Origin: Gudongella oleilytica
Lineage (GTDB): Bacteria > Bacillota > Clostridia > Tissierellales > Tissierellaceae
DNA: 64,000 nucleotides
Direction: 5' to 3'
Assembly: GCF_004101785.1 (NCBI RefSeq)
Contig: NZ_CP035130.1
Coordinates: forward strand, 434,001 to 498,000
Notes under the pieces: generated by a model
Database searches by the model: none
What the model saw: the letters and a program-made list of their open reading frames with translations, nothing else
Told to the model about the DNA's origin: nothing
Shown here: in pieces, positions 1-64,000 of the stretch
Numbering within the stretch: position 1 is the stretch's first letter
How the letters are laid out: each line of letters opens with the position of its first letter
Made by a program: the position numbers and the translations under genes

Positions 1-26
1 CTTAACGCTTGGAATGACTGCATTTT

Positions 27-53
27 GTCATCCTGAACGATAGTGAGGGATCT
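27..53 (+). repeat. Dispersed repeat core, copy A
   Basis: A GTCATCCTGAACG...GAGGGATCT unit, an imperfect palindrome. It matches cores near 20103, 26306 (inverted), 28989, 42133, 42237 (inverted) and 42290. No gene is seen from position 1 to the nrdJ promoter; the element lies at the window edge, so its left flank cannot be judged. Degenerate copies make the family call more secure than any one boundary. Confidence 0.6.
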
Positions 54-163
54 ATCTGCTTTTCTTCGAGCTCATCAGCCAGCTCTTTATTATTCCTCCT
101 TTTGCGGATCCTCTTTAGCATAAGTACCCCAAAATATCAATAACAAAATTGCCTTTTTTCATA

Positions 164-192
164 TTGAATATGGAGTAATAATATGGTAAATT
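164..192 (+). promoter_or_regulatory. Sigma-A type promoter of nrdJ
   Basis: TTGAAT at 164-169, a 17-bp spacer, then TAAATT at 187-192. It lies about 90 bp upstream of the chosen nrdJ start. The NrdR-like boxes begin at the -10 element and extend downstream, the usual position for repression. Confidence 0.5.
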
Positions 193-239
193 GTATATAT
201 GTTGTATATGGTGCATCAACCACACACAATATATAGTTG
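192..239 (+). promoter_or_regulatory. Pair of NrdR-like boxes
   Basis: The downstream box, ACACAATATATAGTTG at 224-239, matches the NrdR consensus (acaCwAtATaTwGtgt) at about 14 of 16 positions. A weaker box at 192-207 has the core ATATATGTTG. The two cores (195 and 227) are 32 bp apart, about three helical turns, as expected for paired NrdR boxes. This predicts repression of nrdJ by NrdR when dNTPs are ample. Inference from sequence only; no nrdR gene lies in the window. Confidence 0.6.
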
Positions 240-280
240 TTGATGCTGGATATAGAGAACAAGCCAAGGGGGTAAATGCA

Positions 281-2410
281 ATGTTGAAGGTGGAGAAGCG
301 TAACGGCCAGATAGTGGAATTTCATGGAGAAAAAATCGAAATTGCCGTCAAGAAGGCTATGAATGAGACAGAAAAAGGTATTGACGAGGTTCTCGCCAGG
401 GAAATAGCAGACAAGGCAATGGATGAGTTTGCCAGTCACGAAAAGGTAAATATCGAGCAGATCCAGGACTTCGTAGAAATCGAATTGATGAAGACAAGAC
501 CTGAGGTTGCCAGAAAATACATCATATATCGTGAAGAAAGAGCAAAGCTTAGGGAACAGGGCTGGAACATGACTGACCTGCAGAGGGATATTTACGAAAA
601 GAAATATCGCTTCGATTCAGAGACCTTCGACGAATTTCTTGACAGGGTCAGCGGTGGAAACAACCCGATCAAAAAGGCCATAAAGGACAAGAAATTCATG
701 CCGGCAGGCAGGATCCTTGCCGGAAGAGGCCTTGATAAATACGGCAGGAAAATCACTTTGAGCAACTGCTACGTTATGCCCAAGGTTGAAGACAATATTG
801 AATCTATCTTTGATACAGCCAAGTATCTTGCAAGGACTTATTCCTATGGCGGAGGAGTTGGGCTGACACTTTCAAAGCTCAGACCAAAGGGCTCCAAGGT
901 CAACAACGCTGCCAGCACAACAACTGGAGCAGTAAGCTTTATGGACCTTTACTCAATGGTAACAGGACTTATCGGGATGAGAGGAAGAAGGGGAGCACTG
1001 ATGCTCAATCTTGATTGTATCCACCCTGACATAGAGGACTTCATAAACGTCAAGAATGACCTTAAGAAGGTAACCTATGCAAATATATCAGTCAACGTCG
1101 ACGATGAGTTTATGACAGCAGTTAAAGAAGACAGGGACTACACTCTCTACTTCAAGGTAGAATCCACGGGAGAAGAGATATCCAAAACAATAAGGGCGAG
1201 AGACCTGTTTAAAAAGCTGGCCTACAACAACTGGAATATGGCAGAGCCAGGTATACTATACAAAAACAGGATAGACTCCTGGCACATGATGAGCCATGAC
1301 GAGACCTTTGAGTTCGCAGGAGTCAATCCCTGTGCCGAAGAAACACTTCCGGCATTTGGCAGCTGCAATCTGGCATCAATAAATTTAAGCGAATTTGTCA
1401 AGCACCCATTTACTAAGTACGCCCGCTTTGAGTTTGAGAAATTTGGAGAAATGGTCAGGAACGGAGTCATTTACCTAAACGAGGTCCTCGATGAGAATAT
1501 GAACCTCCATCCATTGGAGCAGCAAAGGGAAATGTCCAGAGATCTTCGTCAAATAGGACTAGGAATAATGGGTCTTGCGGATATGTTCATAAAGATGGGC
1601 ATTAAATATGGAAGCAGCGAATCCATATCCCTCATCCACCAGGTAGGAAGGATCATGATAAACGAAGCATTGAGACAGTCTGCAATGATGGCACAGGTCG
1701 ACGGTCCTTTCCCAAGGTTCAACCTTGATGCTATACTTGCATCACCATTTGTCCAGGAAAATGCCGATGAGGACGTTTTGGAGCTTATCAAGGAGCACGG
1801 CCTAAGGAACAGCCAGCTTCTTACAATACCTCCAACAGGAAGCATTTCGACGCTCGTAGGCTGCAGCAATGGAGTAGAGCCAATATTCCAGGTATCATAT
1901 ACCAGAAAGTCCGAGTCGCTGCACCATGAAGACACCTACTACAAGGTATTAACCCCTATAGTTAAGGATTATATGGATACCAATGGTCTTTCCTACGAGG
2001 AGGAGCTTCCTGATTTCTTTATCACCACATCAAACCTTGACTACAAAGAGAGGATTGAGGTACAGGCAACCTGGCAGCAATATATCGATGCCAGCATATC
2101 ATCCACTGTAAACGTACCCAACGAATTCACGGTCGAAGAGGTCGAGAACCTATATATCTATGCCTGGGAGAAGGGGCTCAAGGGCATTACCATATATAGA
2201 GACGGTTGTGCAAGAAGCGGTATCCTTATAAGCAACAAGAAAAAGTCGAACATCGACAAGATCGATGAATTACAGGAACAGATCAGACAGCTTGCAGAAG
2301 AGCAGCTAAAAATAGATCCTGAAACCTGCCCTATGTGCGGCGGAAAGGTAAACCATTCAGGTGGCTGCGCTGAGTGTCAGGATTGTGGATACAGTCCTTG
2401 CGCGGTATAG
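281..2410 (+). CDS. nrdJ: Adenosylcobalamin-dependent (class II) ribonucleotide reductase
   Basis: Reduces ribonucleotides to deoxyribonucleotides using a radical generated from coenzyme B12, so it works with or without oxygen. The 709-aa protein starts with an ATP-cone (about residues 1-90), the allosteric site. The catalytic barrel carries the thiyl-radical motif NPCAE at 349-353 (Cys351), with Cys163 and Cys362 as the likely redox pair; the 11-residue gap between Cys351 and Cys362 matches the Thermotoga enzyme as I recall it. The C-terminus is a Cys-rich tail (CPMCGG ... CGYSPC) that probably re-reduces the active site. The start at 281 follows a GGGGG Shine-Dalgarno; an in-frame start at 191 would run through the NrdR boxes and is unlikely. 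NPCAE rather than NPCGE is a mild variation. Confidence 0.95.
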   Translation: MLKVEKRNGQIVEFHGEKIEIAVKKAMNETEKGIDEVLAREIADKAMDEFASHEKVNIEQIQDFVEIELMKTRPEVARKYIIYREERAKLREQGWNMTDLQRDIYEKKYRFDSETFDEFLDRVSGGNNPIKKAIKDKKFMPAGRILAGRGLDKYGRKITLSNCYVMPKVEDNIESIFDTAKYLARTYSYGGGVGLTLSKLRPKGSKVNNAASTTTGAVSFMDLYSMVTGLIGMRGRRGALMLNLDCIHPDIEDFINVKNDLKKVTYANISVNVDDEFMTAVKEDRDYTLYFKVESTGEEISKTIRARDLFKKLAYNNWNMAEPGILYKNRIDSWHMMSHDETFEFAGVNPCAEETLPAFGSCNLASINLSEFVKHPFTKYARFEFEKFGEMVRNGVIYLNEVLDENMNLHPLEQQREMSRDLRQIGLGIMGLADMFIKMGIKYGSSESISLIHQVGRIMINEALRQSAMMAQVDGPFPRFNLDAILASPFVQENADEDVLELIKEHGLRNSQLLTIPPTGSISTLVGCSNGVEPIFQVSYTRKSESLHHEDTYYKVLTPIVKDYMDTNGLSYEEELPDFFITTSNLDYKERIEVQATWQQYIDASISSTVNVPNEFTVEEVENLYIYAWEKGLKGITIYRDGCARSGILISNKKKSNIDKIDELQEQIRQLAEEQLKIDPETCPMCGGKVNHSGGCAECQDCGYSPCAV

Positions 2411-2458
2411 GACCAGCGCATCAATATACAAATTTTCAAAGCTTCAAAAACCTTTGGA

Positions 2459-2489
2459 AACAGCACTGCTGCCAAATTACAGTGCTGTT
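2459..2489 (+). terminator. Hairpin after nrdJ, possible terminator
   Basis: Perfect 10-bp stem AACAGCACTG / CAGTGCTGTT with an 11-nt loop, 48 bp past the nrdJ stop. It is followed by TATCTATC, not a clear U-run, so termination may be weak or factor-dependent. Confidence 0.4.
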
Positions 2490-2526
2490 TATCTATCCCT
2501 GGGATGGCCACTATCCAATTTACCGA

Positions 2527-2555
2527 TTGCAATTCTGGTAGTTTTTTTGTATAAT
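2527..2555 (+). promoter_or_regulatory. Promoter of the DUF3798 transporter operon
   Basis: TTGCAA at 2527-2532, exactly 17 bp, then a perfect TATAAT at 2550-2555. It lies 80 bp upstream of the lipoprotein start and downstream of the nrdJ hairpin, so the transporter is probably its own transcription unit. Confidence 0.65.
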
Positions 2556-2635
2556 AAGTCACATATTAGAATTCTTTGAATTTTATGTTTATTCAATGAA
2601 GACTAATGACTACATAATATTAAAGGGGGATAATT

Positions 2636-3826
2636 ATGTCAAAAAGGATTATCAGTTTACTTCTGGCCTTGACTATGATACTTAGTCTTGCAGGCTGCAG
2701 AAGTGCAGAGCCAGCACCTGCTCCAGCTCCAGCAGAAACTCCGGCAGAAGCTCCAGCAGAGGCTCCAGTTGCTGAAGACTACAAGATCGGTATAATCACC
2801 GGTACAGTATCACAAGGTGAAGAAGAGTATCAGGCAGCACAAAACATGGTCAAGAAATATGGCGATAAGATCGTAACAGCTACATATCCTGATAACTTCT
2901 CATCGGAGACTGAGACTACAATAGCAAACGTAGTAGCTCTTGCTTCTGATCCTGCTGTAAAGGCGATAGTATTCGTACAGGCAGTTCCAGGTGCATCAGC
3001 AGCGATCGACAAGGTTAGAGAGACAAGACCTGACATGCTTTTCGTGGCAGGAGTTGCAGCAGAAGACCCTGCAACTATATCAAGCAAAGCTGACGTAGTT
3101 ATGCTTGTAGATGAGATATCAATGGGATCGTCAATCCCGCAAAAAGCTTATGAAATGGGTGCTGAGACCTTCATCCACTACTCATTCGCCCGCCACCTCT
3201 CCTATGCAACAATAGCTGCAAGAAGAGAACTTATGATCGAAAAATGTGAAGAACTTGGAATCGAATTCGTAGACGTAACTGCACCAGACCCAACAGGTGA
3301 TGCAGGCGTATCAGGAGCTCAGCAGTTCATCCTTGAAGATGTGCCAAGGCAAGTTGCCCAATATGGTAAAGACACGGCGTTCTTCTCAACCAACTGCGCA
3401 ATGCAAGAGCCTTTGATAAGATCAGTTCTTGAACAAGGCGCAATATATCCGCAGCAATGCTGCCCAAGCCCATACCATGGCTACCCGGCTGCATTCAACG
3501 TTGACGTTGCAGGCCATGAAGGCGATGTACAATACATGCTTGATCAAATCGACGCTAAACTGACAGAAGCTGGTCAGGAAGGCAGAATGTCAACCTGGAG
3601 CGTTCCAATAAACATGCTAATGGTTGAAGCAGGCGTTGACTATGCTATCGAGTTCATCGAAGGAAGAACCAACGGGACTAACGACGAAGCAGTTCTTGGA
3701 ACAATAATAAACAGGATCGCCGGCGGAGAAGGCTCAGCTCAATTGACTAAATACAATGAGGCTGGCGTAGAGCTTGACAACTTCTACATGCTTCTTTGCG
3801 ACTTCTATGATTTTGCGGCTAACTAA
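2636..3826 (+). CDS. DUF3798-family lipoprotein, presumed substrate-binding protein
   Basis: Predicted extracytoplasmic lipoprotein of 396 aa. A hydrophobic signal peptide ends in the lipobox LAGC (Cys21), followed by an Ala/Pro/Glu-rich linker (about 23-45) that spaces the domain from the membrane. The rest resembles DUF3798 proteins, which look like two-lobed periplasmic-binding folds; this is recognition by eye. It sits first in an operon with a fused-domain ABC ATPase and two BPD_transp_2-type permeases, where nucleoside/sugar importers of the BMP or RbsB type usually sit. The substrate cannot be read from sequence. A strong terminator directly after the gene suggests it is made in excess over the membrane parts, as is normal for binding proteins. 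Confidence 0.8.
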   Translation: MSKRIISLLLALTMILSLAGCRSAEPAPAPAPAETPAEAPAEAPVAEDYKIGIITGTVSQGEEEYQAAQNMVKKYGDKIVTATYPDNFSSETETTIANVVALASDPAVKAIVFVQAVPGASAAIDKVRETRPDMLFVAGVAAEDPATISSKADVVMLVDEISMGSSIPQKAYEMGAETFIHYSFARHLSYATIAARRELMIEKCEELGIEFVDVTAPDPTGDAGVSGAQQFILEDVPRQVAQYGKDTAFFSTNCAMQEPLIRSVLEQGAIYPQQCCPSPYHGYPAAFNVDVAGHEGDVQYMLDQIDAKLTEAGQEGRMSTWSVPINMLMVEAGVDYAIEFIEGRTNGTNDEAVLGTIINRIAGGEGSAQLTKYNEAGVELDNFYMLLCDFYDFAAN

Positions 3827-3842
3827 AATGTATTAGTATAGG

Positions 3843-3877
3843 ATCCGCCGGCTTGATCGGTAAGCCGGCGGATTTTA
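3843..3877 (+). terminator. Intrinsic terminator inside the transporter operon
   Basis: Perfect 12-bp stem ATCCGCCGGCTT / AAGCCGGCGGAT with a 7-nt loop and a short U-run (TTTT). It lies between the lipoprotein and ATPase genes, with no obvious promoter after it, so partial read-through probably sets the ratio of binding protein to permease. Confidence 0.8.
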
Positions 3878-3918
3878 ATGCGTTAATCAGACAAAAAAAT
3901 AAGCAAAGGATAGGAGGG

Positions 3919-5526
3919 ATGCAATTGGAAACCCGATATCTTCTGAATATGGAGAACATATCCAAGGAGTACTATGGAAACAGAGTATTGAAGGGCGTAA
4001 ATCTGCAGGTAAAACCAGGCGAGATACACGCTCTCATGGGAGAAAACGGCGCAGGTAAATCCACTCTGATGAACATATTGTTTGGAATGCCGGTAATACA
4101 TAGCACAGGTGGCTTCGAGGGAACCGTCGAGATAGATGGTAAGCCTGCAGTCATAGATGCACCTCATAAGGCAATGGATTTTGGAATAGGAATGGTGCAT
4201 CAGGAGTTCATGCTGATCCCGGGATTTACCGTAACTGAGAATATAAAGGTAGGCAGGGAGATAAGCAAGCCTACTTTATTAAGCAGGTTTCTTGGAAGAA
4301 GCCTTGAGACACTTGACATGGACTCCATGAGAAGAGATGCAAAAAAAGCATTGAGTGACATTGGCTTGAACATCGAGGAATATGTTAAGGTGGCAGGCCT
4401 GCCGATAGGATACATGCAGTTTGTTGAGATAGCAAGGGAGATAGATAAGACTGGCATCAAGCTCCTTGTATTTGACGAGCCGACAGCTGTATTAACTGAA
4501 AGCGAGGCAGAGAGACTTTTAGAAATCATGAAGACGATTGCCAGCAAGGGAATTGCAATTATATTTATCACTCATAGACTCGATGAGGTAATGGCAGTCG
4601 CAGACAGTCTGACTGTACTAAGAGACGGAGAATTTGTGGCAAGGAAGGATATTAAGGACACTTCAGTAGTTGAGATTGCAGAGCTTATGATCGGAAGAAA
4701 GGTCGAAAAGCTCGTTGATGACCAGGAGGATACCCGGATCCTTTCTGATGATGATATCGCAATGTCTATAAAGGATTTTTATGTAATGATGCCGGGAGAG
4801 ATGGTAAAGGGTATTGATCTTGATATTAGAAAAGGCGAAATATTCGGTATTGGAGGTCTGGCAGGACAGGGGAAGGTAGGGATACCAAACGGAATAATGG
4901 GTCTCTACGAATCTGAAGGAACAGTAAAGGTTTTTGGAGAGGAGCTTGACCTTAAAAAGCTCGGAAATGCATTGGAGCATGGGATTGCAAACGTATCCGA
5001 GGACAGAAGAGGAGTAGGACTTCTGCTGGACGAATCTATAGAGAACAACATAGTATTTACAGCTATGCAAATAAAGGAAGACTTTATTAAAAAGATCGGG
5101 CCGATGAAGCTTTTTGACAGTAAAAAAGCCAAGGAGCATGCATTGGATATGATCAAGCTCCTTGACATAAGATGCACTGGTCCGAAGCAGACAGCAGGAA
5201 GTCTGTCTGGAGGGAATCAGCAAAAAGTGTGTTTGGCAAGGGCGCTTACGATCGACCCTGAAATATTGATCGTTTCAGAACCCACAAGGGGAATTGACAT
5301 CGGAGCAAAGAAGCTTGTTCTGGAATATCTCGTCAAGCTTAATCGGGAAAAGGGCTTGACCATAATCATGGTAAGCTCTGAGCTGGTCGAGCTCAGATCA
5401 CTTTGCGACAGAATTGCGATCGTATCTGATGGCAAGCTTGCAAAGATCCTCAAGCCTAATGATTCCGACGCTGAATTCGGACTTGCAATGGCAGGTTTAA
5501 GGAAGGAGAGTGGTGGCAATGAGTGA
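3919..5526 (+). CDS. ABC transporter ATP-binding protein, two fused ABC domains (nucleoside/sugar type)
   Basis: Powers import by the permeases encoded next. The 535-aa protein has two ABC cassettes, as in RbsA, MglA and NupO. Cassette 1 has an intact Walker A (GENGAGKST) and Walker B (VFDEPTAVL) but a degenerate signature (LPIGYMQFVEIARE). Cassette 2 has a degenerate Walker A (GLAGQGKVGI) but an intact signature (LSGGNQQKVCLARAL). One composite ATP site (Walker A of 1 with signature of 2) would therefore be fully active, a known asymmetry in this family. The start at 3919 follows TAGGAGGG; the open frame extends up to 3853 but would run into the terminator stem. Its 3' end overlaps the next gene by 8 bp. 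Confidence 0.9.
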   Translation: MQLETRYLLNMENISKEYYGNRVLKGVNLQVKPGEIHALMGENGAGKSTLMNILFGMPVIHSTGGFEGTVEIDGKPAVIDAPHKAMDFGIGMVHQEFMLIPGFTVTENIKVGREISKPTLLSRFLGRSLETLDMDSMRRDAKKALSDIGLNIEEYVKVAGLPIGYMQFVEIAREIDKTGIKLLVFDEPTAVLTESEAERLLEIMKTIASKGIAIIFITHRLDEVMAVADSLTVLRDGEFVARKDIKDTSVVEIAELMIGRKVEKLVDDQEDTRILSDDDIAMSIKDFYVMMPGEMVKGIDLDIRKGEIFGIGGLAGQGKVGIPNGIMGLYESEGTVKVFGEELDLKKLGNALEHGIANVSEDRRGVGLLLDESIENNIVFTAMQIKEDFIKKIGPMKLFDSKKAKEHALDMIKLLDIRCTGPKQTAGSLSGGNQQKVCLARALTIDPEILIVSEPTRGIDIGAKKLVLEYLVKLNREKGLTIIMVSSELVELRSLCDRIAIVSDGKLAKILKPNDSDAEFGLAMAGLRKESGGNE

Positions 5527-6580
5527 AAGACTGAAGAGCATATATGATAGTATTGGTCTGCCCAGGCTTATAATAGTCGGATTCTTCCTGACTTTACTTG
5601 CAGCAGCAGCACCGCTTGGCCTCAATGTCTCCAGCCTTATGGGCGATGCAATCAGAAGGTGGGCCATGTATGGGATACTGGTTCTCGCAATGGTACCAGC
5701 AGTCCAGTCCGGGATCGGATTGAATTTTGGTATAAGTCTTGGTATAGTCGCTGGCCTTTTGGGAGCAACTCTTGCTATAGAACTGGGGATCGGAAATCCC
5801 TGGTTGAGCATACTCTTTGCAATGCTTGTTGGACTTGCAATCGGCAGTGTGTTTGGAATAGGCTATGGAATGCTCCTAAACAGGGTAAAGGGATCAGAGA
5901 TGACAGTTTCAACATACGTAGGTTTTTCAGTCATAGCCTTCATGAATATGATATGGTTATCTCTCCCATACAAGAGCGGTGAGCTTATCTGGCCTCTGGG
6001 CGGACAGGGAATGAGAACTACAATAAGCCTTGAGTCAAGCTTTGGAGGGGTATTCAATAATTTCCTGGCCTTCACCATTGGAGATCCTGTTACGGGACTT
6101 TCCATACCTACAGGCCTCATACTTTTCTTCCTGTTAACATGTTTTCTTGTAGGCGTATTTATGAAGAGCAAGCTTGGGATGGCGATGAGCGCAGCAGGCT
6201 CTAACCCTGCATTTACAAGATCCTCAGGTATAAACGTCGATAAGATGAGGATACTTGGTACGGCAGTCTCCACAGCACTTGCATCCATTGGGATAATCAC
6301 CTATGCACAAAGCTATGGTTTTCTCCAGCTTTACAATGCACCGTTAATGATGGGCTTCCATTCAGTAGCGGCAGTCCTCATCGGTGGTGCTTCCATAAAC
6401 AAAGCTAAAATATCTCACGTTATAATTGGAGCGTTCCTATTCCAGGGGATCCTTGCAGTAGCTTTGCCTGTAGCCAATAAGGTTCTGCCTGAAGGCAACC
6501 TGTCAGACGTTATAAGGATCATAATCTCCAATGGTATCATCCTTTACGCCCTTTCAAAGACGAAGGGAGGAAGCAAATGA
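5519..6580 (+). CDS. ABC transporter permease, BPD_transp_2 type
   Basis: Integral membrane subunit (353 aa, about 8-10 hydrophobic segments) of the DUF3798-associated importer. It has the RbsC/YufP-like motif GLNFGISLGIVAG near residue 65 and an EMTVSTYVGFSVIAFM segment typical of nucleoside permeases. The start at 5519 has GGAGAG 8 nt upstream; a GTG at 5510 lies inside that Shine-Dalgarno. Its stop overlaps the next start (ATGA). It is co-translated with the ATPase and the second permease. Confidence 0.85.
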   Translation: MSERLKSIYDSIGLPRLIIVGFFLTLLAAAAPLGLNVSSLMGDAIRRWAMYGILVLAMVPAVQSGIGLNFGISLGIVAGLLGATLAIELGIGNPWLSILFAMLVGLAIGSVFGIGYGMLLNRVKGSEMTVSTYVGFSVIAFMNMIWLSLPYKSGELIWPLGGQGMRTTISLESSFGGVFNNFLAFTIGDPVTGLSIPTGLILFFLLTCFLVGVFMKSKLGMAMSAAGSNPAFTRSSGINVDKMRILGTAVSTALASIGIITYAQSYGFLQLYNAPLMMGFHSVAAVLIGGASINKAKISHVIIGAFLFQGILAVALPVANKVLPEGNLSDVIRIIISNGIILYALSKTKGGSK

Positions 6581-8046
6581 TGAGTGAATCAAGACACAAG
6601 CTAATGAATAAGATTCTCGACAACAAGGTAGTTCTGCTTTTCGTGATCCTCTGTATAGGCGCTATTTACGCCTCTGGGAATCCGCTGACCTTCGTTTCAG
6701 CAGAGCTATTCACAAGGATCGGACGTAATGGCTTTATGGTACTGGCATTGCTTATCCCTGTACTTGCAGGTATGGGGTTAAACTTTGGTATCACAATAGG
6801 TGCGATAGCTGCTCAGATAGCGGTTTTCTGGGTAGTATACTGGGGCTTCAAGGGAATCGAAGGATTTTTACTTGGAGTACTTATGGCAACTCCTATTGCA
6901 ATACTCTTTGGCTGGATGGTCGGAAGACTATTCAACAAGATGAAGGGTGCGGAGATGATCGCAGGTATGGTGCTCGGATACTTTGCAGACGGTCTATATC
7001 AGCTGTTTTTCCTCTATGTGATCGGCGGGATAATACCCGTAGACAGTCCAAGGCTTATTATCCCTGGAGGAATTGGGGTCAAGAACACTATCGACCTGGC
7101 TGACAACATAAAATATTCTCTTGATACAGTTTCCATGCTTACTATTATTGAGATTCTGTTCTTTATAACTATCGCAGTGCTGGTAATAAGAATGGGATAT
7201 AACCTCATCAGGAAGACTGGAGTATCCATAGTAAAGGATATTATATTGCTAGTGCTTGCAGGAGCAGTTTACGCTGCTACCTTTATACCTCAAATGGAGG
7301 CATTCCTTGCAACTGACAGATTGCTTCTTCTCCACGCTGTTCTGATAGGCATAGCAGCCTGGACTCTGATCCAGCTTTGGAGAATAGTCAACAACAAGCT
7401 GATACTTAAAAAAGAGGATTTCAATATAAAGCAGCCTATTGCAGCCATAATAGCAATGGCGATCGCATTCGGGCTTACTTATGCGAAGCCTGTGGAAGAG
7501 ATCCTGATGTATGTATATATCCCGGTTACCACTTATCTTTGCATTGTTGCACTTTGTGTATTCAACAACATGCTTCTTAAGACAAGGCTCGGCCAGAATA
7601 TGAGGACTGTAGGTCAAAGCAGGGTTGTTGCCAACGCTGCCGGTATAAACGTAGACAGGACAAGAATAATTGCTATGATCCTTTCAACAGTTCTGGCTTG
7701 CTGGGGACAGCTTATATACCTTCAGAACATCGGTACCTTCTCCACATACGGAGCTCACACCCAGGTGGCCCAGTTCACCATAGCAGCACTTCTGGTAGGG
7801 GGAGCATCAGTACAGAAAGCAACAAACAAGCAGGCGATAATCGGAGTAATACTTTTCCATACACTGTTCATAGTAGCTCCTCAGGCTGGAAAGCAGTTAT
7901 TCAACAATGCACAGCTTGGAGAATACTTCAGGGTTTTCGTCGCATACGGCGTAATAGCAGTATCACTTGCGATGCATGCATGGAAAACAACCATCAAACC
8001 AGCAGTCAAGGATGGAAAACCGAAGGTAACAACTTCAAAGGCATAA
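6577..8046 (+). CDS. ABC transporter permease, BPD_transp_2 type, with central extension
   Basis: Second permease of the importer, 489 aa, clearly longer than its 353-aa partner. It shares the GMGLNFGITIGAIAAQ and KGAEMIAGMVLGYFADG motifs with the first. A stretch of roughly 120 residues in the middle (about 180-320) adds hydrophobic segments and a short charged loop before the conserved C-terminal half resumes (GQNMRTVGQSRVVANAAGIN). Two different permeases forming a heterodimer is usual for BMP-linked systems. It starts at ATG 6577, overlapping the previous stop. A GC-rich terminator follows 8 bp after its stop. Confidence 0.85.
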   Translation: MMSESRHKLMNKILDNKVVLLFVILCIGAIYASGNPLTFVSAELFTRIGRNGFMVLALLIPVLAGMGLNFGITIGAIAAQIAVFWVVYWGFKGIEGFLLGVLMATPIAILFGWMVGRLFNKMKGAEMIAGMVLGYFADGLYQLFFLYVIGGIIPVDSPRLIIPGGIGVKNTIDLADNIKYSLDTVSMLTIIEILFFITIAVLVIRMGYNLIRKTGVSIVKDIILLVLAGAVYAATFIPQMEAFLATDRLLLLHAVLIGIAAWTLIQLWRIVNNKLILKKEDFNIKQPIAAIIAMAIAFGLTYAKPVEEILMYVYIPVTTYLCIVALCVFNNMLLKTRLGQNMRTVGQSRVVANAAGINVDRTRIIAMILSTVLACWGQLIYLQNIGTFSTYGAHTQVAQFTIAALLVGGASVQKATNKQAIIGVILFHTLFIVAPQAGKQLFNNAQLGEYFRVFVAYGVIAVSLAMHAWKTTIKPAVKDGKPKVTTSKA

Positions 8047-8053
8047 AACAGGG

Positions 8054-8077
8054 GGGGTGGCTTAAGCTGCCCCTTTA
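8054..8077 (+). terminator. Intrinsic terminator of the DUF3798 operon
   Basis: Stem GGGGUGGC / GCUGCCCC with two GU wobbles and a UUAA tetraloop, followed by UUUAUUC. It starts just after the last permease gene. Confidence 0.7.
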
Positions 8078-8182
8078 TTCATCTGTCATTAGACCGTGTA
8101 ACCATGGTAACGCAATACCGGAATATGTGTATTTTTCAAGAATGGCTAAGGTTAGACGTTACCAGTCAATTGCAAATATAAT

Positions 8183-8211
8183 TTGAAAATTGGGCTTATA
8201 AGTGATAAAAT
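8183..8211 (+). promoter_or_regulatory. Promoter of the peptide importer operon
   Basis: TTGAAA at 8183-8188, a 17-bp spacer, TAAAAT at 8206-8211. This is the best sigma-A match upstream of oppB and leaves a leader of roughly 170 nt. Confidence 0.65.
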
Positions 8212-8387
8212 TATACATGTTGAACAGACAACTTAATAAGAGTGTATTTGTAAAGTGGTTGAGTAGTTAGGGATATTCCGCTTGCATAGGCAGGGGATCA
8301 CATGCATGGCAGCTTGTCAAATATACTCTATTTTTTTAACCTCATCTGAAGGATGGAGGAGAATTTTACAAGAAAGGAGCTACATAG

Positions 8388-9314
8388 TTGAAATCTTTTT
8401 ATCTTAAGCGAATCATATCGATGCTTATCACGATCATCTTGATTACGACGCTTACATTCACCATGATGCACTCGATCCCGGGAGGTCCATTTACCAGAGA
8501 AAGACCTGTTCCTGACGAGATTCTGCGTGCTCTGAATGCTAAGTATAACCTGGATGATCCACTTCCGGTTCAATATCTGAACTACATGAAGGGCCTTATT
8601 ACCTTTGACCTTGGGCCTTCCTACTCCAAAATTGGAACAACTGTAAACGACCTGATTGAGTCGGGCTTCCCTGCGTCAGCAAAAATAGGACTTATGGCTA
8701 CGGTCATAATCGTAGCAATAGGAATACCGCTGGGGGTAATTTCAGCACTCAAGCAGAACAAGCCCATCGACTATGCTGTTATGTTTTTGGCGACCCTTGG
8801 CATAACCGTACCAAGCTTTGTTGTAGCTACAGTTATAATATATTTCTTTGCCGGCAAGCTGGGATGGATACCAAGCTTTGGACTTAGTGATCCAAAGGGC
8901 TATATTGGTCCTGTAATAGCTCTGGCAGGCTATTCCTTGTCATTTGTAACCAGACTTACAAGATCCAGCATGCTGGAGGTTTTAAGACAGGATTATATAA
9001 GGACAGCAAGAGCTAACGGTATAAAGGAATTCTCGGTAATAATGAGACATGCCATGAAAAATGCATTGATCCCTGTAGTTACCTACGTTGGCCCTATGAT
9101 AGCAGCAATACTTACCGGTTCATTCGTAATTGAGAAAATTTTTGCCATCCCTGGCATAGGCCGACATTTCGTTGAAAGCGTAAACAACAGAGACTATACT
9201 ACGATAATGGGGATAACAGTATTCTACGCCGTGTTCTACCTGATAATGGTATTTCTGGTGGACGTGGCTTATACGCTTATCGATCCCCGTATTAAGTTCA
9301 GGGAGGAAAAATAG
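8388..9314 (+). CDS. oppB: Oligopeptide/dipeptide ABC transporter permease (OppB/DppB family)
   Basis: Membrane channel subunit for peptide uptake, 308 aa with six predicted membrane helices. It has the family signature near the end of the permease domain (YIRTARANGIKEFSVIMRHAMKNALIPV, the EAA loop that docks on the ATPase) and the N-terminal PGGPF motif. Translation starts at TTG 8388, eight nt after AAAGGAG; no ATG is suitably placed. It is the first gene of a five-gene set with oppC, oppD, oppF and oppA. Opp, Dpp and nickel systems share this architecture, so the peptide assignment is a family-level call. Confidence 0.9.
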   Translation: MKSFYLKRIISMLITIILITTLTFTMMHSIPGGPFTRERPVPDEILRALNAKYNLDDPLPVQYLNYMKGLITFDLGPSYSKIGTTVNDLIESGFPASAKIGLMATVIIVAIGIPLGVISALKQNKPIDYAVMFLATLGITVPSFVVATVIIYFFAGKLGWIPSFGLSDPKGYIGPVIALAGYSLSFVTRLTRSSMLEVLRQDYIRTARANGIKEFSVIMRHAMKNALIPVVTYVGPMIAAILTGSFVIEKIFAIPGIGRHFVESVNNRDYTTIMGITVFYAVFYLIMVFLVDVAYTLIDPRIKFREEK

Positions 9315-9316
9315 GT

Positions 9317-10504
9317 ATGTCGAAAGAAAAATTCGTATTTGTTGAGCAGACTGGAGAGGGCAGCGAGGCCGTCAGACCGAGCTTGACCTACTGGCAGGAT
9401 GCCTGGAGAAGACTTAAAAAGAACAAGCTTTCAATGCTTGGAATATTGACTATAATACTGATTCTTCTGTTTGGATTTGTGGGACCAAATTTTACGCCAT
9501 ATTCCTATTCCGATCAGGTAAACGACTACAAGAACCTTCCTCCAAGACTTGAGCTGTATCAATTTGGGGACAAGTACTTCCATGTTTCCAAGGACTACAA
9601 TATGTTTCTTGTGGATGAAAATGGCACTTTGATCGAAAGGCTTAAGCTTGATCCACTAAAGAGAGACATGCTGAACAAGGTATATGTTTATGAGCTGGGA
9701 GATGAGGAGGTCAAGCTAGACTTTTCCTACAACCTTCTGCCAACTAAAATGGGCTATGATTACGACATGACCCTGGAGTACAATGGGGAGATCCAGCAAT
9801 ACCCGGCTGTTACAAAGTGGAACAAGCTTTTCCCATTTGGCACTGACGGACTCGGAAGAGACCTTCTCACCAGAGTAATGTACGGAGCTCAGATATCACT
9901 TCTTGTAGCCTTTATAGCAACAATAGCCAACCTTCTTATCGGAGTCGTGTACGGAAGTATCTCGGGCTTCGAGGGCGGCAAGGTCGACAATATAATGATG
10001 AGGATCGTCGATATAATTAACTCCATACCGCTGGTTCTCTATGTAATCCTCCTTATGGTTTGGTTCAGAGGAGGCGGACTATGGAATATAATTTTCGCCC
10101 TGAGCTCAGTTTACTGGGTATCCATGGCGAGGCTTGTAAGAGGACAGATGCTGTCACTAAAAGAGCAGGAGTTCGTTCTTGCAGCCAGGGTAATGGGCGT
10201 TTCCAGGGGAAAGATAATCTTCAAACACCTGATCCCAAATGCGATAGGACCTATAATAGTTTCAATGGCTATGATGATCCCGTCAGCAGTATTTACTGAA
10301 TCCTTCCTAAGCTTCATCGGTCTTGGTGTTTCTGCACCAATGGCTTCATGGGGTACATTGGCCAACAATGCTCTTGCAGGACTGACTACCTATCCGTATC
10401 AGCTGTTCTTCCCTTCAATGGCAATAGCAGTAACGATGTTGGCCTTCAACTTCATTGGCGACGGACTTAGAGACGCTTTGGACCCAAGACTAAGGAAAGG
10501 ATAG
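9317..10504 (+). CDS. oppC: Oligopeptide ABC transporter permease (OppC family)
   Basis: Second channel subunit, 395 aa, about 90 residues longer than a typical OppC. The extra length is an extracytoplasmic region after the first membrane helix (about residues 60-165), rich in charged and aromatic residues. The channel domain follows, with FPFGTDGLGRDLLTRVMYGAQISL and the EAA loop (EFVLAARVMGVSRGKIIFKHLIPNAIGP). The insert faces the binding protein and may contact it. Two bases separate it from oppB; the start follows a GGGAGGA Shine-Dalgarno. Confidence 0.9.
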   Translation: MSKEKFVFVEQTGEGSEAVRPSLTYWQDAWRRLKKNKLSMLGILTIILILLFGFVGPNFTPYSYSDQVNDYKNLPPRLELYQFGDKYFHVSKDYNMFLVDENGTLIERLKLDPLKRDMLNKVYVYELGDEEVKLDFSYNLLPTKMGYDYDMTLEYNGEIQQYPAVTKWNKLFPFGTDGLGRDLLTRVMYGAQISLLVAFIATIANLLIGVVYGSISGFEGGKVDNIMMRIVDIINSIPLVLYVILLMVWFRGGGLWNIIFALSSVYWVSMARLVRGQMLSLKEQEFVLAARVMGVSRGKIIFKHLIPNAIGPIIVSMAMMIPSAVFTESFLSFIGLGVSAPMASWGTLANNALAGLTTYPYQLFFPSMAIAVTMLAFNFIGDGLRDALDPRLRKG

Positions 10505-10511
10505 AGAAAAT

Positions 10512-11528
10512 ATGGATAACAGAGAATATATTTTAGAGATAAACAACTTAAAGACATCGTTTTATACCCATGTAGGAGAGGTACAGGCAGTAAGAGGGAT
10601 CTCCTTTAAGATGAAAAAGGGAGATGTAATGGGTATTGTAGGTGAGTCAGGCAGCGGAAAGAGTGTAACAGCACTTTCTGTTATGAAGCTTATCGACGCC
10701 CCTGGAAAGATAAAGGAAGGCAGCATCATATTCGACGGAAAGGACATAACAAATTATTCCGAGAATCAGATGTCAAACATCAGAGGTAACGACATAGCCA
10801 TGATCTTCCAGGACCCGATGACCTCACTGAACCCCGTTTTTAAAATCAAGAACCAGATGGTTGAAGTAATAGAGAGACATCAGAAACTGGGTAAGCATAA
10901 AGCTACGGAAAGAGCTCTTGAAATGCTAAGGCTTGTAGGTATTCCAGAACCTGAAAGAAGAATAAACTCATACCCTCATGAGTTTTCAGGCGGTATGAGA
11001 CAGCGTGCAATGATTGCTACAGCACTTTCCTGCAACCCAAAGCTGCTGATAGCTGATGAGCCGACAACAGCCCTTGACGTTACCATCCAGGCTCAGATAC
11101 TTGATATAATGAGAGATATCTCAGTTAAGACCGGCACGTCGATAATACTTATTACTCACGACCTTGGAGTCATAGCAGAGACCTGTAATGACCTGATAGT
11201 TATGTATGGCGGAATGCCAATGGAAATGGGGAGCGTCGAGGACATTTTTGCAAGTCCGCAGCATCCTTATACTCAGGGGTTATTGAAATCAGTTCCCAGA
11301 ATGGACAGGGAGCAAAAGGAAAGACTTAAGCCGATAGCAGGATCGCCGCCGGATCTGTTGAAACCCCCGGCAGGATGCCCATTCTCAACAAGGTGTCCAC
11401 ATGTAATGCAGATATGCAAGGAACAGCCTGCACCAATGTTTAACGTAGGCGAGGATCATACATCAGCCTGTTGGCTTCTCCACGAGGATGCCCCGGCAGT
11501 TGAAGGCTTTGGAAAGGGGGTCCTGTAG
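10512..11528 (+). CDS. oppD: Oligopeptide ABC transporter ATP-binding protein (OppD family)
   Basis: ATPase of the peptide importer, 338 aa. It shows Walker A (GESGSGKSV), Q-loop ([12 protein letters not shown]), signature ([15 protein letters not shown]), Walker B ([12 protein letters not shown]) and the H-loop His. The C-terminal oligopeptide-transporter domain carries the Cys motif [14 protein letters not shown], typical of OppD/DppD. It pairs with OppF as a heterodimer. The start at 10512 lies 7 bp after the oppC stop and follows AAGGATAGAG. Confidence 0.92.
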
Positions 11529-11529
11529 G

Positions 11530-12513
11530 ATGGAACAAAACAGACCACTATTGGAAATAAAAAATCTGAAGAAATATTTCACCATAGAGTCAGGAGGCTT
11601 TTTCAACAGAAAAAGCGGCAACCTGACAGCAGTTGACGACGTAACCTTCCACATAAACAAAGGCGAAACCTTTGGTCTTGTAGGAGAATCAGGCTGCGGC
11701 AAATCGACACTTGGAAGATCCATTGTAAGACTTTATCAGCCAACCGGCGGAAACATTATTTACGATGGCGAGGACATAACCAACATATCCCAGCATGAGA
11801 TGATGAAGTACAGAAAAAGGCTCCAGATGATATTCCAGGACCCATACGCATCGTTAAACACAAGACTTACTGTTTCAGAGATCATTGGAGAGGGTATAGA
11901 AACTCACAAGCTCTACACAGGTCAGGAGAAGCTCGATAAGATATATGAACTCCTAACGACAGTAGGCCTAAAAAAGGAGCACGCCAACAGATATCCCCAT
12001 GAGTTCTCAGGCGGACAGAGACAAAGGATCGGTATTGCAAGGGCGTTGGCTGTTGAACCTGATCTTGTAGTATGTGATGAACCAATTTCGGCACTGGACG
12101 TGTCAATCCAGGCACAGGTAGTAAACATGCTTGAGGATCTTCAGGACAACATGGGGCTTACCTATCTGTTCATAGCCCATGACCTGTCAATGGTTAAGCA
12201 CATTTCCGACAGGATCGGCGTAATGTACCTTGGCAAGATGATGGAGATAACTGAGAGCAACGAACTCTACAGAAAGCCGCTGCATCCATATACTCAGGCT
12301 CTTCTGTCGTCGATCCCGATTCCGGATCCGAAGAAGAACAAGGAACACAAGAGGATCATACTTCAGGGAGACGTCAAGAGTCCTATAGATCCACCGGAGG
12401 GGTGCAGGTTTGCCAGCAGGTGCCGATACGTGATGGACGTCTGTCGAGAGGTAACTCCTGAGCTTCGAGAGGTAGAGCCGGGCCACTTCGTTGCCTGCCA
12501 TCTTGTTAAATAG
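11530..12513 (+). CDS. oppF: Oligopeptide ABC transporter ATP-binding protein (OppF family)
   Basis: Second ATPase of the importer, 327 aa. It has Walker A (GESGCGKST), signature ([15 protein letters not shown]), Walker B ([12 protein letters not shown]) and the C-terminal Cys motif [14 protein letters not shown]. The ATG at 11530 lies directly after the oppD stop (TAG at 11526-11528) and is preceded by GGGGG; an in-frame upstream start at 11488 overlaps oppD and is less likely. The oppA promoter begins inside its last codons. Confidence 0.92.
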
Positions 12514-12530
12514 CTGAAATGTGGTATAAT
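12503..12530 (+). promoter_or_regulatory. Strong promoter of oppA
   Basis: TTGTTA at 12503-12508, 16 bp, then an extended -10 (TGGTATAAT, hexamer 12525-12530). It overlaps the end of oppF and gives the binding protein its own transcript in addition to operon read-through. Confidence 0.7.
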
Positions 12531-12579
12531 ATACTAAAGTGAGCTTAGTTAAAAGCAATACAGGGATCAATTGAATGAG

Positions 12580-12608
12580 TATTTAATCCGGAATGTCCGG
12601 TTTAAATA
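12580..12608 (+). other. Hairpin in the oppA 5' leader
   Basis: Palindrome TATTTAA-T-CCGGA / TCCGG-T-TTAAATA around a 3-nt loop (12 pairs, one T-T mismatch). It lies about 45 nt into the predicted transcript and 18 bp before the Shine-Dalgarno. No U-run follows, so it is not a normal terminator; a 5' mRNA-stabilising hairpin or protein-binding site fits better. Confidence 0.5.
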
Positions 12609-12639
12609 GCAGCATTAACATCAATAAGGAGGGGAAAAA

Positions 12640-14295
12640 ATGAACAAAAGACTATTAGCGCTTATGCTGGTATTGACAATGGCAATATCATTGCTGGCAG
12701 GATGTGCGCAACCTGCACCAGCACCGGCACCAGCACCAGAGCAACCTGCGGAGCAACCTGCAGAACCAGCAAAAGAGGTAGTTTTCAACTGGAATATAGG
12801 TGCTGATCCTAAAACGATCGACCCAGTTTTAAACGGAGCAAGTGATGGTGGAGACGTAATCAACCAGACATTCGAGGGTCTGACAAGAGAGAAGAGCGGA
12901 ACTGTTTATCCTGGAATCGCTGAGAGCTGGGATGTATCAGAAGACGGTCTTACAGTCACTTTCCATCTGAGAGAGTCAAAGTGGTCAGATGGTTCACCTC
13001 TTACAGCTCATGACTTCGTATATTCCTGGAAGAGAGGAATGGATCCAGCTACAGCTTCTGAGTATGCATGGATTTGGGAGTACACAAACATAGTTGGCGC
13101 ATTTGACGCAGTAAATGGAGCATCATTGGACGAAGTGGGAGTAACTGCACTTGATGATTACACTCTTGAAGTTAAGCTTCTTACACCTACAGACTATATC
13201 ATCAGCTTATTGTCATTCTATCACTTCATGCCAACCAAGCAATCAGCTGTTGAGGCCGGAGCAGACGGCGCGTGGGCTAAGGATCCTGCAAATGCAGTAT
13301 CAAACGGTCCTTTCAAGCTGACAAGCTATAAGATTGGTGAAGGCTTGACGCTCGTTAAGAACGAGCATTACTGGAACGCAGCAGAGGTTAAGATCGACAG
13401 GATCGAAGGTAAATTCATAGATGAGCAAGCAACAGCTTACCAGGCATATCAGGCAGGCGAACTTCATCTTTTACCAGATGTACCTCCTGCTGAAATACCA
13501 ACCTTGATAGCTGAAAGCCCAGACTTCTATGTATTCCCACTATTGGGAACCTACTACTACAACATCAACATGGATCTTCCAATGTTCCAGGACGTAAGAG
13601 TAAGAAAAGCTCTTAACCTTGCAATAGACAGAGAGCTTATCACTGAAACAATGGGATCAGGACAGATTCCTGCAGCAGGCTTTGTACCTCCAGGATTCCT
13701 TGATCACGAAGGAAACGACTTCTTCGAGAAGTCAGGAACTTACGGCATAGCAACAGATAACAGTAAAGTTGCTGAAGCTCAGGCTCTATTGGCTGAAGCT
13801 GGATTCCCAGGCGGAGCAGGCTTCCCAGAGTTTACGATCATGTACAACACAAGTGCTGGACACCAGCAAGTTGCTGAGCTTGTTCAGGAAATGCTGAAGA
13901 CCAACCTTGGAATCAACACTAAGCTTGAAAACCAGGAGTGGGCAGTATTCCAGGATACAAGAAAAGAAGGCGACTACGAAGTGGCAAGAGGCGGATGGCT
14001 GACAGACTTCATGGATCCTATGGGACTTCTTGCAATCTTTACAAGCCAGAATGCTTACAACGACCCTAACTTCAAGAATGCTGAATATGACGAGCTTCTT
14101 TCAAAGGCTGCTAAGACTAGAGGAGCAGAGCACTTTGAAGCCCTTTATGAGGCACAGGAGATCCTTATGAGCGAGCTTCCAATAATCCCGGTATATCACT
14201 ATACCGACGTAATATTGGCATCACCTAAGCTTCAGGGATGGGACAGATCAGTTCTTGGAACTCTTGACTTCTCAACTGCAACTATAGTTGAATAA
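12640..14295 (+). CDS. oppA: Peptide-binding lipoprotein (OppA/DppA family, SBP_bac_5)
   Basis: Captures peptides outside the cell and hands them to the OppBC channel. The 551-aa precursor has a signal peptide with lipobox LLAGC (Cys22) and an Ala/Pro/Glu-rich linker (about 24-46), the same design as the DUF3798 lipoprotein. The mature part follows the family-5 binding fold: NWNIGADPKTIDPVLN at the N-terminus, the FHLRESKWSDGSPLTAHDFVYSWKR motif, and VRKALNLAIDRELI in the second lobe. A strong promoter, a Shine-Dalgarno AAGGAGGGG and two 3' hairpins point to high expression. OppA and DppA cannot be separated by eye. Confidence 0.92.
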   Translation: MNKRLLALMLVLTMAISLLAGCAQPAPAPAPAPEQPAEQPAEPAKEVVFNWNIGADPKTIDPVLNGASDGGDVINQTFEGLTREKSGTVYPGIAESWDVSEDGLTVTFHLRESKWSDGSPLTAHDFVYSWKRGMDPATASEYAWIWEYTNIVGAFDAVNGASLDEVGVTALDDYTLEVKLLTPTDYIISLLSFYHFMPTKQSAVEAGADGAWAKDPANAVSNGPFKLTSYKIGEGLTLVKNEHYWNAAEVKIDRIEGKFIDEQATAYQAYQAGELHLLPDVPPAEIPTLIAESPDFYVFPLLGTYYYNINMDLPMFQDVRVRKALNLAIDRELITETMGSGQIPAAGFVPPGFLDHEGNDFFEKSGTYGIATDNSKVAEAQALLAEAGFPGGAGFPEFTIMYNTSAGHQQVAELVQEMLKTNLGINTKLENQEWAVFQDTRKEGDYEVARGGWLTDFMDPMGLLAIFTSQNAYNDPNFKNAEYDELLSKAAKTRGAEHFEALYEAQEILMSELPIIPVYHYTDVILASPKLQGWDRSVLGTLDFSTATIVE

Positions 14296-14310
14296 TCTAA
14301 GCTAAACTAA

Positions 14311-14340
14311 ACGCAGTCCTTCGGGGCTGTGTTTTATTTT
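14311..14340 (+). terminator. Intrinsic terminator of oppA
   Basis: Stem ACGCAGUCC / GGGCUGUGU (two GU pairs) closed by a UUCG tetraloop and followed by UUUAUUUU, 15 bp after the stop codon. Confidence 0.85.
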
Positions 14341-14348
14341 AAAACATT

Positions 14349-14409
14349 AAGCACCAGGGACAGTCCCCATTGCTTATTTTCAAAGCAATGGGGACTGCCC
14401 CTGGTGCTT
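14349..14409. repeat. Long REP-like palindrome
   Basis: 27-bp arms (14349-14375 and 14383-14409) pair with one mismatch around a 7-nt loop. Arm ends read AAGCACCAGGG and the inner part is CAGTCCCCATTGCTT. Palindromes with this GGGGACTG/CAGTCCCC core recur in many bacterial genomes and are often linked to REP-associated Y1 transposases. No transposase is in the window. A decayed partial copy lies at 18293-18311. Confidence 0.75.
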
Positions 14410-14421
14410 TCTCGGCAATAG

Positions 14422-14450
14422 TTGTTTGTTTGGTTATTTTGTGCTAAAAT
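14422..14450 (+). promoter_or_regulatory. Promoter of the MFS permease gene
   Basis: TTGTTT at 14422-14427, 17 bp, then TAAAAT at 14445-14450 with an extended TG at 14442-14443. It lies 37 bp upstream of the chosen start. Confidence 0.6.
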
Positions 14451-14486
14451 GTATCCTGACATGCTAAAATGGAGAGAAGGATATTG

Positions 14487-15668
14487 ATGGACAGACAATA
14501 CAAAAAATTAATGATCATATCTGTGTTCCTTTGGTTAGCTACCAACTTCCACCACCCTGTAAATCCTACGTATTTTACGGAGCTGAACTTGCCAAATCAT
14601 GTTTTTGGAACTTCCATGGCATTTATGGTTTCGGCTGTTTTCCTGACATCACCCATCTGGGGAAGCCTGGGAGATAATTATGGCAGAAAGAAGACACTGG
14701 TATACTCCACTCTTCTTTACGGCATGACCCAGATTGCATATGGTATGTCCACACAGCTTTGGCACATACTCCTTTTACGTGCAATAGCGGGAATGTTCAG
14801 CGGAGGCTTTATGGTAGGATTTCTCGCGGCTGTTGTGGATGTATCTGATGAATCCAACAGAGCTGAGAGAATAGCAGCATTTTCAGCGGTCATGAGCGTT
14901 TCAATGTCCATTGGATTTCTGATCGGAGGGATACTTGGATATCTTCCAGTGAGGTATGTATTCTATATCCAGGGATTGGTGATGATGGCGGTGAGCCTTG
15001 CAATACATTTGACCTTGGGAGAGACTAATTCACCTACGGGAAAGAGCACCAAGCCTGACTTTATCTGGAATATTTTAAAGGATAAGGATAAATCAAAGGC
15101 GGTATTCACCCCATGGATCTTGATATTTCTGGGAGTGACCCTCTTTGTATTTATAGCTTACTCAAGCAACACGAATGCCTTCAACTATTATCTGAAGGAG
15201 CAACTGGATTTCAAGCCAATAGTCAACGGTATATGGAGAGCAGGGACTGGAATATTCGGACTTATAGCAAATCTTACTATAAATGTGTGGCTGGCAAGAA
15301 ACTACAAGGGAAAGAATGCTTTTGTAATTTTCCTAAGTTTTACTCTATTAGGTGCAATTATGATATTCGCAAATACAAGTATAATTCCGTTCATGGCGTG
15401 GAGTCTTTTCTACTTTACTATGCATACTGTGCTTTTCCCAATGCTCCAAAGCTTTGCAGTAAAAAGCACAGAGTATGGTGCTGGATTTATGTCAGGCTTG
15501 TTCAGTGCCTCCAGGTCATTGGGCGAAATGCTGGGTGCCCTTATTGCAGGTTTTGCATACGGAATAGGCAACAGGGTCCCGTTCCTGCTGTCCATAATCG
15601 CCATCGCGATCGCACTGGTTCTCGGGATCATGCAGCTAACTATAAGAACCGGGAAAGAAAGTAATTGA
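14487..15668 (+). CDS. Major facilitator superfamily transporter
   Basis: Predicted 393-aa inner-membrane secondary transporter with about 12 hydrophobic segments. The loop after helix 2 reads GSLGDNYGRKKTLVYS, the MFS motif-A pattern GxxxDrxGRkk. Nothing identifies the substrate; drug/metabolite exporters are the commonest relatives of this size. ATG 14487 is chosen because GAGAAGG lies 6 nt upstream; an in-frame ATG at 14469 lacks a good ribosome site. It stands alone between the REP-like palindrome and a separately promoted microprotein gene. Confidence 0.85.
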   Translation: MDRQYKKLMIISVFLWLATNFHHPVNPTYFTELNLPNHVFGTSMAFMVSAVFLTSPIWGSLGDNYGRKKTLVYSTLLYGMTQIAYGMSTQLWHILLLRAIAGMFSGGFMVGFLAAVVDVSDESNRAERIAAFSAVMSVSMSIGFLIGGILGYLPVRYVFYIQGLVMMAVSLAIHLTLGETNSPTGKSTKPDFIWNILKDKDKSKAVFTPWILIFLGVTLFVFIAYSSNTNAFNYYLKEQLDFKPIVNGIWRAGTGIFGLIANLTINVWLARNYKGKNAFVIFLSFTLLGAIMIFANTSIIPFMAWSLFYFTMHTVLFPMLQSFAVKSTEYGAGFMSGLFSASRSLGEMLGALIAGFAYGIGNRVPFLLSIIAIAIALVLGIMQLTIRTGKESN

Positions 15669-15693
15669 AATTGGAAGACCAAACACTTAAAAT
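15665..15693 (+). promoter_or_regulatory. Promoter of the microprotein gene
   Basis: TTGAAA at 15665-15670, 17 bp, TAAAAT at 15688-15693. It overlaps the MFS stop codon. One of the cleanest sigma-A matches in the window, which supports the short reading frame as a real gene. Confidence 0.65.
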
Positions 15694-15725
15694 TAAGATA
15701 ATAAGAATTGGAAGGGAATGATTTT

Positions 15726-15815
15726 ATGAAAGCAAAGAGAACTGTATCAGTAGTGCTGGCCATAATCATGGTGGTGGCCATGATAGTGCCGATGCTGTTA
15801 AATGCATTCTATTAA
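15726..15815 (+). CDS. 29-aa single-pass membrane microprotein
   Basis: Short frame MKAKRTVSVV...LLNAFY, with a positively charged N-terminus (Lys2, Lys4, Arg5) and one hydrophobic stretch from about residue 7 to 26, so probably N-in. It has every mark of a gene: its own promoter (15665-15693), an AAGGG Shine-Dalgarno 9 nt before the ATG, and an intrinsic terminator beginning at the stop codon. In size and layout it resembles the Firmicutes membrane miniprotein Prli42 (stressosome anchor in Listeria) or DUF4044 proteins, but the match is too short to assign. Its neighbours, an MFS permease and a Lon-like protease, are separate transcription units and give no functional hint. Confidence 0.7.
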   Translation: MKAKRTVSVVLAIIMVVAMIVPMLLNAFY

Positions 15816-15838
15816 ACCAGGTATACGCCTGGTTTTTT
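15815..15838 (+). terminator. Intrinsic terminator of the microprotein gene
   Basis: Perfect 7-bp stem AACCAGG / CCTGGTT with a 6-nt loop and a run of Us. The stem starts within the stop codon. Confidence 0.85.
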
Positions 15839-15865
15839 GTTTGCAAAAAAAAAGATGGGTATAAA
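15837..15865 (+). promoter_or_regulatory. Promoter of the Lon-like protease gene
   Basis: TTGTTT at 15837-15842, 17 bp (mostly A), TATAAA at 15860-15865. It begins in the U-run of the preceding terminator. Confidence 0.5.
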
Positions 15866-15899
15866 AGTGGTGAGTGTTTACAAGTTGGGAGGGATACTA

Positions 15900-18254
15900 A
15901 TGAAGGATAAGTACAGAGTGATGCCGGAAGAGCTGACCAGTCCATGCAACATGGAGCTTCTTGATTTCCAGACCACTGAGTCTGTCGCGCCTCTTAAGGG
16001 GATAATCGGGCAGGATAGAGGTGTCGATGCCTTAAGCTTTGGACTTAAGATGAAGAAGAAGGGCTATAATATATATGTAGCCGGATTGAGCGGAACAGGA
16101 CGCAGCAGCTTCACTTATTCCATAGCATGTGATTTCGCAAAAAACCAGCCTGTTCCACAGGACTGGGTCTACGTCTATAATTTCAATAAGAAGGAGTCCC
16201 CCAAGGCGCTGCCTTTTCAACCTGGTCAGGGTAAGAATTTCAAAAAAGACATAGAGGACCTGGTGGAGGGCTTTAAGAAGACTATTCCTGAAGCATTTTC
16301 AGGGATCGAGTATGAGAACAGAAAAAACAACCTATTCAAAATAGCCAACCAGAAAAAAAGTGAGGTCTTAAAGAAGCTAAATGAGAAATCCCAGGAGTAT
16401 GGCTTCGTATATACTCCAAGCGACCAGGGACTTATATCGATACCCCTAAAGGAAGGAAAGCCCATAAACGAGCAGGAATACAGCTCATTGTCGCTTGAAG
16501 AGCGCGAGGGGATGATGGAGAAATATGAGGAGCTGAGGATCGCTACAGTCGAAGAGTTCAATGACCTCAGGCTGCTGGATGAGGAACTGGAGGATCATCT
16601 AACTCAGCTGGATGAGCATATGGCAAAGGAGCTTATCCAGTATGACATAAAGAAGCTGCTGAACAGGTATGGAAGCATACCCTCCACTGCCATATATTTA
16701 AACGAGCTTGAGAAGGACATCATTGAGAATATTGAGAAGTTCAAGCCTAAGGCGGCAGCGAAGAATTTCTCGCTATTTGATATCCAAATGCCCCCAGACG
16801 ATAATTTCTTCATCAGATACAAGGTCAACCTCTTTGTTGACAACAGCCAGCTGGAACACGCTCCCATCATAAATGAATCAAACCCGGTATACAACAACCT
16901 GATGGGAAGTATTGAATACAGGAGCCATATGGGGATCCTGACAACAGACTTCATGCAGATAAAGCCTGGATCTCTCCATCAGGCAAATGGCGGCTATATC
17001 GTATTCCAAATGAAGGAGATACTGAATAACCCCATATCCTGGGAAATGCTTAAGAGGTCACTAAAAACCAATGAAATCAATATCGAGAACTACAATCGCC
17101 TTATGGGTATGGCCGTCACTTCAAGTCTTAAGCCCGAGCCCATACCTCTTGACGTCAAGGTAATCATTATCGGAGATGATTATACCTACAGCCTCCTCTA
17201 CAACTACGATGACGACTTCAGGAAGCTTTTTAAGGTCATGGCGGATTTCGATATAGAGATGGAGAAGAATCCCGAAAACATAGGGAGGATGGCAGAATTT
17301 ATATCTGCCCATACAAAGGAAAGCGGCATCAGACCCTTCGACAAGGCTGCTGTGGCAAGAGTAGTGGAATTCAGCACAAGGCTTGCCGGCCACCAGGGAA
17401 AGCTAAGCACTCAATTCAATCAAATAATTGAGATATTATACGAAGCTGACCTGTGGGCAGAGCAGGACGGTAGCGGGATCATCACCGAGAAGCACGTGAA
17501 GACAGCAATAGACGGCAAAATAAAGCGATCCAACAAGTATGAGGAAAAGCTCAATGAAATGTTTGTCGAAGGTACCCTCCTTATCGATCTGGATGGCGAG
17601 GAGGTAGGCCAAATCAACGGACTGGCTGTTATGGGGACAGGGGAATACAGCTTCGGAAAGCCAAGCAGGATAACGGCTACCGTATATAGGGGCGAGAAGG
17701 GAGTAATCAACATAGAACGGGAGGCTCGCCAAAGTGGGAGGATACATGACAAGGGAGTACTCATTCTAAGCGGCTATCTTGGACAAAAGTATGCTCAGAA
17801 AAATCCGTTGGGCCTGACCATAGGGATCGGCTTTGAACAGAATTATTCAGTAGTCGACGGTGACAGTGCCTCCAGTACAGAGCTCTATGCGATACTGTCG
17901 TCTATCTCAGAGGTCCCAGTCAAGCAGTATATAGCCGTAACAGGATCAGTGAACCAGAAGGGTGAGATACAGCCTATAGGCGGGGTAAATGAGAAAATCG
18001 AAGGCTATTACCAGGTTTGCAGGATAATGGGACTTACAGGCAAACAGGGAGTGCTGATACCAAGAACAAACTTAAACAATCTGACATTGAGGGAGGAAGT
18101 GGTTGAAGCAGTAAGAAACGGTGAGTTTCACATATATGCTATCGACCATATAGATCAGGGGATCGAGGTGCTGATGGATAAGACTGCAGAGGAGATAGAT
18201 CAGCTTATTAATAGGAAGCTGGAATCCATGTATTCCCAGGAGGAGGAAAAATGA
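15900..18254 (+). CDS. Lon-like ATP-dependent protease (COG1067 / LonB type)
   Basis: 784-aa AAA+ protease of the soluble Lon-like family common in clostridia. The ATPase motif GLSGTGRSS (62-70) is a Walker A with Arg instead of Lys, usual for this family as I recall. A long helical insert (about 110-260) follows. The C-terminal S16 protease domain holds the catalytic Ser in the segment DGDSASST and the Lys in the segment PIGGVNEKIEGYY, the Ser-Lys dyad. It probably degrades damaged or regulatory proteins in the cytoplasm; the substrate is unknown. The start at 15900 follows GGGAGGG; a longer frame back to 15837 has no ribosome site and would run through the promoter. Confidence 0.88.
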   Translation: MKDKYRVMPEELTSPCNMELLDFQTTESVAPLKGIIGQDRGVDALSFGLKMKKKGYNIYVAGLSGTGRSSFTYSIACDFAKNQPVPQDWVYVYNFNKKESPKALPFQPGQGKNFKKDIEDLVEGFKKTIPEAFSGIEYENRKNNLFKIANQKKSEVLKKLNEKSQEYGFVYTPSDQGLISIPLKEGKPINEQEYSSLSLEEREGMMEKYEELRIATVEEFNDLRLLDEELEDHLTQLDEHMAKELIQYDIKKLLNRYGSIPSTAIYLNELEKDIIENIEKFKPKAAAKNFSLFDIQMPPDDNFFIRYKVNLFVDNSQLEHAPIINESNPVYNNLMGSIEYRSHMGILTTDFMQIKPGSLHQANGGYIVFQMKEILNNPISWEMLKRSLKTNEINIENYNRLMGMAVTSSLKPEPIPLDVKVIIIGDDYTYSLLYNYDDDFRKLFKVMADFDIEMEKNPENIGRMAEFISAHTKESGIRPFDKAAVARVVEFSTRLAGHQGKLSTQFNQIIEILYEADLWAEQDGSGIITEKHVKTAIDGKIKRSNKYEEKLNEMFVEGTLLIDLDGEEVGQINGLAVMGTGEYSFGKPSRITATVYRGEKGVINIEREARQSGRIHDKGVLILSGYLGQKYAQKNPLGLTIGIGFEQNYSVVDGDSASSTELYAILSSISEVPVKQYIAVTGSVNQKGEIQPIGGVNEKIEGYYQVCRIMGLTGKQGVLIPRTNLNNLTLREEVVEAVRNGEFHIYAIDHIDQGIEVLMDKTAEEIDQLINRKLESMYSQEEEK

Positions 18255-18292
18255 GCGGGAAAAGACCGTGATACCTGTTGACGATGTCGTTT

Positions 18293-18311
18293 GGGGACAG
18301 TCTCGTTGCTT
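18293..18311. repeat. Decayed copy of the REP-like palindrome
   Basis: GGGGACAGTCTCGTTGCTT aligns with one arm of the element at 14349-14409 with a one-base gap and about two substitutions; no second arm is present. It lies in the 193-bp gap between the protease gene and pyrG. Confidence 0.4.
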
Positions 18312-18378
18312 TTTCGTTTTCCGGTATTTCTCAGACTGAGAAACAACAAAAAAACAATGGCAATTCCACTCAAATCCT

Positions 18379-18407
18379 TTGACTCACTAACGTGATTGGG
18401 ATAAAAT
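18379..18407 (+). promoter_or_regulatory. Promoter of pyrG
   Basis: TTGACT at 18379-18384, 17 bp, TAAAAT at 18402-18407. The predicted transcript does not begin with a G-run like the pyrG attenuation leader of Bacillus, and I see no attenuator hairpin before the start. Confidence 0.65.
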
Positions 18408-18447
18408 AATCAAGTTAAAAAGTGTATAAAGAGGGAGGGGAATCAAA

Positions 18448-20058
18448 GTGGAAACCAAGTACATTTTTATCACTGGAGGAGTAGTGTCATCCCTTGGGAA
18501 AGGGATCACAGCAGCCAGTCTGGGAAGACTCCTGAAAAGCAGAGGACTGAAGGTGACGATCCAGAAGTTTGATCCTTACATCAACGTTGATCCAGGGACA
18601 CTTAGTCCATACCAGCACGGAGAGGTATTTGTTACTGAGGACGGAGCAGAGACAGATCTTGACCTTGGTCATTATGAAAGGTTTATTGATGAAAATCTTG
18701 ACTCAGACAGCAGTGTCACTACAGGCAGCGTCTATTGGGCAGTACTCAACCGAGAGAGAAACGGAGATTACGACGGCAGGACAGTCCAGGTGATTCCCCA
18801 TATCACAAATGAGATCAAGGAGAGGATAATAAAGGCATCAGGAAGCAAGGATGTCGATGTAATAATCTCTGAGATAGGAGGGACCGTAGGCGATATAGAG
18901 TCGCTTCCGTTTCTTGAAGCGATAAGACAGATAAAGCATGACGTTGGACGGGAGAATGTTATGTACATCCATGTCACTCTGATACCCTATCTTTCAAAGG
19001 CAGGAGAACTAAAGACGAAGCCTACCCAGCACAGCGTAAAGGAGCTTCGAAGTATAGGAATACAACCGGATGCATTGATATTAAGAACTGAAAAGCCGTT
19101 GGACAGTGGAATCAAGGATAAGGTAGCGTTGTTCTCAGACCTTGATCCAGGCTCAGTGATCGAGAATGGGGATGCTGCTTGCATATACCAGGTACCTCTT
19201 CTGCTCGAGGCTGAGGGTCTTGCCGAAAATGTGGTCAAGCACCTTGGCTTAAGATCCACTGCTCCTGATCTCTCAGGTTGGAGATACCTGGTTGACAGGG
19301 CAACAAATCCAAGCAGATCTGTCAGGATTGCTCTTGTTGGAAAGTATGTGGAGCTGAAGGATGCTTACCTTTCTGTCATTGAGGCACTAAGACATGCCGG
19401 TATTGAAAATGATGCTGAGATAAAGCTTGAGTGGATACATTCAAGAGATGTCAAGGATCAGAATGCCGCCGAGCTCCTTGGTGAGGCAGATGGAATACTC
19501 GTACCTGGGGGTTTTGGTCAAAGAGGGATGGAGGGGAAGATCTCAGCCATACGATATGCAAGGGAGAACAAGGTGCCCTATCTGGGACTTTGTCTCGGAA
19601 TGCAGCTTGCAAGCATAGAATTTGCAAGGAATGTTGTAGGCTTAACTGGTGCAAACAGTACAGAGCTTGAGCCGAATACACCTTATCCGATAATCGATAT
19701 ACTTCCTGATAAAAGAGATATTACAAAGCTGGGAGGCACTTTGAGACTTGGCTCCTACCCGTGTGTATTGAAGGAAGGCTCTAAGGCGAGGGAAGCATAT
19801 GGAACTGAAATTATTAGCGAAAGACACAGACACAGATACGAGTTCAACAACCTTTACAGAAAACAGCTTGAGGAAAAAGGATTCAACTTTTCGGGTCTGT
19901 CTCCTGACGGGGATCTGGTAGAGATAATTGAGATCAAGGACCACCCGTGGTTTGTCGCCTCCCAATTCCACCCGGAATTCAAGTCAAGGCCGACAAAAGC
20001 CCATCCTTTGTTTAGGGAGTTCGTTAAGGCAGCGTTGGAGAGGGGAAAGGATAATTGA
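18448..20058 (+). CDS. pyrG: CTP synthase
   Basis: Converts UTP to CTP using ATP and glutamine. The 536-aa protein has the N-terminal synthase domain ([20 protein letters not shown], P-loop near residue 17) and the C-terminal class I glutamine amidotransferase domain with nucleophile Cys382 in GLCLGMQ and the later His and Glu of FHPEF. Length and order are standard. It starts at GTG 18448, 8 nt after GGGAGGGG. It is a single-gene transcription unit. Confidence 0.97.
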
Positions 20059-20126
20059 CGATTGACAATTGACGATTGACGCCCAGAGATCAACAATGGT
20101 TTGTCATCCCGACCGTAGTGGAGGTC
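20054..20126. repeat. Dispersed repeat, copy B: 7-bp tandem array plus core
   Basis: Four in-phase heptamers ATTGACR (20054-20081) start four bases before the pyrG stop ends, and are followed by the core starting GTCATCCCGACCG at 20103. The same combination of 7-bp repeats and a GTCATCC/GTCATTC core recurs at 26306, 28949 and 42111. Confidence 0.65.
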
Positions 20127-20188
20127 TTTGACTTCCTGAGTATGGAAGTGATAAACATTCAACCGGATGTTGCAATTAACACGAAGAA

Positions 20189-20267
20189 GATTGAGGGGTA
20201 ACACTTTTGAGGACATTTCCTGGCCAAGCGGCCGTGAGCGGTCCGATAAAAGTATTACCCCTCGATT
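20189..20267. mobile_element. 71-bp palindromic element with apparent 4-bp target duplication
   Basis: Outer arms GAGGGGTAACACTTTT (20193-20208) and AAAAGTATTACCCCTC (20248-20263) pair over 15 of 16 bp. The 39-bp centre folds further: GGAC pairs GTCC, and inside that GGCC pairs GGCC around AAGC. The direct repeat GATT flanks both ends (20189-20192, 20264-20267), as left by insertion. It lies between the convergent ends of pyrG and the ABC permease gene, so it might act as a bidirectional terminator, though neither side has a good U-run. A non-autonomous MITE-like element is my preferred reading. Confidence 0.5.
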
Positions 20268-20288
20268 ATTTCAAACACATCACTTATG

Positions 20289-21596
20289 TTACTCCGTCCT
20301 TATCGCCTCAATGGCCGAAAGATTCATCGCTCTTCTTGCGGGGTAATAACCTGAAATTATCCCGATCAATGCCGAGAATCCCAAGGATGCAAATACAAGC
20401 CAAACAGGAATGATCGATATCTTGGATCCCCCTGATGCTCCAAAGAAACCTCCAAACTGACTGCCGAAGTGGTTGATGAGATAAGACAAAAGGAACGAGA
20501 AACCAATCCCTATAACTCCTCCAAGCACCCCGATCATGGCTGATTCAAACAGGAACAGCCTTTTTATGTCATTTATGGAGGCACCTATTACCTTCATTAT
20601 CCCGATTTCCTTTGTTCTCTCGTAAATACTCATTACCATGGTATTTGTAATGCCAATTGCGGCAACTAAAAGTGAAATTGCACCGATCCCTCCAAGCACA
20701 AGCTGGATCATACCTGCAGTTTCCTTCATCGCTTCCAGTTGGTCATTAAGGCTGTATGCCTCATGTCCCATATCCTTTATTGCCAGCTGGACCTCCTGAA
20801 CGTTCTTCATGTCGTCGACCTTCACGTTTATCTGTTGATAGTCAGTGCTTGAATCCTGACCGGGCTTGGGCTTTACGCCCTCAGCCTTTTCTTTTTCCTT
20901 GATGAGCTTTTGGACCTCGGTTATGGGCATGAACACACCATAGCTGTACTCCCAGTTGCCCTCTGCAAGAACCCCTGCAGTCTTTATCTTATATTCCTTG
21001 TAAACCACCTTATTTCCCGGATCCTCCCACCCATAGCTTGGATTGAGAGTCATGGTCATCCGGTCCTTCATAAGATCGACCTTTGGCTCTCTCCAGACCC
21101 TGGCCTTGGGATCGTAGAAGTTCTGCTTCATCTGGCTTCCGAATACCACGGTTAGCTCATCGCTGCTGGTAAGCAGCCTTCCCTCAGCTATCTCAAATCC
21201 GAACTCAGCCATTGAATCAGGGTCTAGACCTCTGATGGGAACTCCTGAGATATATCTTCCATTTATTATCGTTCCATAAACCTCAAGCGTGGGGCTTACC
21301 GCTATTACATGCGGAAGTGCCTTGAAGCTTAAAACTGCCTTGTCATCCAGCTTGACAGGTTCTCCACCGCCGGAGGGCATTGAAGGATCCTCCCACCGTT
21401 TGTACACGTTTATTGTAGTGAGACTCCCCCATTGGGATATCTGGTCCTCAAAGGATTTGCTAAGACCAAAACCAAGACTCAACATAACGATAATTGATGT
21501 TGCGCCTATAATTACACCAAGGACTGTAAGAAAGGTCCTAAGCTTTCTTCTCCACAGGTTTTTTACACCCATTCTGACTAAATCAAGGCTATTCAT
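20289..21596 (-). CDS. ABC exporter permease, MacB/FtsX type
   Basis: 435-aa permease with the MacB layout: N-terminal helix after RRKLRTFLTVLGVIIGATSIIVM, a large extracytoplasmic domain (about 45-300), then three helices including the ERTKEIGIMKVIGAS loop that couples to the ATPase, ending GYYPARRAMNLSAIEAIRTE. It belongs to a three-gene minus-strand operon with the CARDB-type protein and the ATPase; its start overlaps the upstream stop by 8 bp. MacB-type systems in Gram-positives move peptides or lipoproteins or transmit force across the membrane rather than import solutes. The substrate is unknown. Confidence 0.88.
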   Translation of the reverse strand: MNSLDLVRMGVKNLWRRKLRTFLTVLGVIIGATSIIVMLSLGFGLSKSFEDQISQWGSLTTINVYKRWEDPSMPSGGGEPVKLDDKAVLSFKALPHVIAVSPTLEVYGTIINGRYISGVPIRGLDPDSMAEFGFEIAEGRLLTSSDELTVVFGSQMKQNFYDPKARVWREPKVDLMKDRMTMTLNPSYGWEDPGNKVVYKEYKIKTAGVLAEGNWEYSYGVFMPITEVQKLIKEKEKAEGVKPKPGQDSSTDYQQINVKVDDMKNVQEVQLAIKDMGHEAYSLNDQLEAMKETAGMIQLVLGGIGAISLLVAAIGITNTMVMSIYERTKEIGIMKVIGASINDIKRLFLFESAMIGVLGGVIGIGFSFLLSYLINHFGSQFGGFFGASGGSKISIIPVWLVFASLGFSALIGIISGYYPARRAMNLSAIEAIRTE

Positions 21597-23676
21597 CTAT
21601 TTCCATTTCCTCTGGTGTTTTTTTTGCCTTCCTATTTCTGTAGAAGATCACACCTGCAACTATAGCTGCTAAAGCAACCCCGGCAGGTATGAGGAAGGAC
21701 TTTATGCCGCCTGAACCTTCGGGCATGGGCTCCTCAATTGGAGGCTCGCCCTCAGGGAACTCAGGCATGGGCATCATATCCATAACATTAAGCGTAAAGG
21801 GCTTTCGTACCTCCTGCATTTGACCTGTGGAGTCCTCAAATGTGAAGACGATATCCCCTGAAAGCTCGCCAGGATTCATAGGGATAATATACCCCTCAAA
21901 GTACTCGCTGCTTCCGCTGTCGAAATTACCAACATAATACTGACCGTTTTCTGTCTGGAAGTCGCCCTCCAGCTTTACCATCATGTTATAAAGAGTTACC
22001 TTTCCAGTGTTATAGAATTCTACAGATACAGGAGTCGACTGACCTACATAGCTCTCGGGAAAGTAACCCACTTCACCGGTCTCAAGCCTCGACTGCTGAA
22101 CTACAGGTATGCCTATGAATTCCTGAGCCTGGTAGGGATTGGCTGCAGAGTCCTCATATTCAAAGTTTGCAGTTATGGTGTAGGTCTTCGCTTTGGCATC
22201 CGGTATGGTGAACATTGTTATTGTCTTTTCAACCCTGCCCTTAGGTGCGATACTGTCGATATAAAAGGTATTGGAGCTGTTAACTGGCGTGAATACTGAG
22301 CCTGAATCTGTTTCTTCCTCAGCTGTGAGGAAAATCTTTATATTTCTTACAGCCCTCGAGCTGTTTGTATTATAGAAGGACAGGTACATTTCAAAGTTTT
22401 GTCCTGCTTCCACCATTGTCGGGCTGAAGCTGTATCTATCTATTATTAACTTCGGAGTTGACAGATTTGCATCCTCATCAGGTGCATTTACAAATACTCC
22501 GATCATTTGCGAAATCTGATCTCTCAACTCCGGAGATACCAAATCGTCGGTGTAATCAACTGTAATATTGATCGGGTAGTTGCTGGTCATTGCATTTGGA
22601 GCAGTCAGGAATAAGAATTCAACCTTAACTGTCTCGCCTGGTGCTATCGCATCTATTTTAGCGGTACTAAGCGACTTTGGAACAAGTCCGCTCGATTCCT
22701 GGCTGTCAGCGTTTACTACGACATTTTTCGCAATGGACTGACCCTGATTTCTTATTTCCATTGAAACCTTTACTTCCTTGTTCTGACCCAGAGGCCCTGA
22801 AGGATAGGTTATGTTTTGGAGTAAAAGGTTTGCCGCCTGCTCCAGATTTGATCCCACCTGGATGCTGAACCCTTCTTTTTCCGGTCCTATTTTAGTTCCC
22901 TTATCATCTTTGTAGCTGTACTCAAGCTCGAGCTCATAATTTCCTGCTTTGAGTCCCTTTGCAGCCTTTAGCTCGAAGTATATATAATCCTTCTTGCCTC
23001 TGTTTATCGAGGTAAGTGTTTTTGTGCTAAGTCCAGCTCTTAATGAGAAGGTGTCAACTGTTAGTCCTTTTATGGAGGCTTTTATGTCTCTTGCTGGTCC
23101 GTCACCGTCATTCTCAAGCTCGAAGCCGACTATGAAGTCTCCACCAGGTAAAACTATTACCGGCATAAGATCAACTCTGGAGACAATTAACTCGGGAGTT
23201 GTGGGGGAGGAGGTTACTCGGACATTGATGGTCTTAGAAAGAGTGTATTTCACTGGGTGAATATCGACATTGTTATATTCATTATAATACACTACTTCTA
23301 ATCGCATTTGATAAGTGTCATCCTCAGCATCATCGTCAATATCAATAGTGAAGTATTCAGACTCTACATTATTATTAGTTTCGAAGCCAATATCATCAAT
23401 TTTCTTACTCGAAGAACCGGTAACCAGAACAGTACCTGTCTCATCAGAATATAGAGTGGCTACTATATTTGTAGCCCTTTCAGTGCCTACATTTTTTAAT
23501 TCTATTTCAATAGTTTCCCTATCGCCAGCCTCAGCCCTAATAGAATTAGAGCTTATTAGCATAAGATCTGGGTAGTAAGGACTTGATGTGGCTAAATCTT
23601 CTTCAGCCCAAACCCCTGCCGGGAGCATCGTAAATATTATTGCAAATATCAATAGCCTGCTTAATAATCGTTTCAT
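21589..23676 (-). CDS. Secreted, membrane-anchored protein with CARDB/NEW3-like repeats (COG1361 type)
   Basis: 695 aa. A signal peptide (about 1-24, ending GVWAEE) is followed by at least four beta-rich repeats of about 130 residues with the pattern E.G....V.ielkN.G...A.nv.v.l, typical of CARDB/NEW3 cell-adhesion-like modules. A C-terminal membrane helix (FLIPAGVALAAIVAGVIFY) and a short Lys/Glu-rich tail anchor it. The extracellular part probably works with the MacB-like permease, since this trio (ATPase, COG1361 protein, permease) recurs in Firmicutes and archaea. The start is directly next to the ATPase stop. Repeat count is by eye. Confidence 0.8.
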   Translation of the reverse strand: MKRLLSRLLIFAIIFTMLPAGVWAEEDLATSSPYYPDLMLISSNSIRAEAGDRETIEIELKNVGTERATNIVATLYSDETGTVLVTGSSSKKIDDIGFETNNNVESEYFTIDIDDDAEDDTYQMRLEVVYYNEYNNVDIHPVKYTLSKTINVRVTSSPTTPELIVSRVDLMPVIVLPGGDFIVGFELENDGDGPARDIKASIKGLTVDTFSLRAGLSTKTLTSINRGKKDYIYFELKAAKGLKAGNYELELEYSYKDDKGTKIGPEKEGFSIQVGSNLEQAANLLLQNITYPSGPLGQNKEVKVSMEIRNQGQSIAKNVVVNADSQESSGLVPKSLSTAKIDAIAPGETVKVEFLFLTAPNAMTSNYPINITVDYTDDLVSPELRDQISQMIGVFVNAPDEDANLSTPKLIIDRYSFSPTMVEAGQNFEMYLSFYNTNSSRAVRNIKIFLTAEEETDSGSVFTPVNSSNTFYIDSIAPKGRVEKTITMFTIPDAKAKTYTITANFEYEDSAANPYQAQEFIGIPVVQQSRLETGEVGYFPESYVGQSTPVSVEFYNTGKVTLYNMMVKLEGDFQTENGQYYVGNFDSGSSEYFEGYIIPMNPGELSGDIVFTFEDSTGQMQEVRKPFTLNVMDMMPMPEFPEGEPPIEEPMPEGSGGIKSFLIPAGVALAAIVAGVIFYRNRKAKKTPEEMEIDE

Positions 23677-24426
23677 CTATCCTATTTCCTCCTTTGAAGA
23701 TTTATTGATGTCTATCCTCTCAATACTGCCGTCTCTTAGGTGTATGACTCTATGTGCGTACCCGGATATCTCGACGTCGTGAGTAACAATTACAAGTGTC
23801 TGGCTGTATTCCTTTGCCATTCCTGTTATCAGGTCCATTACCTCGTAGGTGGTCTTGGTGTCCAGATTTCCTGTCGGCTCGTCTGCAAATACTATCCTGG
23901 GATTGCTTACAAACGCTCTTGCAATACTTACACGCTGCTGCTGACCCCCACTCATCTCCGAGGGCTTATGGTGAAGCCTGTTTCCAAGGCCGACATTCTT
24001 AAGCATCTTTGCTGCAACCTTGTCTCTGCTCGATTTTGGAACACCCCTGAAGGTAAGCACAAGGCTAACATTCTCCAAGGCTGTGAGAGTGGGGATAAGG
24101 TTGTACGACTGGAACACAAAGCCTATGTTAAGCTGCCTGAACTTGGCAAGCTGCTTCTCATCCATCTTCTCCAGATGCATTTCATTTATTATTATTTCCC
24201 CTCTTGTGGGCTTCTCAAGACCGGCCATCATATTTAGCAACGTACTCTTACCGGAGCCTGAGGTTCCGATCAAGCACACAAACTCCTTTTTGCCAATATC
24301 AAGGTCAATATTGTCCAGAGCAATGATCTTTTCATCACCCATCTTATATATTTTTCTGAGATTCCTCAGTTGAATAAGATCTTCCAGCTTGACCACCTCT
24401 TTCTCGATACAAATAAAGTCTAACAT
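23677..24426 (-). CDS. ABC exporter ATP-binding protein, MacB/LolD type
   Basis: Energises the MacB-like permease encoded downstream. It has Walker A (GTSGSGKST), Q-loop (FVFQSYNLIPTL), signature (MSGGQQQRVSIARAF), Walker B (IVFADEPTGNLD) and the H-loop. The start is uncertain. The outermost ATG (24426) has no ribosome site and lies inside a predicted -10 element. A strong Shine-Dalgarno, AGAGGTGG (24400-24393), sits 5 nt before a CTG at 24387; starting there gives a 237-aa protein beginning MEDLIQLRNLRKIY, which fits the family better. GTG 24396 is a third option. Confidence 0.9.
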   Translation of the reverse strand: MLDFICIEKEVVKLEDLIQLRNLRKIYKMGDEKIIALDNIDLDIGKKEFVCLIGTSGSGKSTLLNMMAGLEKPTRGEIIINEMHLEKMDEKQLAKFRQLNIGFVFQSYNLIPTLTALENVSLVLTFRGVPKSSRDKVAAKMLKNVGLGNRLHHKPSEMSGGQQQRVSIARAFVSNPRIVFADEPTGNLDTKTTYEVMDLITGMAKEYSQTLVIVTHDVEISGYAHRVIHLRDGSIERIDINKSSKEEIG

Positions 24427-24450
24427 ATGGAGAGAAAATAGTAGTTACAA
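24422..24450 (-). promoter_or_regulatory. Promoter of the MacB-like export operon
   Basis: On the minus strand TTGTAA (24450-24445), 17 bp, TATGTT (24427-24422). Transcription would start near 24415, inside the longest open frame, which argues for an internal start codon for the ATPase. Confidence 0.45.
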
Positions 24451-24480
24451 AACGATTAAATTTGAACATATGTAAGAATA

Positions 24481-24502
24481 AGAGCCGGCGATCGCCGACT
24501 CT
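24481..24502 (-). terminator. Terminator of the phosphofructokinase gene
   Basis: Minus-strand stem AGAGTCGGCG / CGCCGGCTCT (one mismatch, very tight loop) followed by TTATTCTTA, 10 bp past the stop. Confidence 0.7.
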
Positions 24503-24512
24503 TTTGTCCGTT

Positions 24513-25730
24513 CTATTTGTTGAGTTTCTTCTCGACTCTTGGGGCTCTTAATCTATGTGCCTGAGGCATATTAGAGCCTAACAGCGGGAGCAGGTAATAC
24601 TTAAAGGCCTCTGTTACTCCGTTTCCGGCCTGGTTGATAAACTCATCGGGCATTGAACGTGTATTTCTTGCAACCTCTGAAAGCTGCGTGAGCCTGTAGT
24701 CTACAGAGTATAGTCCAGTTCTGTGGATAGTGACAGATCCGTCTACATTATGCCATAAGGCATATTGAGCAGCTTTCTCGCCAACCTCTCTGGCCTCCTG
24801 CTGATCTACATCTGATACACACCCAATGAATGATCTTTGCAGGTAGCCGAAAGTGTCGCTTCGAACTCTCTTTATCCCAAGCTTCTCCTTTATAAGGTTA
24901 GACAACAGATCCCCCAAAGCACCTGTACCCGAAAGCTGGACGTTGCCGTGACTGTCCACCTCGATATCCTTGGTCAGACTTGCGATTATCGGCGTGCCGC
25001 TTTCATCAGATACTCCCTCTGATACTGCAATAACACACCTGCCGTATCTATCGTAAACATCCCTGACATCATTGATAAAGCTCTCCACATTGAAGGGTCG
25101 CTCAGGCAGATAGATGAGATGTGGACCATCATCGGGATATTTTTGAGCCATAGATGCTGCTGCGGTCAAAAATCCAGCATTTCTTCCCATAACCACGCCA
25201 ATGTATACCCCTGCTAATGCTTTAACATCAAGGTTGACTCCCATAAAAGCCTGGGCAACGAATTTTGCTGCCGAGCCATAACCCGGACAATGGTCATTGA
25301 CCCTAAGGTCGTTGTCGATGGTCTTTGGAATATGGATCGCCCTTAGCTCATAACCTGACTGCATCGCCTTTTCATTGACGATCCTTACTGTATCTGCTGA
25401 ATCATTGCCACCTATGTAAAAGAAGTAGCGGATATTGTGAGCTTCCAGAACCTTGAATATCTTGTTGCAGTATTCATCATCAGGCTTGTCTCTGGTCGAG
25501 AGCAGGGCGGATGACGGTGTTCCCGCCACCTTTTCAAGGTTATTGGTAGTCTCCTGGGTAAGGTCCAGGAATTCCTCGTTTATTATTCCCCTGACGCCAT
25601 TCAAAGCTCCATATATCTTCTGAACCTGTGGAAATTTCCTTGCTTCAAGTACTACACCCACCATTGACTGGTTAATGACTGCGGTTGGTCCTCCGCCCTG
25701 GGCTACTAATACATTCCCTTCAAGCTTCAT
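24513..25730 (-). CDS. pfp: 6-phosphofructokinase, probably pyrophosphate-dependent
   Basis: Phosphorylates fructose 6-phosphate in glycolysis; 405 aa. Two active-site positions suggest the phosphoryl donor. PKTIDND at 135-141 has Lys where ATP enzymes have Gly (PGTIDND), and GGNDS at 107-111 has Asp where ATP enzymes have Gly, with Asn replacing the usual first Asp. Both Lys and Asp are marks of PPi enzymes, which are reversible and save ATP in fermenters. The start has an AAAGGAGGA ribosome site. It is a single gene divergent from kal. Confidence 0.85.
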   Translation of the reverse strand: MKLEGNVLVAQGGGPTAVINQSMVGVVLEARKFPQVQKIYGALNGVRGIINEEFLDLTQETTNNLEKVAGTPSSALLSTRDKPDDEYCNKIFKVLEAHNIRYFFYIGGNDSADTVRIVNEKAMQSGYELRAIHIPKTIDNDLRVNDHCPGYGSAAKFVAQAFMGVNLDVKALAGVYIGVVMGRNAGFLTAAASMAQKYPDDGPHLIYLPERPFNVESFINDVRDVYDRYGRCVIAVSEGVSDESGTPIIASLTKDIEVDSHGNVQLSGTGALGDLLSNLIKEKLGIKRVRSDTFGYLQRSFIGCVSDVDQQEAREVGEKAAQYALWHNVDGSVTIHRTGLYSVDYRLTQLSEVARNTRSMPDEFINQAGNGVTEAFKYYLLPLLGSNMPQAHRLRAPRVEKKLNK

Positions 25731-25758
25731 GATTTATCCTCCTTTATCAGTTGATCCC

Positions 25759-25787
25759 ATTATAAACACTGAGTTCCATTGATATCA
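25759..25787 (-). promoter_or_regulatory. Promoter of the phosphofructokinase gene
   Basis: Minus-strand TATAAT (25764-25759) with a weak TGATAT 17 bp upstream. A 16-bp inverted repeat (TGATAT-CATA-ATATCA, 25780-25795) overlaps the -35 and could be an operator. Confidence 0.45.
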
Positions 25788-25866
25788 TAATATCAGATAA
25801 CAGGCCTGTATTCAACAAGCTATGAAAGGGATAACGATTTCTCATGTGGAATAAAAACAAGGACTA

Positions 25867-25875
25867 TGTTATAAT
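25867..25875 (+). promoter_or_regulatory. Extended -10 promoter of kal
   Basis: TGTTATAAT with hexamer 25870-25875, 31 bp before the start. The -35 position reads TGGAAT, a poor match, so the extended -10 may carry recognition. Confidence 0.5.
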
Positions 25876-25905
25876 TGAGACAAACATTAACAGGGAGGTA
25901 TCTTG

Positions 25906-26289
25906 ATGGAAAAATCAATGATCAGAGTTAGAATGAGTGCACACGATGCCCACTACGGCGGTAATCTTGTCGACGGAGCCAGAATGCTGGGTCTGTTTGG
26001 AGACGTTGCGACTGAGCTTCTCATAAGGCTGGATGGAGACGAAGGACTTTTCGTTGCATATGACAAGGTGGAGTTCAAGGCGCCTGTTTTTGCAGGAGAT
26101 TACATCGAGGCAGTAGGCGAAATAGTGAGCGTTGGAAATACATCAAGAAAGATGAAGTTTGAAGCAAGAAAGGTTATCGTACCAAGACCTGACATAAACG
26201 AATCAGCATGCGACGTGCTGGAAGAACCGATAATCGTATGTATAGCTGAAGGAACCTGTGTAGTACCGAAGGATAAGAAGAGAAAATAA
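25906..26289 (+). CDS. kal: 3-aminobutyryl-CoA ammonia-lyase
   Basis: Removes ammonia from 3-aminobutyryl-CoA to give crotonyl-CoA, a late step of clostridial lysine fermentation. The 127-aa hotdog-fold protein begins [41 protein letters not shown], which I recognise as close to the Kal family. It is followed by kce, which makes its substrate, in one transcription unit interrupted only by a repeat element. ATG 25906 is chosen, 7 nt after GGAGG; a TTG three bases earlier is possible. Confidence 0.88.
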
Positions 26290-26305
26290 TTCACAATGCA
26301 CAATT

Positions 26306-26366
26306 GAGATCCCTCCACTACGGTCGGGATGACAAAGCCTTTCATCGTCAATCGTCAATTGTCAAT
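26306..26366. repeat. Dispersed repeat, copy C, inside the kal-kce unit
   Basis: An inverted core (26306-26333, ending GTCGGGATGAC) followed by three heptamers CGTCAAT, CGTCAAT, TGTCAAT (26346-26366). It fills the 133-bp gap between kal and kce. The element has no strong terminator, so co-transcription could survive. Confidence 0.65.
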
Positions 26367-26422
26367 TTGTGTTTTCCCCTTTCCCCTTTCCAACTAACCA
26401 ACTTATACGAGGAGATGTTATT

Positions 26423-27247
26423 ATGGAAAAACTAATAATTACTGCTGCCATTTGCGGGGCAGAGGTAACAAAGGAAAACAATCCAAATGTGCCATATACA
26501 ATAGAAGAAATTGGCAGAGAAGCAGAGGCTGCATATAAAGCAGGAGCGAGCATAATCCACCTTCATGTAAGAGAGGACGACGGCACTCCCACTCAAAGTA
26601 AGGAAAGATTTAAGCTTGCAATGGATGAAATCAGAAGAAGGTGTCCGGATGTCATAATCCAGCCGTCCACAGGTGGTGCTGTCGGGATGACAGACGAAGA
26701 AAGACTTCAGCCAACTGAGCTGTATCCTGAAATGGCTACTCTTGACTGCGGAACACTTAATTTTGGTGGAGACGAGATCTTTGTAAACACAGAAACAACC
26801 ATTAAGAATTTTGGAAGGATCATGATAGAAAGAGACATTAAGCCGGAGGTTGAGGTATTTGACAAGGGCATGATCGACTATGCCATCAGATTCCAGAAGC
26901 AAGGCTTCATTAAAGCCCCCATGCACTTCGATTTCGTTCTTGGGGTCCAGATGTCAGCTACTGCAAGGGATCTGGCATTTATGGTGGACAGCATACCACA
27001 GGGCTCCACCTGGACTGCAGCCGGTATAGGCAGGAACCAATTCCCGATAGCTGCCATGGCAATAGTTATGGGCGGAAACGTGAGAGTCGGTTTTGAAGAC
27101 AACACCTATATAGAGAAGGGTGTCCTTGCAAAATCCAACGGTGAAATGGTAGAAAAGGTTGTAAGACTTGCCAAGGAGCTTGGAAGAGAAATAGCGACTC
27201 CTGCAGAAGCAAGGGAAATACTTGGGCTGAAACCACTAAAAGCTTAA
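26423..27247 (+). CDS. kce: 3-keto-5-aminohexanoate cleavage enzyme
   Basis: Condenses 3-keto-5-aminohexanoate with acetyl-CoA to give acetoacetate and 3-aminobutyryl-CoA in lysine fermentation. The 274-aa protein belongs to the BKACE (DUF849) family. The zinc ligands His46 and His48 sit in the motif HLHVRE at exactly the positions known for Kce, and a Glu near residue 225 (GFEDN) is the likely third ligand. The adjacent kal supports this substrate over other BKACE activities. The start has GAGGAG 8 nt upstream. Earlier pathway genes (kamA, kamDE, kdd) are not in the window. Confidence 0.9.
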   Translation: MEKLIITAAICGAEVTKENNPNVPYTIEEIGREAEAAYKAGASIIHLHVREDDGTPTQSKERFKLAMDEIRRRCPDVIIQPSTGGAVGMTDEERLQPTELYPEMATLDCGTLNFGGDEIFVNTETTIKNFGRIMIERDIKPEVEVFDKGMIDYAIRFQKQGFIKAPMHFDFVLGVQMSATARDLAFMVDSIPQGSTWTAAGIGRNQFPIAAMAIVMGGNVRVGFEDNTYIEKGVLAKSNGEMVEKVVRLAKELGREIATPAEAREILGLKPLKA

Positions 27248-27272
27248 TAAATATTTATTTATGTGATATAAT
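27244..27272 (+). promoter_or_regulatory. Promoter of the gamma-glutamyltransferase gene
   Basis: TTAATA at 27244-27249, 17 bp, extended -10 TGATATAAT (hexamer 27267-27272). The following palindrome starts on the last two bases of the -10, so the hairpin DNA spans the start of transcription. Confidence 0.5.
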
Positions 27273-27303
27273 TGGTACCAACAGCGGTACCAATTTTCTT
27301 TTC
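27271..27303 (+). terminator. Terminator of kal-kce
   Basis: Perfect 9-bp stem ATTGGTACC / GGTACCAAT with a 6-nt loop, followed by TTTTCTTTTC. It lies 24 bp after the kce stop. Confidence 0.8.
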
Positions 27304-27326
27304 TCTATTTAATTTCCCATAAGGAT

Positions 27327-28943
27327 GTGAAAAAATTGAAATTTGACCCCTATTATCAAAGATATCCGTCAAAGAGGAATCTGATTTTTGGGCATAAGGG
27401 TATGGTTTCCACTACCCACCCTATAGCGTCACAGGCTGGGATCACGGTCATGAAGGCTGGAGGGAATGCCTTTGATGGTGCCATCGCCGCAGCTGCAGCA
27501 CTGACAGTAGTAGAACCGACAAGCAATGGTATCGGAGGAGATGCCTTTGCAATCCTTTCCAGGGATGGAGAGATCCTTGGGATAAATGGAAGTGGAAGAT
27601 CTCCTCAAAAACTGACCATCCAATGGTTAAGGGATAATGGCTACGATAAAATACCAAAATATGGCCCTTTAGCCGTTACCGTTCCCGGGGCAGTATCTGT
27701 GTGGGCAGAAATTAACCGAAGGTTTGGAAAGCTTCCACTTGATGAGGTTTTAAAACCTGCTGTAGAAATTGCAAGAAACGGCCATGTAGTCCACACTACA
27801 GTTGCAAGATATTGGAAACAGGCATTGGAAAGATACTCTGAATTAGCGGATAAGCCTTACATAAATCCATGGTTTGACCACTTTACCATGGAAGGCCGCA
27901 CACCTTATCCTGGGGAGCTTTGGAAATCTGAGGAGCAGGCAAGGACTCTTGAGCTCATAGCCTCATCCGGCGGGGAGTCATTTTACAGAGGAGAGCTTGC
28001 AGAAAAGATTTCAGGATTTATCAAAGCATCAGGCGGTCTCATGGAAAAAGAAGATCTGGCAGCGCATCATGCAGAATGGGTAAAGCCAATAACTACTTCA
28101 TTCAGAGGCTACGATGTTTGGGAGATACCTCCCAATGGGCAAGGCATAACGGCTCTTATGGCTCTCGGTATACTTGACAGGCTGGAAAAGGGACATATAG
28201 AGGATCCTGAAACGATACACAGAGCGATCGAGGCTATGAAGCTGGGCTTTGAGGATGGCAACAGGATCATTGGAGATCAGGATCATATGGATGACAGCTG
28301 GAGAGCTGTCCTTGAGCCTGAGTATCTGTCTATGAGAGCAGGGCTGATAACCGGGAATGCAAGGCTTCCACTGGACAATCAGCCTAAACGCGGAGGTACG
28401 GTATACCTCGCAGCAGCAGATGGAGAGGGAAACATGATATCGTATATCCAAAGCAACTATTGGGGCTTCGGGTCAGGGCTCGTGGTACCGGGAACTGGTA
28501 TCTCTCTCCACAACAGAGGGTATGACTTCGTGTGTGAGGAGGGGCACCCCAACTCATTGCTGCCTGGAAAGAGACCATATCATACAATCATACCTGGATT
28601 CCTGTCAAAGGATGGAAAACCGATTGGGCCATTTGGAGTTATGGGAGCCTATATGCAGCCACAGGGACATCTTCAGGTTGTCCTCAATTCCATAGAGTTT
28701 GGACTCAATCCCCAGGATGCCCTCGATTCACCGAGATGGCAGTGGATAGGAGGCAACAATATCCAGGTAGAGAAGAGCTTCCCGACTGAGCTGGCAGAGG
28801 CTCTTGCCAGAAAGGGTCACGATGTATCTGTAAATCTTGATACCGGAAGCTTTGGCAGAGGTCAGATAATCTGGAGAGATGATAACGGAGTATTGTGCGG
28901 AGGAACGGAAAGCAGAGCGGATGGATATATAGCGGTGTGGTAG
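27327..28943 (+). CDS. Gamma-glutamyltransferase family protein, intracellular
   Basis: 538-aa Ntn-hydrolase that matures by self-cleavage; the likely nucleophile is Thr358 in RGGTVYLAAADGEGN. It should cleave gamma-glutamyl bonds (glutathione or gamma-glutamyl peptides) or act on a related acyl substrate. There is no signal peptide, unlike classic secreted GGT; this resembles cytoplasmic YwrD-type proteins. SNGIGGDAFA near residue 72 and GPFGVMGAYMQPQGH near 435 are family motifs. It starts at GTG 27327, or TTG 27336; neither has an ideal ribosome site. Whether it feeds the fermentation genes beside it is unknown. Confidence 0.85.
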   Translation: MKKLKFDPYYQRYPSKRNLIFGHKGMVSTTHPIASQAGITVMKAGGNAFDGAIAAAAALTVVEPTSNGIGGDAFAILSRDGEILGINGSGRSPQKLTIQWLRDNGYDKIPKYGPLAVTVPGAVSVWAEINRRFGKLPLDEVLKPAVEIARNGHVVHTTVARYWKQALERYSELADKPYINPWFDHFTMEGRTPYPGELWKSEEQARTLELIASSGGESFYRGELAEKISGFIKASGGLMEKEDLAAHHAEWVKPITTSFRGYDVWEIPPNGQGITALMALGILDRLEKGHIEDPETIHRAIEAMKLGFEDGNRIIGDQDHMDDSWRAVLEPEYLSMRAGLITGNARLPLDNQPKRGGTVYLAAADGEGNMISYIQSNYWGFGSGLVVPGTGISLHNRGYDFVCEEGHPNSLLPGKRPYHTIIPGFLSKDGKPIGPFGVMGAYMQPQGHLQVVLNSIEFGLNPQDALDSPRWQWIGGNNIQVEKSFPTELAEALARKGHDVSVNLDTGSFGRGQIIWRDDNGVLCGGTESRADGYIAVW

Positions 28944-28948
28944 TATCA

Positions 28949-29088
28949 ATTGACAATGGACAATGGACAATGCACAATGAAAGGCTTTGTCATTCCGAGC
29001 GAAGTCGAGGAATCTCAGCTTTTAGTTCTTCGATTTTAGCTCTAACTTGGTTTCCAATTGTGCACTTTGAATTGTGAATTGTGAATTG
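28949..29088. repeat. Dispersed repeat, copy D, most complete
   Basis: The left end has four heptamers (ATTGACA, ATGGACA, ATGGACA, ATGCACA; 28949-28976), then the core starting GTCATTCCGAGCG (28989-29016). The right end has three TGAATTG heptamers (29068-29088), roughly inverted relative to the left. This symmetrical 140-bp layout is the best model for the family. It fills the gap between the gamma-glutamyltransferase and glpX genes. Confidence 0.7.
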
Positions 29089-29109
29089 GTGAAAAAGGGG
29101 GTTTAAGTG

Positions 29110-30078
29110 ATGGATAGAAACTTAGCGGTAAATCTTGCGAGAGTAACAGAGGCTGCAGCTCTTGCCAGTGCAAGGATGCTGGGAAGAGGCGATAAGAACA
29201 AGGCTGACCAGCTGGCCGTAGATGCCATGAGAAGGATGTTCGACACCATAGACATAGATGGAGAAGTTGTTATTGGCGAGGGAGAGATGGACGAGGCTCC
29301 AATGCTCTACATAGGTGAGCACATTGGTACTCCCAGAGAAGGCAACCCCAAGGTTGATATAGCAGTAGACCCCTTGGATGGAACTCTTGCAGTCGCCCAT
29401 GGACTGGCCAATGCAATAGCTGTAGTTGCCGTAGCTCCCAGAGGATGTCTTTTGAATGCACCTGATATGTACATGGAAAAGCTGGCTGTAGGACCCAAGG
29501 CAAAGGGAGCAATAGACATTAAGGCTTCTGTTAAAGTTAATATCGAGAATGTTGCTAAGGCGCTTGAGAAGGATCCATCTGACATAACGGTCATAATACT
29601 CGACAGGGAACGCCACAGGAAGATGATAAATGAGATCAGGGAAACTGGCGCCAGACTGAAGTTCATATATGATGGAGATGTTCTGGGAGCAATATCGACC
29701 TGCTTTGAAGAAGCAGGGGTAGACATACTCATGGGTAGCGGAGGAGCGCCGGAGGGTGTTCTTGCAGCAGCTGCCCTGAAGTGTCTGGGGGGAGAATTCC
29801 AGGGGATTTTATTACCTGAAGATGAAGTTCAGAGAGAACGATGCATAAGAATGGGAGTGGAGTTAGATAAGGTATATCTTACCGATGACCTTGTAAAGGG
29901 AGACGAGATTGCCTTCTCCGCCACCGGAGTAAGCTATGGAGAGCTTCTTGAGGGTGTAAAGTATTTGGATAACAACAGAGCTACTACAGAGACTCTTATT
30001 CTTAGAGCCGAAACAGGGACGGTAAGGTTTATGAAGGCGGTCCATCAACTGGATAAAAAGCCCGAATACGCCAAGTAA
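29110..30078 (+). CDS. glpX: Fructose-1,6-bisphosphatase, class II
   Basis: Hydrolyses fructose 1,6-bisphosphate to fructose 6-phosphate in gluconeogenesis. The 322-aa protein has the GlpX motifs [17 protein letters not shown] and [10 protein letters not shown] (metal-binding Asp/Glu) and [20 protein letters not shown] (phosphate binding). ATG 29110 is chosen 8 nt after a GGGG tract; a GTG three bases upstream is possible. It lies 17 bp before rho and is likely co-transcribed with it. Confidence 0.95.
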
Positions 30079-30095
30079 TAAAGAGAGGTGATATA

Positions 30096-31484
30096 TTGAG
30101 TCAGGAATTGTTGGAAAAGAAGAACTTAAGTCAGCTAAGAGAAATTGCAAAGGCTTATGGTATTGAAAAGACTTATAAATACAAAAAAGAGGAGCTTCTT
30201 GAGCTAATAGTAAGAACTTTGTCGTCAGAGCCTGCTGGTAATGAGTCAGTTGAGAGCGCTGAACCGGAGTCATCCACTGATGAGGTACCGGAGGAGAAGC
30301 TCGAAATAACCGACCTGGACACCGAGGACCTTTCAGACAAGGCATCTGAGGAGATGGAGCAGCTTGAGGATATCAACATAGCCGAGGGTATCCTTGAAAT
30401 GCATCAGGATGGCTACGGATTTCTAAGAAGGGATAACTATCTGTCGGGAGAGGATGATATATATATTTCACCTTCCCAAATCAGGAGATTCCATCTGCAA
30501 ACAGGAGATAAAATAACTGGTATAACAAGGCCTCCAAAGGCAGGGGAAAAGTTTAATGCACTCCTTTATGTGAAGGCTGTAAACGACATGCCGCCTGCAA
30601 CTGCCATAAACAGACCTGATTTTGACAGTCTGACGCCGATCTATCCTACTGAAAGGCTGATACTTGAAACCGGAGCCAAGGAATATGCAACGAGAATGAT
30701 CGACCTCGTAGCGCCCATAGGAAAGGGTCAAAGGGGTATGATAGTCGCACCTCCAAAGGCGGGCAAGACTACTCTGCTTAAGATGATCGCCAATGGCATA
30801 GCCCAAAATCATCCTGAGGTCGAGATGATAATCCTTTTGATCGATGAGAGACCAGAGGAAGTAACTGACATGAAAAGATCCGTCAAGGGAGATGTTGTTT
30901 ACTCAACATTTGACGAGCTGCCAAAGAACCACACAAAGGTTGCGGAAATAGTTCTGGAAAGAGCGAAGCGACTGGTTGAGCATGGAAAGGATGTAGTTAT
31001 TCTCTTAGACAGCATCACAAGACTTGCCAGAGCCTACAACCTTACTATTCCTCCCACAGGGAGAACATTGTCAGGAGGCCTGGACCCCGGTGCTCTCCAC
31101 AAGCCGAAGAGATTCTTCGGAGCGGCGAGGAATCTTGAAGAGGGCGGAAGCCTTACTATCCTTGCCACTGCATTAGTGGAAACAGGCAGCAGGATGGATG
31201 ATGTTATTTTCGAGGAGTTCAAGGGTACAGGTAATATGGAGATACACCTTGACAGGAAGCTTTCAGAAAAGAGGATATTCCCTGCGATAGATATTTACAA
31301 GTCGGGGACCAGGAGAGAAGAGCTGATCATGACCCAGAAGGAGCTTGAGACCGTATGGGCGATGAGGAAGGCTCTTGGAAGCGGCAGCACTCAGGAGGTA
31401 ACCGAGCTATTGATAGCCAAGCTTCTTGAAACTAAAACCAATGAAGATTTCATAACTGAAATGAGAAATAAAATTTGGATATAG
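30096..31484 (+). CDS. rho: Transcription termination factor Rho
   Basis: Hexameric RNA helicase that ends transcription. The 462-aa protein has the N-terminal Rho_N helix-turn region (about 1-45), an acidic Ser/Glu-rich linker (about 46-100), the RNA-binding cold-shock-like domain (about 105-175, [23 protein letters not shown]) and the ATPase core with Walker A PPKAGKTT and [13 protein letters not shown]. It starts at TTG 30096, 5 nt after AGAGAGGTG. The order rho-rpmE is conserved in clostridia. Confidence 0.97.
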
Positions 31485-31513
31485 TTGAATATTTTTAGAT
31501 GCTGTGCTATAAT
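31485..31513 (+). promoter_or_regulatory. Promoter of rpmE
   Basis: TTGAAT at 31485-31490, immediately after the rho stop, 17 bp, then TATAAT at 31508-31513 with an extended TGC. A very good sigma-A match. Confidence 0.75.
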
Positions 31514-31576
31514 TTAGTGGTTATATCGAGGAGTAGTTGCAAAAATAGATACTCGTATTGAAGAGAGGTGAATGTA

Positions 31577-31777
31577 ATGAAGGCAGGAATCCATCCAGCA
31601 TATAAAGAAGTAACTGTAACATGTGCATGTGGTAACACATTCACAACAGGCTCCACTAAGGATGAGCTTAGAGTGGAAGTATGTTCAGAGTGCCATCCAT
31701 TCTTTACCGGCAAGCAAAAGTTTGTTGAGCGTGGCGGGCGTGTAGAGAAATTCAAGAAGAAATATTCAATCGATTAG
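31577..31777 (+). CDS. rpmE: 50S ribosomal protein L31, zinc-binding form
   Basis: 66-aa ribosomal protein bridging the subunits. Four cysteines in two pairs (CACG and CSEC) mark the zinc-containing C+ type, as opposed to the zinc-free form used in zinc starvation. ATG 31577 follows AGAGAGGTGAATGTA; an in-frame GTG at 31568 is part of the ribosome site. It has its own promoter and terminator. Confidence 0.97.
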
Positions 31778-31790
31778 TTTCTTCAACGAC

Positions 31791-31825
31791 GGGTTAGTTG
31801 CATCTGCACTAACCCATATTTTTTA
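31791..31825 (+). terminator. Terminator of rpmE
   Basis: Perfect 8-bp stem GGGTTAGT / ACTAACCC with a 9-nt loop, then ATATTTTTT. The downstream DUF1385 gene follows at once without an evident promoter, so read-through is probably needed. Confidence 0.8.
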
Positions 31826-31840
31826 TGAGGAAGTGTATTT

Positions 31841-32806
31841 ATGGCAAAGCTCAAAACTGCACGTGTAAGTGCGAAACATAAAACGACCATTGGCGGGCAG
31901 GCACTTATTGAGGGAGTTATGATGAAAGGGCCTGACAAGATCGCCATAGCAGTGAGGAAGCCTGACAACGATATTGAGCTCAAGGTAGAGCCGGTGAGAT
32001 CTCTTGCAAAGAAGAGCAGGATCTTTACTCTGCCATTCATCAGAGGGATGGTCGGACTTATTGACGCCCTTAAGATTGGCACAGGGGCATTGCTCTATTC
32101 TGCCGAGTTCTTTGAGGACGAGCCTCCCAGGGATAAAGATGGAAAACCAAAGAAAACCCTGATAGAGAGGATCTTCAAGGAAAAGGCGCAGGAAGTGGAG
32201 ATGACACTTGCCGTCGTCATATCACTTGCATTGACCATCGGGATATTCATGGTACTTCCAAGCCTCATAACAAACCTTCTGAGAGGCAGGATAAACAGTA
32301 CAATAGGACTGAACCTGGTGGAGGGTGTTTTAAGGATAGCAATATTCCTTATCTATGTGGTGTGGGTATCAAAGCTTGATGATATCAAGCGAGTGTTCCA
32401 ATACCACGGAGCTGAGCACAAGAGCATCCACTGCTATGAGAATGAGATGCCATTGACTGTAGAAAATGTAAAACGATTCCCAATACTCCACGCAAGATGC
32501 GGGACAAGCTTTCTATTCATGGTCATGATAGTGAGCATAATTGTTCTTTCATTTTTCGGTTGGCCAAATCCTGTGATGAGAGTGGTTACGAGGATATTGA
32601 TGTTCCCTGTGATCGCAGGGATATCCTACGAAATAAACAGAGTGATCGGCAGAAGTGATTCGAGGCTTTGCTACGCACTGAGCTACCCTGGCCTTATGAT
32701 ACAGAAGCTGGCCACAGTCAAAGAGCCGGATGACTCGCAGATAGAGGTGGCCATCAAATCGCTGCTTGCAGTAATACCTGAGAACAAGGAGGCAGACTTG
32801 TGGTAA
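31841..32806 (+). CDS. DUF1385 family membrane protein
   Basis: 321 aa, function unknown. The N-terminal third is soluble with the family motif IGGQALIEGVMMKGP; hydrophobic segments lie around 115-145, 155-185 and 220-260. A conserved polar stretch YHGAEHKSIHCYE (His, Glu and Cys rich, near residue 187) looks like a metal site. Its fixed place between rpmE and prmC across clostridia suggests a housekeeping role, but none is established. The start follows ATGAGGAAGTG. It overlaps the prmC start by 7 bp. Confidence 0.85.
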   Translation: MAKLKTARVSAKHKTTIGGQALIEGVMMKGPDKIAIAVRKPDNDIELKVEPVRSLAKKSRIFTLPFIRGMVGLIDALKIGTGALLYSAEFFEDEPPRDKDGKPKKTLIERIFKEKAQEVEMTLAVVISLALTIGIFMVLPSLITNLLRGRINSTIGLNLVEGVLRIAIFLIYVVWVSKLDDIKRVFQYHGAEHKSIHCYENEMPLTVENVKRFPILHARCGTSFLFMVMIVSIIVLSFFGWPNPVMRVVTRILMFPVIAGISYEINRVIGRSDSRLCYALSYPGLMIQKLATVKEPDDSQIEVAIKSLLAVIPENKEADLW

Positions 32807-33657
32807 TACAAGAGCTGCTAAAATGGGGGAGCGAAGCTCTGTCAGGAATTGAATACTCTAATCCCCAGCAGGAAACAAGACTTATCCTGTCCCAATTGCT
32901 GGGAGTGGATAGGTCTTATCTTTATGCCCATGGAGACAAAGAGGTTTCTGAGGAAGAAAAGGATAAATTCATTTGGATAATTGAGAGGCGTAAATCAGGG
33001 GAGCCTCTTCAGTATATATTAGGCATACAGGAATTTATGGGAATTGATTTTAAAGTCGGTAACGGGGTTCTGATCCCAAGGGGGGACACCGAGCTCCTGG
33101 TGGAATGGCTGATAAAATTCATCGATGAGGAATTTGATGACAGGACCTACAGGATGCTTGATATTGGCGTCGGCAGCGGTGCCATATCTCTTTCGACAGC
33201 GTATCACAGACCAAAAGGCGAGATCCTTGGGGTCGATATCTCCAAAGAAGCCCTTATGATCGCTGAGGAAAACAGAATAAACTTAAGGCTTGATAATGTC
33301 AGATTCATTGAGAGCGATCTGTTTTCATCCATTGGAGAGGAATATCTTCAAGGCTTCGATATCATTGCTTCGAACCCGCCTTATATTCCTGAGGGAAACA
33401 GAGAGACCCTCCAGAAGGAGGTCAGGATGTACGAGCCGGCTCTGGCCCTTTTTGGGGGAGAAGACGGACTTGACTACTACAGGAAGATAACCTCGCAGGC
33501 AAGGAAATACCTCGCTAACGGAGGATTATTGATTTTCGAGATTGGTGCCGGACAGGGGCCGGATGTCGCTCGGATCATGGAGGGAAATGGTTTTAAAGCT
33601 GTGACTGTCGAAAAGGATCTTGAGAACAGGGACAGGATAGTCGCGGGAAGATCATAA
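32800..33657 (+). CDS. prmC: Peptide chain release factor N5-glutamine methyltransferase
   Basis: Methylates the Gln of the GGQ motif in release factors using SAM. The 285-aa protein has an N-terminal helical substrate-binding domain (about 1-75) and a Rossmann methyltransferase with DIGVGSGAISLS and the catalytic NPPY motif at 192-195. It starts at GTG 32800, overlapping the previous stop and 7 nt after AAGGAGG. Its target prfA is encoded 1.2 kb downstream, past two chromate-transporter halves. Confidence 0.95.
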   Translation: MVIQELLKWGSEALSGIEYSNPQQETRLILSQLLGVDRSYLYAHGDKEVSEEEKDKFIWIIERRKSGEPLQYILGIQEFMGIDFKVGNGVLIPRGDTELLVEWLIKFIDEEFDDRTYRMLDIGVGSGAISLSTAYHRPKGEILGVDISKEALMIAEENRINLRLDNVRFIESDLFSSIGEEYLQGFDIIASNPPYIPEGNRETLQKEVRMYEPALALFGGEDGLDYYRKITSQARKYLANGGLLIFEIGAGQGPDVARIMEGNGFKAVTVEKDLENRDRIVAGRS

Positions 33658-33669
33658 AGGAGGGGTAAT

Positions 33670-34191
33670 ATGGGAGCCCTTATAGACTTGTTCGTATCAT
33701 TCTTTAAGATAGGAGCCTTCAGCTTTGGCGGAGGCTATGCCATGCTTCCTATGATACAGGAGGAAGTAATAGAGGTCCACAGGTGGATAACTATGGCAGA
33801 ATACATAGATATACTGGCGATCGCTGAGATGACCCCCGGACCTATTGCGATCAATTCGGCCACCTTCCTTGGTTACAAGGTCGCAGGAATTGCAGGCTCC
33901 GCAGTGGCGACTCTGGGAGTAGTCCTTCCTTCATTTATCGTGATGAGCTTTATCTTTCATTTTATTTTCAGATTTAAAAGCTCGCCCTATGTGGATTGGA
34001 TATTAAAGGGCATAAGGTCCGTAGTTCTTGGCCTTATTGCAGTTGCAGCCTTCAGCGTTGCAATTTCAACCTTTGTGGATATACAATCGGTTTTGATTGC
34101 TATAGTGTTGTTTTATTTGGTAGCCTTTAGAAATTTCAACCCCATATACGCAATAATTCTTGCCGGTGTTATGGGCGTAGTATTGTTTTAG
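33670..34191 (+). CDS. Chromate transporter family, half-size subunit 1
   Basis: 173-aa membrane protein of the CHR family, with the motif FGGGYAMLPMIQEEV at about 22-36 and MTPGPIAINSATFLGYKVAG. Short CHR proteins occur as adjacent pairs whose members insert in opposite orientations and act as one full-length ChrA. Chromate export is the name-giving function; in anaerobes the real substrate is often unknown (sulfate-like oxyanions are possible). The start follows AAAGGAGGGG; partner 12 bp downstream. Confidence 0.88.
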   Translation: MGALIDLFVSFFKIGAFSFGGGYAMLPMIQEEVIEVHRWITMAEYIDILAIAEMTPGPIAINSATFLGYKVAGIAGSAVATLGVVLPSFIVMSFIFHFIFRFKSSPYVDWILKGIRSVVLGLIAVAAFSVAISTFVDIQSVLIAIVLFYLVAFRNFNPIYAIILAGVMGVVLF

Positions 34192-34203
34192 GAGGGGTTA
34201 GGC

Positions 34204-34755
34204 ATGCTTTTAAGCTTATTTTTGACATTTTTCAAGATAGGGGCCTTTACCTTCGGCGGAGGCTATGCAATGATTCCAATAATCCAACGGGAGATCGTGG
34301 AAAATAAGAAACTTATAAAGGATGAGGAATTTCTTGATGCAATAGCCCTTGCCCAAGCCTCCCCCGGACCGGTAGCCGTAAATACAAGTATTTATGTCGG
34401 TTACAGGATAAACGGATTTTTAGGTGCTATAGCCTGCACGTTGGGAACAGTTCTACCTTCATTTATTACTATACTTGTAGTAGCGATCTATTTCTACAGA
34501 TTCAGGTCGTTAGCTGTAATAGACAAGATCTTCGCAGGGATAAGGCCTGCAATCGTAGCATTGATCCTGGCAGCAGTATACAAGATGTGGACAAAGACAA
34601 AAAGGACCTGGGCGATACTGGGTGCTTCCCTTGCAGCCGTTATCGCAGTTATGTTCCTTGGGATAAGCCCCATCTGGGTGGTAACCTCAGGTGCAGTATT
34701 ATCTGTCGTCTATCACAGGTTTTTCGCAGCACCGCAGAAGGAGAGAGAGCATTAG
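34204..34755 (+). CDS. Chromate transporter family, half-size subunit 2
   Basis: 183-aa partner of the preceding CHR protein, with the parallel motif FGGGYAMIPIIQREIV and QASPGPVAVNTSIYVGYRINGFLG. It is probably co-translated (GGAGGGG before its ATG). The pair sits between prmC and prfA, splitting a functionally linked couple, so it looks inserted into the housekeeping block. Confidence 0.88.
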   Translation: MLLSLFLTFFKIGAFTFGGGYAMIPIIQREIVENKKLIKDEEFLDAIALAQASPGPVAVNTSIYVGYRINGFLGAIACTLGTVLPSFITILVVAIYFYRFRSLAVIDKIFAGIRPAIVALILAAVYKMWTKTKRTWAILGASLAAVIAVMFLGISPIWVVTSGAVLSVVYHRFFAAPQKEREH

Positions 34756-34759
34756 CTTC

Positions 34760-34788
34760 TTGAAATGTACAGCTTCATCTAATATAAT
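34760..34788 (+). promoter_or_regulatory. Promoter of prfA
   Basis: TTGAAA at 34760-34765, 17 bp, perfect TATAAT at 34783-34788. It gives prfA transcription independent of the chromate-transporter genes. Confidence 0.75.
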
Positions 34789-34841
34789 AGTGATGTGGTA
34801 GGATATGCGAAAAAGTAACATATAGAGGAGAGGTAAAAGCA

Positions 34842-35915
34842 GTGTTTGACAAATTAGCATTTATTGAAGATAAATACAGGGAATTGACAGAAAAGGCCAT
34901 GGACCCGAACCTGATAAACGAGGACAAGGAGGAATGGCAAAGGGTAATGAAGGAGCAATCTGACCTTGAGCCCATCGTTTCAAAATACAGAGAGTACACC
35001 AAGGCAAAGTCAGAGCTTGAGGACTCCAAGGAGATGCTTTATGACAAGGCTCTGGATGAGGACATGAGAGATATGGTCAAGGAAGAGGTCAAGGCCCTTG
35101 AAGAGAGTCTTCAGACCTATGAGGATGAGTTGAAGCTGCTCCTTCTTCCAAAGGATCCCAACGACCACAAGAACGTAATCGTAGAGATCAGAGGAGGAGC
35201 AGGTGGAGACGAAGCAGCTCTTTTCGCGGGGGTTCTGTTCAGGATGTATGTAAGGTATGCTGAAAGGAACAACTGGAAGGTCGAAATAATGAACACTAAT
35301 GAAATAGGTATTGGGGGCTATAAGGAAGTCATCTTTATGATCAAAGGCAAAGGAGCCTACAGCAAGCTAAAATACGAGTCCGGCGTCCACAGGGTGCAAA
35401 GAGTCCCTGAGACTGAGGCCAGTGGCAGGATCCATACTTCAACTGCAACTGTTGCAGTGCTTCCGGAGGCGGAGGATGTAGATGTTGAAATAAATCCTCA
35501 GGATATAAGGGTTGACGTGTTCCGTTCCTCAGGGAATGGAGGTCAGTCTGTAAATACAACAGACTCAGCAGTAAGGATCACTCATAACCCTACAGGGATA
35601 GTCGTCTCCTGTCAGGACGAGAAAAGTCAGCTTAAGAACAAGGAAAAGGCACTTAAGATTCTTAAGACCAAGCTTTACGACATGAAGATCCATGAGCAAA
35701 ATGCAGAGATGGCACAGCTTAAGAAGGGTCAGGTAGGAACAGGGGACAGATCTGAAAGGATCAGAACGTACAATTTCCCGCAGGGAAGAGTAACGGACCA
35801 CAGAATAAATCTGACCCTGTACAAGTTGAATAGCTTCGTAGACGGAGATCTCGAGGAGATGATCGACTCACTGACTACTACGGATCAGGCGGAAAGGCTA
35901 CAGCAGATCAGCTAA
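34842..35915 (+). CDS. prfA: Peptide chain release factor 1
   Basis: Ends translation at UAA and UAG. The 357-aa protein has the stop-codon tripeptide PET at 189-191 (PxT class, RF1) and the GGQ motif with Gln235, the residue PrmC methylates. It starts at GTG 34842, 11 nt after AGAGGAGAGG. A terminator begins at the stop codon. Confidence 0.97.
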
Positions 35916-35938
35916 AGAGGGGATGACCCTCTTTTTTT
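35914..35938 (+). terminator. Terminator of prfA
   Basis: 8-bp stem AAAGAGGG / CCCTCTTT, loop GATGA, then Us; it begins within the stop codon. The next gene starts 38 bp later, so some read-through is likely. Confidence 0.85.
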
Positions 35939-35952
35939 GTGAAAAGGATGAG

Positions 35953-37008
35953 ATGGATATGGATACCAAAGTAATTAATATCAACAGCACAGAGCCAGAG
36001 GAAGAGTTGATACAGGCAGCAGCAGCTTTAATAAGGGACGGTGAGCTTGTGGCATTCCCAACGGAGACAGTATACGGACTGGGCGCTGATGGACTCAATG
36101 AGGATGCAGTTAATAAGATATTTCTATCAAAGGGAAGACCTCAGGATAACCCATTGATACTTCACGTCGATTCTGTAGATATGCTGGAGCAGCTGGTAAT
36201 GGAAATTCCATTTGCAGCAAGACTATGTATTGAGAAATTTTGGCCTGGACCTCTCACGATATTATTCAGACGAAGAGAGATAGTGCCAGATATAGTAACA
36301 GCAGGACTTGAAACCGTCGCCATCAGGATGCCAAGCCATCCCATAGCTCTTAGGCTCATTAGCTTAAGCGGAACACCGATAGCTGCACCCTCTGCAAACA
36401 GCTCAGGTAAGCCCAGCCCTACCAGGGCTGAGCACGTCCTTGAGGATATGGATGGCAAGATCCCAATGATAATTGACGGAGGTGAAACAGGCGTTGGTCT
36501 TGAATCCACCGTACTCGACCTTACCGGAGACAAGCCGATGATCCTGAGGCCGGGAGGAGTAACACTTGAGGATGTCAGGATGCTTCTTCCAAACGCAATT
36601 GTGGACCCTGCCTTGGGCCCATCAAACGAGGATATGGTCCCAAAATCCCCTGGTCAAAAGTACAGGCATTATGCGCCCAAGGCTCAGATGATCCTGGTTT
36701 CGGGGGAGAATAAAAAAATAGTTGACGAGATAAATCGATTGACAACAGAGGCTGTGCTTAAGGGCATGAAGGTAGGTATAATGTGCTGCACAGAAAACAA
36801 GGGCAGCTATTCTGCTCACATGGTGGCTGATATGGGGTCTTGTGTGGACAAGGAAACGATCGCCCACAACTTGTTTCATATCATAAGAGATCTGGACAGA
36901 ACAAAGGTTGACCTAATAATTTGCGAGGCTGTAGGGGAGGATGAGATTGGACTTGCAATCATGAACAGACTCCTGAAGGCGGCAGGAGGAAAGCTTGTAA
37001 AGGTATAG
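35953..37008 (+). CDS. sua5: L-threonylcarbamoyladenylate synthase (Sua5 type)
   Basis: Makes threonylcarbamoyl-AMP from Thr, bicarbonate and ATP for the t6A modification of ANN-decoding tRNAs. The 351-aa protein has the YrdC domain (about 15-205; PTETVYGLGAD, SKGRPQDNPLILHV, PSANSSGKPSPT) and the extra C-terminal Sua5 domain, reached through the PGQKYRHYAPKA linker. ATG 35953 is chosen, 5 nt after AAGG; ATGs at 35959 and upstream are alternatives. Confidence 0.93.
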   Translation: MDMDTKVININSTEPEEELIQAAAALIRDGELVAFPTETVYGLGADGLNEDAVNKIFLSKGRPQDNPLILHVDSVDMLEQLVMEIPFAARLCIEKFWPGPLTILFRRREIVPDIVTAGLETVAIRMPSHPIALRLISLSGTPIAAPSANSSGKPSPTRAEHVLEDMDGKIPMIIDGGETGVGLESTVLDLTGDKPMILRPGGVTLEDVRMLLPNAIVDPALGPSNEDMVPKSPGQKYRHYAPKAQMILVSGENKKIVDEINRLTTEAVLKGMKVGIMCCTENKGSYSAHMVADMGSCVDKETIAHNLFHIIRDLDRTKVDLIICEAVGEDEIGLAIMNRLLKAAGGKLVKV

Positions 37009-37017
37009 GAGGTTCCT

Positions 37018-37461
37018 ATGAAAGTATTGTTCGTATGCACCGGGAACACTTGCAGAAGCCCGATGGCAGAGGCATTGCTAAAAACTAAAGCGGAGGTTCT
37101 TGGTCTTCCAATCGAGGTAAAATCGGCAGGGATATTTGCCCTTGATGGCGACAGGGCAAGCAGAGGTGCCGTTGAGGCAATGAAGAATATTAAAAGCCTT
37201 GGTGAGCACAGGGCAAACATTCTTGATCTGGAGCTAATGAAATGGGCTGATTTGGTCCTGGTCATGACCCAATCCCAGTTATTCAGGATCTCAGAGCTTT
37301 ATCCGGAGTTGAAAGATAAAGTATATCTTCTCAAATCATACGCTCTGGATCAGAATATAGATATCGAGGATCCATATGGAGGCCCTGTTTCACTGTATAA
37401 ACGTGTAAGAGACGAATTAAACGAAGCAATAGATTCTATCATAGACAAAATCAAGGGATAA
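37018..37461 (+). CDS. ywlE: Low-molecular-weight protein phosphatase, probably arginine-specific (YwlE type)
   Basis: 147-aa phosphatase with the P-loop CTGNTCRSPMAEAL; Cys7 is the nucleophile and Arg13 binds phosphate. Thr11 in this loop is the residue that directs YwlE to phosphoarginine rather than phosphotyrosine. The general acid Asp lies in DPYGG near residue 118. It would reverse protein arginine phosphorylation by McsB, whose gene is not in the window. Ten bases after sua5, as in other Firmicutes. Confidence 0.9.
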   Translation: MKVLFVCTGNTCRSPMAEALLKTKAEVLGLPIEVKSAGIFALDGDRASRGAVEAMKNIKSLGEHRANILDLELMKWADLVLVMTQSQLFRISELYPELKDKVYLLKSYALDQNIDIEDPYGGPVSLYKRVRDELNEAIDSIIDKIKG

Positions 37462-37473
37462 GGAGGGCTTAAA

Positions 37474-37911
37474 TTGAAAATAGGTATTGGAAGTGACCAT
37501 GGAGGCTTTGAACTGAAGGAAGAGCTTATAAAATTTATGGAGGAAAGACAAATCGAGGTAATCGACTACGGGACTCATTCCAGGGATTCGGTGGATTATC
37601 CGGATTATGGTAAGCTGGTGGCTGAGGCAGTTGTAGCAGGCGAGGTTGACAGGGCTGTAGTAATCTGCGGAACCGGGATTGGAATTTCCATATCTGCAAA
37701 CAAGGTAAAGGGTATAAGATGTGCACTATGCGGAGATACCTATTCGGCCAGGATGAGCAGAGAGCATAATAATGCAAATATGCTTGCTCTGGGAGGAAGA
37801 GTTCTTGGAATCGGCCTTGCAACAGAGATCCTCATGGCATGGCTTGAGGGGCAGTTCCAGGGTGGAAGACATCAGATCCGGGTTGATAAAATTGGTGAAA
37901 TTGAAGCCTGA
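37474..37911 (+). CDS. rpiB: Ribose-5-phosphate isomerase B
   Basis: Interconverts ribose 5-phosphate and ribulose 5-phosphate. The 145-aa protein has GSDHGGFELK at the N-terminus and the active-site Cys in CGTGIGISISANK (near 66). It starts at TTG 37474 after AAGGAGGG. Part of the sua5-ywlE-rpiB-upp series, linking pentose phosphate supply to the PRPP-using enzyme next door. Confidence 0.95.
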   Translation: MKIGIGSDHGGFELKEELIKFMEERQIEVIDYGTHSRDSVDYPDYGKLVAEAVVAGEVDRAVVICGTGIGISISANKVKGIRCALCGDTYSARMSREHNNANMLALGGRVLGIGLATEILMAWLEGQFQGGRHQIRVDKIGEIEA

Positions 37912-37915
37912 TTTG

Positions 37916-37924
37916 TGGTATAAT
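37916..37924 (+). promoter_or_regulatory. Extended -10 promoter of upp
   Basis: TGGTATAAT (hexamer 37919-37924) right after the rpiB stop. The -35 region (TGAAAT at 17 bp) is weak. Confidence 0.5.
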
Positions 37925-37935
37925 ATCAAAGATAA

Positions 37936-38586
<651 letters not shown>

Positions 38587-38590
38587 GAAC

Positions 38591-38614
38591 AAGGGCAGTT
38601 TCAGCTGCCTTTTT
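38591..38614 (+). terminator. Terminator of upp
   Basis: Stem AAGGGCAG / CTGCCTTT (one GU pair), loop TTTCAG, then Us. Confidence 0.8.
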
Positions 38615-38643
38615 GTGCTTTTTGAAAGCAGATAGTCAAAAGT

Positions 38644-38672
38644 TTGACATAGTCCCGTTTCTTGGGTAGAAT
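38644..38672 (+). promoter_or_regulatory. Promoter of tagO-wecB
   Basis: A perfect TTGACA at 38644-38649, 17 bp, TAGAAT at 38667-38672. A second TATAAT follows at 38677-38682 without a partner -35. Confidence 0.75.
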
Positions 38673-38706
38673 CTAATATAATAGTATATAGGGAGAATTC
38701 AGCACG

Positions 38707-39753
38707 ATGGAAATACTAATCAAGCCTTTTTTAGTATCGGCATTGATTTCACTTGCCGCTACTCCAATAATTATAAAATTAGCTCCCAAAATAGGAGCTA
38801 TGGATATCCCTAAGGATGAAAGAAGGGTACATTCAAAGCCGATGCCGTTGATCGGCGGCGTTGCAATGTATCTGGCCGTAATGATCTCCATGCTTTTGTT
38901 CCTTCCAGGATCAAGAGAGCTTTATGGTATAATGGCGGGTGGGACCGTTATTTTTGTTGCAGGTCTGAAGGACGACATGAAGGGCATGAGCCCCGTGGAA
39001 AAGCTCATCTTCCAGATAGCGGCAGCAGCTGTGGCGATATGGGGCGGTGTACAGATAGATTTCGTTACCAATCCATTGTCGTGGGGAGGTACTGTCATAC
39101 CATTAAGCTGGATCGGGGTACCTGTTACTCTATTCTGGATAGTAGGGATCACAAACACTCTTAACCTAATAGATGGACTTGACGGACTTGCGGGAGGAGT
39201 GGCATTTATTTCCGCACTTTCCTTTACAGCAGTCGCTCTTAAGCTGGGAGTGCCCCAGATTGGGGCCCTGGCAGTGATGGTTGCTGGTGCATGTATAGGC
39301 TTTTTACCTTATAATTTCAATCCTGCAAAGATATTTATGGGGGATACCGGGGCATTATTTTTAGGATTTATGCTCGCTGTGATCTCAATAGAAGGAGTAA
39401 TGAAAAGCGTTGCCACAATCGCTATGCTTGTGCCCATAATAATATTGGGAGTGCCTATATTCGACACAACTTTTGCTATATTCAGAAGAGTTTTGAGTGG
39501 ACGCTCGATAATGTCTGCAGATAAGAACCATCTCCATCATAGATTACTCAAGAGAGGATTTTCACAAAGAAAGACTGTAATGATACTCTATGGGATATCT
39601 GGTATATTCGGGTTGTTTTCTGTTCTGGTATCCAGGGTCAACAGCAGGCAGGCAGTATATATGTCAGCACTTCTCTTTGTAGTAACGATCATTTATGCCG
39701 TAAAATTCGGCCTGTTCAAAACGACAAAGGACAGCAAGGAGGACGAGAAATGA
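38707..39753 (+). CDS. tagO: Undecaprenyl-phosphate GlcNAc-1-phosphate transferase (WecA/TagO family)
   Basis: Membrane enzyme (348 aa, about 10-11 helices) that starts lipid-linked synthesis of wall polymers. Motifs: DERRVHSKPMPLIGG, the catalytic Asp-rich NLIDGLDGLAGG near 155, NPAKIFMGDTGALFLGF near 205 and the HLHHRLLKRG loop near 275. It overlaps wecB (ATGA), which makes UDP-ManNAc, the next sugar in teichoic-acid-like linkage units, so the two act in sequence. Confidence 0.92.
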   Translation: MEILIKPFLVSALISLAATPIIIKLAPKIGAMDIPKDERRVHSKPMPLIGGVAMYLAVMISMLLFLPGSRELYGIMAGGTVIFVAGLKDDMKGMSPVEKLIFQIAAAAVAIWGGVQIDFVTNPLSWGGTVIPLSWIGVPVTLFWIVGITNTLNLIDGLDGLAGGVAFISALSFTAVALKLGVPQIGALAVMVAGACIGFLPYNFNPAKIFMGDTGALFLGFMLAVISIEGVMKSVATIAMLVPIIILGVPIFDTTFAIFRRVLSGRSIMSADKNHLHHRLLKRGFSQRKTVMILYGISGIFGLFSVLVSRVNSRQAVYMSALLFVVTIIYAVKFGLFKTTKDSKEDEK

Positions 39754-40868
39754 AGGTAATGACAGTATTTGGGACAAGACCTGAAGGAGTCAAGATGGCT
39801 CCCATAATAAAAGAGCTTGAAAAGAGAGAGGGCATTGAGCAGGTAGTCTGCATCACTGCTCAGCACAGAGAGATGCTTGATCAGGTAACCGAGCTCTTCG
39901 GTATTGTACCACATTACGACCTTAATATATTTAAGCCAGGGCAAACCCTGACTGATATAACCGTCAACTCCCTCAAGGGTCTTGAAGATGTAATAAGAAA
40001 GGAGAACCCGGACGTTCTTCTGGTACAGGGAGATACAACGACAGTATTTGCAGGAGCTCTTGCTGCTTTCTATCAAAAGATCAGCATTGGACACGTCGAG
40101 GCAGGGTTAAGGAGCGGCAACCTGTATTCTCCTTACCCTGAGGAAGCAAACCGAAAGCTGGTGGGAGTGCTTGCGGATTTTCATTTTGCACCAACTGAGA
40201 CTAATAGGGGAAATCTTCTTCGTGAAGGGTACCCTGATGATAAAATATATATCACAGGCAACACTGTAATTGATGCCTTGAAGTACGCGGTAAGAGACGA
40301 ATACTCCTTCAGCGATGAGAGACTCAACCATTTGGACTTTATGAACAGAAAAGTAATTCTCCTGACAAGTCACAGGAGAGAGAATCTGGGAGAGCCCATG
40401 GAAAACGTATTCAAGGCAGTCAGAGATGCCATTGAAATGGTACCGGAGGCATTAGTTGTATTTCCAGTGCATCTAAACCCCAAGGTTAGAGAGATCGCAA
40501 ACAGTATACTTGGAGACAACCCTTCAGTATATCTTACTGAACCAATGGATTATGAGCCATTCACTAACCTTATGGCAAGATGCTACATGGCTGTTACAGA
40601 CTCAGGAGGTCTTCAGGAGGAAGCGCCGGCTCTCGGAAAGCCCGTACTTGTCATAAGAGAAGAGACAGAAAGGCCTGAAGGTATCCAGGCCGGGACAGCG
40701 AGGCTTGTGGGGACATCCTACGAAAATGTTTATACTAACCTTCTTCAGCTTTTGACTGACAAGGAAGCCTATTCCAAAATGGCTCATGCAGTCAATCCAT
40801 ATGGAGACGGTAATGCGTCAAAAAGAATTGTTGATATTTTAACGGATACCTTTATGGGTATGAGGTAA
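39750..40868 (+). CDS. wecB: UDP-N-acetylglucosamine 2-epimerase, non-hydrolysing
   Basis: Interconverts UDP-GlcNAc and UDP-ManNAc for wall teichoic acid or related polymers. 372 aa, GT-B fold; motifs FGTRPEGVKMAPII, VQGDTTT, HVEAGLRSGN and TDSGGLQEEAPALGKPVLVIREETERPEG. Its start overlaps the tagO stop. In Clostridium acetobutylicum, as I recall, the homologue is likewise followed by a thiolase gene. Confidence 0.96.
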   Translation: MKVMTVFGTRPEGVKMAPIIKELEKREGIEQVVCITAQHREMLDQVTELFGIVPHYDLNIFKPGQTLTDITVNSLKGLEDVIRKENPDVLLVQGDTTTVFAGALAAFYQKISIGHVEAGLRSGNLYSPYPEEANRKLVGVLADFHFAPTETNRGNLLREGYPDDKIYITGNTVIDALKYAVRDEYSFSDERLNHLDFMNRKVILLTSHRRENLGEPMENVFKAVRDAIEMVPEALVVFPVHLNPKVREIANSILGDNPSVYLTEPMDYEPFTNLMARCYMAVTDSGGLQEEAPALGKPVLVIREETERPEGIQAGTARLVGTSYENVYTNLLQLLTDKEAYSKMAHAVNPYGDGNASKRIVDILTDTFMGMR

Positions 40869-40918
40869 AATAGTCGGTAATAACTATTAATATAGATAAT
40901 ATAAGGGAGGTAACAAAA

Positions 40919-42097
40919 ATGAAGCAGGCAGTAATAGTAAGTGCAGTAAGAACGCCGGTAGGAAGCTACGGCGGAGCATTCAAGGACGTAAGTGCAGTAG
41001 CACTTGGGACAACAGCAGTAAAGGCAGCCATGGAAAGAATAAACCTTGACCCTAAAATGGTAGACGAAGTGATCTATGGAAACGTCCTCCAGGCAGGCCA
41101 GGGACAAAACGTAGCAAGACAAGTTGCAATACACGCAGGCATCCCTGACTATGTCACCTCATACACAGTAAACAAGGTATGCGGCTCAGGACTAAAGACA
41201 GTAGCCCTTGCAGCACAGGCAATAAAAGCAGGAGACGCAGAAATAATAGTAGCAGGCGGAACAGAAAACATGAGCCAGGCGCCATATCTTTTGCCAAACA
41301 ACAGATGGGGACAAAGAATGGGCAACGGACAGGTAATAGACTACATGGTAGCAGACGGCCTCACAGACATATTCAACAACTACCACATGGGAATAACAGC
41401 AGAAAACATAGTAGAAAAATACGGCCTCACAAGAGAAGAGCAGGATGAGCTGTCCTACAACTCACAAATAAGAGCAGAAAAAGCAATAAAAGAAGGCCGC
41501 TTCAAAGAAGAAATAGTACCGGTAATAATCCCCCAAAGAAAAGGCGACCCGGTAGTAGTAGACACAGACGAATATCCGAAATTCGGCACGACAATGGAGA
41601 CCCTTGGCAAACTAAAGCCAGCATTTAAGAAAGATGGAACAGTAACAGCAGGAAATGCATCAGGAATAAACGACGGAGCAGCAGCCATAATAGTAATGAG
41701 CAAAGAAAAAGCAGAAGAACTCGGCTTAAAGATCCTGGCAGAAATAACAAGCTACGCATCAGGCGGAGTAGACCCTGCAATAATGGGAACAGGGCCAATA
41801 CCAGCAAGCAAAAAAGCCCTTGAAAAAGCAGGCATGAAAATAGAAGACATAGACCTTGTAGAAGCAAACGAAGCCTTCGCGGCACAAGCCCTCTCAGTAG
41901 CAAAAGAACTAAACTTCGACATGGAAAAAGTAAACGTAAACGGAGGAGCCATAGCAATAGGCCACCCCATAGGAGCAAGTGGAGCAAGGATCCTCGTCAC
42001 CCTTCTTCATGAAATGGAAAAGAGAGACGCAAAGAACGGCCTTGCAACCCTATGCATAGGAGGCGGACAAGGAATAGCCATGGTAGTGAAAAGATAA
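40919..42097 (+). CDS. thlA: Acetyl-CoA acetyltransferase (thiolase)
   Basis: Interconverts two acetyl-CoA and acetoacetyl-CoA. 392 aa with nucleophile Cys88 ([11 protein letters not shown]), the [10 protein letters not shown] His and the C-terminal CIGGGQG Cys. With AtoDA it completes acetoacetate use from the Kce reaction, or starts butyrate formation. The coding strand is strongly T-poor and uses A-ending codons (ATA, ACA, GCA), unlike wecB and murA but like atoD and atoA. The start follows AGGGAGG. A 326-bp repeat region separates it from atoD. Confidence 0.96.
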
Positions 42098-42423
42098 TTC
42101 AAAATCCACAGTTCACAGTTCACAATTATCTTGTCATCCCGAACGAAAGTCGAGGGATCCAAATAAACAATGAACAATAAACAATGAACAATAAACAATG
42201 AACAATGAACAATGAACAATAAACAATGGAAAACAAGGATCCTTCACTACGTTCAGGATAACAGAAAGTGCCCACCCGGCATATAAGTAGTCATTCTGAG
42301 CGTAAGCGAAGAATCTTCCTGAATTGTTAACTGTCAATCGTCAATCGTCAATTCAGAGCTAAAACAGCCAATGATGGATCATCAAAGTCAAACCCAATAC
42401 ACACAAGAAAGCGAGGGAAATAA
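42098..42423. repeat. Compound repeat region, copy E (three cores)
   Basis: No gene fits. Between thlA and atoD lie two CAGTTCA heptamers (near 42111-42124), core 42133-42160, the (AACAATR)9 array, an inverted core 42237-42262, core 42290-42317 (GTCATTCTGAGCG...), and three TGTCAAT/CGTCAAT heptamers (42332-42352). It looks like nested or repeated insertions of the same family. I see no promoter for atoDA after it. Confidence 0.7.
42166..42228. repeat. Nine-copy 7-bp tandem array (AACAATR)9
   Basis: Nine perfect in-phase heptamers whose last base alternates in the order G,A,G,A,G,G,G,A,G. All other positions are invariant. The unit is related to the ATTGACR and TGAATTG heptamers at the other repeat copies. 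Copy number may vary by slippage. Confidence 0.9.
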
Positions 42424-43080
42424 ATGCACAAACAAATAACGATGGAGCAGGCAGTCGACATGGTAAAAGACGGCATGACCATAATGGTCGGCGGTTTTCT
42501 GGGCTGTGGCAATCCCCACAGGATAATAGACAAGCTCGTAGAAAAAGGAGTAAAAGACCTGACCCTGATCTGCAACGACACCTCCTTCCCCGAATTCGGA
42601 GTAGGTAAAATGGTAGTAAACAAACAATTCAAAAAGATAATGGCATCCCATATAGGGACAAACCCAGAGACAGGAAGACAAATGAACGAAAAAGAAACAG
42701 AAGTCATCCTGATACCCCAAGGCACCCTTGCAGAGCAGGTAAGAGCAGGAGGGGCAGGCCTTGGAGGAATACTGACCCCCACAGGAGTCGGGACAGTAGT
42801 AGAAGAAGGCAAACAAAAGATAGAGCTTGACGGAGTAGAATACCTTCTTGAAAGACCACTAAAAGCAGACATAGCAATAATAGCGGCACAGACAGCAGAC
42901 AAATTCGGCAACCTCGTATACTTCGGGGCAACAAGAAACTTCAACCACCTCATGGCAACAGCAGCAGACATAGTAATAGCAGAGGTAGAAGAAATAGTAG
43001 AGGTAGGAGAACTGGATCCCAACCACGTAGTCACCCCCGGTATATTCGTAACACACCTTGTAAACGGAGGTGCAAACTAA
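42424..43080 (+). CDS. atoD: Acetate/butyrate-acetoacetate CoA-transferase, alpha subunit
   Basis: With AtoA it moves CoA between a short-chain acyl-CoA and acetoacetate. 218 aa, the subunit A type: [21 protein letters not shown] at the N-terminus and [34 protein letters not shown] in the middle. The start follows GAGGG, 7 nt upstream. Its stop overlaps the atoA start (TAATG). It fits the lysine route: Kce releases acetoacetate, this enzyme activates it, thiolase splits it. Confidence 0.94.
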
Positions 43081-43739
43081 TGGATAAAAACATGATAAAA
43101 GAATTCATAGCAAAAAGAGTAGCAAGAATGCTAAAAGACGGAGACGTAGTAAACCTGGGGATAGGGATGCCAACCCTTGTAGCAAACTACCTTCCTGAAG
43201 GAGCCAACATATTCCTCCAGTCAGAAAACGGCTTCATAGGAGTAGGCCCGGCACCGGAGCAAGGCAAAGAAGACAAGAACATAGTAAATGCAGGAGGTCA
43301 ATGCGTAACCATCCTACCCGGCGGAGTATTCTTCGACTCAGCAACCTCATTTGGCATCATAAGGGGAGGCCATGTAGACATGACAGTCCTTGGAGCCCTC
43401 CAGGTAGACGAGAAAGGGAACCTTGCCAACTGGATGATCCCAGGGAAAATGGTACCCGGAATGGGAGGAGCAATGGACCTTGTCACAGGAGCAAAGAAAG
43501 TAACCATAGCAATGGAGCACACAGCAAAGGGAGCGCCCAAGATCCTTAAAGAGTGCACCCTACCCCTGACAGCAGCCCACCAGGTAGACTATATAGTAAC
43601 AGAGATGGGGTTCATGGAGGTTACAAAAGAAGGCATAGTCCTGAGAGAAATCAATCCGGAGTTCACAGTGGAAGAGGTACAGGCAGCCACAGAGGCTACT
43701 CTGATCATCCCTGAAGACATGAAGCAGATGGAAGTATAA
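43080..43739 (+). CDS. atoA: Acetate/butyrate-acetoacetate CoA-transferase, beta subunit
   Basis: Catalytic partner of AtoD, 219 aa. Glu49 in [10 protein letters not shown] is the residue that forms the covalent glutamyl-CoA intermediate. [21 protein letters not shown] and [22 protein letters not shown] are family motifs. Translationally coupled to atoD and ending at a strong terminator. It shares the T-poor codon style. Confidence 0.95.
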
Positions 43740-43750
43740 TATTATCAGCG

Positions 43751-43783
43751 AAGCATCCCTGAGCAAAGCAGGGGTGCTTTTTT
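43751..43783 (+). terminator. Terminator of atoDA
   Basis: 11-bp stem AAGCATCCCTG / CAGGGGTGCTT (one GU pair), 7-nt loop, then a U-run, 11 bp past the stop. Confidence 0.85.
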
Positions 43784-43807
43784 GTTAATGCAAAAACTAT
43801 CCAGTAA

Positions 43808-43880
43808 TGATATAATGATGAGGTTAGAATTATGTCGACAGATAATTTTTATTGACTTATACGGCTCAGAGTATTAACTT
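43808..43880 (+). promoter_or_regulatory. Candidate promoters of murA
   Basis: Two candidates: an extended -10 TGATATAAT (hexamer 43811-43816) with no good -35, and TTGACT (43852-43857) 17 bp before TAACTT (43875-43880). The second lies 28 bp from the start. Confidence 0.4.
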
Positions 43881-43907
43881 AATGCATATGATTTAGGGGG
43901 AGATATT

Positions 43908-45164
43908 TTGGATAGGATCATGGTAGAGAAGAGCCCTCCATTAAAAGGAAATGTGAGGATAAGCGGTGCAAAAAACGCTGCGCTTCCCATACTTGCCGCA
44001 TCACTGCTGGGGACAGAGGATATAATTCTTGAGGACGTTCCAAAGCTCAAGGATGTTGAGATAATGTGCGAGGTATTGACTTCGCTTGGAAGTAAGGTTG
44101 ATTATCTGGATGAAGGAGTCATAAGAATAAATTCAGCAGGTATCAGTAATTATGAGACCAGCTATGAGCTTATGAGCAAAATGAGAGCCTCATTCCTTGT
44201 CATGGGCCCGCTGCTTACGAGAATGGGAAAGACAAAGAACTCAATGCCCGGTGGCTGTGCTATCGGTACAAGGCCAATAGACCTCCATCTTAAGGGCTTT
44301 AGGGCGCTTGGTGCTACCATTGATATTGATCATGGGAATATAGGTGCCTATACTGAGAAGCTTGTAGGAGATAAGATATACCTGGATTTCCCTTCAGTTG
44401 GTGCAACGGAAAATATAATGATGGCTGCTACTATGGCAGAGGGAGAGACGATAATTGACAATGCGGCAATGGAGCCTGAAATAGTCGACCTTTCCAATTT
44501 TCTCAATAAGCTTGGTGCAGATATTAAGGGAGCAGGGACCTCAACGATAAGGATCAAGGGAGTAAAAAAGCTGGGTGGAGCAAGGCATTCCATCATCCCG
44601 GACAGGATAGAAGCCGGAACCTTTATGGTTGCAGCTGCGATAACAGGCGGTGACGTTGTAATTGAAAACGTTATTAACAGCCATGTGAAGCCAATTATAG
44701 CAAAGCTAAAGGAAGCTGGGTGTACAGTTGAGGAAGGTATCGACAGCATCAGAGTAATCGGGAATAGCGAACTTAAAGCAATTGATATAAAAACGCTTCC
44801 ATATCCAGGATTCCCTACCGATATGCAGGCTCAATTCATGGCTCTGATGACTATTCTTAAAGGTACCAGTATGGTTATCGAAACTGTGTTTGAAAACAGG
44901 TTCATGCATGTGGATGAGCTTAAGAAAATGGGAGCTGACATCAAAATAGACGACAGGTCAGCTATAATAAAAGGGATCAAGCAGCTTAAGGGAGCAGTAG
45001 TAAAGGCATCGGACCTTCGAGCTGGAGCAGCGCTTGTTCTCGGAGGGCTTGTGGCAGATGGAATAACTGAGATAGAAAATGTATATCACATTGACAGAGG
45101 GTATGACGGGATAGAAGCGAAATTTACAGGATTAGGTGCCGTTATCTACAGAAAGAATGATTAA
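43908..45164 (+). CDS. murA: UDP-N-acetylglucosamine 1-carboxyvinyltransferase
   Basis: First committed step of peptidoglycan synthesis: adds enolpyruvate from PEP to UDP-GlcNAc. The 418-aa protein has the catalytic, fosfomycin-sensitive Cys117 in GGCAIG, the N-terminal SGAKNAALPILAA motif and LRAGAALVLGGLVADG near the end. It starts at TTG 43908 after AGGGGGAG. In several clostridia it follows the ATP synthase operon; here atoDA occupies that place. Confidence 0.95.
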   Translation: MDRIMVEKSPPLKGNVRISGAKNAALPILAASLLGTEDIILEDVPKLKDVEIMCEVLTSLGSKVDYLDEGVIRINSAGISNYETSYELMSKMRASFLVMGPLLTRMGKTKNSMPGGCAIGTRPIDLHLKGFRALGATIDIDHGNIGAYTEKLVGDKIYLDFPSVGATENIMMAATMAEGETIIDNAAMEPEIVDLSNFLNKLGADIKGAGTSTIRIKGVKKLGGARHSIIPDRIEAGTFMVAAAITGGDVVIENVINSHVKPIIAKLKEAGCTVEEGIDSIRVIGNSELKAIDIKTLPYPGFPTDMQAQFMALMTILKGTSMVIETVFENRFMHVDELKKMGADIKIDDRSAIIKGIKQLKGAVVKASDLRAGAALVLGGLVADGITEIENVYHIDRGYDGIEAKFTGLGAVIYRKND

Positions 45165-45198
45165 ATAAGACAGAATAAGCATTTTTTAAGATTTGGTC

Positions 45199-45227
45199 TT
45201 GATAATGACAAAAGGATTAAGTATAGT
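45199..45227 (+). promoter_or_regulatory. Promoter of the mreB/mbl homologue
   Basis: TTGATA at 45199-45204, 17 bp, TATAGT at 45222-45227. It supports the start at 45289 rather than the longer open frame from 45193. Confidence 0.6.
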
Positions 45228-45288
45228 TATTGTTAGGACCTTTATTTTACACACTTTAATAGGAAAATTCCGGCAAAGGAGGATATGC

Positions 45289-46317
45289 ATGAGCGCTTTG
45301 AGAGCAGACGTAGGTATAGATCTTGGTACAGCCAGCGTATTGGTATACATCAAGGGAAAGGGCATTGTTTTGAAGGAGCCATCCGTTGTTGCAATAGACC
45401 AGTACACCAACAAATTTCTTGCTGTAGGAGAGGAAGCCAGAATGATGTTAGGAAGAACTCCTGGCAATATAGTGGCTGTAAGACCCTTAAAGGATGGGGT
45501 CATTTCTGACTACAGCATCACTGAAAGGATGCTGAAATATTTCATTCAAAAAGCACTCGGAAGGATGTGGCTCAAGCCTCGAATCATCATATGCGTTCCC
45601 AGTGGGATAACTGAGGTAGAGAAGAGAGCTGTAATGGAAGCAAGCAATGAAGCAGGCGCCAGCAAAACCTACCTGATCGAAGAGCCTATTGCAGCAGCTA
45701 TTGGTGCAGGTCTTGACATTACTCTGCCAAACGGGAATATGATAGTAGACATTGGCGGAGGAACCTCAGATGTTGCCGTTATATCACTTGGTGGAATAGT
45801 CGTAAGCAAATCCATTAAAACTGCCGGAGATGAATGTGACGAAGCTATAATAAGATACATCAGAAAGAGATACAATATGATGATAGGCGAGAGGTCTGCA
45901 GAAGCCTTAAAGGTCGAAATCGGCTGCGCATATCCATTTGAAGAAGAAAAGTTTATGGAAATAAAGGGAAGAAACCTTCTTACAGGCTTACCTATAACGG
46001 TTAAAGTTTCATCAAACGACATGCTGGACGCACTTGCAGAGCCGGTCAATGAGATCCTGGAAGCTGTACATGAGGTCCTTGAAAAAACCCCGCCTGAATT
46101 GTCTTCAGACATAAGCAATGTAGGTATCTATCTAACAGGCGGCGGTGCAATGCTTAATGGCCTCGACAGGCTAATAGAAGAGAAGACAGGTATTCCTACA
46201 CGTCTTGCTGACAATGCAGTGGAATGTGTAGCTATAGGAACGGGGAAATCACTTGACTCACTTGCATATCTGGAGAAGAGCATGAAGGATAGCGAAAGAT
46301 CAAAATTCAACAGGTAA
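45289..46317 (+). CDS. mbl: Rod-shape-determining actin homologue (MreB/Mbl family)
   Basis: Cytoskeletal ATPase that guides lateral wall synthesis. 342 aa; actin-fold nucleotide motifs VGIDLGTASVLVYIKGKG (phosphate 1), VDIGGGTSDVAVISLGG (phosphate 2) and GIYLTGGGAML (adenosine). ATG 45289 has AAAGGAGG 6 nt upstream. The neighbouring murA places it with wall synthesis. MreB and Mbl paralogues cannot be separated by eye. Confidence 0.93.
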   Translation: MSALRADVGIDLGTASVLVYIKGKGIVLKEPSVVAIDQYTNKFLAVGEEARMMLGRTPGNIVAVRPLKDGVISDYSITERMLKYFIQKALGRMWLKPRIIICVPSGITEVEKRAVMEASNEAGASKTYLIEEPIAAAIGAGLDITLPNGNMIVDIGGGTSDVAVISLGGIVVSKSIKTAGDECDEAIIRYIRKRYNMMIGERSAEALKVEIGCAYPFEEEKFMEIKGRNLLTGLPITVKVSSNDMLDALAEPVNEILEAVHEVLEKTPPELSSDISNVGIYLTGGGAMLNGLDRLIEEKTGIPTRLADNAVECVAIGTGKSLDSLAYLEKSMKDSERSKFNR

Positions 46318-46320
46318 TTA

Positions 46321-46346
46321 AAGCCACTGCATGATCGCAGTGGCTT
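46321..46346. terminator. Bidirectional terminator between convergent genes
   Basis: Perfect 10-bp stem AAGCCACTGC / GCAGTGGCTT with a 6-nt loop. It serves the plus-strand mbl (tail CTGTTTAT) and the minus-strand glycosidase gene (tail TAATTA). Confidence 0.75.
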
Positions 46347-46354
46347 CTGTTTAT

Positions 46355-49162
46355 CTATAAACCAAATGGTTTTACAAGTTGAAATCCAGAATTTTTTCCA
46401 TCGATTGCAAGCTCAAAGTAAGAATATCCGGATAGCTCATAAGGAGTTGAAGCCTTTGTGCCTGTCAACTCTATATATCTTACTCCATCTCTGAGTTGCG
46501 AGGTATTTTTTGAACCGGATTGGACCACATATACATTTTTACCGGACTCAGCTGCTTCAACCAATAGATTATGAAGAAGCGAGGCCTCCATTGAATCGCT
46601 AAAGCTTGAAATTGTCCTGTTGACGACAAGCACAAGATTTTTATCTTCAGCATTTATATCCTTTATAAGTCGCATCCACTGGCTGCTGTCCTGCGCTCTT
46701 ATGCCCTCGGAATTGGACTGGAGTGTTATGACTGCAAGCTCTCCTTCCCTATGGACCCCATACACAGACCCTCCTGACAAAACTCTGCTGTGAGAGATAG
46801 AAGACTTGAATCCTTGACTCATATTCCCCAATTGAACTCCTGTATTAGCTCCGTTTAGCCTTTGTATAAGACCGGTAAGTCTGGAGGAGGATACGATCCT
46901 TGAGAAGAGTGTGTTTCCTGATATGGCAGGTTCCGAATATACCACCAGTCTGTACCCACCCTGGACCGATTTCTCAAGAGGATCCTGCACCTTGGTGTTA
47001 ATTGTTGCTTCTGCATCATTAAATGGTGTAGGTGTTTGCACAGTAAGCGCATCGATCAAAATTCTGCCCAAAGGAAATTTTTGTTCATTGACCTCTGCCA
47101 CGTATACTCTCTGCAGACTTACTGGATAAGCAACTCCGTCAGGCACGGACGCTTCCAGTTGCCTCCAGCCAGTAAAGTCTATTGCCTTGGAGAAATCGAT
47201 CACATGACTTTTTCCTGCCGAGTCTATTAGAGTTCCTCTCAGCCAGGTCCCAGAAGAATCTCCATTGACCATTAGTCCAATTCTTACCGGGGATCCCGGA
47301 AGCGAAATCCCATTAGGTGAATTCATGAATTCAACATAAGCAGCCCTTGTTCCTTCTCCAATTGACAAATCGTAAGAAAGCTCAATGCTGGTTCTTCCGT
47401 CGACAGCCTCCATTGATGGTAAAGCAGAGCCGATCACAGTAGCAGGATACCCCGAAAACCTGAAGCTTATACCATCTTCAAAGGAAGTCACCGGTATCGT
47501 CTGAGAACCTACTGATACCCTTATAGTTTTAACGGCATCACCAGCTTTTAATATTAAAGATCCTGCGCCTATATTCCTGGAAGCATAGAATATGCCTTCC
47601 TTAAATTCGCCGACACCGCCAGTTACGGATACTGATACATTGGAATAGGACAGCTCGCCTGAATACCCTGATTTATCTAACCCAACCAGCTTACCAATAT
47701 TTCTCGAGCCGCCAACAGCCACATTAAAGCTGTCCACATCAGTTTCTATCTCAACCACATTGGACAGTACTTTTACATCCACTTCGCCGGAAACTCCCTG
47801 ATAGGTAGCAGTAAGCTTTGCCACTCCTGAGGTTTCTGCGTAAAAGGAGCCATTACTAACCCTTCCAGCCGCTCCGGAGACCCTCCACCTGACATCAGAG
47901 GGGTCTGTAACTAAAAGATTATGATATTGATCGTATACCTTCACAGTTAAGGCAGCAGATTCGCCAACGAAAACACTGGGTTTCTGCGAAACTATTTCAA
48001 TCCGGTCAACCATGCCCATTGGAGCTGAACTGAATACTCCGACTCCGTTTACGACAAGCCGTTGGGTTCCCTCGCTGGGCTTATTCACCACAACGGATTT
48101 ACCTTCACCATTGGGCTTGACCACCATCGTGGTAGAACCTCCACCATCCAGGTTCACTCCGTTCCAGGCACCCAGATCTTTAAGTATTGCTCCGAACATT
48201 TCCTGGGAGACACCCTTGAATGAGCTGTCCCGACCATCAATAGTCACAAGGATGATCTCTTTGCCGTCCTTACTTATCCCTATCCCTGTTCTTGGATGAT
48301 TCCCGGACACAACAACATCAGTATTTGTGACCTGTCCATCCTTAAGAATTATTCCTCCTGCTCCTATGGCAAACTGAAGACTCCTCAAATCAGGAGTAAT
48401 ACTTATATCCAGCTGTACTCTGTCTCCTGGCTGGAAGTCATTTACCCATGAGCTTCTTGACGATATGACGAATGAATTCTCATCGAGAGGAATATCAAAT
48501 GGAGCTCCACCGGTCCTTTTATCTGCAACAACATCATTTATCACCAGAAATTCTGTCAGATCCTGGTGGAATCTGTTTCCGATCGATTTTGGACCCCAAT
48601 GGGAATTAAACATCATAATAGTATCAAAGTTTGTTGAAACCTTGTTTATGGTGGTGACAGGCAGCTGATAACCAGACCGCCAGTTGGTAAGAGTAATTTT
48701 GGTAGTAAAGTAATCAACAAAGGCTTCATTATCCATAAGATAGAATACAGGGAGGTGATTTGGTGAGGATATTATTCTTCCTTCGTCCACCAATGCACCG
48801 AGCGAATTAGGTATAGGCTGGAAGTTGTAGAAGTCGCCATTGATCCCGGCGATAGCATTCTTTTTCTCAACCATTCCACCAATGCTGTCTCTCGAGGAGA
48901 GTCCGGCTGGGTTGAAGAGGCTCCCTACACTGGTATATTTATCGGTCAGATCGACCCTCAATACATTTATGTTCCACCATCCACTGGTTGTGAACCTCTG
49001 ATGATTTTCATGAACAACTCCAGGTGATATTTGTGATTCATCGATTGTTTCGTGTATCTTCTCCGGCAGCTGTATATTTGCAGCCTCTGAAACAGAGACA
49101 GGACTTAGCCATAAAATTGCGGCTATCAGCATAATCAAGACTGTTGTTTTTCTTATTCTCAT
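46355..49162 (-). CDS. Secreted phosphodiester glycosidase family protein (NAGPA domain) with Ig-like modules
   Basis: 935-aa exported protein. Signal peptide (about 1-29, ending VSVSEA), a polar N-terminal region, then the phosphodiester glycosidase (NAGPA/DUF2233) domain at about 240-380 with GNHPRTGIGIS, TIDGRD and NLDGGGSTTMV, its active-site signatures. Next comes a bacterial Ig-like region (about 390-560) and a carbohydrate-binding-like beta region (about 570-720). The C-terminal 200 residues resemble a degenerate metallophosphoesterase. Such proteins cleave sugar-1-phosphodiester links in envelope polymers or exopolysaccharide. The start at 49162 has AAGGGGAACG upstream; the frame extends to 49219 without a ribosome site. 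Confidence 0.82.
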   Translation of the reverse strand: MRIRKTTVLIMLIAAILWLSPVSVSEAANIQLPEKIHETIDESQISPGVVHENHQRFTTSGWWNINVLRVDLTDKYTSVGSLFNPAGLSSRDSIGGMVEKKNAIAGINGDFYNFQPIPNSLGALVDEGRIISSPNHLPVFYLMDNEAFVDYFTTKITLTNWRSGYQLPVTTINKVSTNFDTIMMFNSHWGPKSIGNRFHQDLTEFLVINDVVADKRTGGAPFDIPLDENSFVISSRSSWVNDFQPGDRVQLDISITPDLRSLQFAIGAGGIILKDGQVTNTDVVVSGNHPRTGIGISKDGKEIILVTIDGRDSSFKGVSQEMFGAILKDLGAWNGVNLDGGGSTTMVVKPNGEGKSVVVNKPSEGTQRLVVNGVGVFSSAPMGMVDRIEIVSQKPSVFVGESAALTVKVYDQYHNLLVTDPSDVRWRVSGAAGRVSNGSFYAETSGVAKLTATYQGVSGEVDVKVLSNVVEIETDVDSFNVAVGGSRNIGKLVGLDKSGYSGELSYSNVSVSVTGGVGEFKEGIFYASRNIGAGSLILKAGDAVKTIRVSVGSQTIPVTSFEDGISFRFSGYPATVIGSALPSMEAVDGRTSIELSYDLSIGEGTRAAYVEFMNSPNGISLPGSPVRIGLMVNGDSSGTWLRGTLIDSAGKSHVIDFSKAIDFTGWRQLEASVPDGVAYPVSLQRVYVAEVNEQKFPLGRILIDALTVQTPTPFNDAEATINTKVQDPLEKSVQGGYRLVVYSEPAISGNTLFSRIVSSSRLTGLIQRLNGANTGVQLGNMSQGFKSSISHSRVLSGGSVYGVHREGELAVITLQSNSEGIRAQDSSQWMRLIKDINAEDKNLVLVVNRTISSFSDSMEASLLHNLLVEAAESGKNVYVVQSGSKNTSQLRDGVRYIELTGTKASTPYELSGYSYFELAIDGKNSGFQLVKPFGL

Positions 49163-49464
49163 ATCGTTCCCCTTTCTTATGTCCGTAGTTATGACTATTA
49201 TATAATGAAGGGGGGTCAAAGGGGTTACAATAACATTACGAATGTGTTACAGGGATTCATAAACGGTATGCGGTAGGCGATAGCGTTAGTAAAACTGGCC
49301 TTTGACTGATAACATTATTTGTGCCAAAAAGGCTATACCATCGTGACAGAATAAGGTGATCACTTGATTTCGATTGCTGGGAGCTTTTTCGAAATATATA
49401 ATTACAATGTAAGTGCAAAATAAGCAGCTTTACAGCAAACACAATAAAGAAATGGGGAGATAAA
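49163..49464. other. Divergent intergenic region
   Basis: 302 bp between the minus-strand glycosidase and the plus-strand zinc-ribbon cluster. It holds the plus-strand promoter listed at 49374 and a weak minus-strand candidate, TTGTAA-17-CATTAT (near 49230-49202). A pair of GTAAC direct repeats 17 bp apart (about 49224-49250, read on the minus strand) could be a regulator site. No gene seen. Confidence 0.4.
49374..49402 (+). promoter_or_regulatory. Promoter of the zinc-ribbon membrane cluster
   Basis: TTGCTG at 49374-49379, 17 bp, perfect TATAAT at 49397-49402, 63 bp upstream of the first gene. Confidence 0.65.
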
Positions 49465-50157
49465 ATGTATTGTACAAAATGCGGAAGTGAATTGAAAGGG
49501 AATGAAAGCTTTTGTACCGAATGTGGTGCACCATTACAAACTAAGTCCTCCGGTCGATCTGCTTCAATGCAAGTAAAAATAGGCTACTCTGATCGGATAA
49601 GTGACCCTGCTTTTTCAAAATATCTTAAGAATACAAGCCGCTGGTCGTTTATATTCTCATTAATATTGGCATTAATTGCAATAATTGGATTTTACATATA
49701 CGGAGAGACCAGTAATGAGATGGATAATCCTCAGGCTCTTTACATAGGTTTCGGGATAGCTGGAATGTTCCTCCTTATATCACTTTATTCTACATTATCA
49801 AGGAAGAGGAGCAAGACCTGGGATGGAGTAGTAGTAGACAAGGAGATCATGAAGAAAAGCCGCCAACAAAGCACAGGCAGTGGAAAGAATGACTATTATA
49901 TCCATTATTATACAGAATACTCGGTAACGATTCGGGAGGATAAAAGCGGGAAGACCCACAAGCTTACAGCTGAGGATGATGACACACAATATAATTACTA
50001 TAATATCGGAGATAAGGTACGTCATCATGGAGGGTTAAACTCATACGAGAAATATGACAAGTCTAACGATGATATAATTTTTTGCAATGCATGTGCAACA
50101 CTTTGTGATATTAAGGACGATACCTGTTGGCGTTGTAGTACCCCACTGCTGAAATAG
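49465..50157 (+). CDS. Zinc-ribbon membrane protein, function unknown
   Basis: 230 aa. An N-terminal zinc ribbon (MYCTKCGSELKGNESFCTECG, Cys3/6/17/20) is followed by two membrane helices (about 62-82 and 92-110). A soluble beta-rich domain (about 115-200, DGVVVDKEIMKKS ... YSVTIREDKSGKTHKL) resembles the DUF3592-like/PH-like folds of membrane-linked proteins. A second CxxC...CxxC ribbon (CNACATLCDIKDDTCWRC) closes the protein. Ribbons at both ends flanking a two-helix membrane domain is unusual. First of three co-oriented genes; 13 bp from the next. Confidence 0.75.
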   Translation: MYCTKCGSELKGNESFCTECGAPLQTKSSGRSASMQVKIGYSDRISDPAFSKYLKNTSRWSFIFSLILALIAIIGFYIYGETSNEMDNPQALYIGFGIAGMFLLISLYSTLSRKRSKTWDGVVVDKEIMKKSRQQSTGSGKNDYYIHYYTEYSVTIREDKSGKTHKLTAEDDDTQYNYYNIGDKVRHHGGLNSYEKYDKSNDDIIFCNACATLCDIKDDTCWRCSTPLLK

Positions 50158-50170
50158 AGGAGGAATAGAA

Positions 50171-51967
50171 ATGTCTAAATTTTGTGGTTCTTGTGGTGCT
50201 CCTTTAGATATTGATGACAAATTTTGTGGTTCCTGTGGCTCTAAAATCGAGGGAAATAAACAAATGATTGATATGTCTAAGGATAAGGCAGTCAGACTAT
50301 CAAAGCCTGAGAAGAAACCCCGGAAAAGAGGGATGTTTTCTTTACTGGCGCTCATAGTAGTCTTTGCATTGGGTATTGGATCTATACCCGGAATATTAGG
50401 CGAGGATAAGATCAAACCAGTCAAAGTCCAAAGAGGACCGGAACCCCTTGCAGCACAGACTTCAAGTGAAGCTTCTGCTATAGCCTTAAAACAGTACATA
50501 TATGCAAGGATAAAAACAGAAGAGTTTGAGAAGGCTGTTCTGGATAAGGCATCTATTCCTGAACTCAAAATCATATCAGAAAGCACTGCTCGAGCATGGG
50601 AAGACGCTATGGTTTATGCCTCTGTAGCAGAGGAAATCAATATCCAGGCGATAGAGGTTTTGGAATCGAAAATAATCAGTAGAACTAAGATACTAAATGC
50701 CTTTCAGTCGCAGCTTATGTTTACAGCTGCTGCACCGGTGCGTTACCAAACATTCACTCTAACACCGATCGTTCCAAAGGAAATCGACCCCAAGACATGG
50801 GCTGAAAGCTTAACCAAGAAATTTGATTCAACCAAAGGTGCCAGGAGATATAACCAATTAGCCCAACAGCTTGGAACTGACGCAAAGGCTGCATATGAGC
50901 AAATGCAGCTAGCCCAACAGATAATCAATAACGAGGCGACTGAAGATGCCGCATTCTGGGACAAGTTGACCCAGGCAGCTCAGGTCACAAAGACAGCATG
51001 TAAGGTAGGATTATTAGGTATATCAATGATTGGAACTGGAGGAGGCAGCGTTGCACTACTGGAAGGAGCAGGTCTTTTGGTCGGAGGGGTCGACTGTATA
51101 GTAGATGTTGCTGAAACTGGGAGTACCATAATCCTTGGAGATGGAAACCAGGTAGCTGTAGCGTTTGGTGATATAAAGGAAAAGATGGGACCAGTATCAT
51201 CTTTGGTTGGCCTTGTAACCTTGAATCCGTCAGGAATCGGCAAGGCTGCAAAGGATACCACGGAGGCATTGGTCTATGTCAGTGATTCACTTGTGGATCT
51301 ATTCTTCGAGGACAAGGTCATGGGAATCAAAGTAGAGGGGGTTTCCAATCACGTTATTTCAATTACCAGTGAAGTAGTCAGGGCTGGTACAGAAGAAACT
51401 CTAAGGGATATCGGTCTCAAATGGCCATTGGATAATGATGTTAAAGCGATAGCAGATATTCTGATGGGTTGGAAACCAGATAAGGATGTTACTGTTGCAC
51501 GACTGGATGCATTGGCACAACAAAGTGCCGCAATTTATGAAAATCCTGAGCTTTATAATAATACTGCTGATAGCGGACTGGAGAAAATACCCGAGGAGGA
51601 ATTGGAAGAGTGGGAAGCTGCTTTGGCAGATCGTGAAGTTGATTCTACAGATACAGACGCTCCGGTTACAGCTACAGATAAATCCTCATCCAACATTTCT
51701 GGAACATATACATGCGACATAAGTGGTCAGTTTATAAATGAGAGCCTGTCAATTACCATAAAGGATAATGGTGACGGAACTGCTGTAGTCACCAATTTTG
51801 ATCTTTGGGATATGGGCAGTGAGAGCTTTCCTGCTCGGTACAACTCAGATACCGGTAAGTTTTTCTTTGATATATTTGAAGCAGATTTCATTAAAACCGG
51901 GGGAAGCTTTACAGCCACCGGTGAGCTTTATGTGGAGGGTCAGAAGCACGTTGTCAGCCTTCGATAG
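50171..51967 (+). CDS. Large zinc-ribbon, single-anchor protein with extracytoplasmic domains, function unknown
   Basis: 598 aa, not recognised. The N-terminal zinc ribbon (Cys5, 8, 19, 22) is cytoplasmic; a membrane helix at about 51-74 exports the rest. The outer part is mostly helical (about 90-280), with a Gly-rich hydrophobic stretch at about 280-325 (LLGISMIGTGGGSVALLEGAG) that could insert in a membrane, then another helical part. The C-terminal 85 residues form a predicted beta domain (SGTYTCDISGQF ... GELYVEGQKHVVSLR) like small lipocalin-type ligand folds. The start follows AGGAGGA. Probably works with the flanking zinc-ribbon and PH-like proteins. Confidence 0.7.
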   Translation: MSKFCGSCGAPLDIDDKFCGSCGSKIEGNKQMIDMSKDKAVRLSKPEKKPRKRGMFSLLALIVVFALGIGSIPGILGEDKIKPVKVQRGPEPLAAQTSSEASAIALKQYIYARIKTEEFEKAVLDKASIPELKIISESTARAWEDAMVYASVAEEINIQAIEVLESKIISRTKILNAFQSQLMFTAAAPVRYQTFTLTPIVPKEIDPKTWAESLTKKFDSTKGARRYNQLAQQLGTDAKAAYEQMQLAQQIINNEATEDAAFWDKLTQAAQVTKTACKVGLLGISMIGTGGGSVALLEGAGLLVGGVDCIVDVAETGSTIILGDGNQVAVAFGDIKEKMGPVSSLVGLVTLNPSGIGKAAKDTTEALVYVSDSLVDLFFEDKVMGIKVEGVSNHVISITSEVVRAGTEETLRDIGLKWPLDNDVKAIADILMGWKPDKDVTVARLDALAQQSAAIYENPELYNNTADSGLEKIPEEELEEWEAALADREVDSTDTDAPVTATDKSSSNISGTYTCDISGQFINESLSITIKDNGDGTAVVTNFDLWDMGSESFPARYNSDTGKFFFDIFEADFIKTGGSFTATGELYVEGQKHVVSLR

Positions 51968-52035
51968 TTTTATTCGGCAGAGAATAATTTACAACATCTT
52001 CAATTACCAACATCAATAAGAAAGAGGTGAAAAAC

Positions 52036-52608
52036 ATGGATCAGAAGCTTGAATGGATGATAAGCGTACCCATATTCAGAAACAGAGTCATACTTAAACA
52101 GCTTGGCCTGGCTATTGGGATCCCCTTCGGGGCAGTAATCATATTTTTGATCGTCTCAACCAAAGAAATCAAGTACCTGATGTATTCTCTTGGTCTTATA
52201 GCACTTTTATTCCTAATGACATATATATACATCATGGTTATATATAAAGGAGCCTACAAGATGGAGTTCATTCTGGATGACAAGGGTGTGCTGGCAAGCA
52301 CACAAGCTGATGAGTTTAGGAAGAACACAAGAATGAATGTCCTTACAATGCTGCTTGGGACATTGACCGGCAAGCCAGCCGCTGCAGGTGCTGGCATGCT
52401 TGCCCAATCAAGACAGCGGGTTTTTATAAAGTGGAGCGATGTAACAGGCGTGAAATATAAGCCCAACAGCAATACTATTTTACTCAAGTCTGGCTGGACA
52501 GAAAGCATAGCAATTTTCTGCACCGATAAACTATATGATGAAGTAAGTAGAAAGGTGGAGAAGCATATAACAAACAACTCCGTCTCCGGCCATGCGCAAA
52601 AGCGATAA
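52036..52608 (+). CDS. Two-helix membrane protein with C-terminal PH-like domain, function unknown
   Basis: 190 aa. Two helices at about 25-47 and 53-74 are followed by a cytoplasmic beta-rich domain with the YcxB/bPH-like pattern FIKWSDVTGVKYKPNSNTILLKSGWTESIAIFC. Third gene of the zinc-ribbon cluster, 68 bp after gene 2. ATG 52036 is 8 nt after AAAGAGG; a GTG at 52027 overlaps that site. Bacterial PH domains often act in membrane stress sensing, but nothing here shows it. Confidence 0.7.
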   Translation: MDQKLEWMISVPIFRNRVILKQLGLAIGIPFGAVIIFLIVSTKEIKYLMYSLGLIALLFLMTYIYIMVIYKGAYKMEFILDDKGVLASTQADEFRKNTRMNVLTMLLGTLTGKPAAAGAGMLAQSRQRVFIKWSDVTGVKYKPNSNTILLKSGWTESIAIFCTDKLYDEVSRKVEKHITNNSVSGHAQKR

Positions 52609-52673
52609 AATCGGGTGAAAAATATTAATAGATCCAAATAATATCAAGTGCCTTTTTTAGGAAGGGATGCACT

Positions 52674-53248
52674 ATGACTGTAGATGCTTTAATTTTAGCT
52701 GCAGGACTGTCCTCAGGGACATACCCGGAGAATAAGCTGATGCTGAGGATCGACGGTAAGACATTGATAGAAAAGTGACAGTAGATAGTCTACAGGATAT
52801 TTATTATCCCAGGTGATTGTCCCATTGCAGATCCCAGTACCCTCAAGCTTATGCTCTCCTTGGATGCAGGCATCGTTATCCCTACATATAATGGACAAAA
52901 AGGTCACACTGTATGATCAATAGAGGTGAAGCAGAAAGGATATCACTTGATGCAGTCTGCAATTCACTTAGAGAATATCTATCAAATCGGCAGATAACGG
53001 AAATTCCTTTGGAAGATCCAGGTATATTTTGGGATATAGATACTATTCCAGAGCATGAGCAAATTAAAGGTTTCCTGATTCCAGGTTACATAGCTATCAG
53101 GACAATAAATCCAGCGTCGTCTATAATGCTCGAAGGTCTTAAAGTTGCATATGTATTAAGCATCTGTGAAAAGAGGAAAGAGCATTTAGATTTCTCGAAG
53201 GATTATTTGCAGGGATTGCGTGGAGAGGTCTCTGGCTTATTTACATGA
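52674..53248 (+). pseudogene. Decayed MocA-like molybdenum-cofactor nucleotidyltransferase
   Basis: Three parts of one family are seen. The start, MTVDALILAAGLSSG (52674-52778), carries the NTP-transferase motif LAAGxS and stops after 34 codons. The middle (52816-52916) reads DCPIADPSTLKLM ... IVIPTYNGQKGH in the same frame, with stops before it. The end (52913-53248, another frame) reads LREYLSNRQITEIPLEDPGIFWDIDT, the family C-terminus, followed by unassigned residues possibly from a decayed HD domain. An internal deletion plus at least one frameshift inactivated it. Such enzymes mature Mo cofactors for xanthine-dehydrogenase-type enzymes. The 111-codon 3' frame could still be translated but lacks the active site. 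Confidence 0.7.
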
Positions 53249-53468
53249 TGATCATCTCAATATTTGATTTACCAGCAGCGCATAACTGACGGGGTTAATG
53301 TAAGTCTTAGGTTTCTGATCCTTGAGAGCCTTGTGAACGCTGTACTTATTTTATTCCATATGAGAGCTATAAAGCCAGCTGGGACAAGCTAAAGATCACC
53401 GGTATTGCCATATGCTGTTTATACAGTAGCTCTTATTCTTCAGGTATTTATATAGCGAGGACGAGACA
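53249..53468 (+). other. Non-coding decayed stretch
   Basis: Between the MocA remnant and the P-loop fragment. One frame reads SLRFLILESLVNAVLILFHMRA with flanking stops, which may be a shred of a membrane protein; I cannot place it. Confidence 0.3.
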
Positions 53469-53588
53469 ATGGGCAGGGTCATGATAATAAATGGAGACTA
53501 TGACAGTGGAAAAACCGGAAGGCTGATCGATCTTTATCAAAGACAGAAGAATGGTAGAGGAGTAAAATTCCTGAATCAGAAGTCGTAA
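53469..53588 (+). pseudogene. P-loop NTPase fragment (39 codons)
   Basis: MGRVMIINGDYDSGKTGRL... has a Walker-A-like GDYDSGKT at 9-16 but ends after 39 residues, far too short for an ATPase. It resembles the N-terminus of THEP1-like nucleoside-triphosphatases; assignment is tentative. It sits at the end of the decayed molybdenum-cofactor region, followed by a terminator. Confidence 0.45.
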
Positions 53589-53592
53589 CGTT

Positions 53593-53623
53593 AAAGGTAG
53601 CAATCAAATAGACTGCTACCTTT
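53593..53623. terminator. Bidirectional terminator
   Basis: Perfect 10-bp stem AAAGGTAGCA / TGCTACCTTT with an 11-nt loop between the convergent decayed region and the histidine-phosphatase gene. Confidence 0.75.
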
Positions 53624-53640
53624 AGCTTATCCCGATAATA

Positions 53641-54141
53641 TTATTTATCGTTTATTTTTACAAATTCACGGGTTTGAAGATACCAAAGAAGCTCTGCCTT
53701 TGTCTCGCCCATTTCCTCATCAGGGAATTTGAAGCATGCTGCAGTTCCCTTCTTAAAGCGCAGGAATGTCCCGGATATCTCCTGGCTCCAAAGTGAAAGG
53801 TATGGCTGCTGCCCAACGACTATTGCTGCCTCCCCCGGCTCGATTTCCTTCAGCAGCCCTCTAAGCTTGCTGACCCCGCTTCCTGTTCCAAGGAACTCAC
53901 GGTACGTCGGCTCATCAATTTCCAACTCGACAGCGAGCATTTCAGCCGTTTCCTTAGCTCTAAGGGTAGGGCTTGAGAAAATCCTCAGATTATCATAGCT
54001 TTCGATCATTGTTTTAAAACCTGAGACGCTCTTTTTAAGAAGGTTCTTGCCTCTTGCAGACAGTGACCTGAGATCATCCTCTGCTGAAGTTTCCTTGTCC
54101 TCTGCAATTCCATGTCTATAAAGTATTAGGTACTTACTCAT
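53641..54141 (-). CDS. Histidine-phosphatase superfamily protein, SixA-like
   Basis: 166 aa with the N-terminal RHG motif (Arg9, His10), where His10 is the phosphate-accepting residue, and FSSPTLRAKETAEML, the second half of the phosphate pocket. The second catalytic His, normally in a GHxP-type motif, is replaced: the segment reads VVGQQPYLS with Gln111. The protein may be a weak phosphatase or a phospho-binding protein. SixA acts on phosphohistidine in E. coli; the target here is unknown. The start follows a GGAGGATTT ribosome site. Confidence 0.8.
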   Translation of the reverse strand: MSKYLILYRHGIAEDKETSAEDDLRSLSARGKNLLKKSVSGFKTMIESYDNLRIFSSPTLRAKETAEMLAVELEIDEPTYREFLGTGSGVSKLRGLLKEIEPGEAAIVVGQQPYLSLWSQEISGTFLRFKKGTAACFKFPDEEMGETKAELLWYLQTREFVKINDK

Positions 54142-54251
54142 TTATAAATCCTCCTTTAGAAATTATGTTCCTATCCGCAATGTTACCCAATTTCATTGCG
54201 ATAATACCTGAAATCACCATTATTGCATTCTATCTTTTGATTTATACCCAC

Positions 54252-54285
54252 AAAAAAGAAAAAACAGTGATCGTGATGATCACTG
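54252..54285 (-). terminator. Minus-strand intrinsic terminator with no known upstream gene
   Basis: On the minus strand, stem CAGTGATC / GATCACTG, 5-nt loop, then TTTTTTCTTTTTT. The signal is strong, but the only minus-strand gene nearby starts downstream of it. It would end a transcript coming from the direction of cas3. Confidence 0.7.
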
Positions 54286-54456
54286 CATTCTCTTATCAAC
54301 TCAAATTATGCATTATTTTGTAACAATAGACAATTAAACTGGAGATATGATGTAAAAATAATGGGAACAGCCATTAGAATTCAGATTTTAGGGTATAAAA
54401 ATATGACAAACAGACTAAATTTGATAGAATTAAGTCATTTTAACACGATATTGCGA

Positions 54457-54462
54457 TATAAT
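54457..54462 (+). promoter_or_regulatory. Candidate -10 element of the cas operon
   Basis: A perfect TATAAT 62 bp before cas3, but the -35 position (GTCATT) is a poor match, so activation by a regulator or low basal expression is possible. Confidence 0.4.
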
Positions 54463-54523
54463 GAAATGAGAGTGTACTACCTACAACGATCCGTCTAAAA
54501 TTTTAGAAAATTGAAGGGTGATT

Positions 54524-57325
54524 ATGATAAAATTTCAAGAAACAACTCAAAGTTTATGGGCTAAAAAATCTACTGACAATAATGAAAAGTGGCTACCACT
54601 AATTGTGCATTTAAGAGATGCAGACTTGTGTGCAGATAATTTATGGGAAAAGTGGTTGTCTAAATCAGTAAAATCATTTTTAAGTAAAAATATTATCATT
54701 GCCGAAGAATCAGATCCTGAGTTAGAGGCCAAGAAACTTTTTAAGTTTGTATGCTCAAGCCATGACTTAGGAAAAGCAACACCAGTATTTGCATTAGCAA
54801 ATAATTTCATTAAAAATCCAGTTGTAGAAGTAGAGTTGATAAACAAGTTAGTAAAAAGTGGGTTAAGTGATTTTGAACTAACAAAAACCATCAAAGAGAA
54901 TAGAGTAAAAATTCATCATTCAAAGGCTTCACAAATTCTATTGGAATCTTATGGTGTAAATGAACGTGTTTCAAGTATAGTTGGATCCCACCATGGCAAA
55001 CCATATTCTGACAAGAAATATTTAAGAAATTCAATGATTGAATCATACAAGAGACAATTTAGAGGAAATATTCATCAGAATGAAAGCTGGAATAATGCTC
55101 AATCTGAGTTGCTTAATGCATGCTTGTTATGGTCAGGATTTGAAAGTGTTAATAATCTTCCGCTTCCAAACCAGCAAGCTCAATTTATTTTAGCTGGATT
55201 AGTTATAATGGTGGATTGGATAGTAAGTAATGAATTATATTTTCCTCTATACAACTTTGATTACGATTGGTATGAAGATTTTTCAGATACAAATTGTTTA
55301 CAAAGAGTAGAGAAAGGCTGGAACAAATTAGGGTTATCCAAGCCTTGGCAATCAAGTGATGCTCAATTCAATTTTGACTTATATTCTGAAAGATTTTCAA
55401 CCAGTAATGAGAAGTTTAACCCTCGCCCAATGCAAAAATTAGTCATGCAATTAAGCAATAACGTATCTTCTCCAGGGATAATGATTATAGAGGCACCCAT
55501 GGGTCAAGGTAAAACTGAGGCTGCTTTGGTTGCTGCGGAAATTTTTGCTGAACAAGTTGGGGCTTCTGGAATATACTTTGCACTACCCACTCAAGCAACA
55601 ACGAATGGCCTATTTCCTCGAATTTTAAAATGGATAGAAAGGCTTGATGATGAATATCACACAATTAAGCTATTACATAGCAAAGCACAATTTAATGAAA
55701 CATATATAAAAATATTTGAATCTGATTCTCAGATAGACATAGATGGTGAACACAATAAAAAGGAATTTGAAAACTTAAGTGTTCATTCATGGTTTCAAGG
55801 CCAAAAAAAATCCTTGCTTTCCGATTTTGTGGTCGGCACAGTTGATCATATTCTTTTAGCTGCTCTAAAACAAAAACACTTAATGCTAAGACACGTCGGT
55901 TTAGCGGGTAAAGTGGTGATAATTGACGAATGCCATGCATATGATGCATATATGAACCAATATTTAGGAAGGGCGTTAAGCTGGCTTGGCTCATACGGCG
56001 TTCCTGTAATCTTGCTTTCGGCAACCTTGCCGGAAGAAACTAGAAATTTTTTGGTTTCACAATATTGTCAGGATAAGGAAGTTCAAAAGCCAGATGATAA
56101 ATATGGTTACCCCCTAATAACCTATAGTGATGGAGATGAAGTAAGTTATGCTGGTTTGTATAGTAATGAGTCAGAAAAAGATACTACGATTTACGTAAAC
56201 AGACTAAAAATTGAGAATTTACTTAGCCTGATAGATGACAAGTTATCTGATGGTGGCAACATGGGGATAATAGTTAACACAGTAAAGCAGGCTCAAGATA
56301 TATATGATTCAATATCAGCTATTGATTTTGATGGAGATGTTAAACTATTTCATTCTCAATTTTTAGCACCGGATAGGATGAAAAAAGAAGATACTCTTCT
56401 TAAGGAATTAGGGCCTGAATCTGTGTCCAGTAGACCGTATAAGGGAGTTATTATAGGAACTCAAGTATTAGAACAGTCGTTAAATATTGATTTTGACATT
56501 CTGGTGTCAGAGCTATGTCCAATGGACTTGTTGATTCAAAGAGTAGGCAGGCTTCACCGGTTCAGGACAAAACGCCCTGAAAAATTAATAAATCCAGAAT
56601 TACACATATTTGGATTAGAGGATGATATTTCATCAGGAACAAAAAAAGTATATGGCGAGTGTCTTTTAGAAAGAACAAAAAGATTATTGCCAAATCAATT
56701 AACTTTACCAAAAGACATTCCAGCTCTGGTCCAGCATACTTATGATTTATCATATGAAATCCCAGAATTAGATGAAAATTACTATATATATTTAGAGAAA
56801 CATCAAATAAGAATTAGTCATAAAGAATCTAAAGCCCAAGCATTTCTGCTTACTAAACCTTCTAATGATCAGGATTTATATCTTCAACGACAACTTGATT
56901 TTCAAGATGTTCAATCAAATTCCGAACAAGCTGCAACAGCCCAAGTCAGGGATAGCGGAGATTCTCTAGAGATTATTTTGTTAAAAAAGATAGATGATGA
57001 TTGTGTTACATTTGCGGGACTTGAATCTAAAGATAATTATATTTATCTGAATTATACGCCTGATTATGAACAAGCCAGAAGGATTGCTCAGCAAACAATA
57101 AGACTGCCATTTGTTTTTTGCTTGCCAAGTATCATTGATAAGACCATATCAGTGTTAGAAGAAATGACTCTGAGACAATGCCCTGAATTCTTAAAGTCAC
57201 CTTGGCTAGAGGGACAATTATTTTTAATTTTAGACGAAAACAATAAAGGAAAGCTTTTGGGCTATGATGTGTCATATTCCATGGATTTAGGATTTCAATA
57301 CTCAAAAGAAAGAGAGGATGATTAG
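54524..57325 (+). CDS. cas3: CRISPR-associated nuclease/helicase Cas3, type I-E
   Basis: Recruited by Cascade to degrade target DNA. 933 aa: N-terminal HD nuclease (His80-Asp81 in SSHDLGKA, further His near 135-150 in KIHHSKASQ and VGSHHGKP), then a superfamily-2 helicase with Walker A MGQGKTE (326-332), DECH box at 468-471, and the QRVGRLHR motif VI near 678. The C-terminal domain follows. HD and helicase fused in one chain is usual for I-E. ATG 54524 has AAGGG upstream. First gene of an eight-gene operon with gaps of 9 bp or less. Confidence 0.95.
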   Translation: MIKFQETTQSLWAKKSTDNNEKWLPLIVHLRDADLCADNLWEKWLSKSVKSFLSKNIIIAEESDPELEAKKLFKFVCSSHDLGKATPVFALANNFIKNPVVEVELINKLVKSGLSDFELTKTIKENRVKIHHSKASQILLESYGVNERVSSIVGSHHGKPYSDKKYLRNSMIESYKRQFRGNIHQNESWNNAQSELLNACLLWSGFESVNNLPLPNQQAQFILAGLVIMVDWIVSNELYFPLYNFDYDWYEDFSDTNCLQRVEKGWNKLGLSKPWQSSDAQFNFDLYSERFSTSNEKFNPRPMQKLVMQLSNNVSSPGIMIIEAPMGQGKTEAALVAAEIFAEQVGASGIYFALPTQATTNGLFPRILKWIERLDDEYHTIKLLHSKAQFNETYIKIFESDSQIDIDGEHNKKEFENLSVHSWFQGQKKSLLSDFVVGTVDHILLAALKQKHLMLRHVGLAGKVVIIDECHAYDAYMNQYLGRALSWLGSYGVPVILLSATLPEETRNFLVSQYCQDKEVQKPDDKYGYPLITYSDGDEVSYAGLYSNESEKDTTIYVNRLKIENLLSLIDDKLSDGGNMGIIVNTVKQAQDIYDSISAIDFDGDVKLFHSQFLAPDRMKKEDTLLKELGPESVSSRPYKGVIIGTQVLEQSLNIDFDILVSELCPMDLLIQRVGRLHRFRTKRPEKLINPELHIFGLEDDISSGTKKVYGECLLERTKRLLPNQLTLPKDIPALVQHTYDLSYEIPELDENYYIYLEKHQIRISHKESKAQAFLLTKPSNDQDLYLQRQLDFQDVQSNSEQAATAQVRDSGDSLEIILLKKIDDDCVTFAGLESKDNYIYLNYTPDYEQARRIAQQTIRLPFVFCLPSIIDKTISVLEEMTLRQCPEFLKSPWLEGQLFLILDENNKGKLLGYDVSYSMDLGFQYSKEREDD

Positions 57326-57327
57326 TC

Positions 57328-58950
57328 TTGGAAAAAGAATTTAACTTAATTGATGAATCTTGGATTCTGGTCTTGGATAAAAAAGGGCAAACAAAGGAAC
57401 TATCTATCTTTGAGACTTTAGAACAAGCTCCTGATTTAATCAAATTGGCGGGTGAAAGTGTTGCCCAAGATTTTGCCATGCTTAGGCTATTGCTAGCCAT
57501 ATTGCATGCGGTGATTGGGAAAAGAGAAGATGGTTCATACACTAAGTTAGGGGAAACAAGAAATCCAGATTCCAGAGAAGGTCAGCTGGACAGGTGGAAA
57601 TATTTATGGGAGAAAAAAACCCTCCCAATCGATGACATAGAAGCTTATCTAAGAGAATATTACGATAGATTTTATCTATTTCACCCAGAGACTCCCTTTT
57701 ATCAGATGAGTGGTGAAATTGCAACTCAAGGATCAATGTACAAAGTTTCTAAATTGAATGGCAATATTGTAGAAAGTAGCAATTCTAATACAAATAGGAT
57801 ATTTTCAAATAGACAGGGTGATATGAAGGACAGACTTAGCTATTCTGAAGCCGCTAGGTGGTTATTGTTTTTAATAGGTTTTGATGATACCAGCTTAAAA
57901 AAGAGAGTTAATCCCGAAAAAAACAGCATCTCCAAGGGCTGGTTAGGGGATTTAGGTTTAATTGCAAATGAGGGAAATAACTTATTTGAGACGTTAATGC
58001 TAAACTTAGTCTTATTAAGGGATGCAGATAGAGAGTTGTGGATGACAGAGCGTCCTGTCTGGCAGCGAGAACCAATAAAAATGGACAGGGTACCAGTAGA
58101 ATTTCCCGATAATTCATCTGAAATACTTACTTTACAATCCAGACTTGTTAAATTAAATCGAGATGAAAAATCACAAGAGATTACAGGATTTTATATATTA
58201 GGCGGTAACTTTTATCAAAAAGACATTGAAGTCATCAATGAACATATGACTATATGGAAAAAAGGGGGTAACAAATCAGAACGACAATATCAACCTAAAG
58301 TGAATACTCCAGATAAACAAGCATGGAGAGATTTAGGTTCGTTATTAGCAGCAAAGGTACAAGATGATGAAATTCCTAAACCTGGTGTGATTAGATGGGT
58401 AGAAAACTTATTAGACCATGATATTGATTTAGAATTTATTAGATTAATAACTGCAGGTGTTAAGTATGGAGGACCACCGGCAAATGAGATCCAAGACCAC
58501 TTTTCTGATAGCATAGGATTTTCATCAGAATTGATAAAAGAGAAAAACCTTTACTGGCAAATTAGAATTGTCAATCAAGTTGGAGTATGCGATAAATTGG
58601 CGGATTACATATATTCTCTTTCCATAGATCTCGAATATGCAAAGGGAAATACTGGGAGATCTAAAGATACTGTCAGAAGAAATAAAGCGAGAGCCTACGA
58701 GCTAATGGACCCTTATTTTAGGGAATGGCTGGAAAGCATAAGGCCTGAAGAGGACGATATAGGAATTAAAGTTGAAGAATGGCAGGATAGGGCAAAGAAG
58801 TTAATTATAAAACTAGGAAAAACTCTTGTAGAAGAAGCTGGGGGAATTGCATTGGTAGGAAGGGAGGATGATGGGAAATTTTACACTTCAGCACGAGCAT
58901 ATAATATTTTTTCATCTAGAGTGAAGAATGTTTCAGAGGAGGTGATTTAA
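57328..58950 (+). CDS. casA: Cascade large subunit Cas8e (CasA/Cse1)
   Basis: Recognises the PAM and recruits Cas3. 540 aa, a usual length. It begins FNLIDESWILVLDKKGQTKELSIFETL, the typical Cse1 opening, and has the FHPETPFYQMSG region near 112. The C-terminal helical bundle (about 380-540) would contact Cse2. It starts at TTG 57328, two bases after the cas3 stop. Confidence 0.92.
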   Translation: MEKEFNLIDESWILVLDKKGQTKELSIFETLEQAPDLIKLAGESVAQDFAMLRLLLAILHAVIGKREDGSYTKLGETRNPDSREGQLDRWKYLWEKKTLPIDDIEAYLREYYDRFYLFHPETPFYQMSGEIATQGSMYKVSKLNGNIVESSNSNTNRIFSNRQGDMKDRLSYSEAARWLLFLIGFDDTSLKKRVNPEKNSISKGWLGDLGLIANEGNNLFETLMLNLVLLRDADRELWMTERPVWQREPIKMDRVPVEFPDNSSEILTLQSRLVKLNRDEKSQEITGFYILGGNFYQKDIEVINEHMTIWKKGGNKSERQYQPKVNTPDKQAWRDLGSLLAAKVQDDEIPKPGVIRWVENLLDHDIDLEFIRLITAGVKYGGPPANEIQDHFSDSIGFSSELIKEKNLYWQIRIVNQVGVCDKLADYIYSLSIDLEYAKGNTGRSKDTVRRNKARAYELMDPYFREWLESIRPEEDDIGIKVEEWQDRAKKLIIKLGKTLVEEAGGIALVGREDDGKFYTSARAYNIFSSRVKNVSEEVI

Positions 58951-58951
58951 G

Positions 58952-59551
58952 ATGACAGATACAAGTAAATTAATCGTTGCTAACATTAAAAAGAAGATTG
59001 CGGTTTTAAAAAATAATTCACATGATGGGACCGTAAAGGCTGACATGGCAAATTTAAGAAAAGGTGTTGGGAAAAAGCCAGGAGAGCTTCCTCAAATATG
59101 GGGCTTAATTTACGAAGACTTACCGGAAGAACTATTCGGCAAAGGGGAGAAAGCCAGCAAAGAAGAATGGGCGATTTACATTCCTTTAACAATGTTTGCA
59201 CTTCACCAGCAAGGGTCTGATATAAAGACTAATTGCATGCATGAAGAAGGCAAATATCTTGGGTATGCCGTAGGAGATTTAGTAAGGGATAAGCAATCAT
59301 TAAAGAGAATAAAAAATCGTTTTGATGCTTTAGTCACTTCTCAAAGCGTAAAGGAACTATCCAATCACCTTAGAGGGATAATACAGTTAATGAAAGCTGA
59401 AGGGGTACATCTGGATTATGGAAGCCTGGCAAATGATATATACTGGTTTCAAATACCAAGTAAGAAAAATAATGTAACTTTACAATGGGCCAGGCAATTT
59501 TACTTAACGACGAACAAAAAAGAAAGGGAGGAAGAAGAAAATGGGAAATAG
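58952..59551 (+). CDS. casB: Cascade small subunit Cse2 (CasB)
   Basis: Binds along crRNA and target DNA as part of the belly of Cascade. 199 aa, largely helical and basic, with LRKGVGKKPGEL near 27 (cf. LRRG in Cse2 proteins) and FALHQQG near 82. It begins one base after casA stops and overlaps cas7e by 11 bp. Confidence 0.9.
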   Translation: MTDTSKLIVANIKKKIAVLKNNSHDGTVKADMANLRKGVGKKPGELPQIWGLIYEDLPEELFGKGEKASKEEWAIYIPLTMFALHQQGSDIKTNCMHEEGKYLGYAVGDLVRDKQSLKRIKNRFDALVTSQSVKELSNHLRGIIQLMKAEGVHLDYGSLANDIYWFQIPSKKNNVTLQWARQFYLTTNKKEREEEENGK

Positions 59552-60611
59552 ATTGTTTTGTGATGTACATGTATTGCAAAGTTTACCGCCTTCTTGCGTG
59601 AATAGGGACGATACTGGAAGTCCGAAAACAGCGATCTATGGGGGAGTAACTAGGTCAAGAGTATCATCTCAATCATGGAAGAGGGCTATGAGACTTTATT
59701 TTAAAGAAATATTTGCTGATGAAGAAATTGGGATAAGAACAAAAAAGGTAAAGCAATTGTTGGTAGAAGAGCTATCAAAACATGAATCAATTCAGGAACC
59801 AGAAAAAATAATTGAGGAAATACTGACTCATGTAGATAGTAATGCAAAGAAAGATAAATCTGATACTTTATTTTTCATTAGCAAACAACAGATGGAGGCT
59901 CTTGTTAACTTGGCTCTGGAGAATCCTAAGGGTGAATTAAATAAAGAAGACGTTAAGAGAGCATATAATTCTAAACCGAGTATCGACATGGCATTATTTG
60001 GAAGGATGGTAGCAAAAGATCAGGATCTAAATACTGATGCATCATCTCAAGTTGCCCATGCCATATCAACCCATGCAGTATCTAATGAATATGATTATTT
60101 TACAGCTGTAGACGATATTGATAATGAAGAACATGCCGGTGCAGGGCATATAGGTACAACTGAGTACAACTCTTCAACAGTATATCGTTATGCTACAGTA
60201 GCTGTCCATGACTTGTATGACCAGTTAGGAGATGATGTGCCTAGAGTTGTAAAAGGCTTTATTGAGGCGTTCGTCAAGTCTATGCCAACGGGCAAACAAA
60301 ATTCTTTTGCCAATAGAACCTTACCAAGTTTGGTTTTGGTTAATATGAGAACTGATCAACCAATTAATTTAGTAGCAGCCTTTGAACAACCTATTTATCC
60401 TGGGGAAAGTGGTTTTATAAAACCATCAGCAAAGCAATTGGAATCTTATGAAACAAATCTTTATAAAAGCATGGCTTCAAAACCAAGTCAATCATTTTTA
60501 GTACATGATGGTTCAATTATTACCAATAGGGAGTCAATAGATTTAAACACATTATTCGAAGAGGCTGAGGCATATATAGAAGAGTATGCTAATAATTTTG
60601 AGGGTGAGTAA
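59541..60611 (+). CDS. casC: Cascade backbone subunit Cas7e (CasC/Cse4)
   Basis: Six copies form the crRNA-binding backbone. 356 aa with an RRM-like fold; the N-terminal LFCDVHVLQSLPPSCVNRDDTGSPKTAIYGGVTRSRVSSQSWKRAMR is very typical, and DMALFGRMVA precedes the thumb region. The start at 59541 lies inside casB with a GGGAGGAAG ribosome site. Confidence 0.95.
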   Translation: MGNRLFCDVHVLQSLPPSCVNRDDTGSPKTAIYGGVTRSRVSSQSWKRAMRLYFKEIFADEEIGIRTKKVKQLLVEELSKHESIQEPEKIIEEILTHVDSNAKKDKSDTLFFISKQQMEALVNLALENPKGELNKEDVKRAYNSKPSIDMALFGRMVAKDQDLNTDASSQVAHAISTHAVSNEYDYFTAVDDIDNEEHAGAGHIGTTEYNSSTVYRYATVAVHDLYDQLGDDVPRVVKGFIEAFVKSMPTGKQNSFANRTLPSLVLVNMRTDQPINLVAAFEQPIYPGESGFIKPSAKQLESYETNLYKSMASKPSQSFLVHDGSIITNRESIDLNTLFEEAEAYIEEYANNFEGE

Positions 60612-60613
60612 CA

Positions 60614-61321
60614 ATGACTTCCACATTATTACTAAGATTATCAGGACCTATGCAGTCTTGGGGCACTAGCTCTAATTTTGAAACTAGAAGAACTGACAGG
60701 ATTCCCAGTAAATCAGGAATAGTTGGCATGATAGGAGCAGCCTTAGGCATGACAAGAGGAGATGATTTTCGAAGTCTATCTGAAAAATTAAGAGTAGGCT
60801 TTAGGGTGGACAGACCCGGCAAACTATTACTTGATTTTCATACCGTACAACCCATAGATTTAAATGGGAAGCTAACATATAGGGAATATCTATGTGACGC
60901 AGTTTTTCTTGCAGGAATTGAATCAGACGATACTACAATCTTTGAGATATCTAAAGCAATAAACAACCCTTTTTATCCCATTTATTTAGGCAGAAGATCA
61001 TGTCCTCCTGACAAACCAGTATTTTATGCTATAAAGGTAAATGCAGAATTAGAGGATTCTCTGATAGATGAAATGCCATTGGTCGAAGATACAGGAAGTT
61101 TTGGCTCATTACCTATTTATTACGAACCTAAGAATATTGATCCATCTACCCGGTTTGTAAGAGATGAGGTAGTATCTTTTGATATGTCTTATAGGCACCA
61201 TAGAAACAGACCAGCAAAAATGATAAACAAGGCTCTATACATTGACCATGATCCCATGGCTGAGTTGTATATGTCAGAACAAGAATCAGGTGGTGAAAAA
61301 AATGTACATGACTCAGATTGA
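60614..61321 (+). CDS. casD: Cascade subunit Cas5e (CasD)
   Basis: Caps the 5' handle of the crRNA. 235 aa; opens LLLRLSGPMQSWGTSSNFETRRTDRIPSKSGIVGMIGAALG, the classic Cas5e start with its Gly-rich loop. Two bases after casC. Its end overlaps cas6e by 20 bp. Confidence 0.94.
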   Translation: MTSTLLLRLSGPMQSWGTSSNFETRRTDRIPSKSGIVGMIGAALGMTRGDDFRSLSEKLRVGFRVDRPGKLLLDFHTVQPIDLNGKLTYREYLCDAVFLAGIESDDTTIFEISKAINNPFYPIYLGRRSCPPDKPVFYAIKVNAELEDSLIDEMPLVEDTGSFGSLPIYYEPKNIDPSTRFVRDEVVSFDMSYRHHRNRPAKMINKALYIDHDPMAELYMSEQESGGEKNVHDSD

Positions 61322-61931
61322 GCTGGACATAAGTAAAAGAAAAACCAAAGAAACATTTACAAATCCTAACTTGATCCATGGAATGGTTGAAGGAAGTTTT
61401 GATGCCAAAGAAAGAATATTATGGAGGGTTGACCAAAGAAGCAATAAGTACTATTTGATATTAATAAGCAACTCGGAGGGAGACTTTTCCAGATTGATTC
61501 AAGAAATAGGATTTGAAGATGATGAAAATAGCATACAACATAAAGATTATGAGCAATTTTTAGCGAACTTAACAAATGAACAAGTGTGGAGATTTAAGCT
61601 TAAGGCCAATACCATAAAGAGCTTAAGTCATGGGAAAGGCAGTAGAAGCAAAATTGTTCCTCTATTAAAACCGGAGGATCAGTTAGAGTGGTTATACAAT
61701 AGGGAGGGAAAATTCGGTGTAAACTTTGACAAAAACGCAACTATAGTCACATCGACTTATTGGGAAAAATTTATGAAGCAAAATAAACATAGAATAACTT
61801 ACAAAATTGCTGTTTTTGAAGGGATACTCACAATTACAAATATAGAAAAGTTCAGGCAGGTAATGAAGGAAGGTATTGGGAGACAAAAAGCTTATGGATG
61901 TGGACTATTAACACTAGTTAGGGTGATGTAA
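61302..61931 (+). CDS. casE: crRNA endoribonuclease Cas6e (CasE/Cse3)
   Basis: Cuts the repeat hairpin in pre-crRNA and stays bound to it. 209 aa, two ferredoxin-like folds. The likely general His is in LIHGMVEG (near 26), as in other Cse3 proteins, and the Gly-rich loop GIGRQKAYGCGLL closes the C-terminus. The start at 61302 follows AGGTGG inside casD; an in-frame ATG at 61242 lies deep in casD and is rejected. Confidence 0.92.
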   Translation: MYMTQIELDISKRKTKETFTNPNLIHGMVEGSFDAKERILWRVDQRSNKYYLILISNSEGDFSRLIQEIGFEDDENSIQHKDYEQFLANLTNEQVWRFKLKANTIKSLSHGKGSRSKIVPLLKPEDQLEWLYNREGKFGVNFDKNATIVTSTYWEKFMKQNKHRITYKIAVFEGILTITNIEKFRQVMKEGIGRQKAYGCGLLTLVRVM

Positions 61932-62870
<939 letters not shown>

Positions 62871-62880
62871 GGTGCTGTAA

Positions 62881-63765
62881 ATGATTGTAATTACAGTTAC
62901 TAATTGCCCTAGATCATTAAGGGGGGATTTGACCTTATGGCTTCAAGAAATCGATACTGGAGTTTTTGTAGGTAGAGTAAGCGCCAGAGTTAGAGAAGAA
63001 CTGTGGGCAAGAGTAAATGAAAATATTATTAATGGATCAGCAACTTTAACATTTGGAACAAACAATGAACAAGGGTATACTTTTACAACCTTAAATACCA
63101 ATAGAAAGGTTTTGACACATGGAGGAGTTACTCTGGTACAAATACCAAGAGATGATGAAAGGGAAATTGTTTCAAAGAACAAAGGTTATTCTAAAGCATC
63201 TAAGATGATGAAGGCAAAAAATTCTTCAAAATATAAAAAAGGGGTTAACCTACCTGATGAATATGTAATCTTGGATATAGAAACCACAGGAACCAATAAA
63301 AACCAGGATGAAATAATCGAGATTGGTGCCTTGTTTGTTTCAAAAAATATTGTAATCGATACATTCAATGCTTATACAAAGATTAAGGGTAAAATCCCAG
63401 ATAAAATAAGTGAAATGACTGGAATCGACTATAGTGTCATTAAATCTAAGGGAGTGGATTTAGTAGTAGCCTTAAAAGATATAAAAGAATTTATTGGGAA
63501 TAAACCAATTGTTGGACATAAGATAATCTTTGATGTTGATTTTTTAAACAAAGCATTTACTGCAAATAATATGGGGACTATAAGTAATTTTTATATAGAC
63601 ACCTCTGCTTTGGTGAGAAAGATCGAACCAAAATTATCGTCATATACTTTGGAGTTTTTAGCTAGATATTATGAAATAAATGTTGAAAAATTTCATAGAG
63701 GGCTTTGTGATTGTTATACAACATTTGATCTAATCCAAAAGTTAAATGAAAAAGAACAAAATTAA
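62881..63765 (+). CDS. cas2: Cas2e fused to a DnaQ-like 3'-5' exonuclease
   Basis: 294 aa in two parts. Residues 1-90 are Cas2e (MIVITVTNCPRSLRGDLTLWLQEIDTGVFVG), the structural dimer of the spacer integrase. After a Lys/Ser-rich linker (about 95-125) comes a DEDDh exonuclease: Asp132 and Glu134 in DIETTG, Asp218 in HKIIFDVDFL, His272 and Asp277 in HRGLCD, all five catalytic residues present. Cas2-DnaQ fusions are known in some I-E systems, for example in Streptococcus thermophilus, where the exonuclease trims prespacers. The stop is only 34 bp before the first repeat. Confidence 0.94.
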   Translation: MIVITVTNCPRSLRGDLTLWLQEIDTGVFVGRVSARVREELWARVNENIINGSATLTFGTNNEQGYTFTTLNTNRKVLTHGGVTLVQIPRDDEREIVSKNKGYSKASKMMKAKNSSKYKKGVNLPDEYVILDIETTGTNKNQDEIIEIGALFVSKNIVIDTFNAYTKIKGKIPDKISEMTGIDYSVIKSKGVDLVVALKDIKEFIGNKPIVGHKIIFDVDFLNKAFTANNMGTISNFYIDTSALVRKIEPKLSSYTLEFLARYYEINVEKFHRGLCDCYTTFDLIQKLNEKEQN

Positions 63766-63799
63766 TTTTAAAATGGCTTATTATGAGGATCTATTTACT

Positions 63800-64000
63800 G
63801 TGTTCCCCGCACACGCGGGGGTGATCCCTCTAAAGTAGTCTCCTCAGCTGCTGGATCCACGTGTTCCCCGCACACGCGGGGGTGATCCTTCCTTATGTGC
63901 GTCTGGATCCTTCTTTACTTCGTGTTCCCCGCACACGCGGGGGTGATCCTATTACGAGATGGAGTAGTTATAGGGGAGGTCAGTGTTCCCCGCACACGCG
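63800..64000 (+). CRISPR. Type I-E CRISPR array, leader-proximal end, truncated by the window
   Basis: 28-bp repeats at 63800-63827, 63861-63888 and 63922-63949 are identical; a fourth begins at 63983 and is cut at 18 bp. All three spacers are 33 bp, a 61-bp period. Repeats begin GTGTTCCCCGC and contain the stem CCCCGC-ACAC-GCGGGG followed by GTGATCC, the typical I-E repeat read in the same direction as the cas genes; Cas6e would cut at the 3' base of this stem. The 29th base varies (C, T, T) and belongs to the spacers. Confidence 0.97.

Follow-up and report, generated by a model that had tools for sequence, protein, structure and literature searches.

Prli42, for which Impens 2017 is said to be the founding paper, is among the closest described counterparts of the microprotein analyzed here: in both, about 30 residues are arranged as a basic tail followed by a single helix that runs to the C terminus. 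According to one account, Prli42 binds RsbR through three residues of its basic tail (K4, K5, and R8), and in Listeria this contact is essential for surviving oxidative stress (PMC6614362). A later study states, however, that deletion of prli42 in Listeria caused no stress phenotype, with stress resistance remaining similar (PMC9840623), and RsbR1 and RsbS are described elsewhere as mainly cytosolic (PMC7705745); the role of Prli42 in Listeria is thus disputed. DUF4044 (PF13253), a group of Gram-positive microproteins of unknown function, shares with our protein its size and one-helix design. The present study confirms by sequence comparison that a 29-residue frame encodes what is predicted to be a conserved membrane microprotein. 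The best reading, which we hold with slightly better than even confidence, is that it would act as a single-pass membrane adaptor and may be a diverged relative of Prli42 that works independently of the stressosome.

The gene was found in the window, by which we mean the whole 64-kb stretch of DNA analyzed, between genes for a transporter and a Lon-like protease (Table 1). All of the elements named in the original prediction, namely a promoter-like site, a Shine-Dalgarno sequence, a start codon, a one-helix frame, and a terminator at the stop codon, are present in the sequence. The further claim that together they carry far more signal than chance would supply needs to be divided. The combination of frame, Shine-Dalgarno sequence, and helix does go beyond chance: the protein reaches a hydropathy of 3.15 over 17 residues, and among frames of 24–40 codons on both strands of the 64 kb only two join a Shine-Dalgarno sequence (by our own motif list) to a stretch whose hydropathy exceeds 2.6; with the limit at 3.0, the microprotein alone is left. 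The promoter, in contrast, was overrated, since such sites occur at a chance number (10 found in the surrounding 4 kb versus 7.1 ± 3.2 expected), and 2.5% of 100-nt segments hold a site of at least 10/12. A real promoter is favored because 9/12 sites at −62 in G001 and G002, which belong to the window's genus, lie one base away from the site at −61 in G000. G013 has a 10/12 site at another position (−46), and no site of 9/12 or better is present in the 110 nt searched in G003, G019, and G025. The terminator hairpin has a folding energy of −12.5 kcal/mol (z −3.3). Hairpins of differing sequence follow or overlap the stop codon in G003 (z −3.6) and G013 (z −4.0), and that of G001 is more distal and not significant (z −1.2). 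Most homologues are preceded by purine-rich stretches, G190 being a clear exception.

Table 1. Features of the microprotein locus, in window coordinates
Feature	Position	Strand	Details
Upstream neighbor, MFS transporter gene	14469–15668	+	Stop codon (15666–15668) overlapped by the promoter-like site
Promoter-like site TTGAAA-17-TAAAAT	15665–15693	+	TTGAAA 15665–15670, TAAAAT 15688–15693
Shine-Dalgarno sequence GGAAGGGA	15710–15717	+	Purine-rich; read from sequence
Predicted 29-aa single-pass membrane microprotein	15726–15815	+	ATG at 15726, 29 codons, TAA at 15813–15815
Intrinsic terminator	15814–15838	+	Begins within the stop codon; 9-bp stem and 4-nt loop (15814–15835), then T-run
Box TGGGTATA, possible separate promoter element of lon	15856–15863	+	After the terminator, ahead of lon; GGGTAT at 15857–15862
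Downstream neighbor, Lon-like protease gene, LonB/LonC type	15900–18254	+	AAA_32, LonB_AAA-LID, LonC_helical, Lon_C

Relatives of the frame were sought at several taxonomic depths, for which we use the labels g1 (the genus of the window), g11 (another genus of its family), and f4 (a second family of the same order); judging from the names of matching genomes, f4 is probably Peptoniphilaceae and the order Tissierellales. BLAST detected the frame in three other g1 genomes (71, 41, and 41% identity), so that it is present in all four g1 genomes examined, and a profile search found it in all three g11 genomes. This profile, A1, comprised eight sequences, including one from f4 (G047) and the doubtful G009. 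Across 249 genomes of the order, A1 matched a frame no longer than 51 codons in 67: the window's family contributes 7 of its 28 genomes, and f4 contributes 60, from 14 genera; some f4 genomes gave no match to it. A scan of named genomes returned five loci, which belong to Peptoniphilus nemausensis, two species of Aedoeadaptatus, and two Bacillota MAGs. Because A1 already contained G047 and G009, a six-sequence profile drawn from g1 and g11 only was also tested. With this profile each of the 35 f4 copies outranks the 8188 other six-frame segments taken from these loci, and 33 copies also outscore every one of the 80 shuffles, in a test where some selection remains, the copies having been gathered with A1. 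In the reverse direction, a profile made from f4 only regained seven of eight candidates from the window's family. The eighth, G009, has a frame with a long C-terminal extension and was rejected as a family member; it stays in A1 and in the context counts and is excluded from A2 and from our claims. One shuffle reached 26.0 bits with the f4 profile, near G000 (26.6) and over G003 (24.3), and composition alone therefore carries far. A class-wide search gave matches at E up to 0.001 in 64 of 391 genomes, many of them within long frames. Twenty of these matches, two from f4 (G115 and G120), were inspected, and despite several look-alikes no class-wide short frame was counted, because convergence is possible at such scores. 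The libraries searched hold no Pfam or NCBIfam family of the microprotein's own, and a search among solved structures found none. Annotation programs usually skip genes this tiny, and the openly licensed literature, as far as it was consulted, yielded no description of the family, which is weak evidence of novelty. With this frame, a lineage to which human-associated anaerobic cocci belong gains a protein family that is conserved and unannotated.

The pattern of substitution is that of a protein. Over 21 pairs, in which two genomes are used twice, synonymous differences fall at 216 of 432 sites and nonsynonymous differences at 186 of 1422 (pS 0.50 versus pN 0.13). Since the pairs are not independent, the associated p-value is no more than indicative. 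The weakest constraint, a ratio of 0.48, is found in the pair G117–G119. The gene is almost certainly protein-coding on this evidence, and the comparisons indicate that it is under purifying selection, with relatives in its own genus, in another genus of its family, and in a second family. The conservation with synonymous bias that the original prediction had looked for in relatives was therefore seen in g1, g11, and f4, it backs the reading of the frame as a one-helix membrane microprotein, and neither a lack of conservation nor frameshifts indicating a small RNA were encountered. The spacing of about 140 nt between the promoter-like site and the terminator would suit a small RNA or a 3′-UTR product in which the frame is incidental. 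However, synonymous changes far exceed amino acid changes, the frame is kept as the nucleotides diverge (pS 0.83 versus pN 0.17 between G000 and G003), the terminator hairpins differ in sequence, and Rfam gives no match in the window or in L001. The substitution pattern and the absent Rfam match rule this explanation out, and we assign it next to no probability.

The protein is very probably a single-pass membrane protein, judging by its predicted layout: a short basic N-terminal tail and one hydrophobic helix extending nearly to the C terminus, with a near-invariant methionine and proline inside the helix. In 40 sequences, the first key basic position is K/R in 39 and the second, four places on, is R/K in 35; a small residue is alanine in 33, and the methionine and the proline are each present in 38. 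Of the two key basic positions, the window's protein keeps the first and carries a valine at the second. The lengths of the homologues, G009 aside, are 26–38 aa. A Fourier test for helical periodicity of conservation was not significant (p 0.14, 0.31, and 0.21), and a post hoc test on the five, six, and seven most conserved columns gave p 0.002, 0.06, and 0.03, so that a one-sided conserved helix face is only suggested by the alignment.

The original prediction had allowed a resemblance to Prli42 in design only, and this view has to be revised in part. Prli42 has about 31 residues and a transmembrane helix near its C terminus, and the window's protein, with 29 residues and one helix, agrees with this plan. 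Moreover, 12 of the 40 family members match the Prli42 model (NF033880) at E up to 1. Some f4 members align in register, and the highest-scoring of them, G189 (E 1.2e-5, 25.0 bits), does so end to end, residues 4–32 lying on model positions 3–31 of 31. Among 80 shuffles in which charged residues and prolines stay at their positions, only 1 matches the model (E 0.06); in-register matches are thus more frequent among the members than among shuffles. However, no member reaches the curated cut-off (27.5 bits), and the window's own protein has no match to the model. Membrane segments of long unrelated proteins from 60 genomes reach 22.9 bits, a score that G189 alone exceeds among the member scores seen, the next being 19.5. 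Because unrelated natural membrane segments score this high, we rate the chances about even that the family is a diverged relative of Prli42, a distant kinship that would fall short of membership. The residues themselves can be compared only in outline: Prli42 has K4, K5, and R8 in its tail, and the family has its two basic positions four apart, of which the window's protein keeps the first; the helix proline, also set against Prli42, was counted on the family's side alone. As for DUF4044, 2 of the 40 members match it weakly (best E 8.8e-4), the window's protein gives no match and does not reach the gathering cut-off, and membership is rejected; in the phylum, 1 of 199 genomes has a DUF4044 match over the cut-off. 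Other weak matches of family members are to MSC_0882 (NCBIfam, 4/40) and DUF6520 (Pfam, 8/40).

A second difference from Prli42 lies in the cellular setting. RsbR calls for a STAS protein of greater length, and RsbS for an additional STAS protein. In every one of 42 carriers, the search (E up to 0.001) gave a single STAS match, whose frame spans 101–151 codons; with one short STAS protein apiece, no stressosome was found in them, as judged by the number and frame length of STAS matches. The tethering of RsbR ascribed to Prli42 should therefore not apply in these bacteria, and the partner should be something else. A further 25 genomes, including seven that carry a second microprotein considered below (group B), have one to three STAS matches in frames under 170 codons, except for a 540-codon frame in G010. 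In G000 and G047 the STAS gene follows gyrA and is followed in turn by genes read as rsbW and a σ-factor of the σB/F type, and a SpoIIE-domain phosphatase, RsbU-like in our reading, occurs in 29 of 29 genomes tested. The σB module of the order would, in our reading, be a reduced one, consisting of an RsbU-like phosphatase, RsbV, RsbW, and SigB. It is a speculative and rather doubtful extension of these observations that Prli42-type microproteins are widespread Gram-positive membrane adaptors whose original job was not the stressosome, and that here, beside a reduced σB module, they may link the membrane to that module or to another core process. If the kinship to Prli42 is true, bacteria in which no stressosome is detectable would offer a natural test of a stressosome-independent role for such peptides.

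The genes around the frame change with the lineage. An MFS gene lies upstream in five of the six other g1 and g11 genomes (G001 has another gene there), with an SRAP gene standing between it and the microprotein in g11. Downstream, every g1 and g11 genome but G025, whose contig ends first, has a LonB/LonC-type protease gene (six of seven). The usual order in f4 is a radical SAM gene, a gene for a small P-loop protein, the microprotein, and DUF6648, with the first two genes in 25 of 35 loci and DUF6648 in 23; in 7 of the 35 this context is replaced by recX, which the frame overlaps or abuts. No partner gene is common to the contexts across lineages. A same-strand gene ends 1–30 nt before the frame, measured to the match start, in G003, in all three g11 genomes, and in 22 of 35 f4 loci, where the frame looks co-transcribed, an operon member more than a free-standing gene. 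The description of the gene as self-contained is thus not a general one.

In the window, the order of promoter, short frame, terminator, and lon is what would be expected of a leader peptide whose translation sets terminator formation ahead of the protease gene, and in G013, a g11 genome, the final codons form part of the hairpin stem. However, conservation acts on the protein sequence and not on codons, lon adjoins the microprotein only in g1 and g11 and does not appear within three ORFs of it, in either direction, at any of the 35 f4 loci, and past the terminator lon is preceded by its own box. In addition, 10 of the 16 lon loci of the window's family that have upstream sequence lack the frame; together with the different f4 contexts, this argues against a fixed association of the peptide with lon. 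Attenuation of lon is largely refuted by these comparisons and now seems extremely improbable. As to the box itself, GGGTAT, which we take to resemble the σB −10 element, lies 34–48 nt upstream of the lon match start in 9 of the same 16 loci, namely in the window and at the corresponding place in L091–L095, L097, L098, and L102. Its window-wide rate is about 0.006 per 20 nt, and no shared −35 element was seen.

A short hydrophobic peptide with SRAP or recX genes adjoining it in some lineages might also be a type I toxin or an SOS-induced membrane peptide, and a LexA-like GAAC-N4-GTTC site with one mismatch does occur 282–306 nt upstream in four of the seven recX-context loci. Those four are close relatives, however, and no mismatch-free site is present within 1500 nt upstream in 43 loci, on which grounds SOS induction was rejected. 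Furthermore, each of the 67 matching genomes has a single short-frame match, and 25 f4 loci share the same operon, unlike mobile toxins. We regard this reading as very improbable.

A more serious alternative is that the protein serves one particular membrane complex as a small accessory subunit, in which case the basic tail would have no adaptor role and the family no kinship to Prli42. Helpers of this type, such as CydX and AcrZ, have the same anatomy, the near-invariant methionine and proline within the helix are what helix packing would lead one to expect, and the narrow range of lengths also fits. Set against this are the first basic position, kept in nearly every sequence, and the neighbors, which are unrelated by lineage (MFS and Lon; radical SAM, P-loop protein, and DUF6648; RecX), so that the partner is probably not encoded next to it. 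We consider an accessory subunit possible, though on balance unlikely. In the preferred reading of a membrane adaptor, the positive-inside rule would leave the basic tail in the cytosol upon insertion, where it could dock a cytosolic partner or a larger protein, and the part of the helix bearing the methionine and proline may contact another membrane helix. That the adaptor works through its basic tail is a tentative proposal to which we give somewhat less than even weight.

Another conserved microprotein with one helix, termed group B, occurs in 7 of the 28 genomes of the window's family (L200–L205 and L209–L215), and in these seven no window-type microprotein is found at E up to 0.003. Group B, with the consensus M-N-Q-S-K-L-T-K-I-V-I-Y-L-L, resembles the window's group in being short, with one helix and a basic tail, but differs in its context: an M17-type aminopeptidase gene lies upstream on the other strand in six of six loci viewed and a ZIP-type transporter gene downstream in five of the six. 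All five group B proteins tested match Prli42 below the cut-off (E 7e-5 to 5e-4), matches that are circular because the Prli42 model itself found the group. Joining group B to the window's family was rejected: a shuffled control gave a higher probability (72.5%) than the real alignment (31%), and the profile scores lie within the shuffle range.

Several minor observations attach to the loci surveyed. The P-loop protein that precedes the microprotein in f4 (L115, 3512–3937) is conserved, at about 141 aa, and receives from Pfam only a sub-threshold AAA_14 match. Group II introns often insert behind terminators, and in G025 a match to a group II intron domain (RF02001; L025, 5017–5072) lies about 100 nt past the microprotein stop codon, at E 0.0064; it is truncated by the end of the contig, and its 29.2 bits fall short of the gathering score (32). 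Similar short one-helix frames are present in other Clostridia (L173, L175, and L176); the frames of L175 and L176 are flanked by genes that, in our reading, resemble those for DivIVA on one side and the diadenylate cyclase CdaA on the other.
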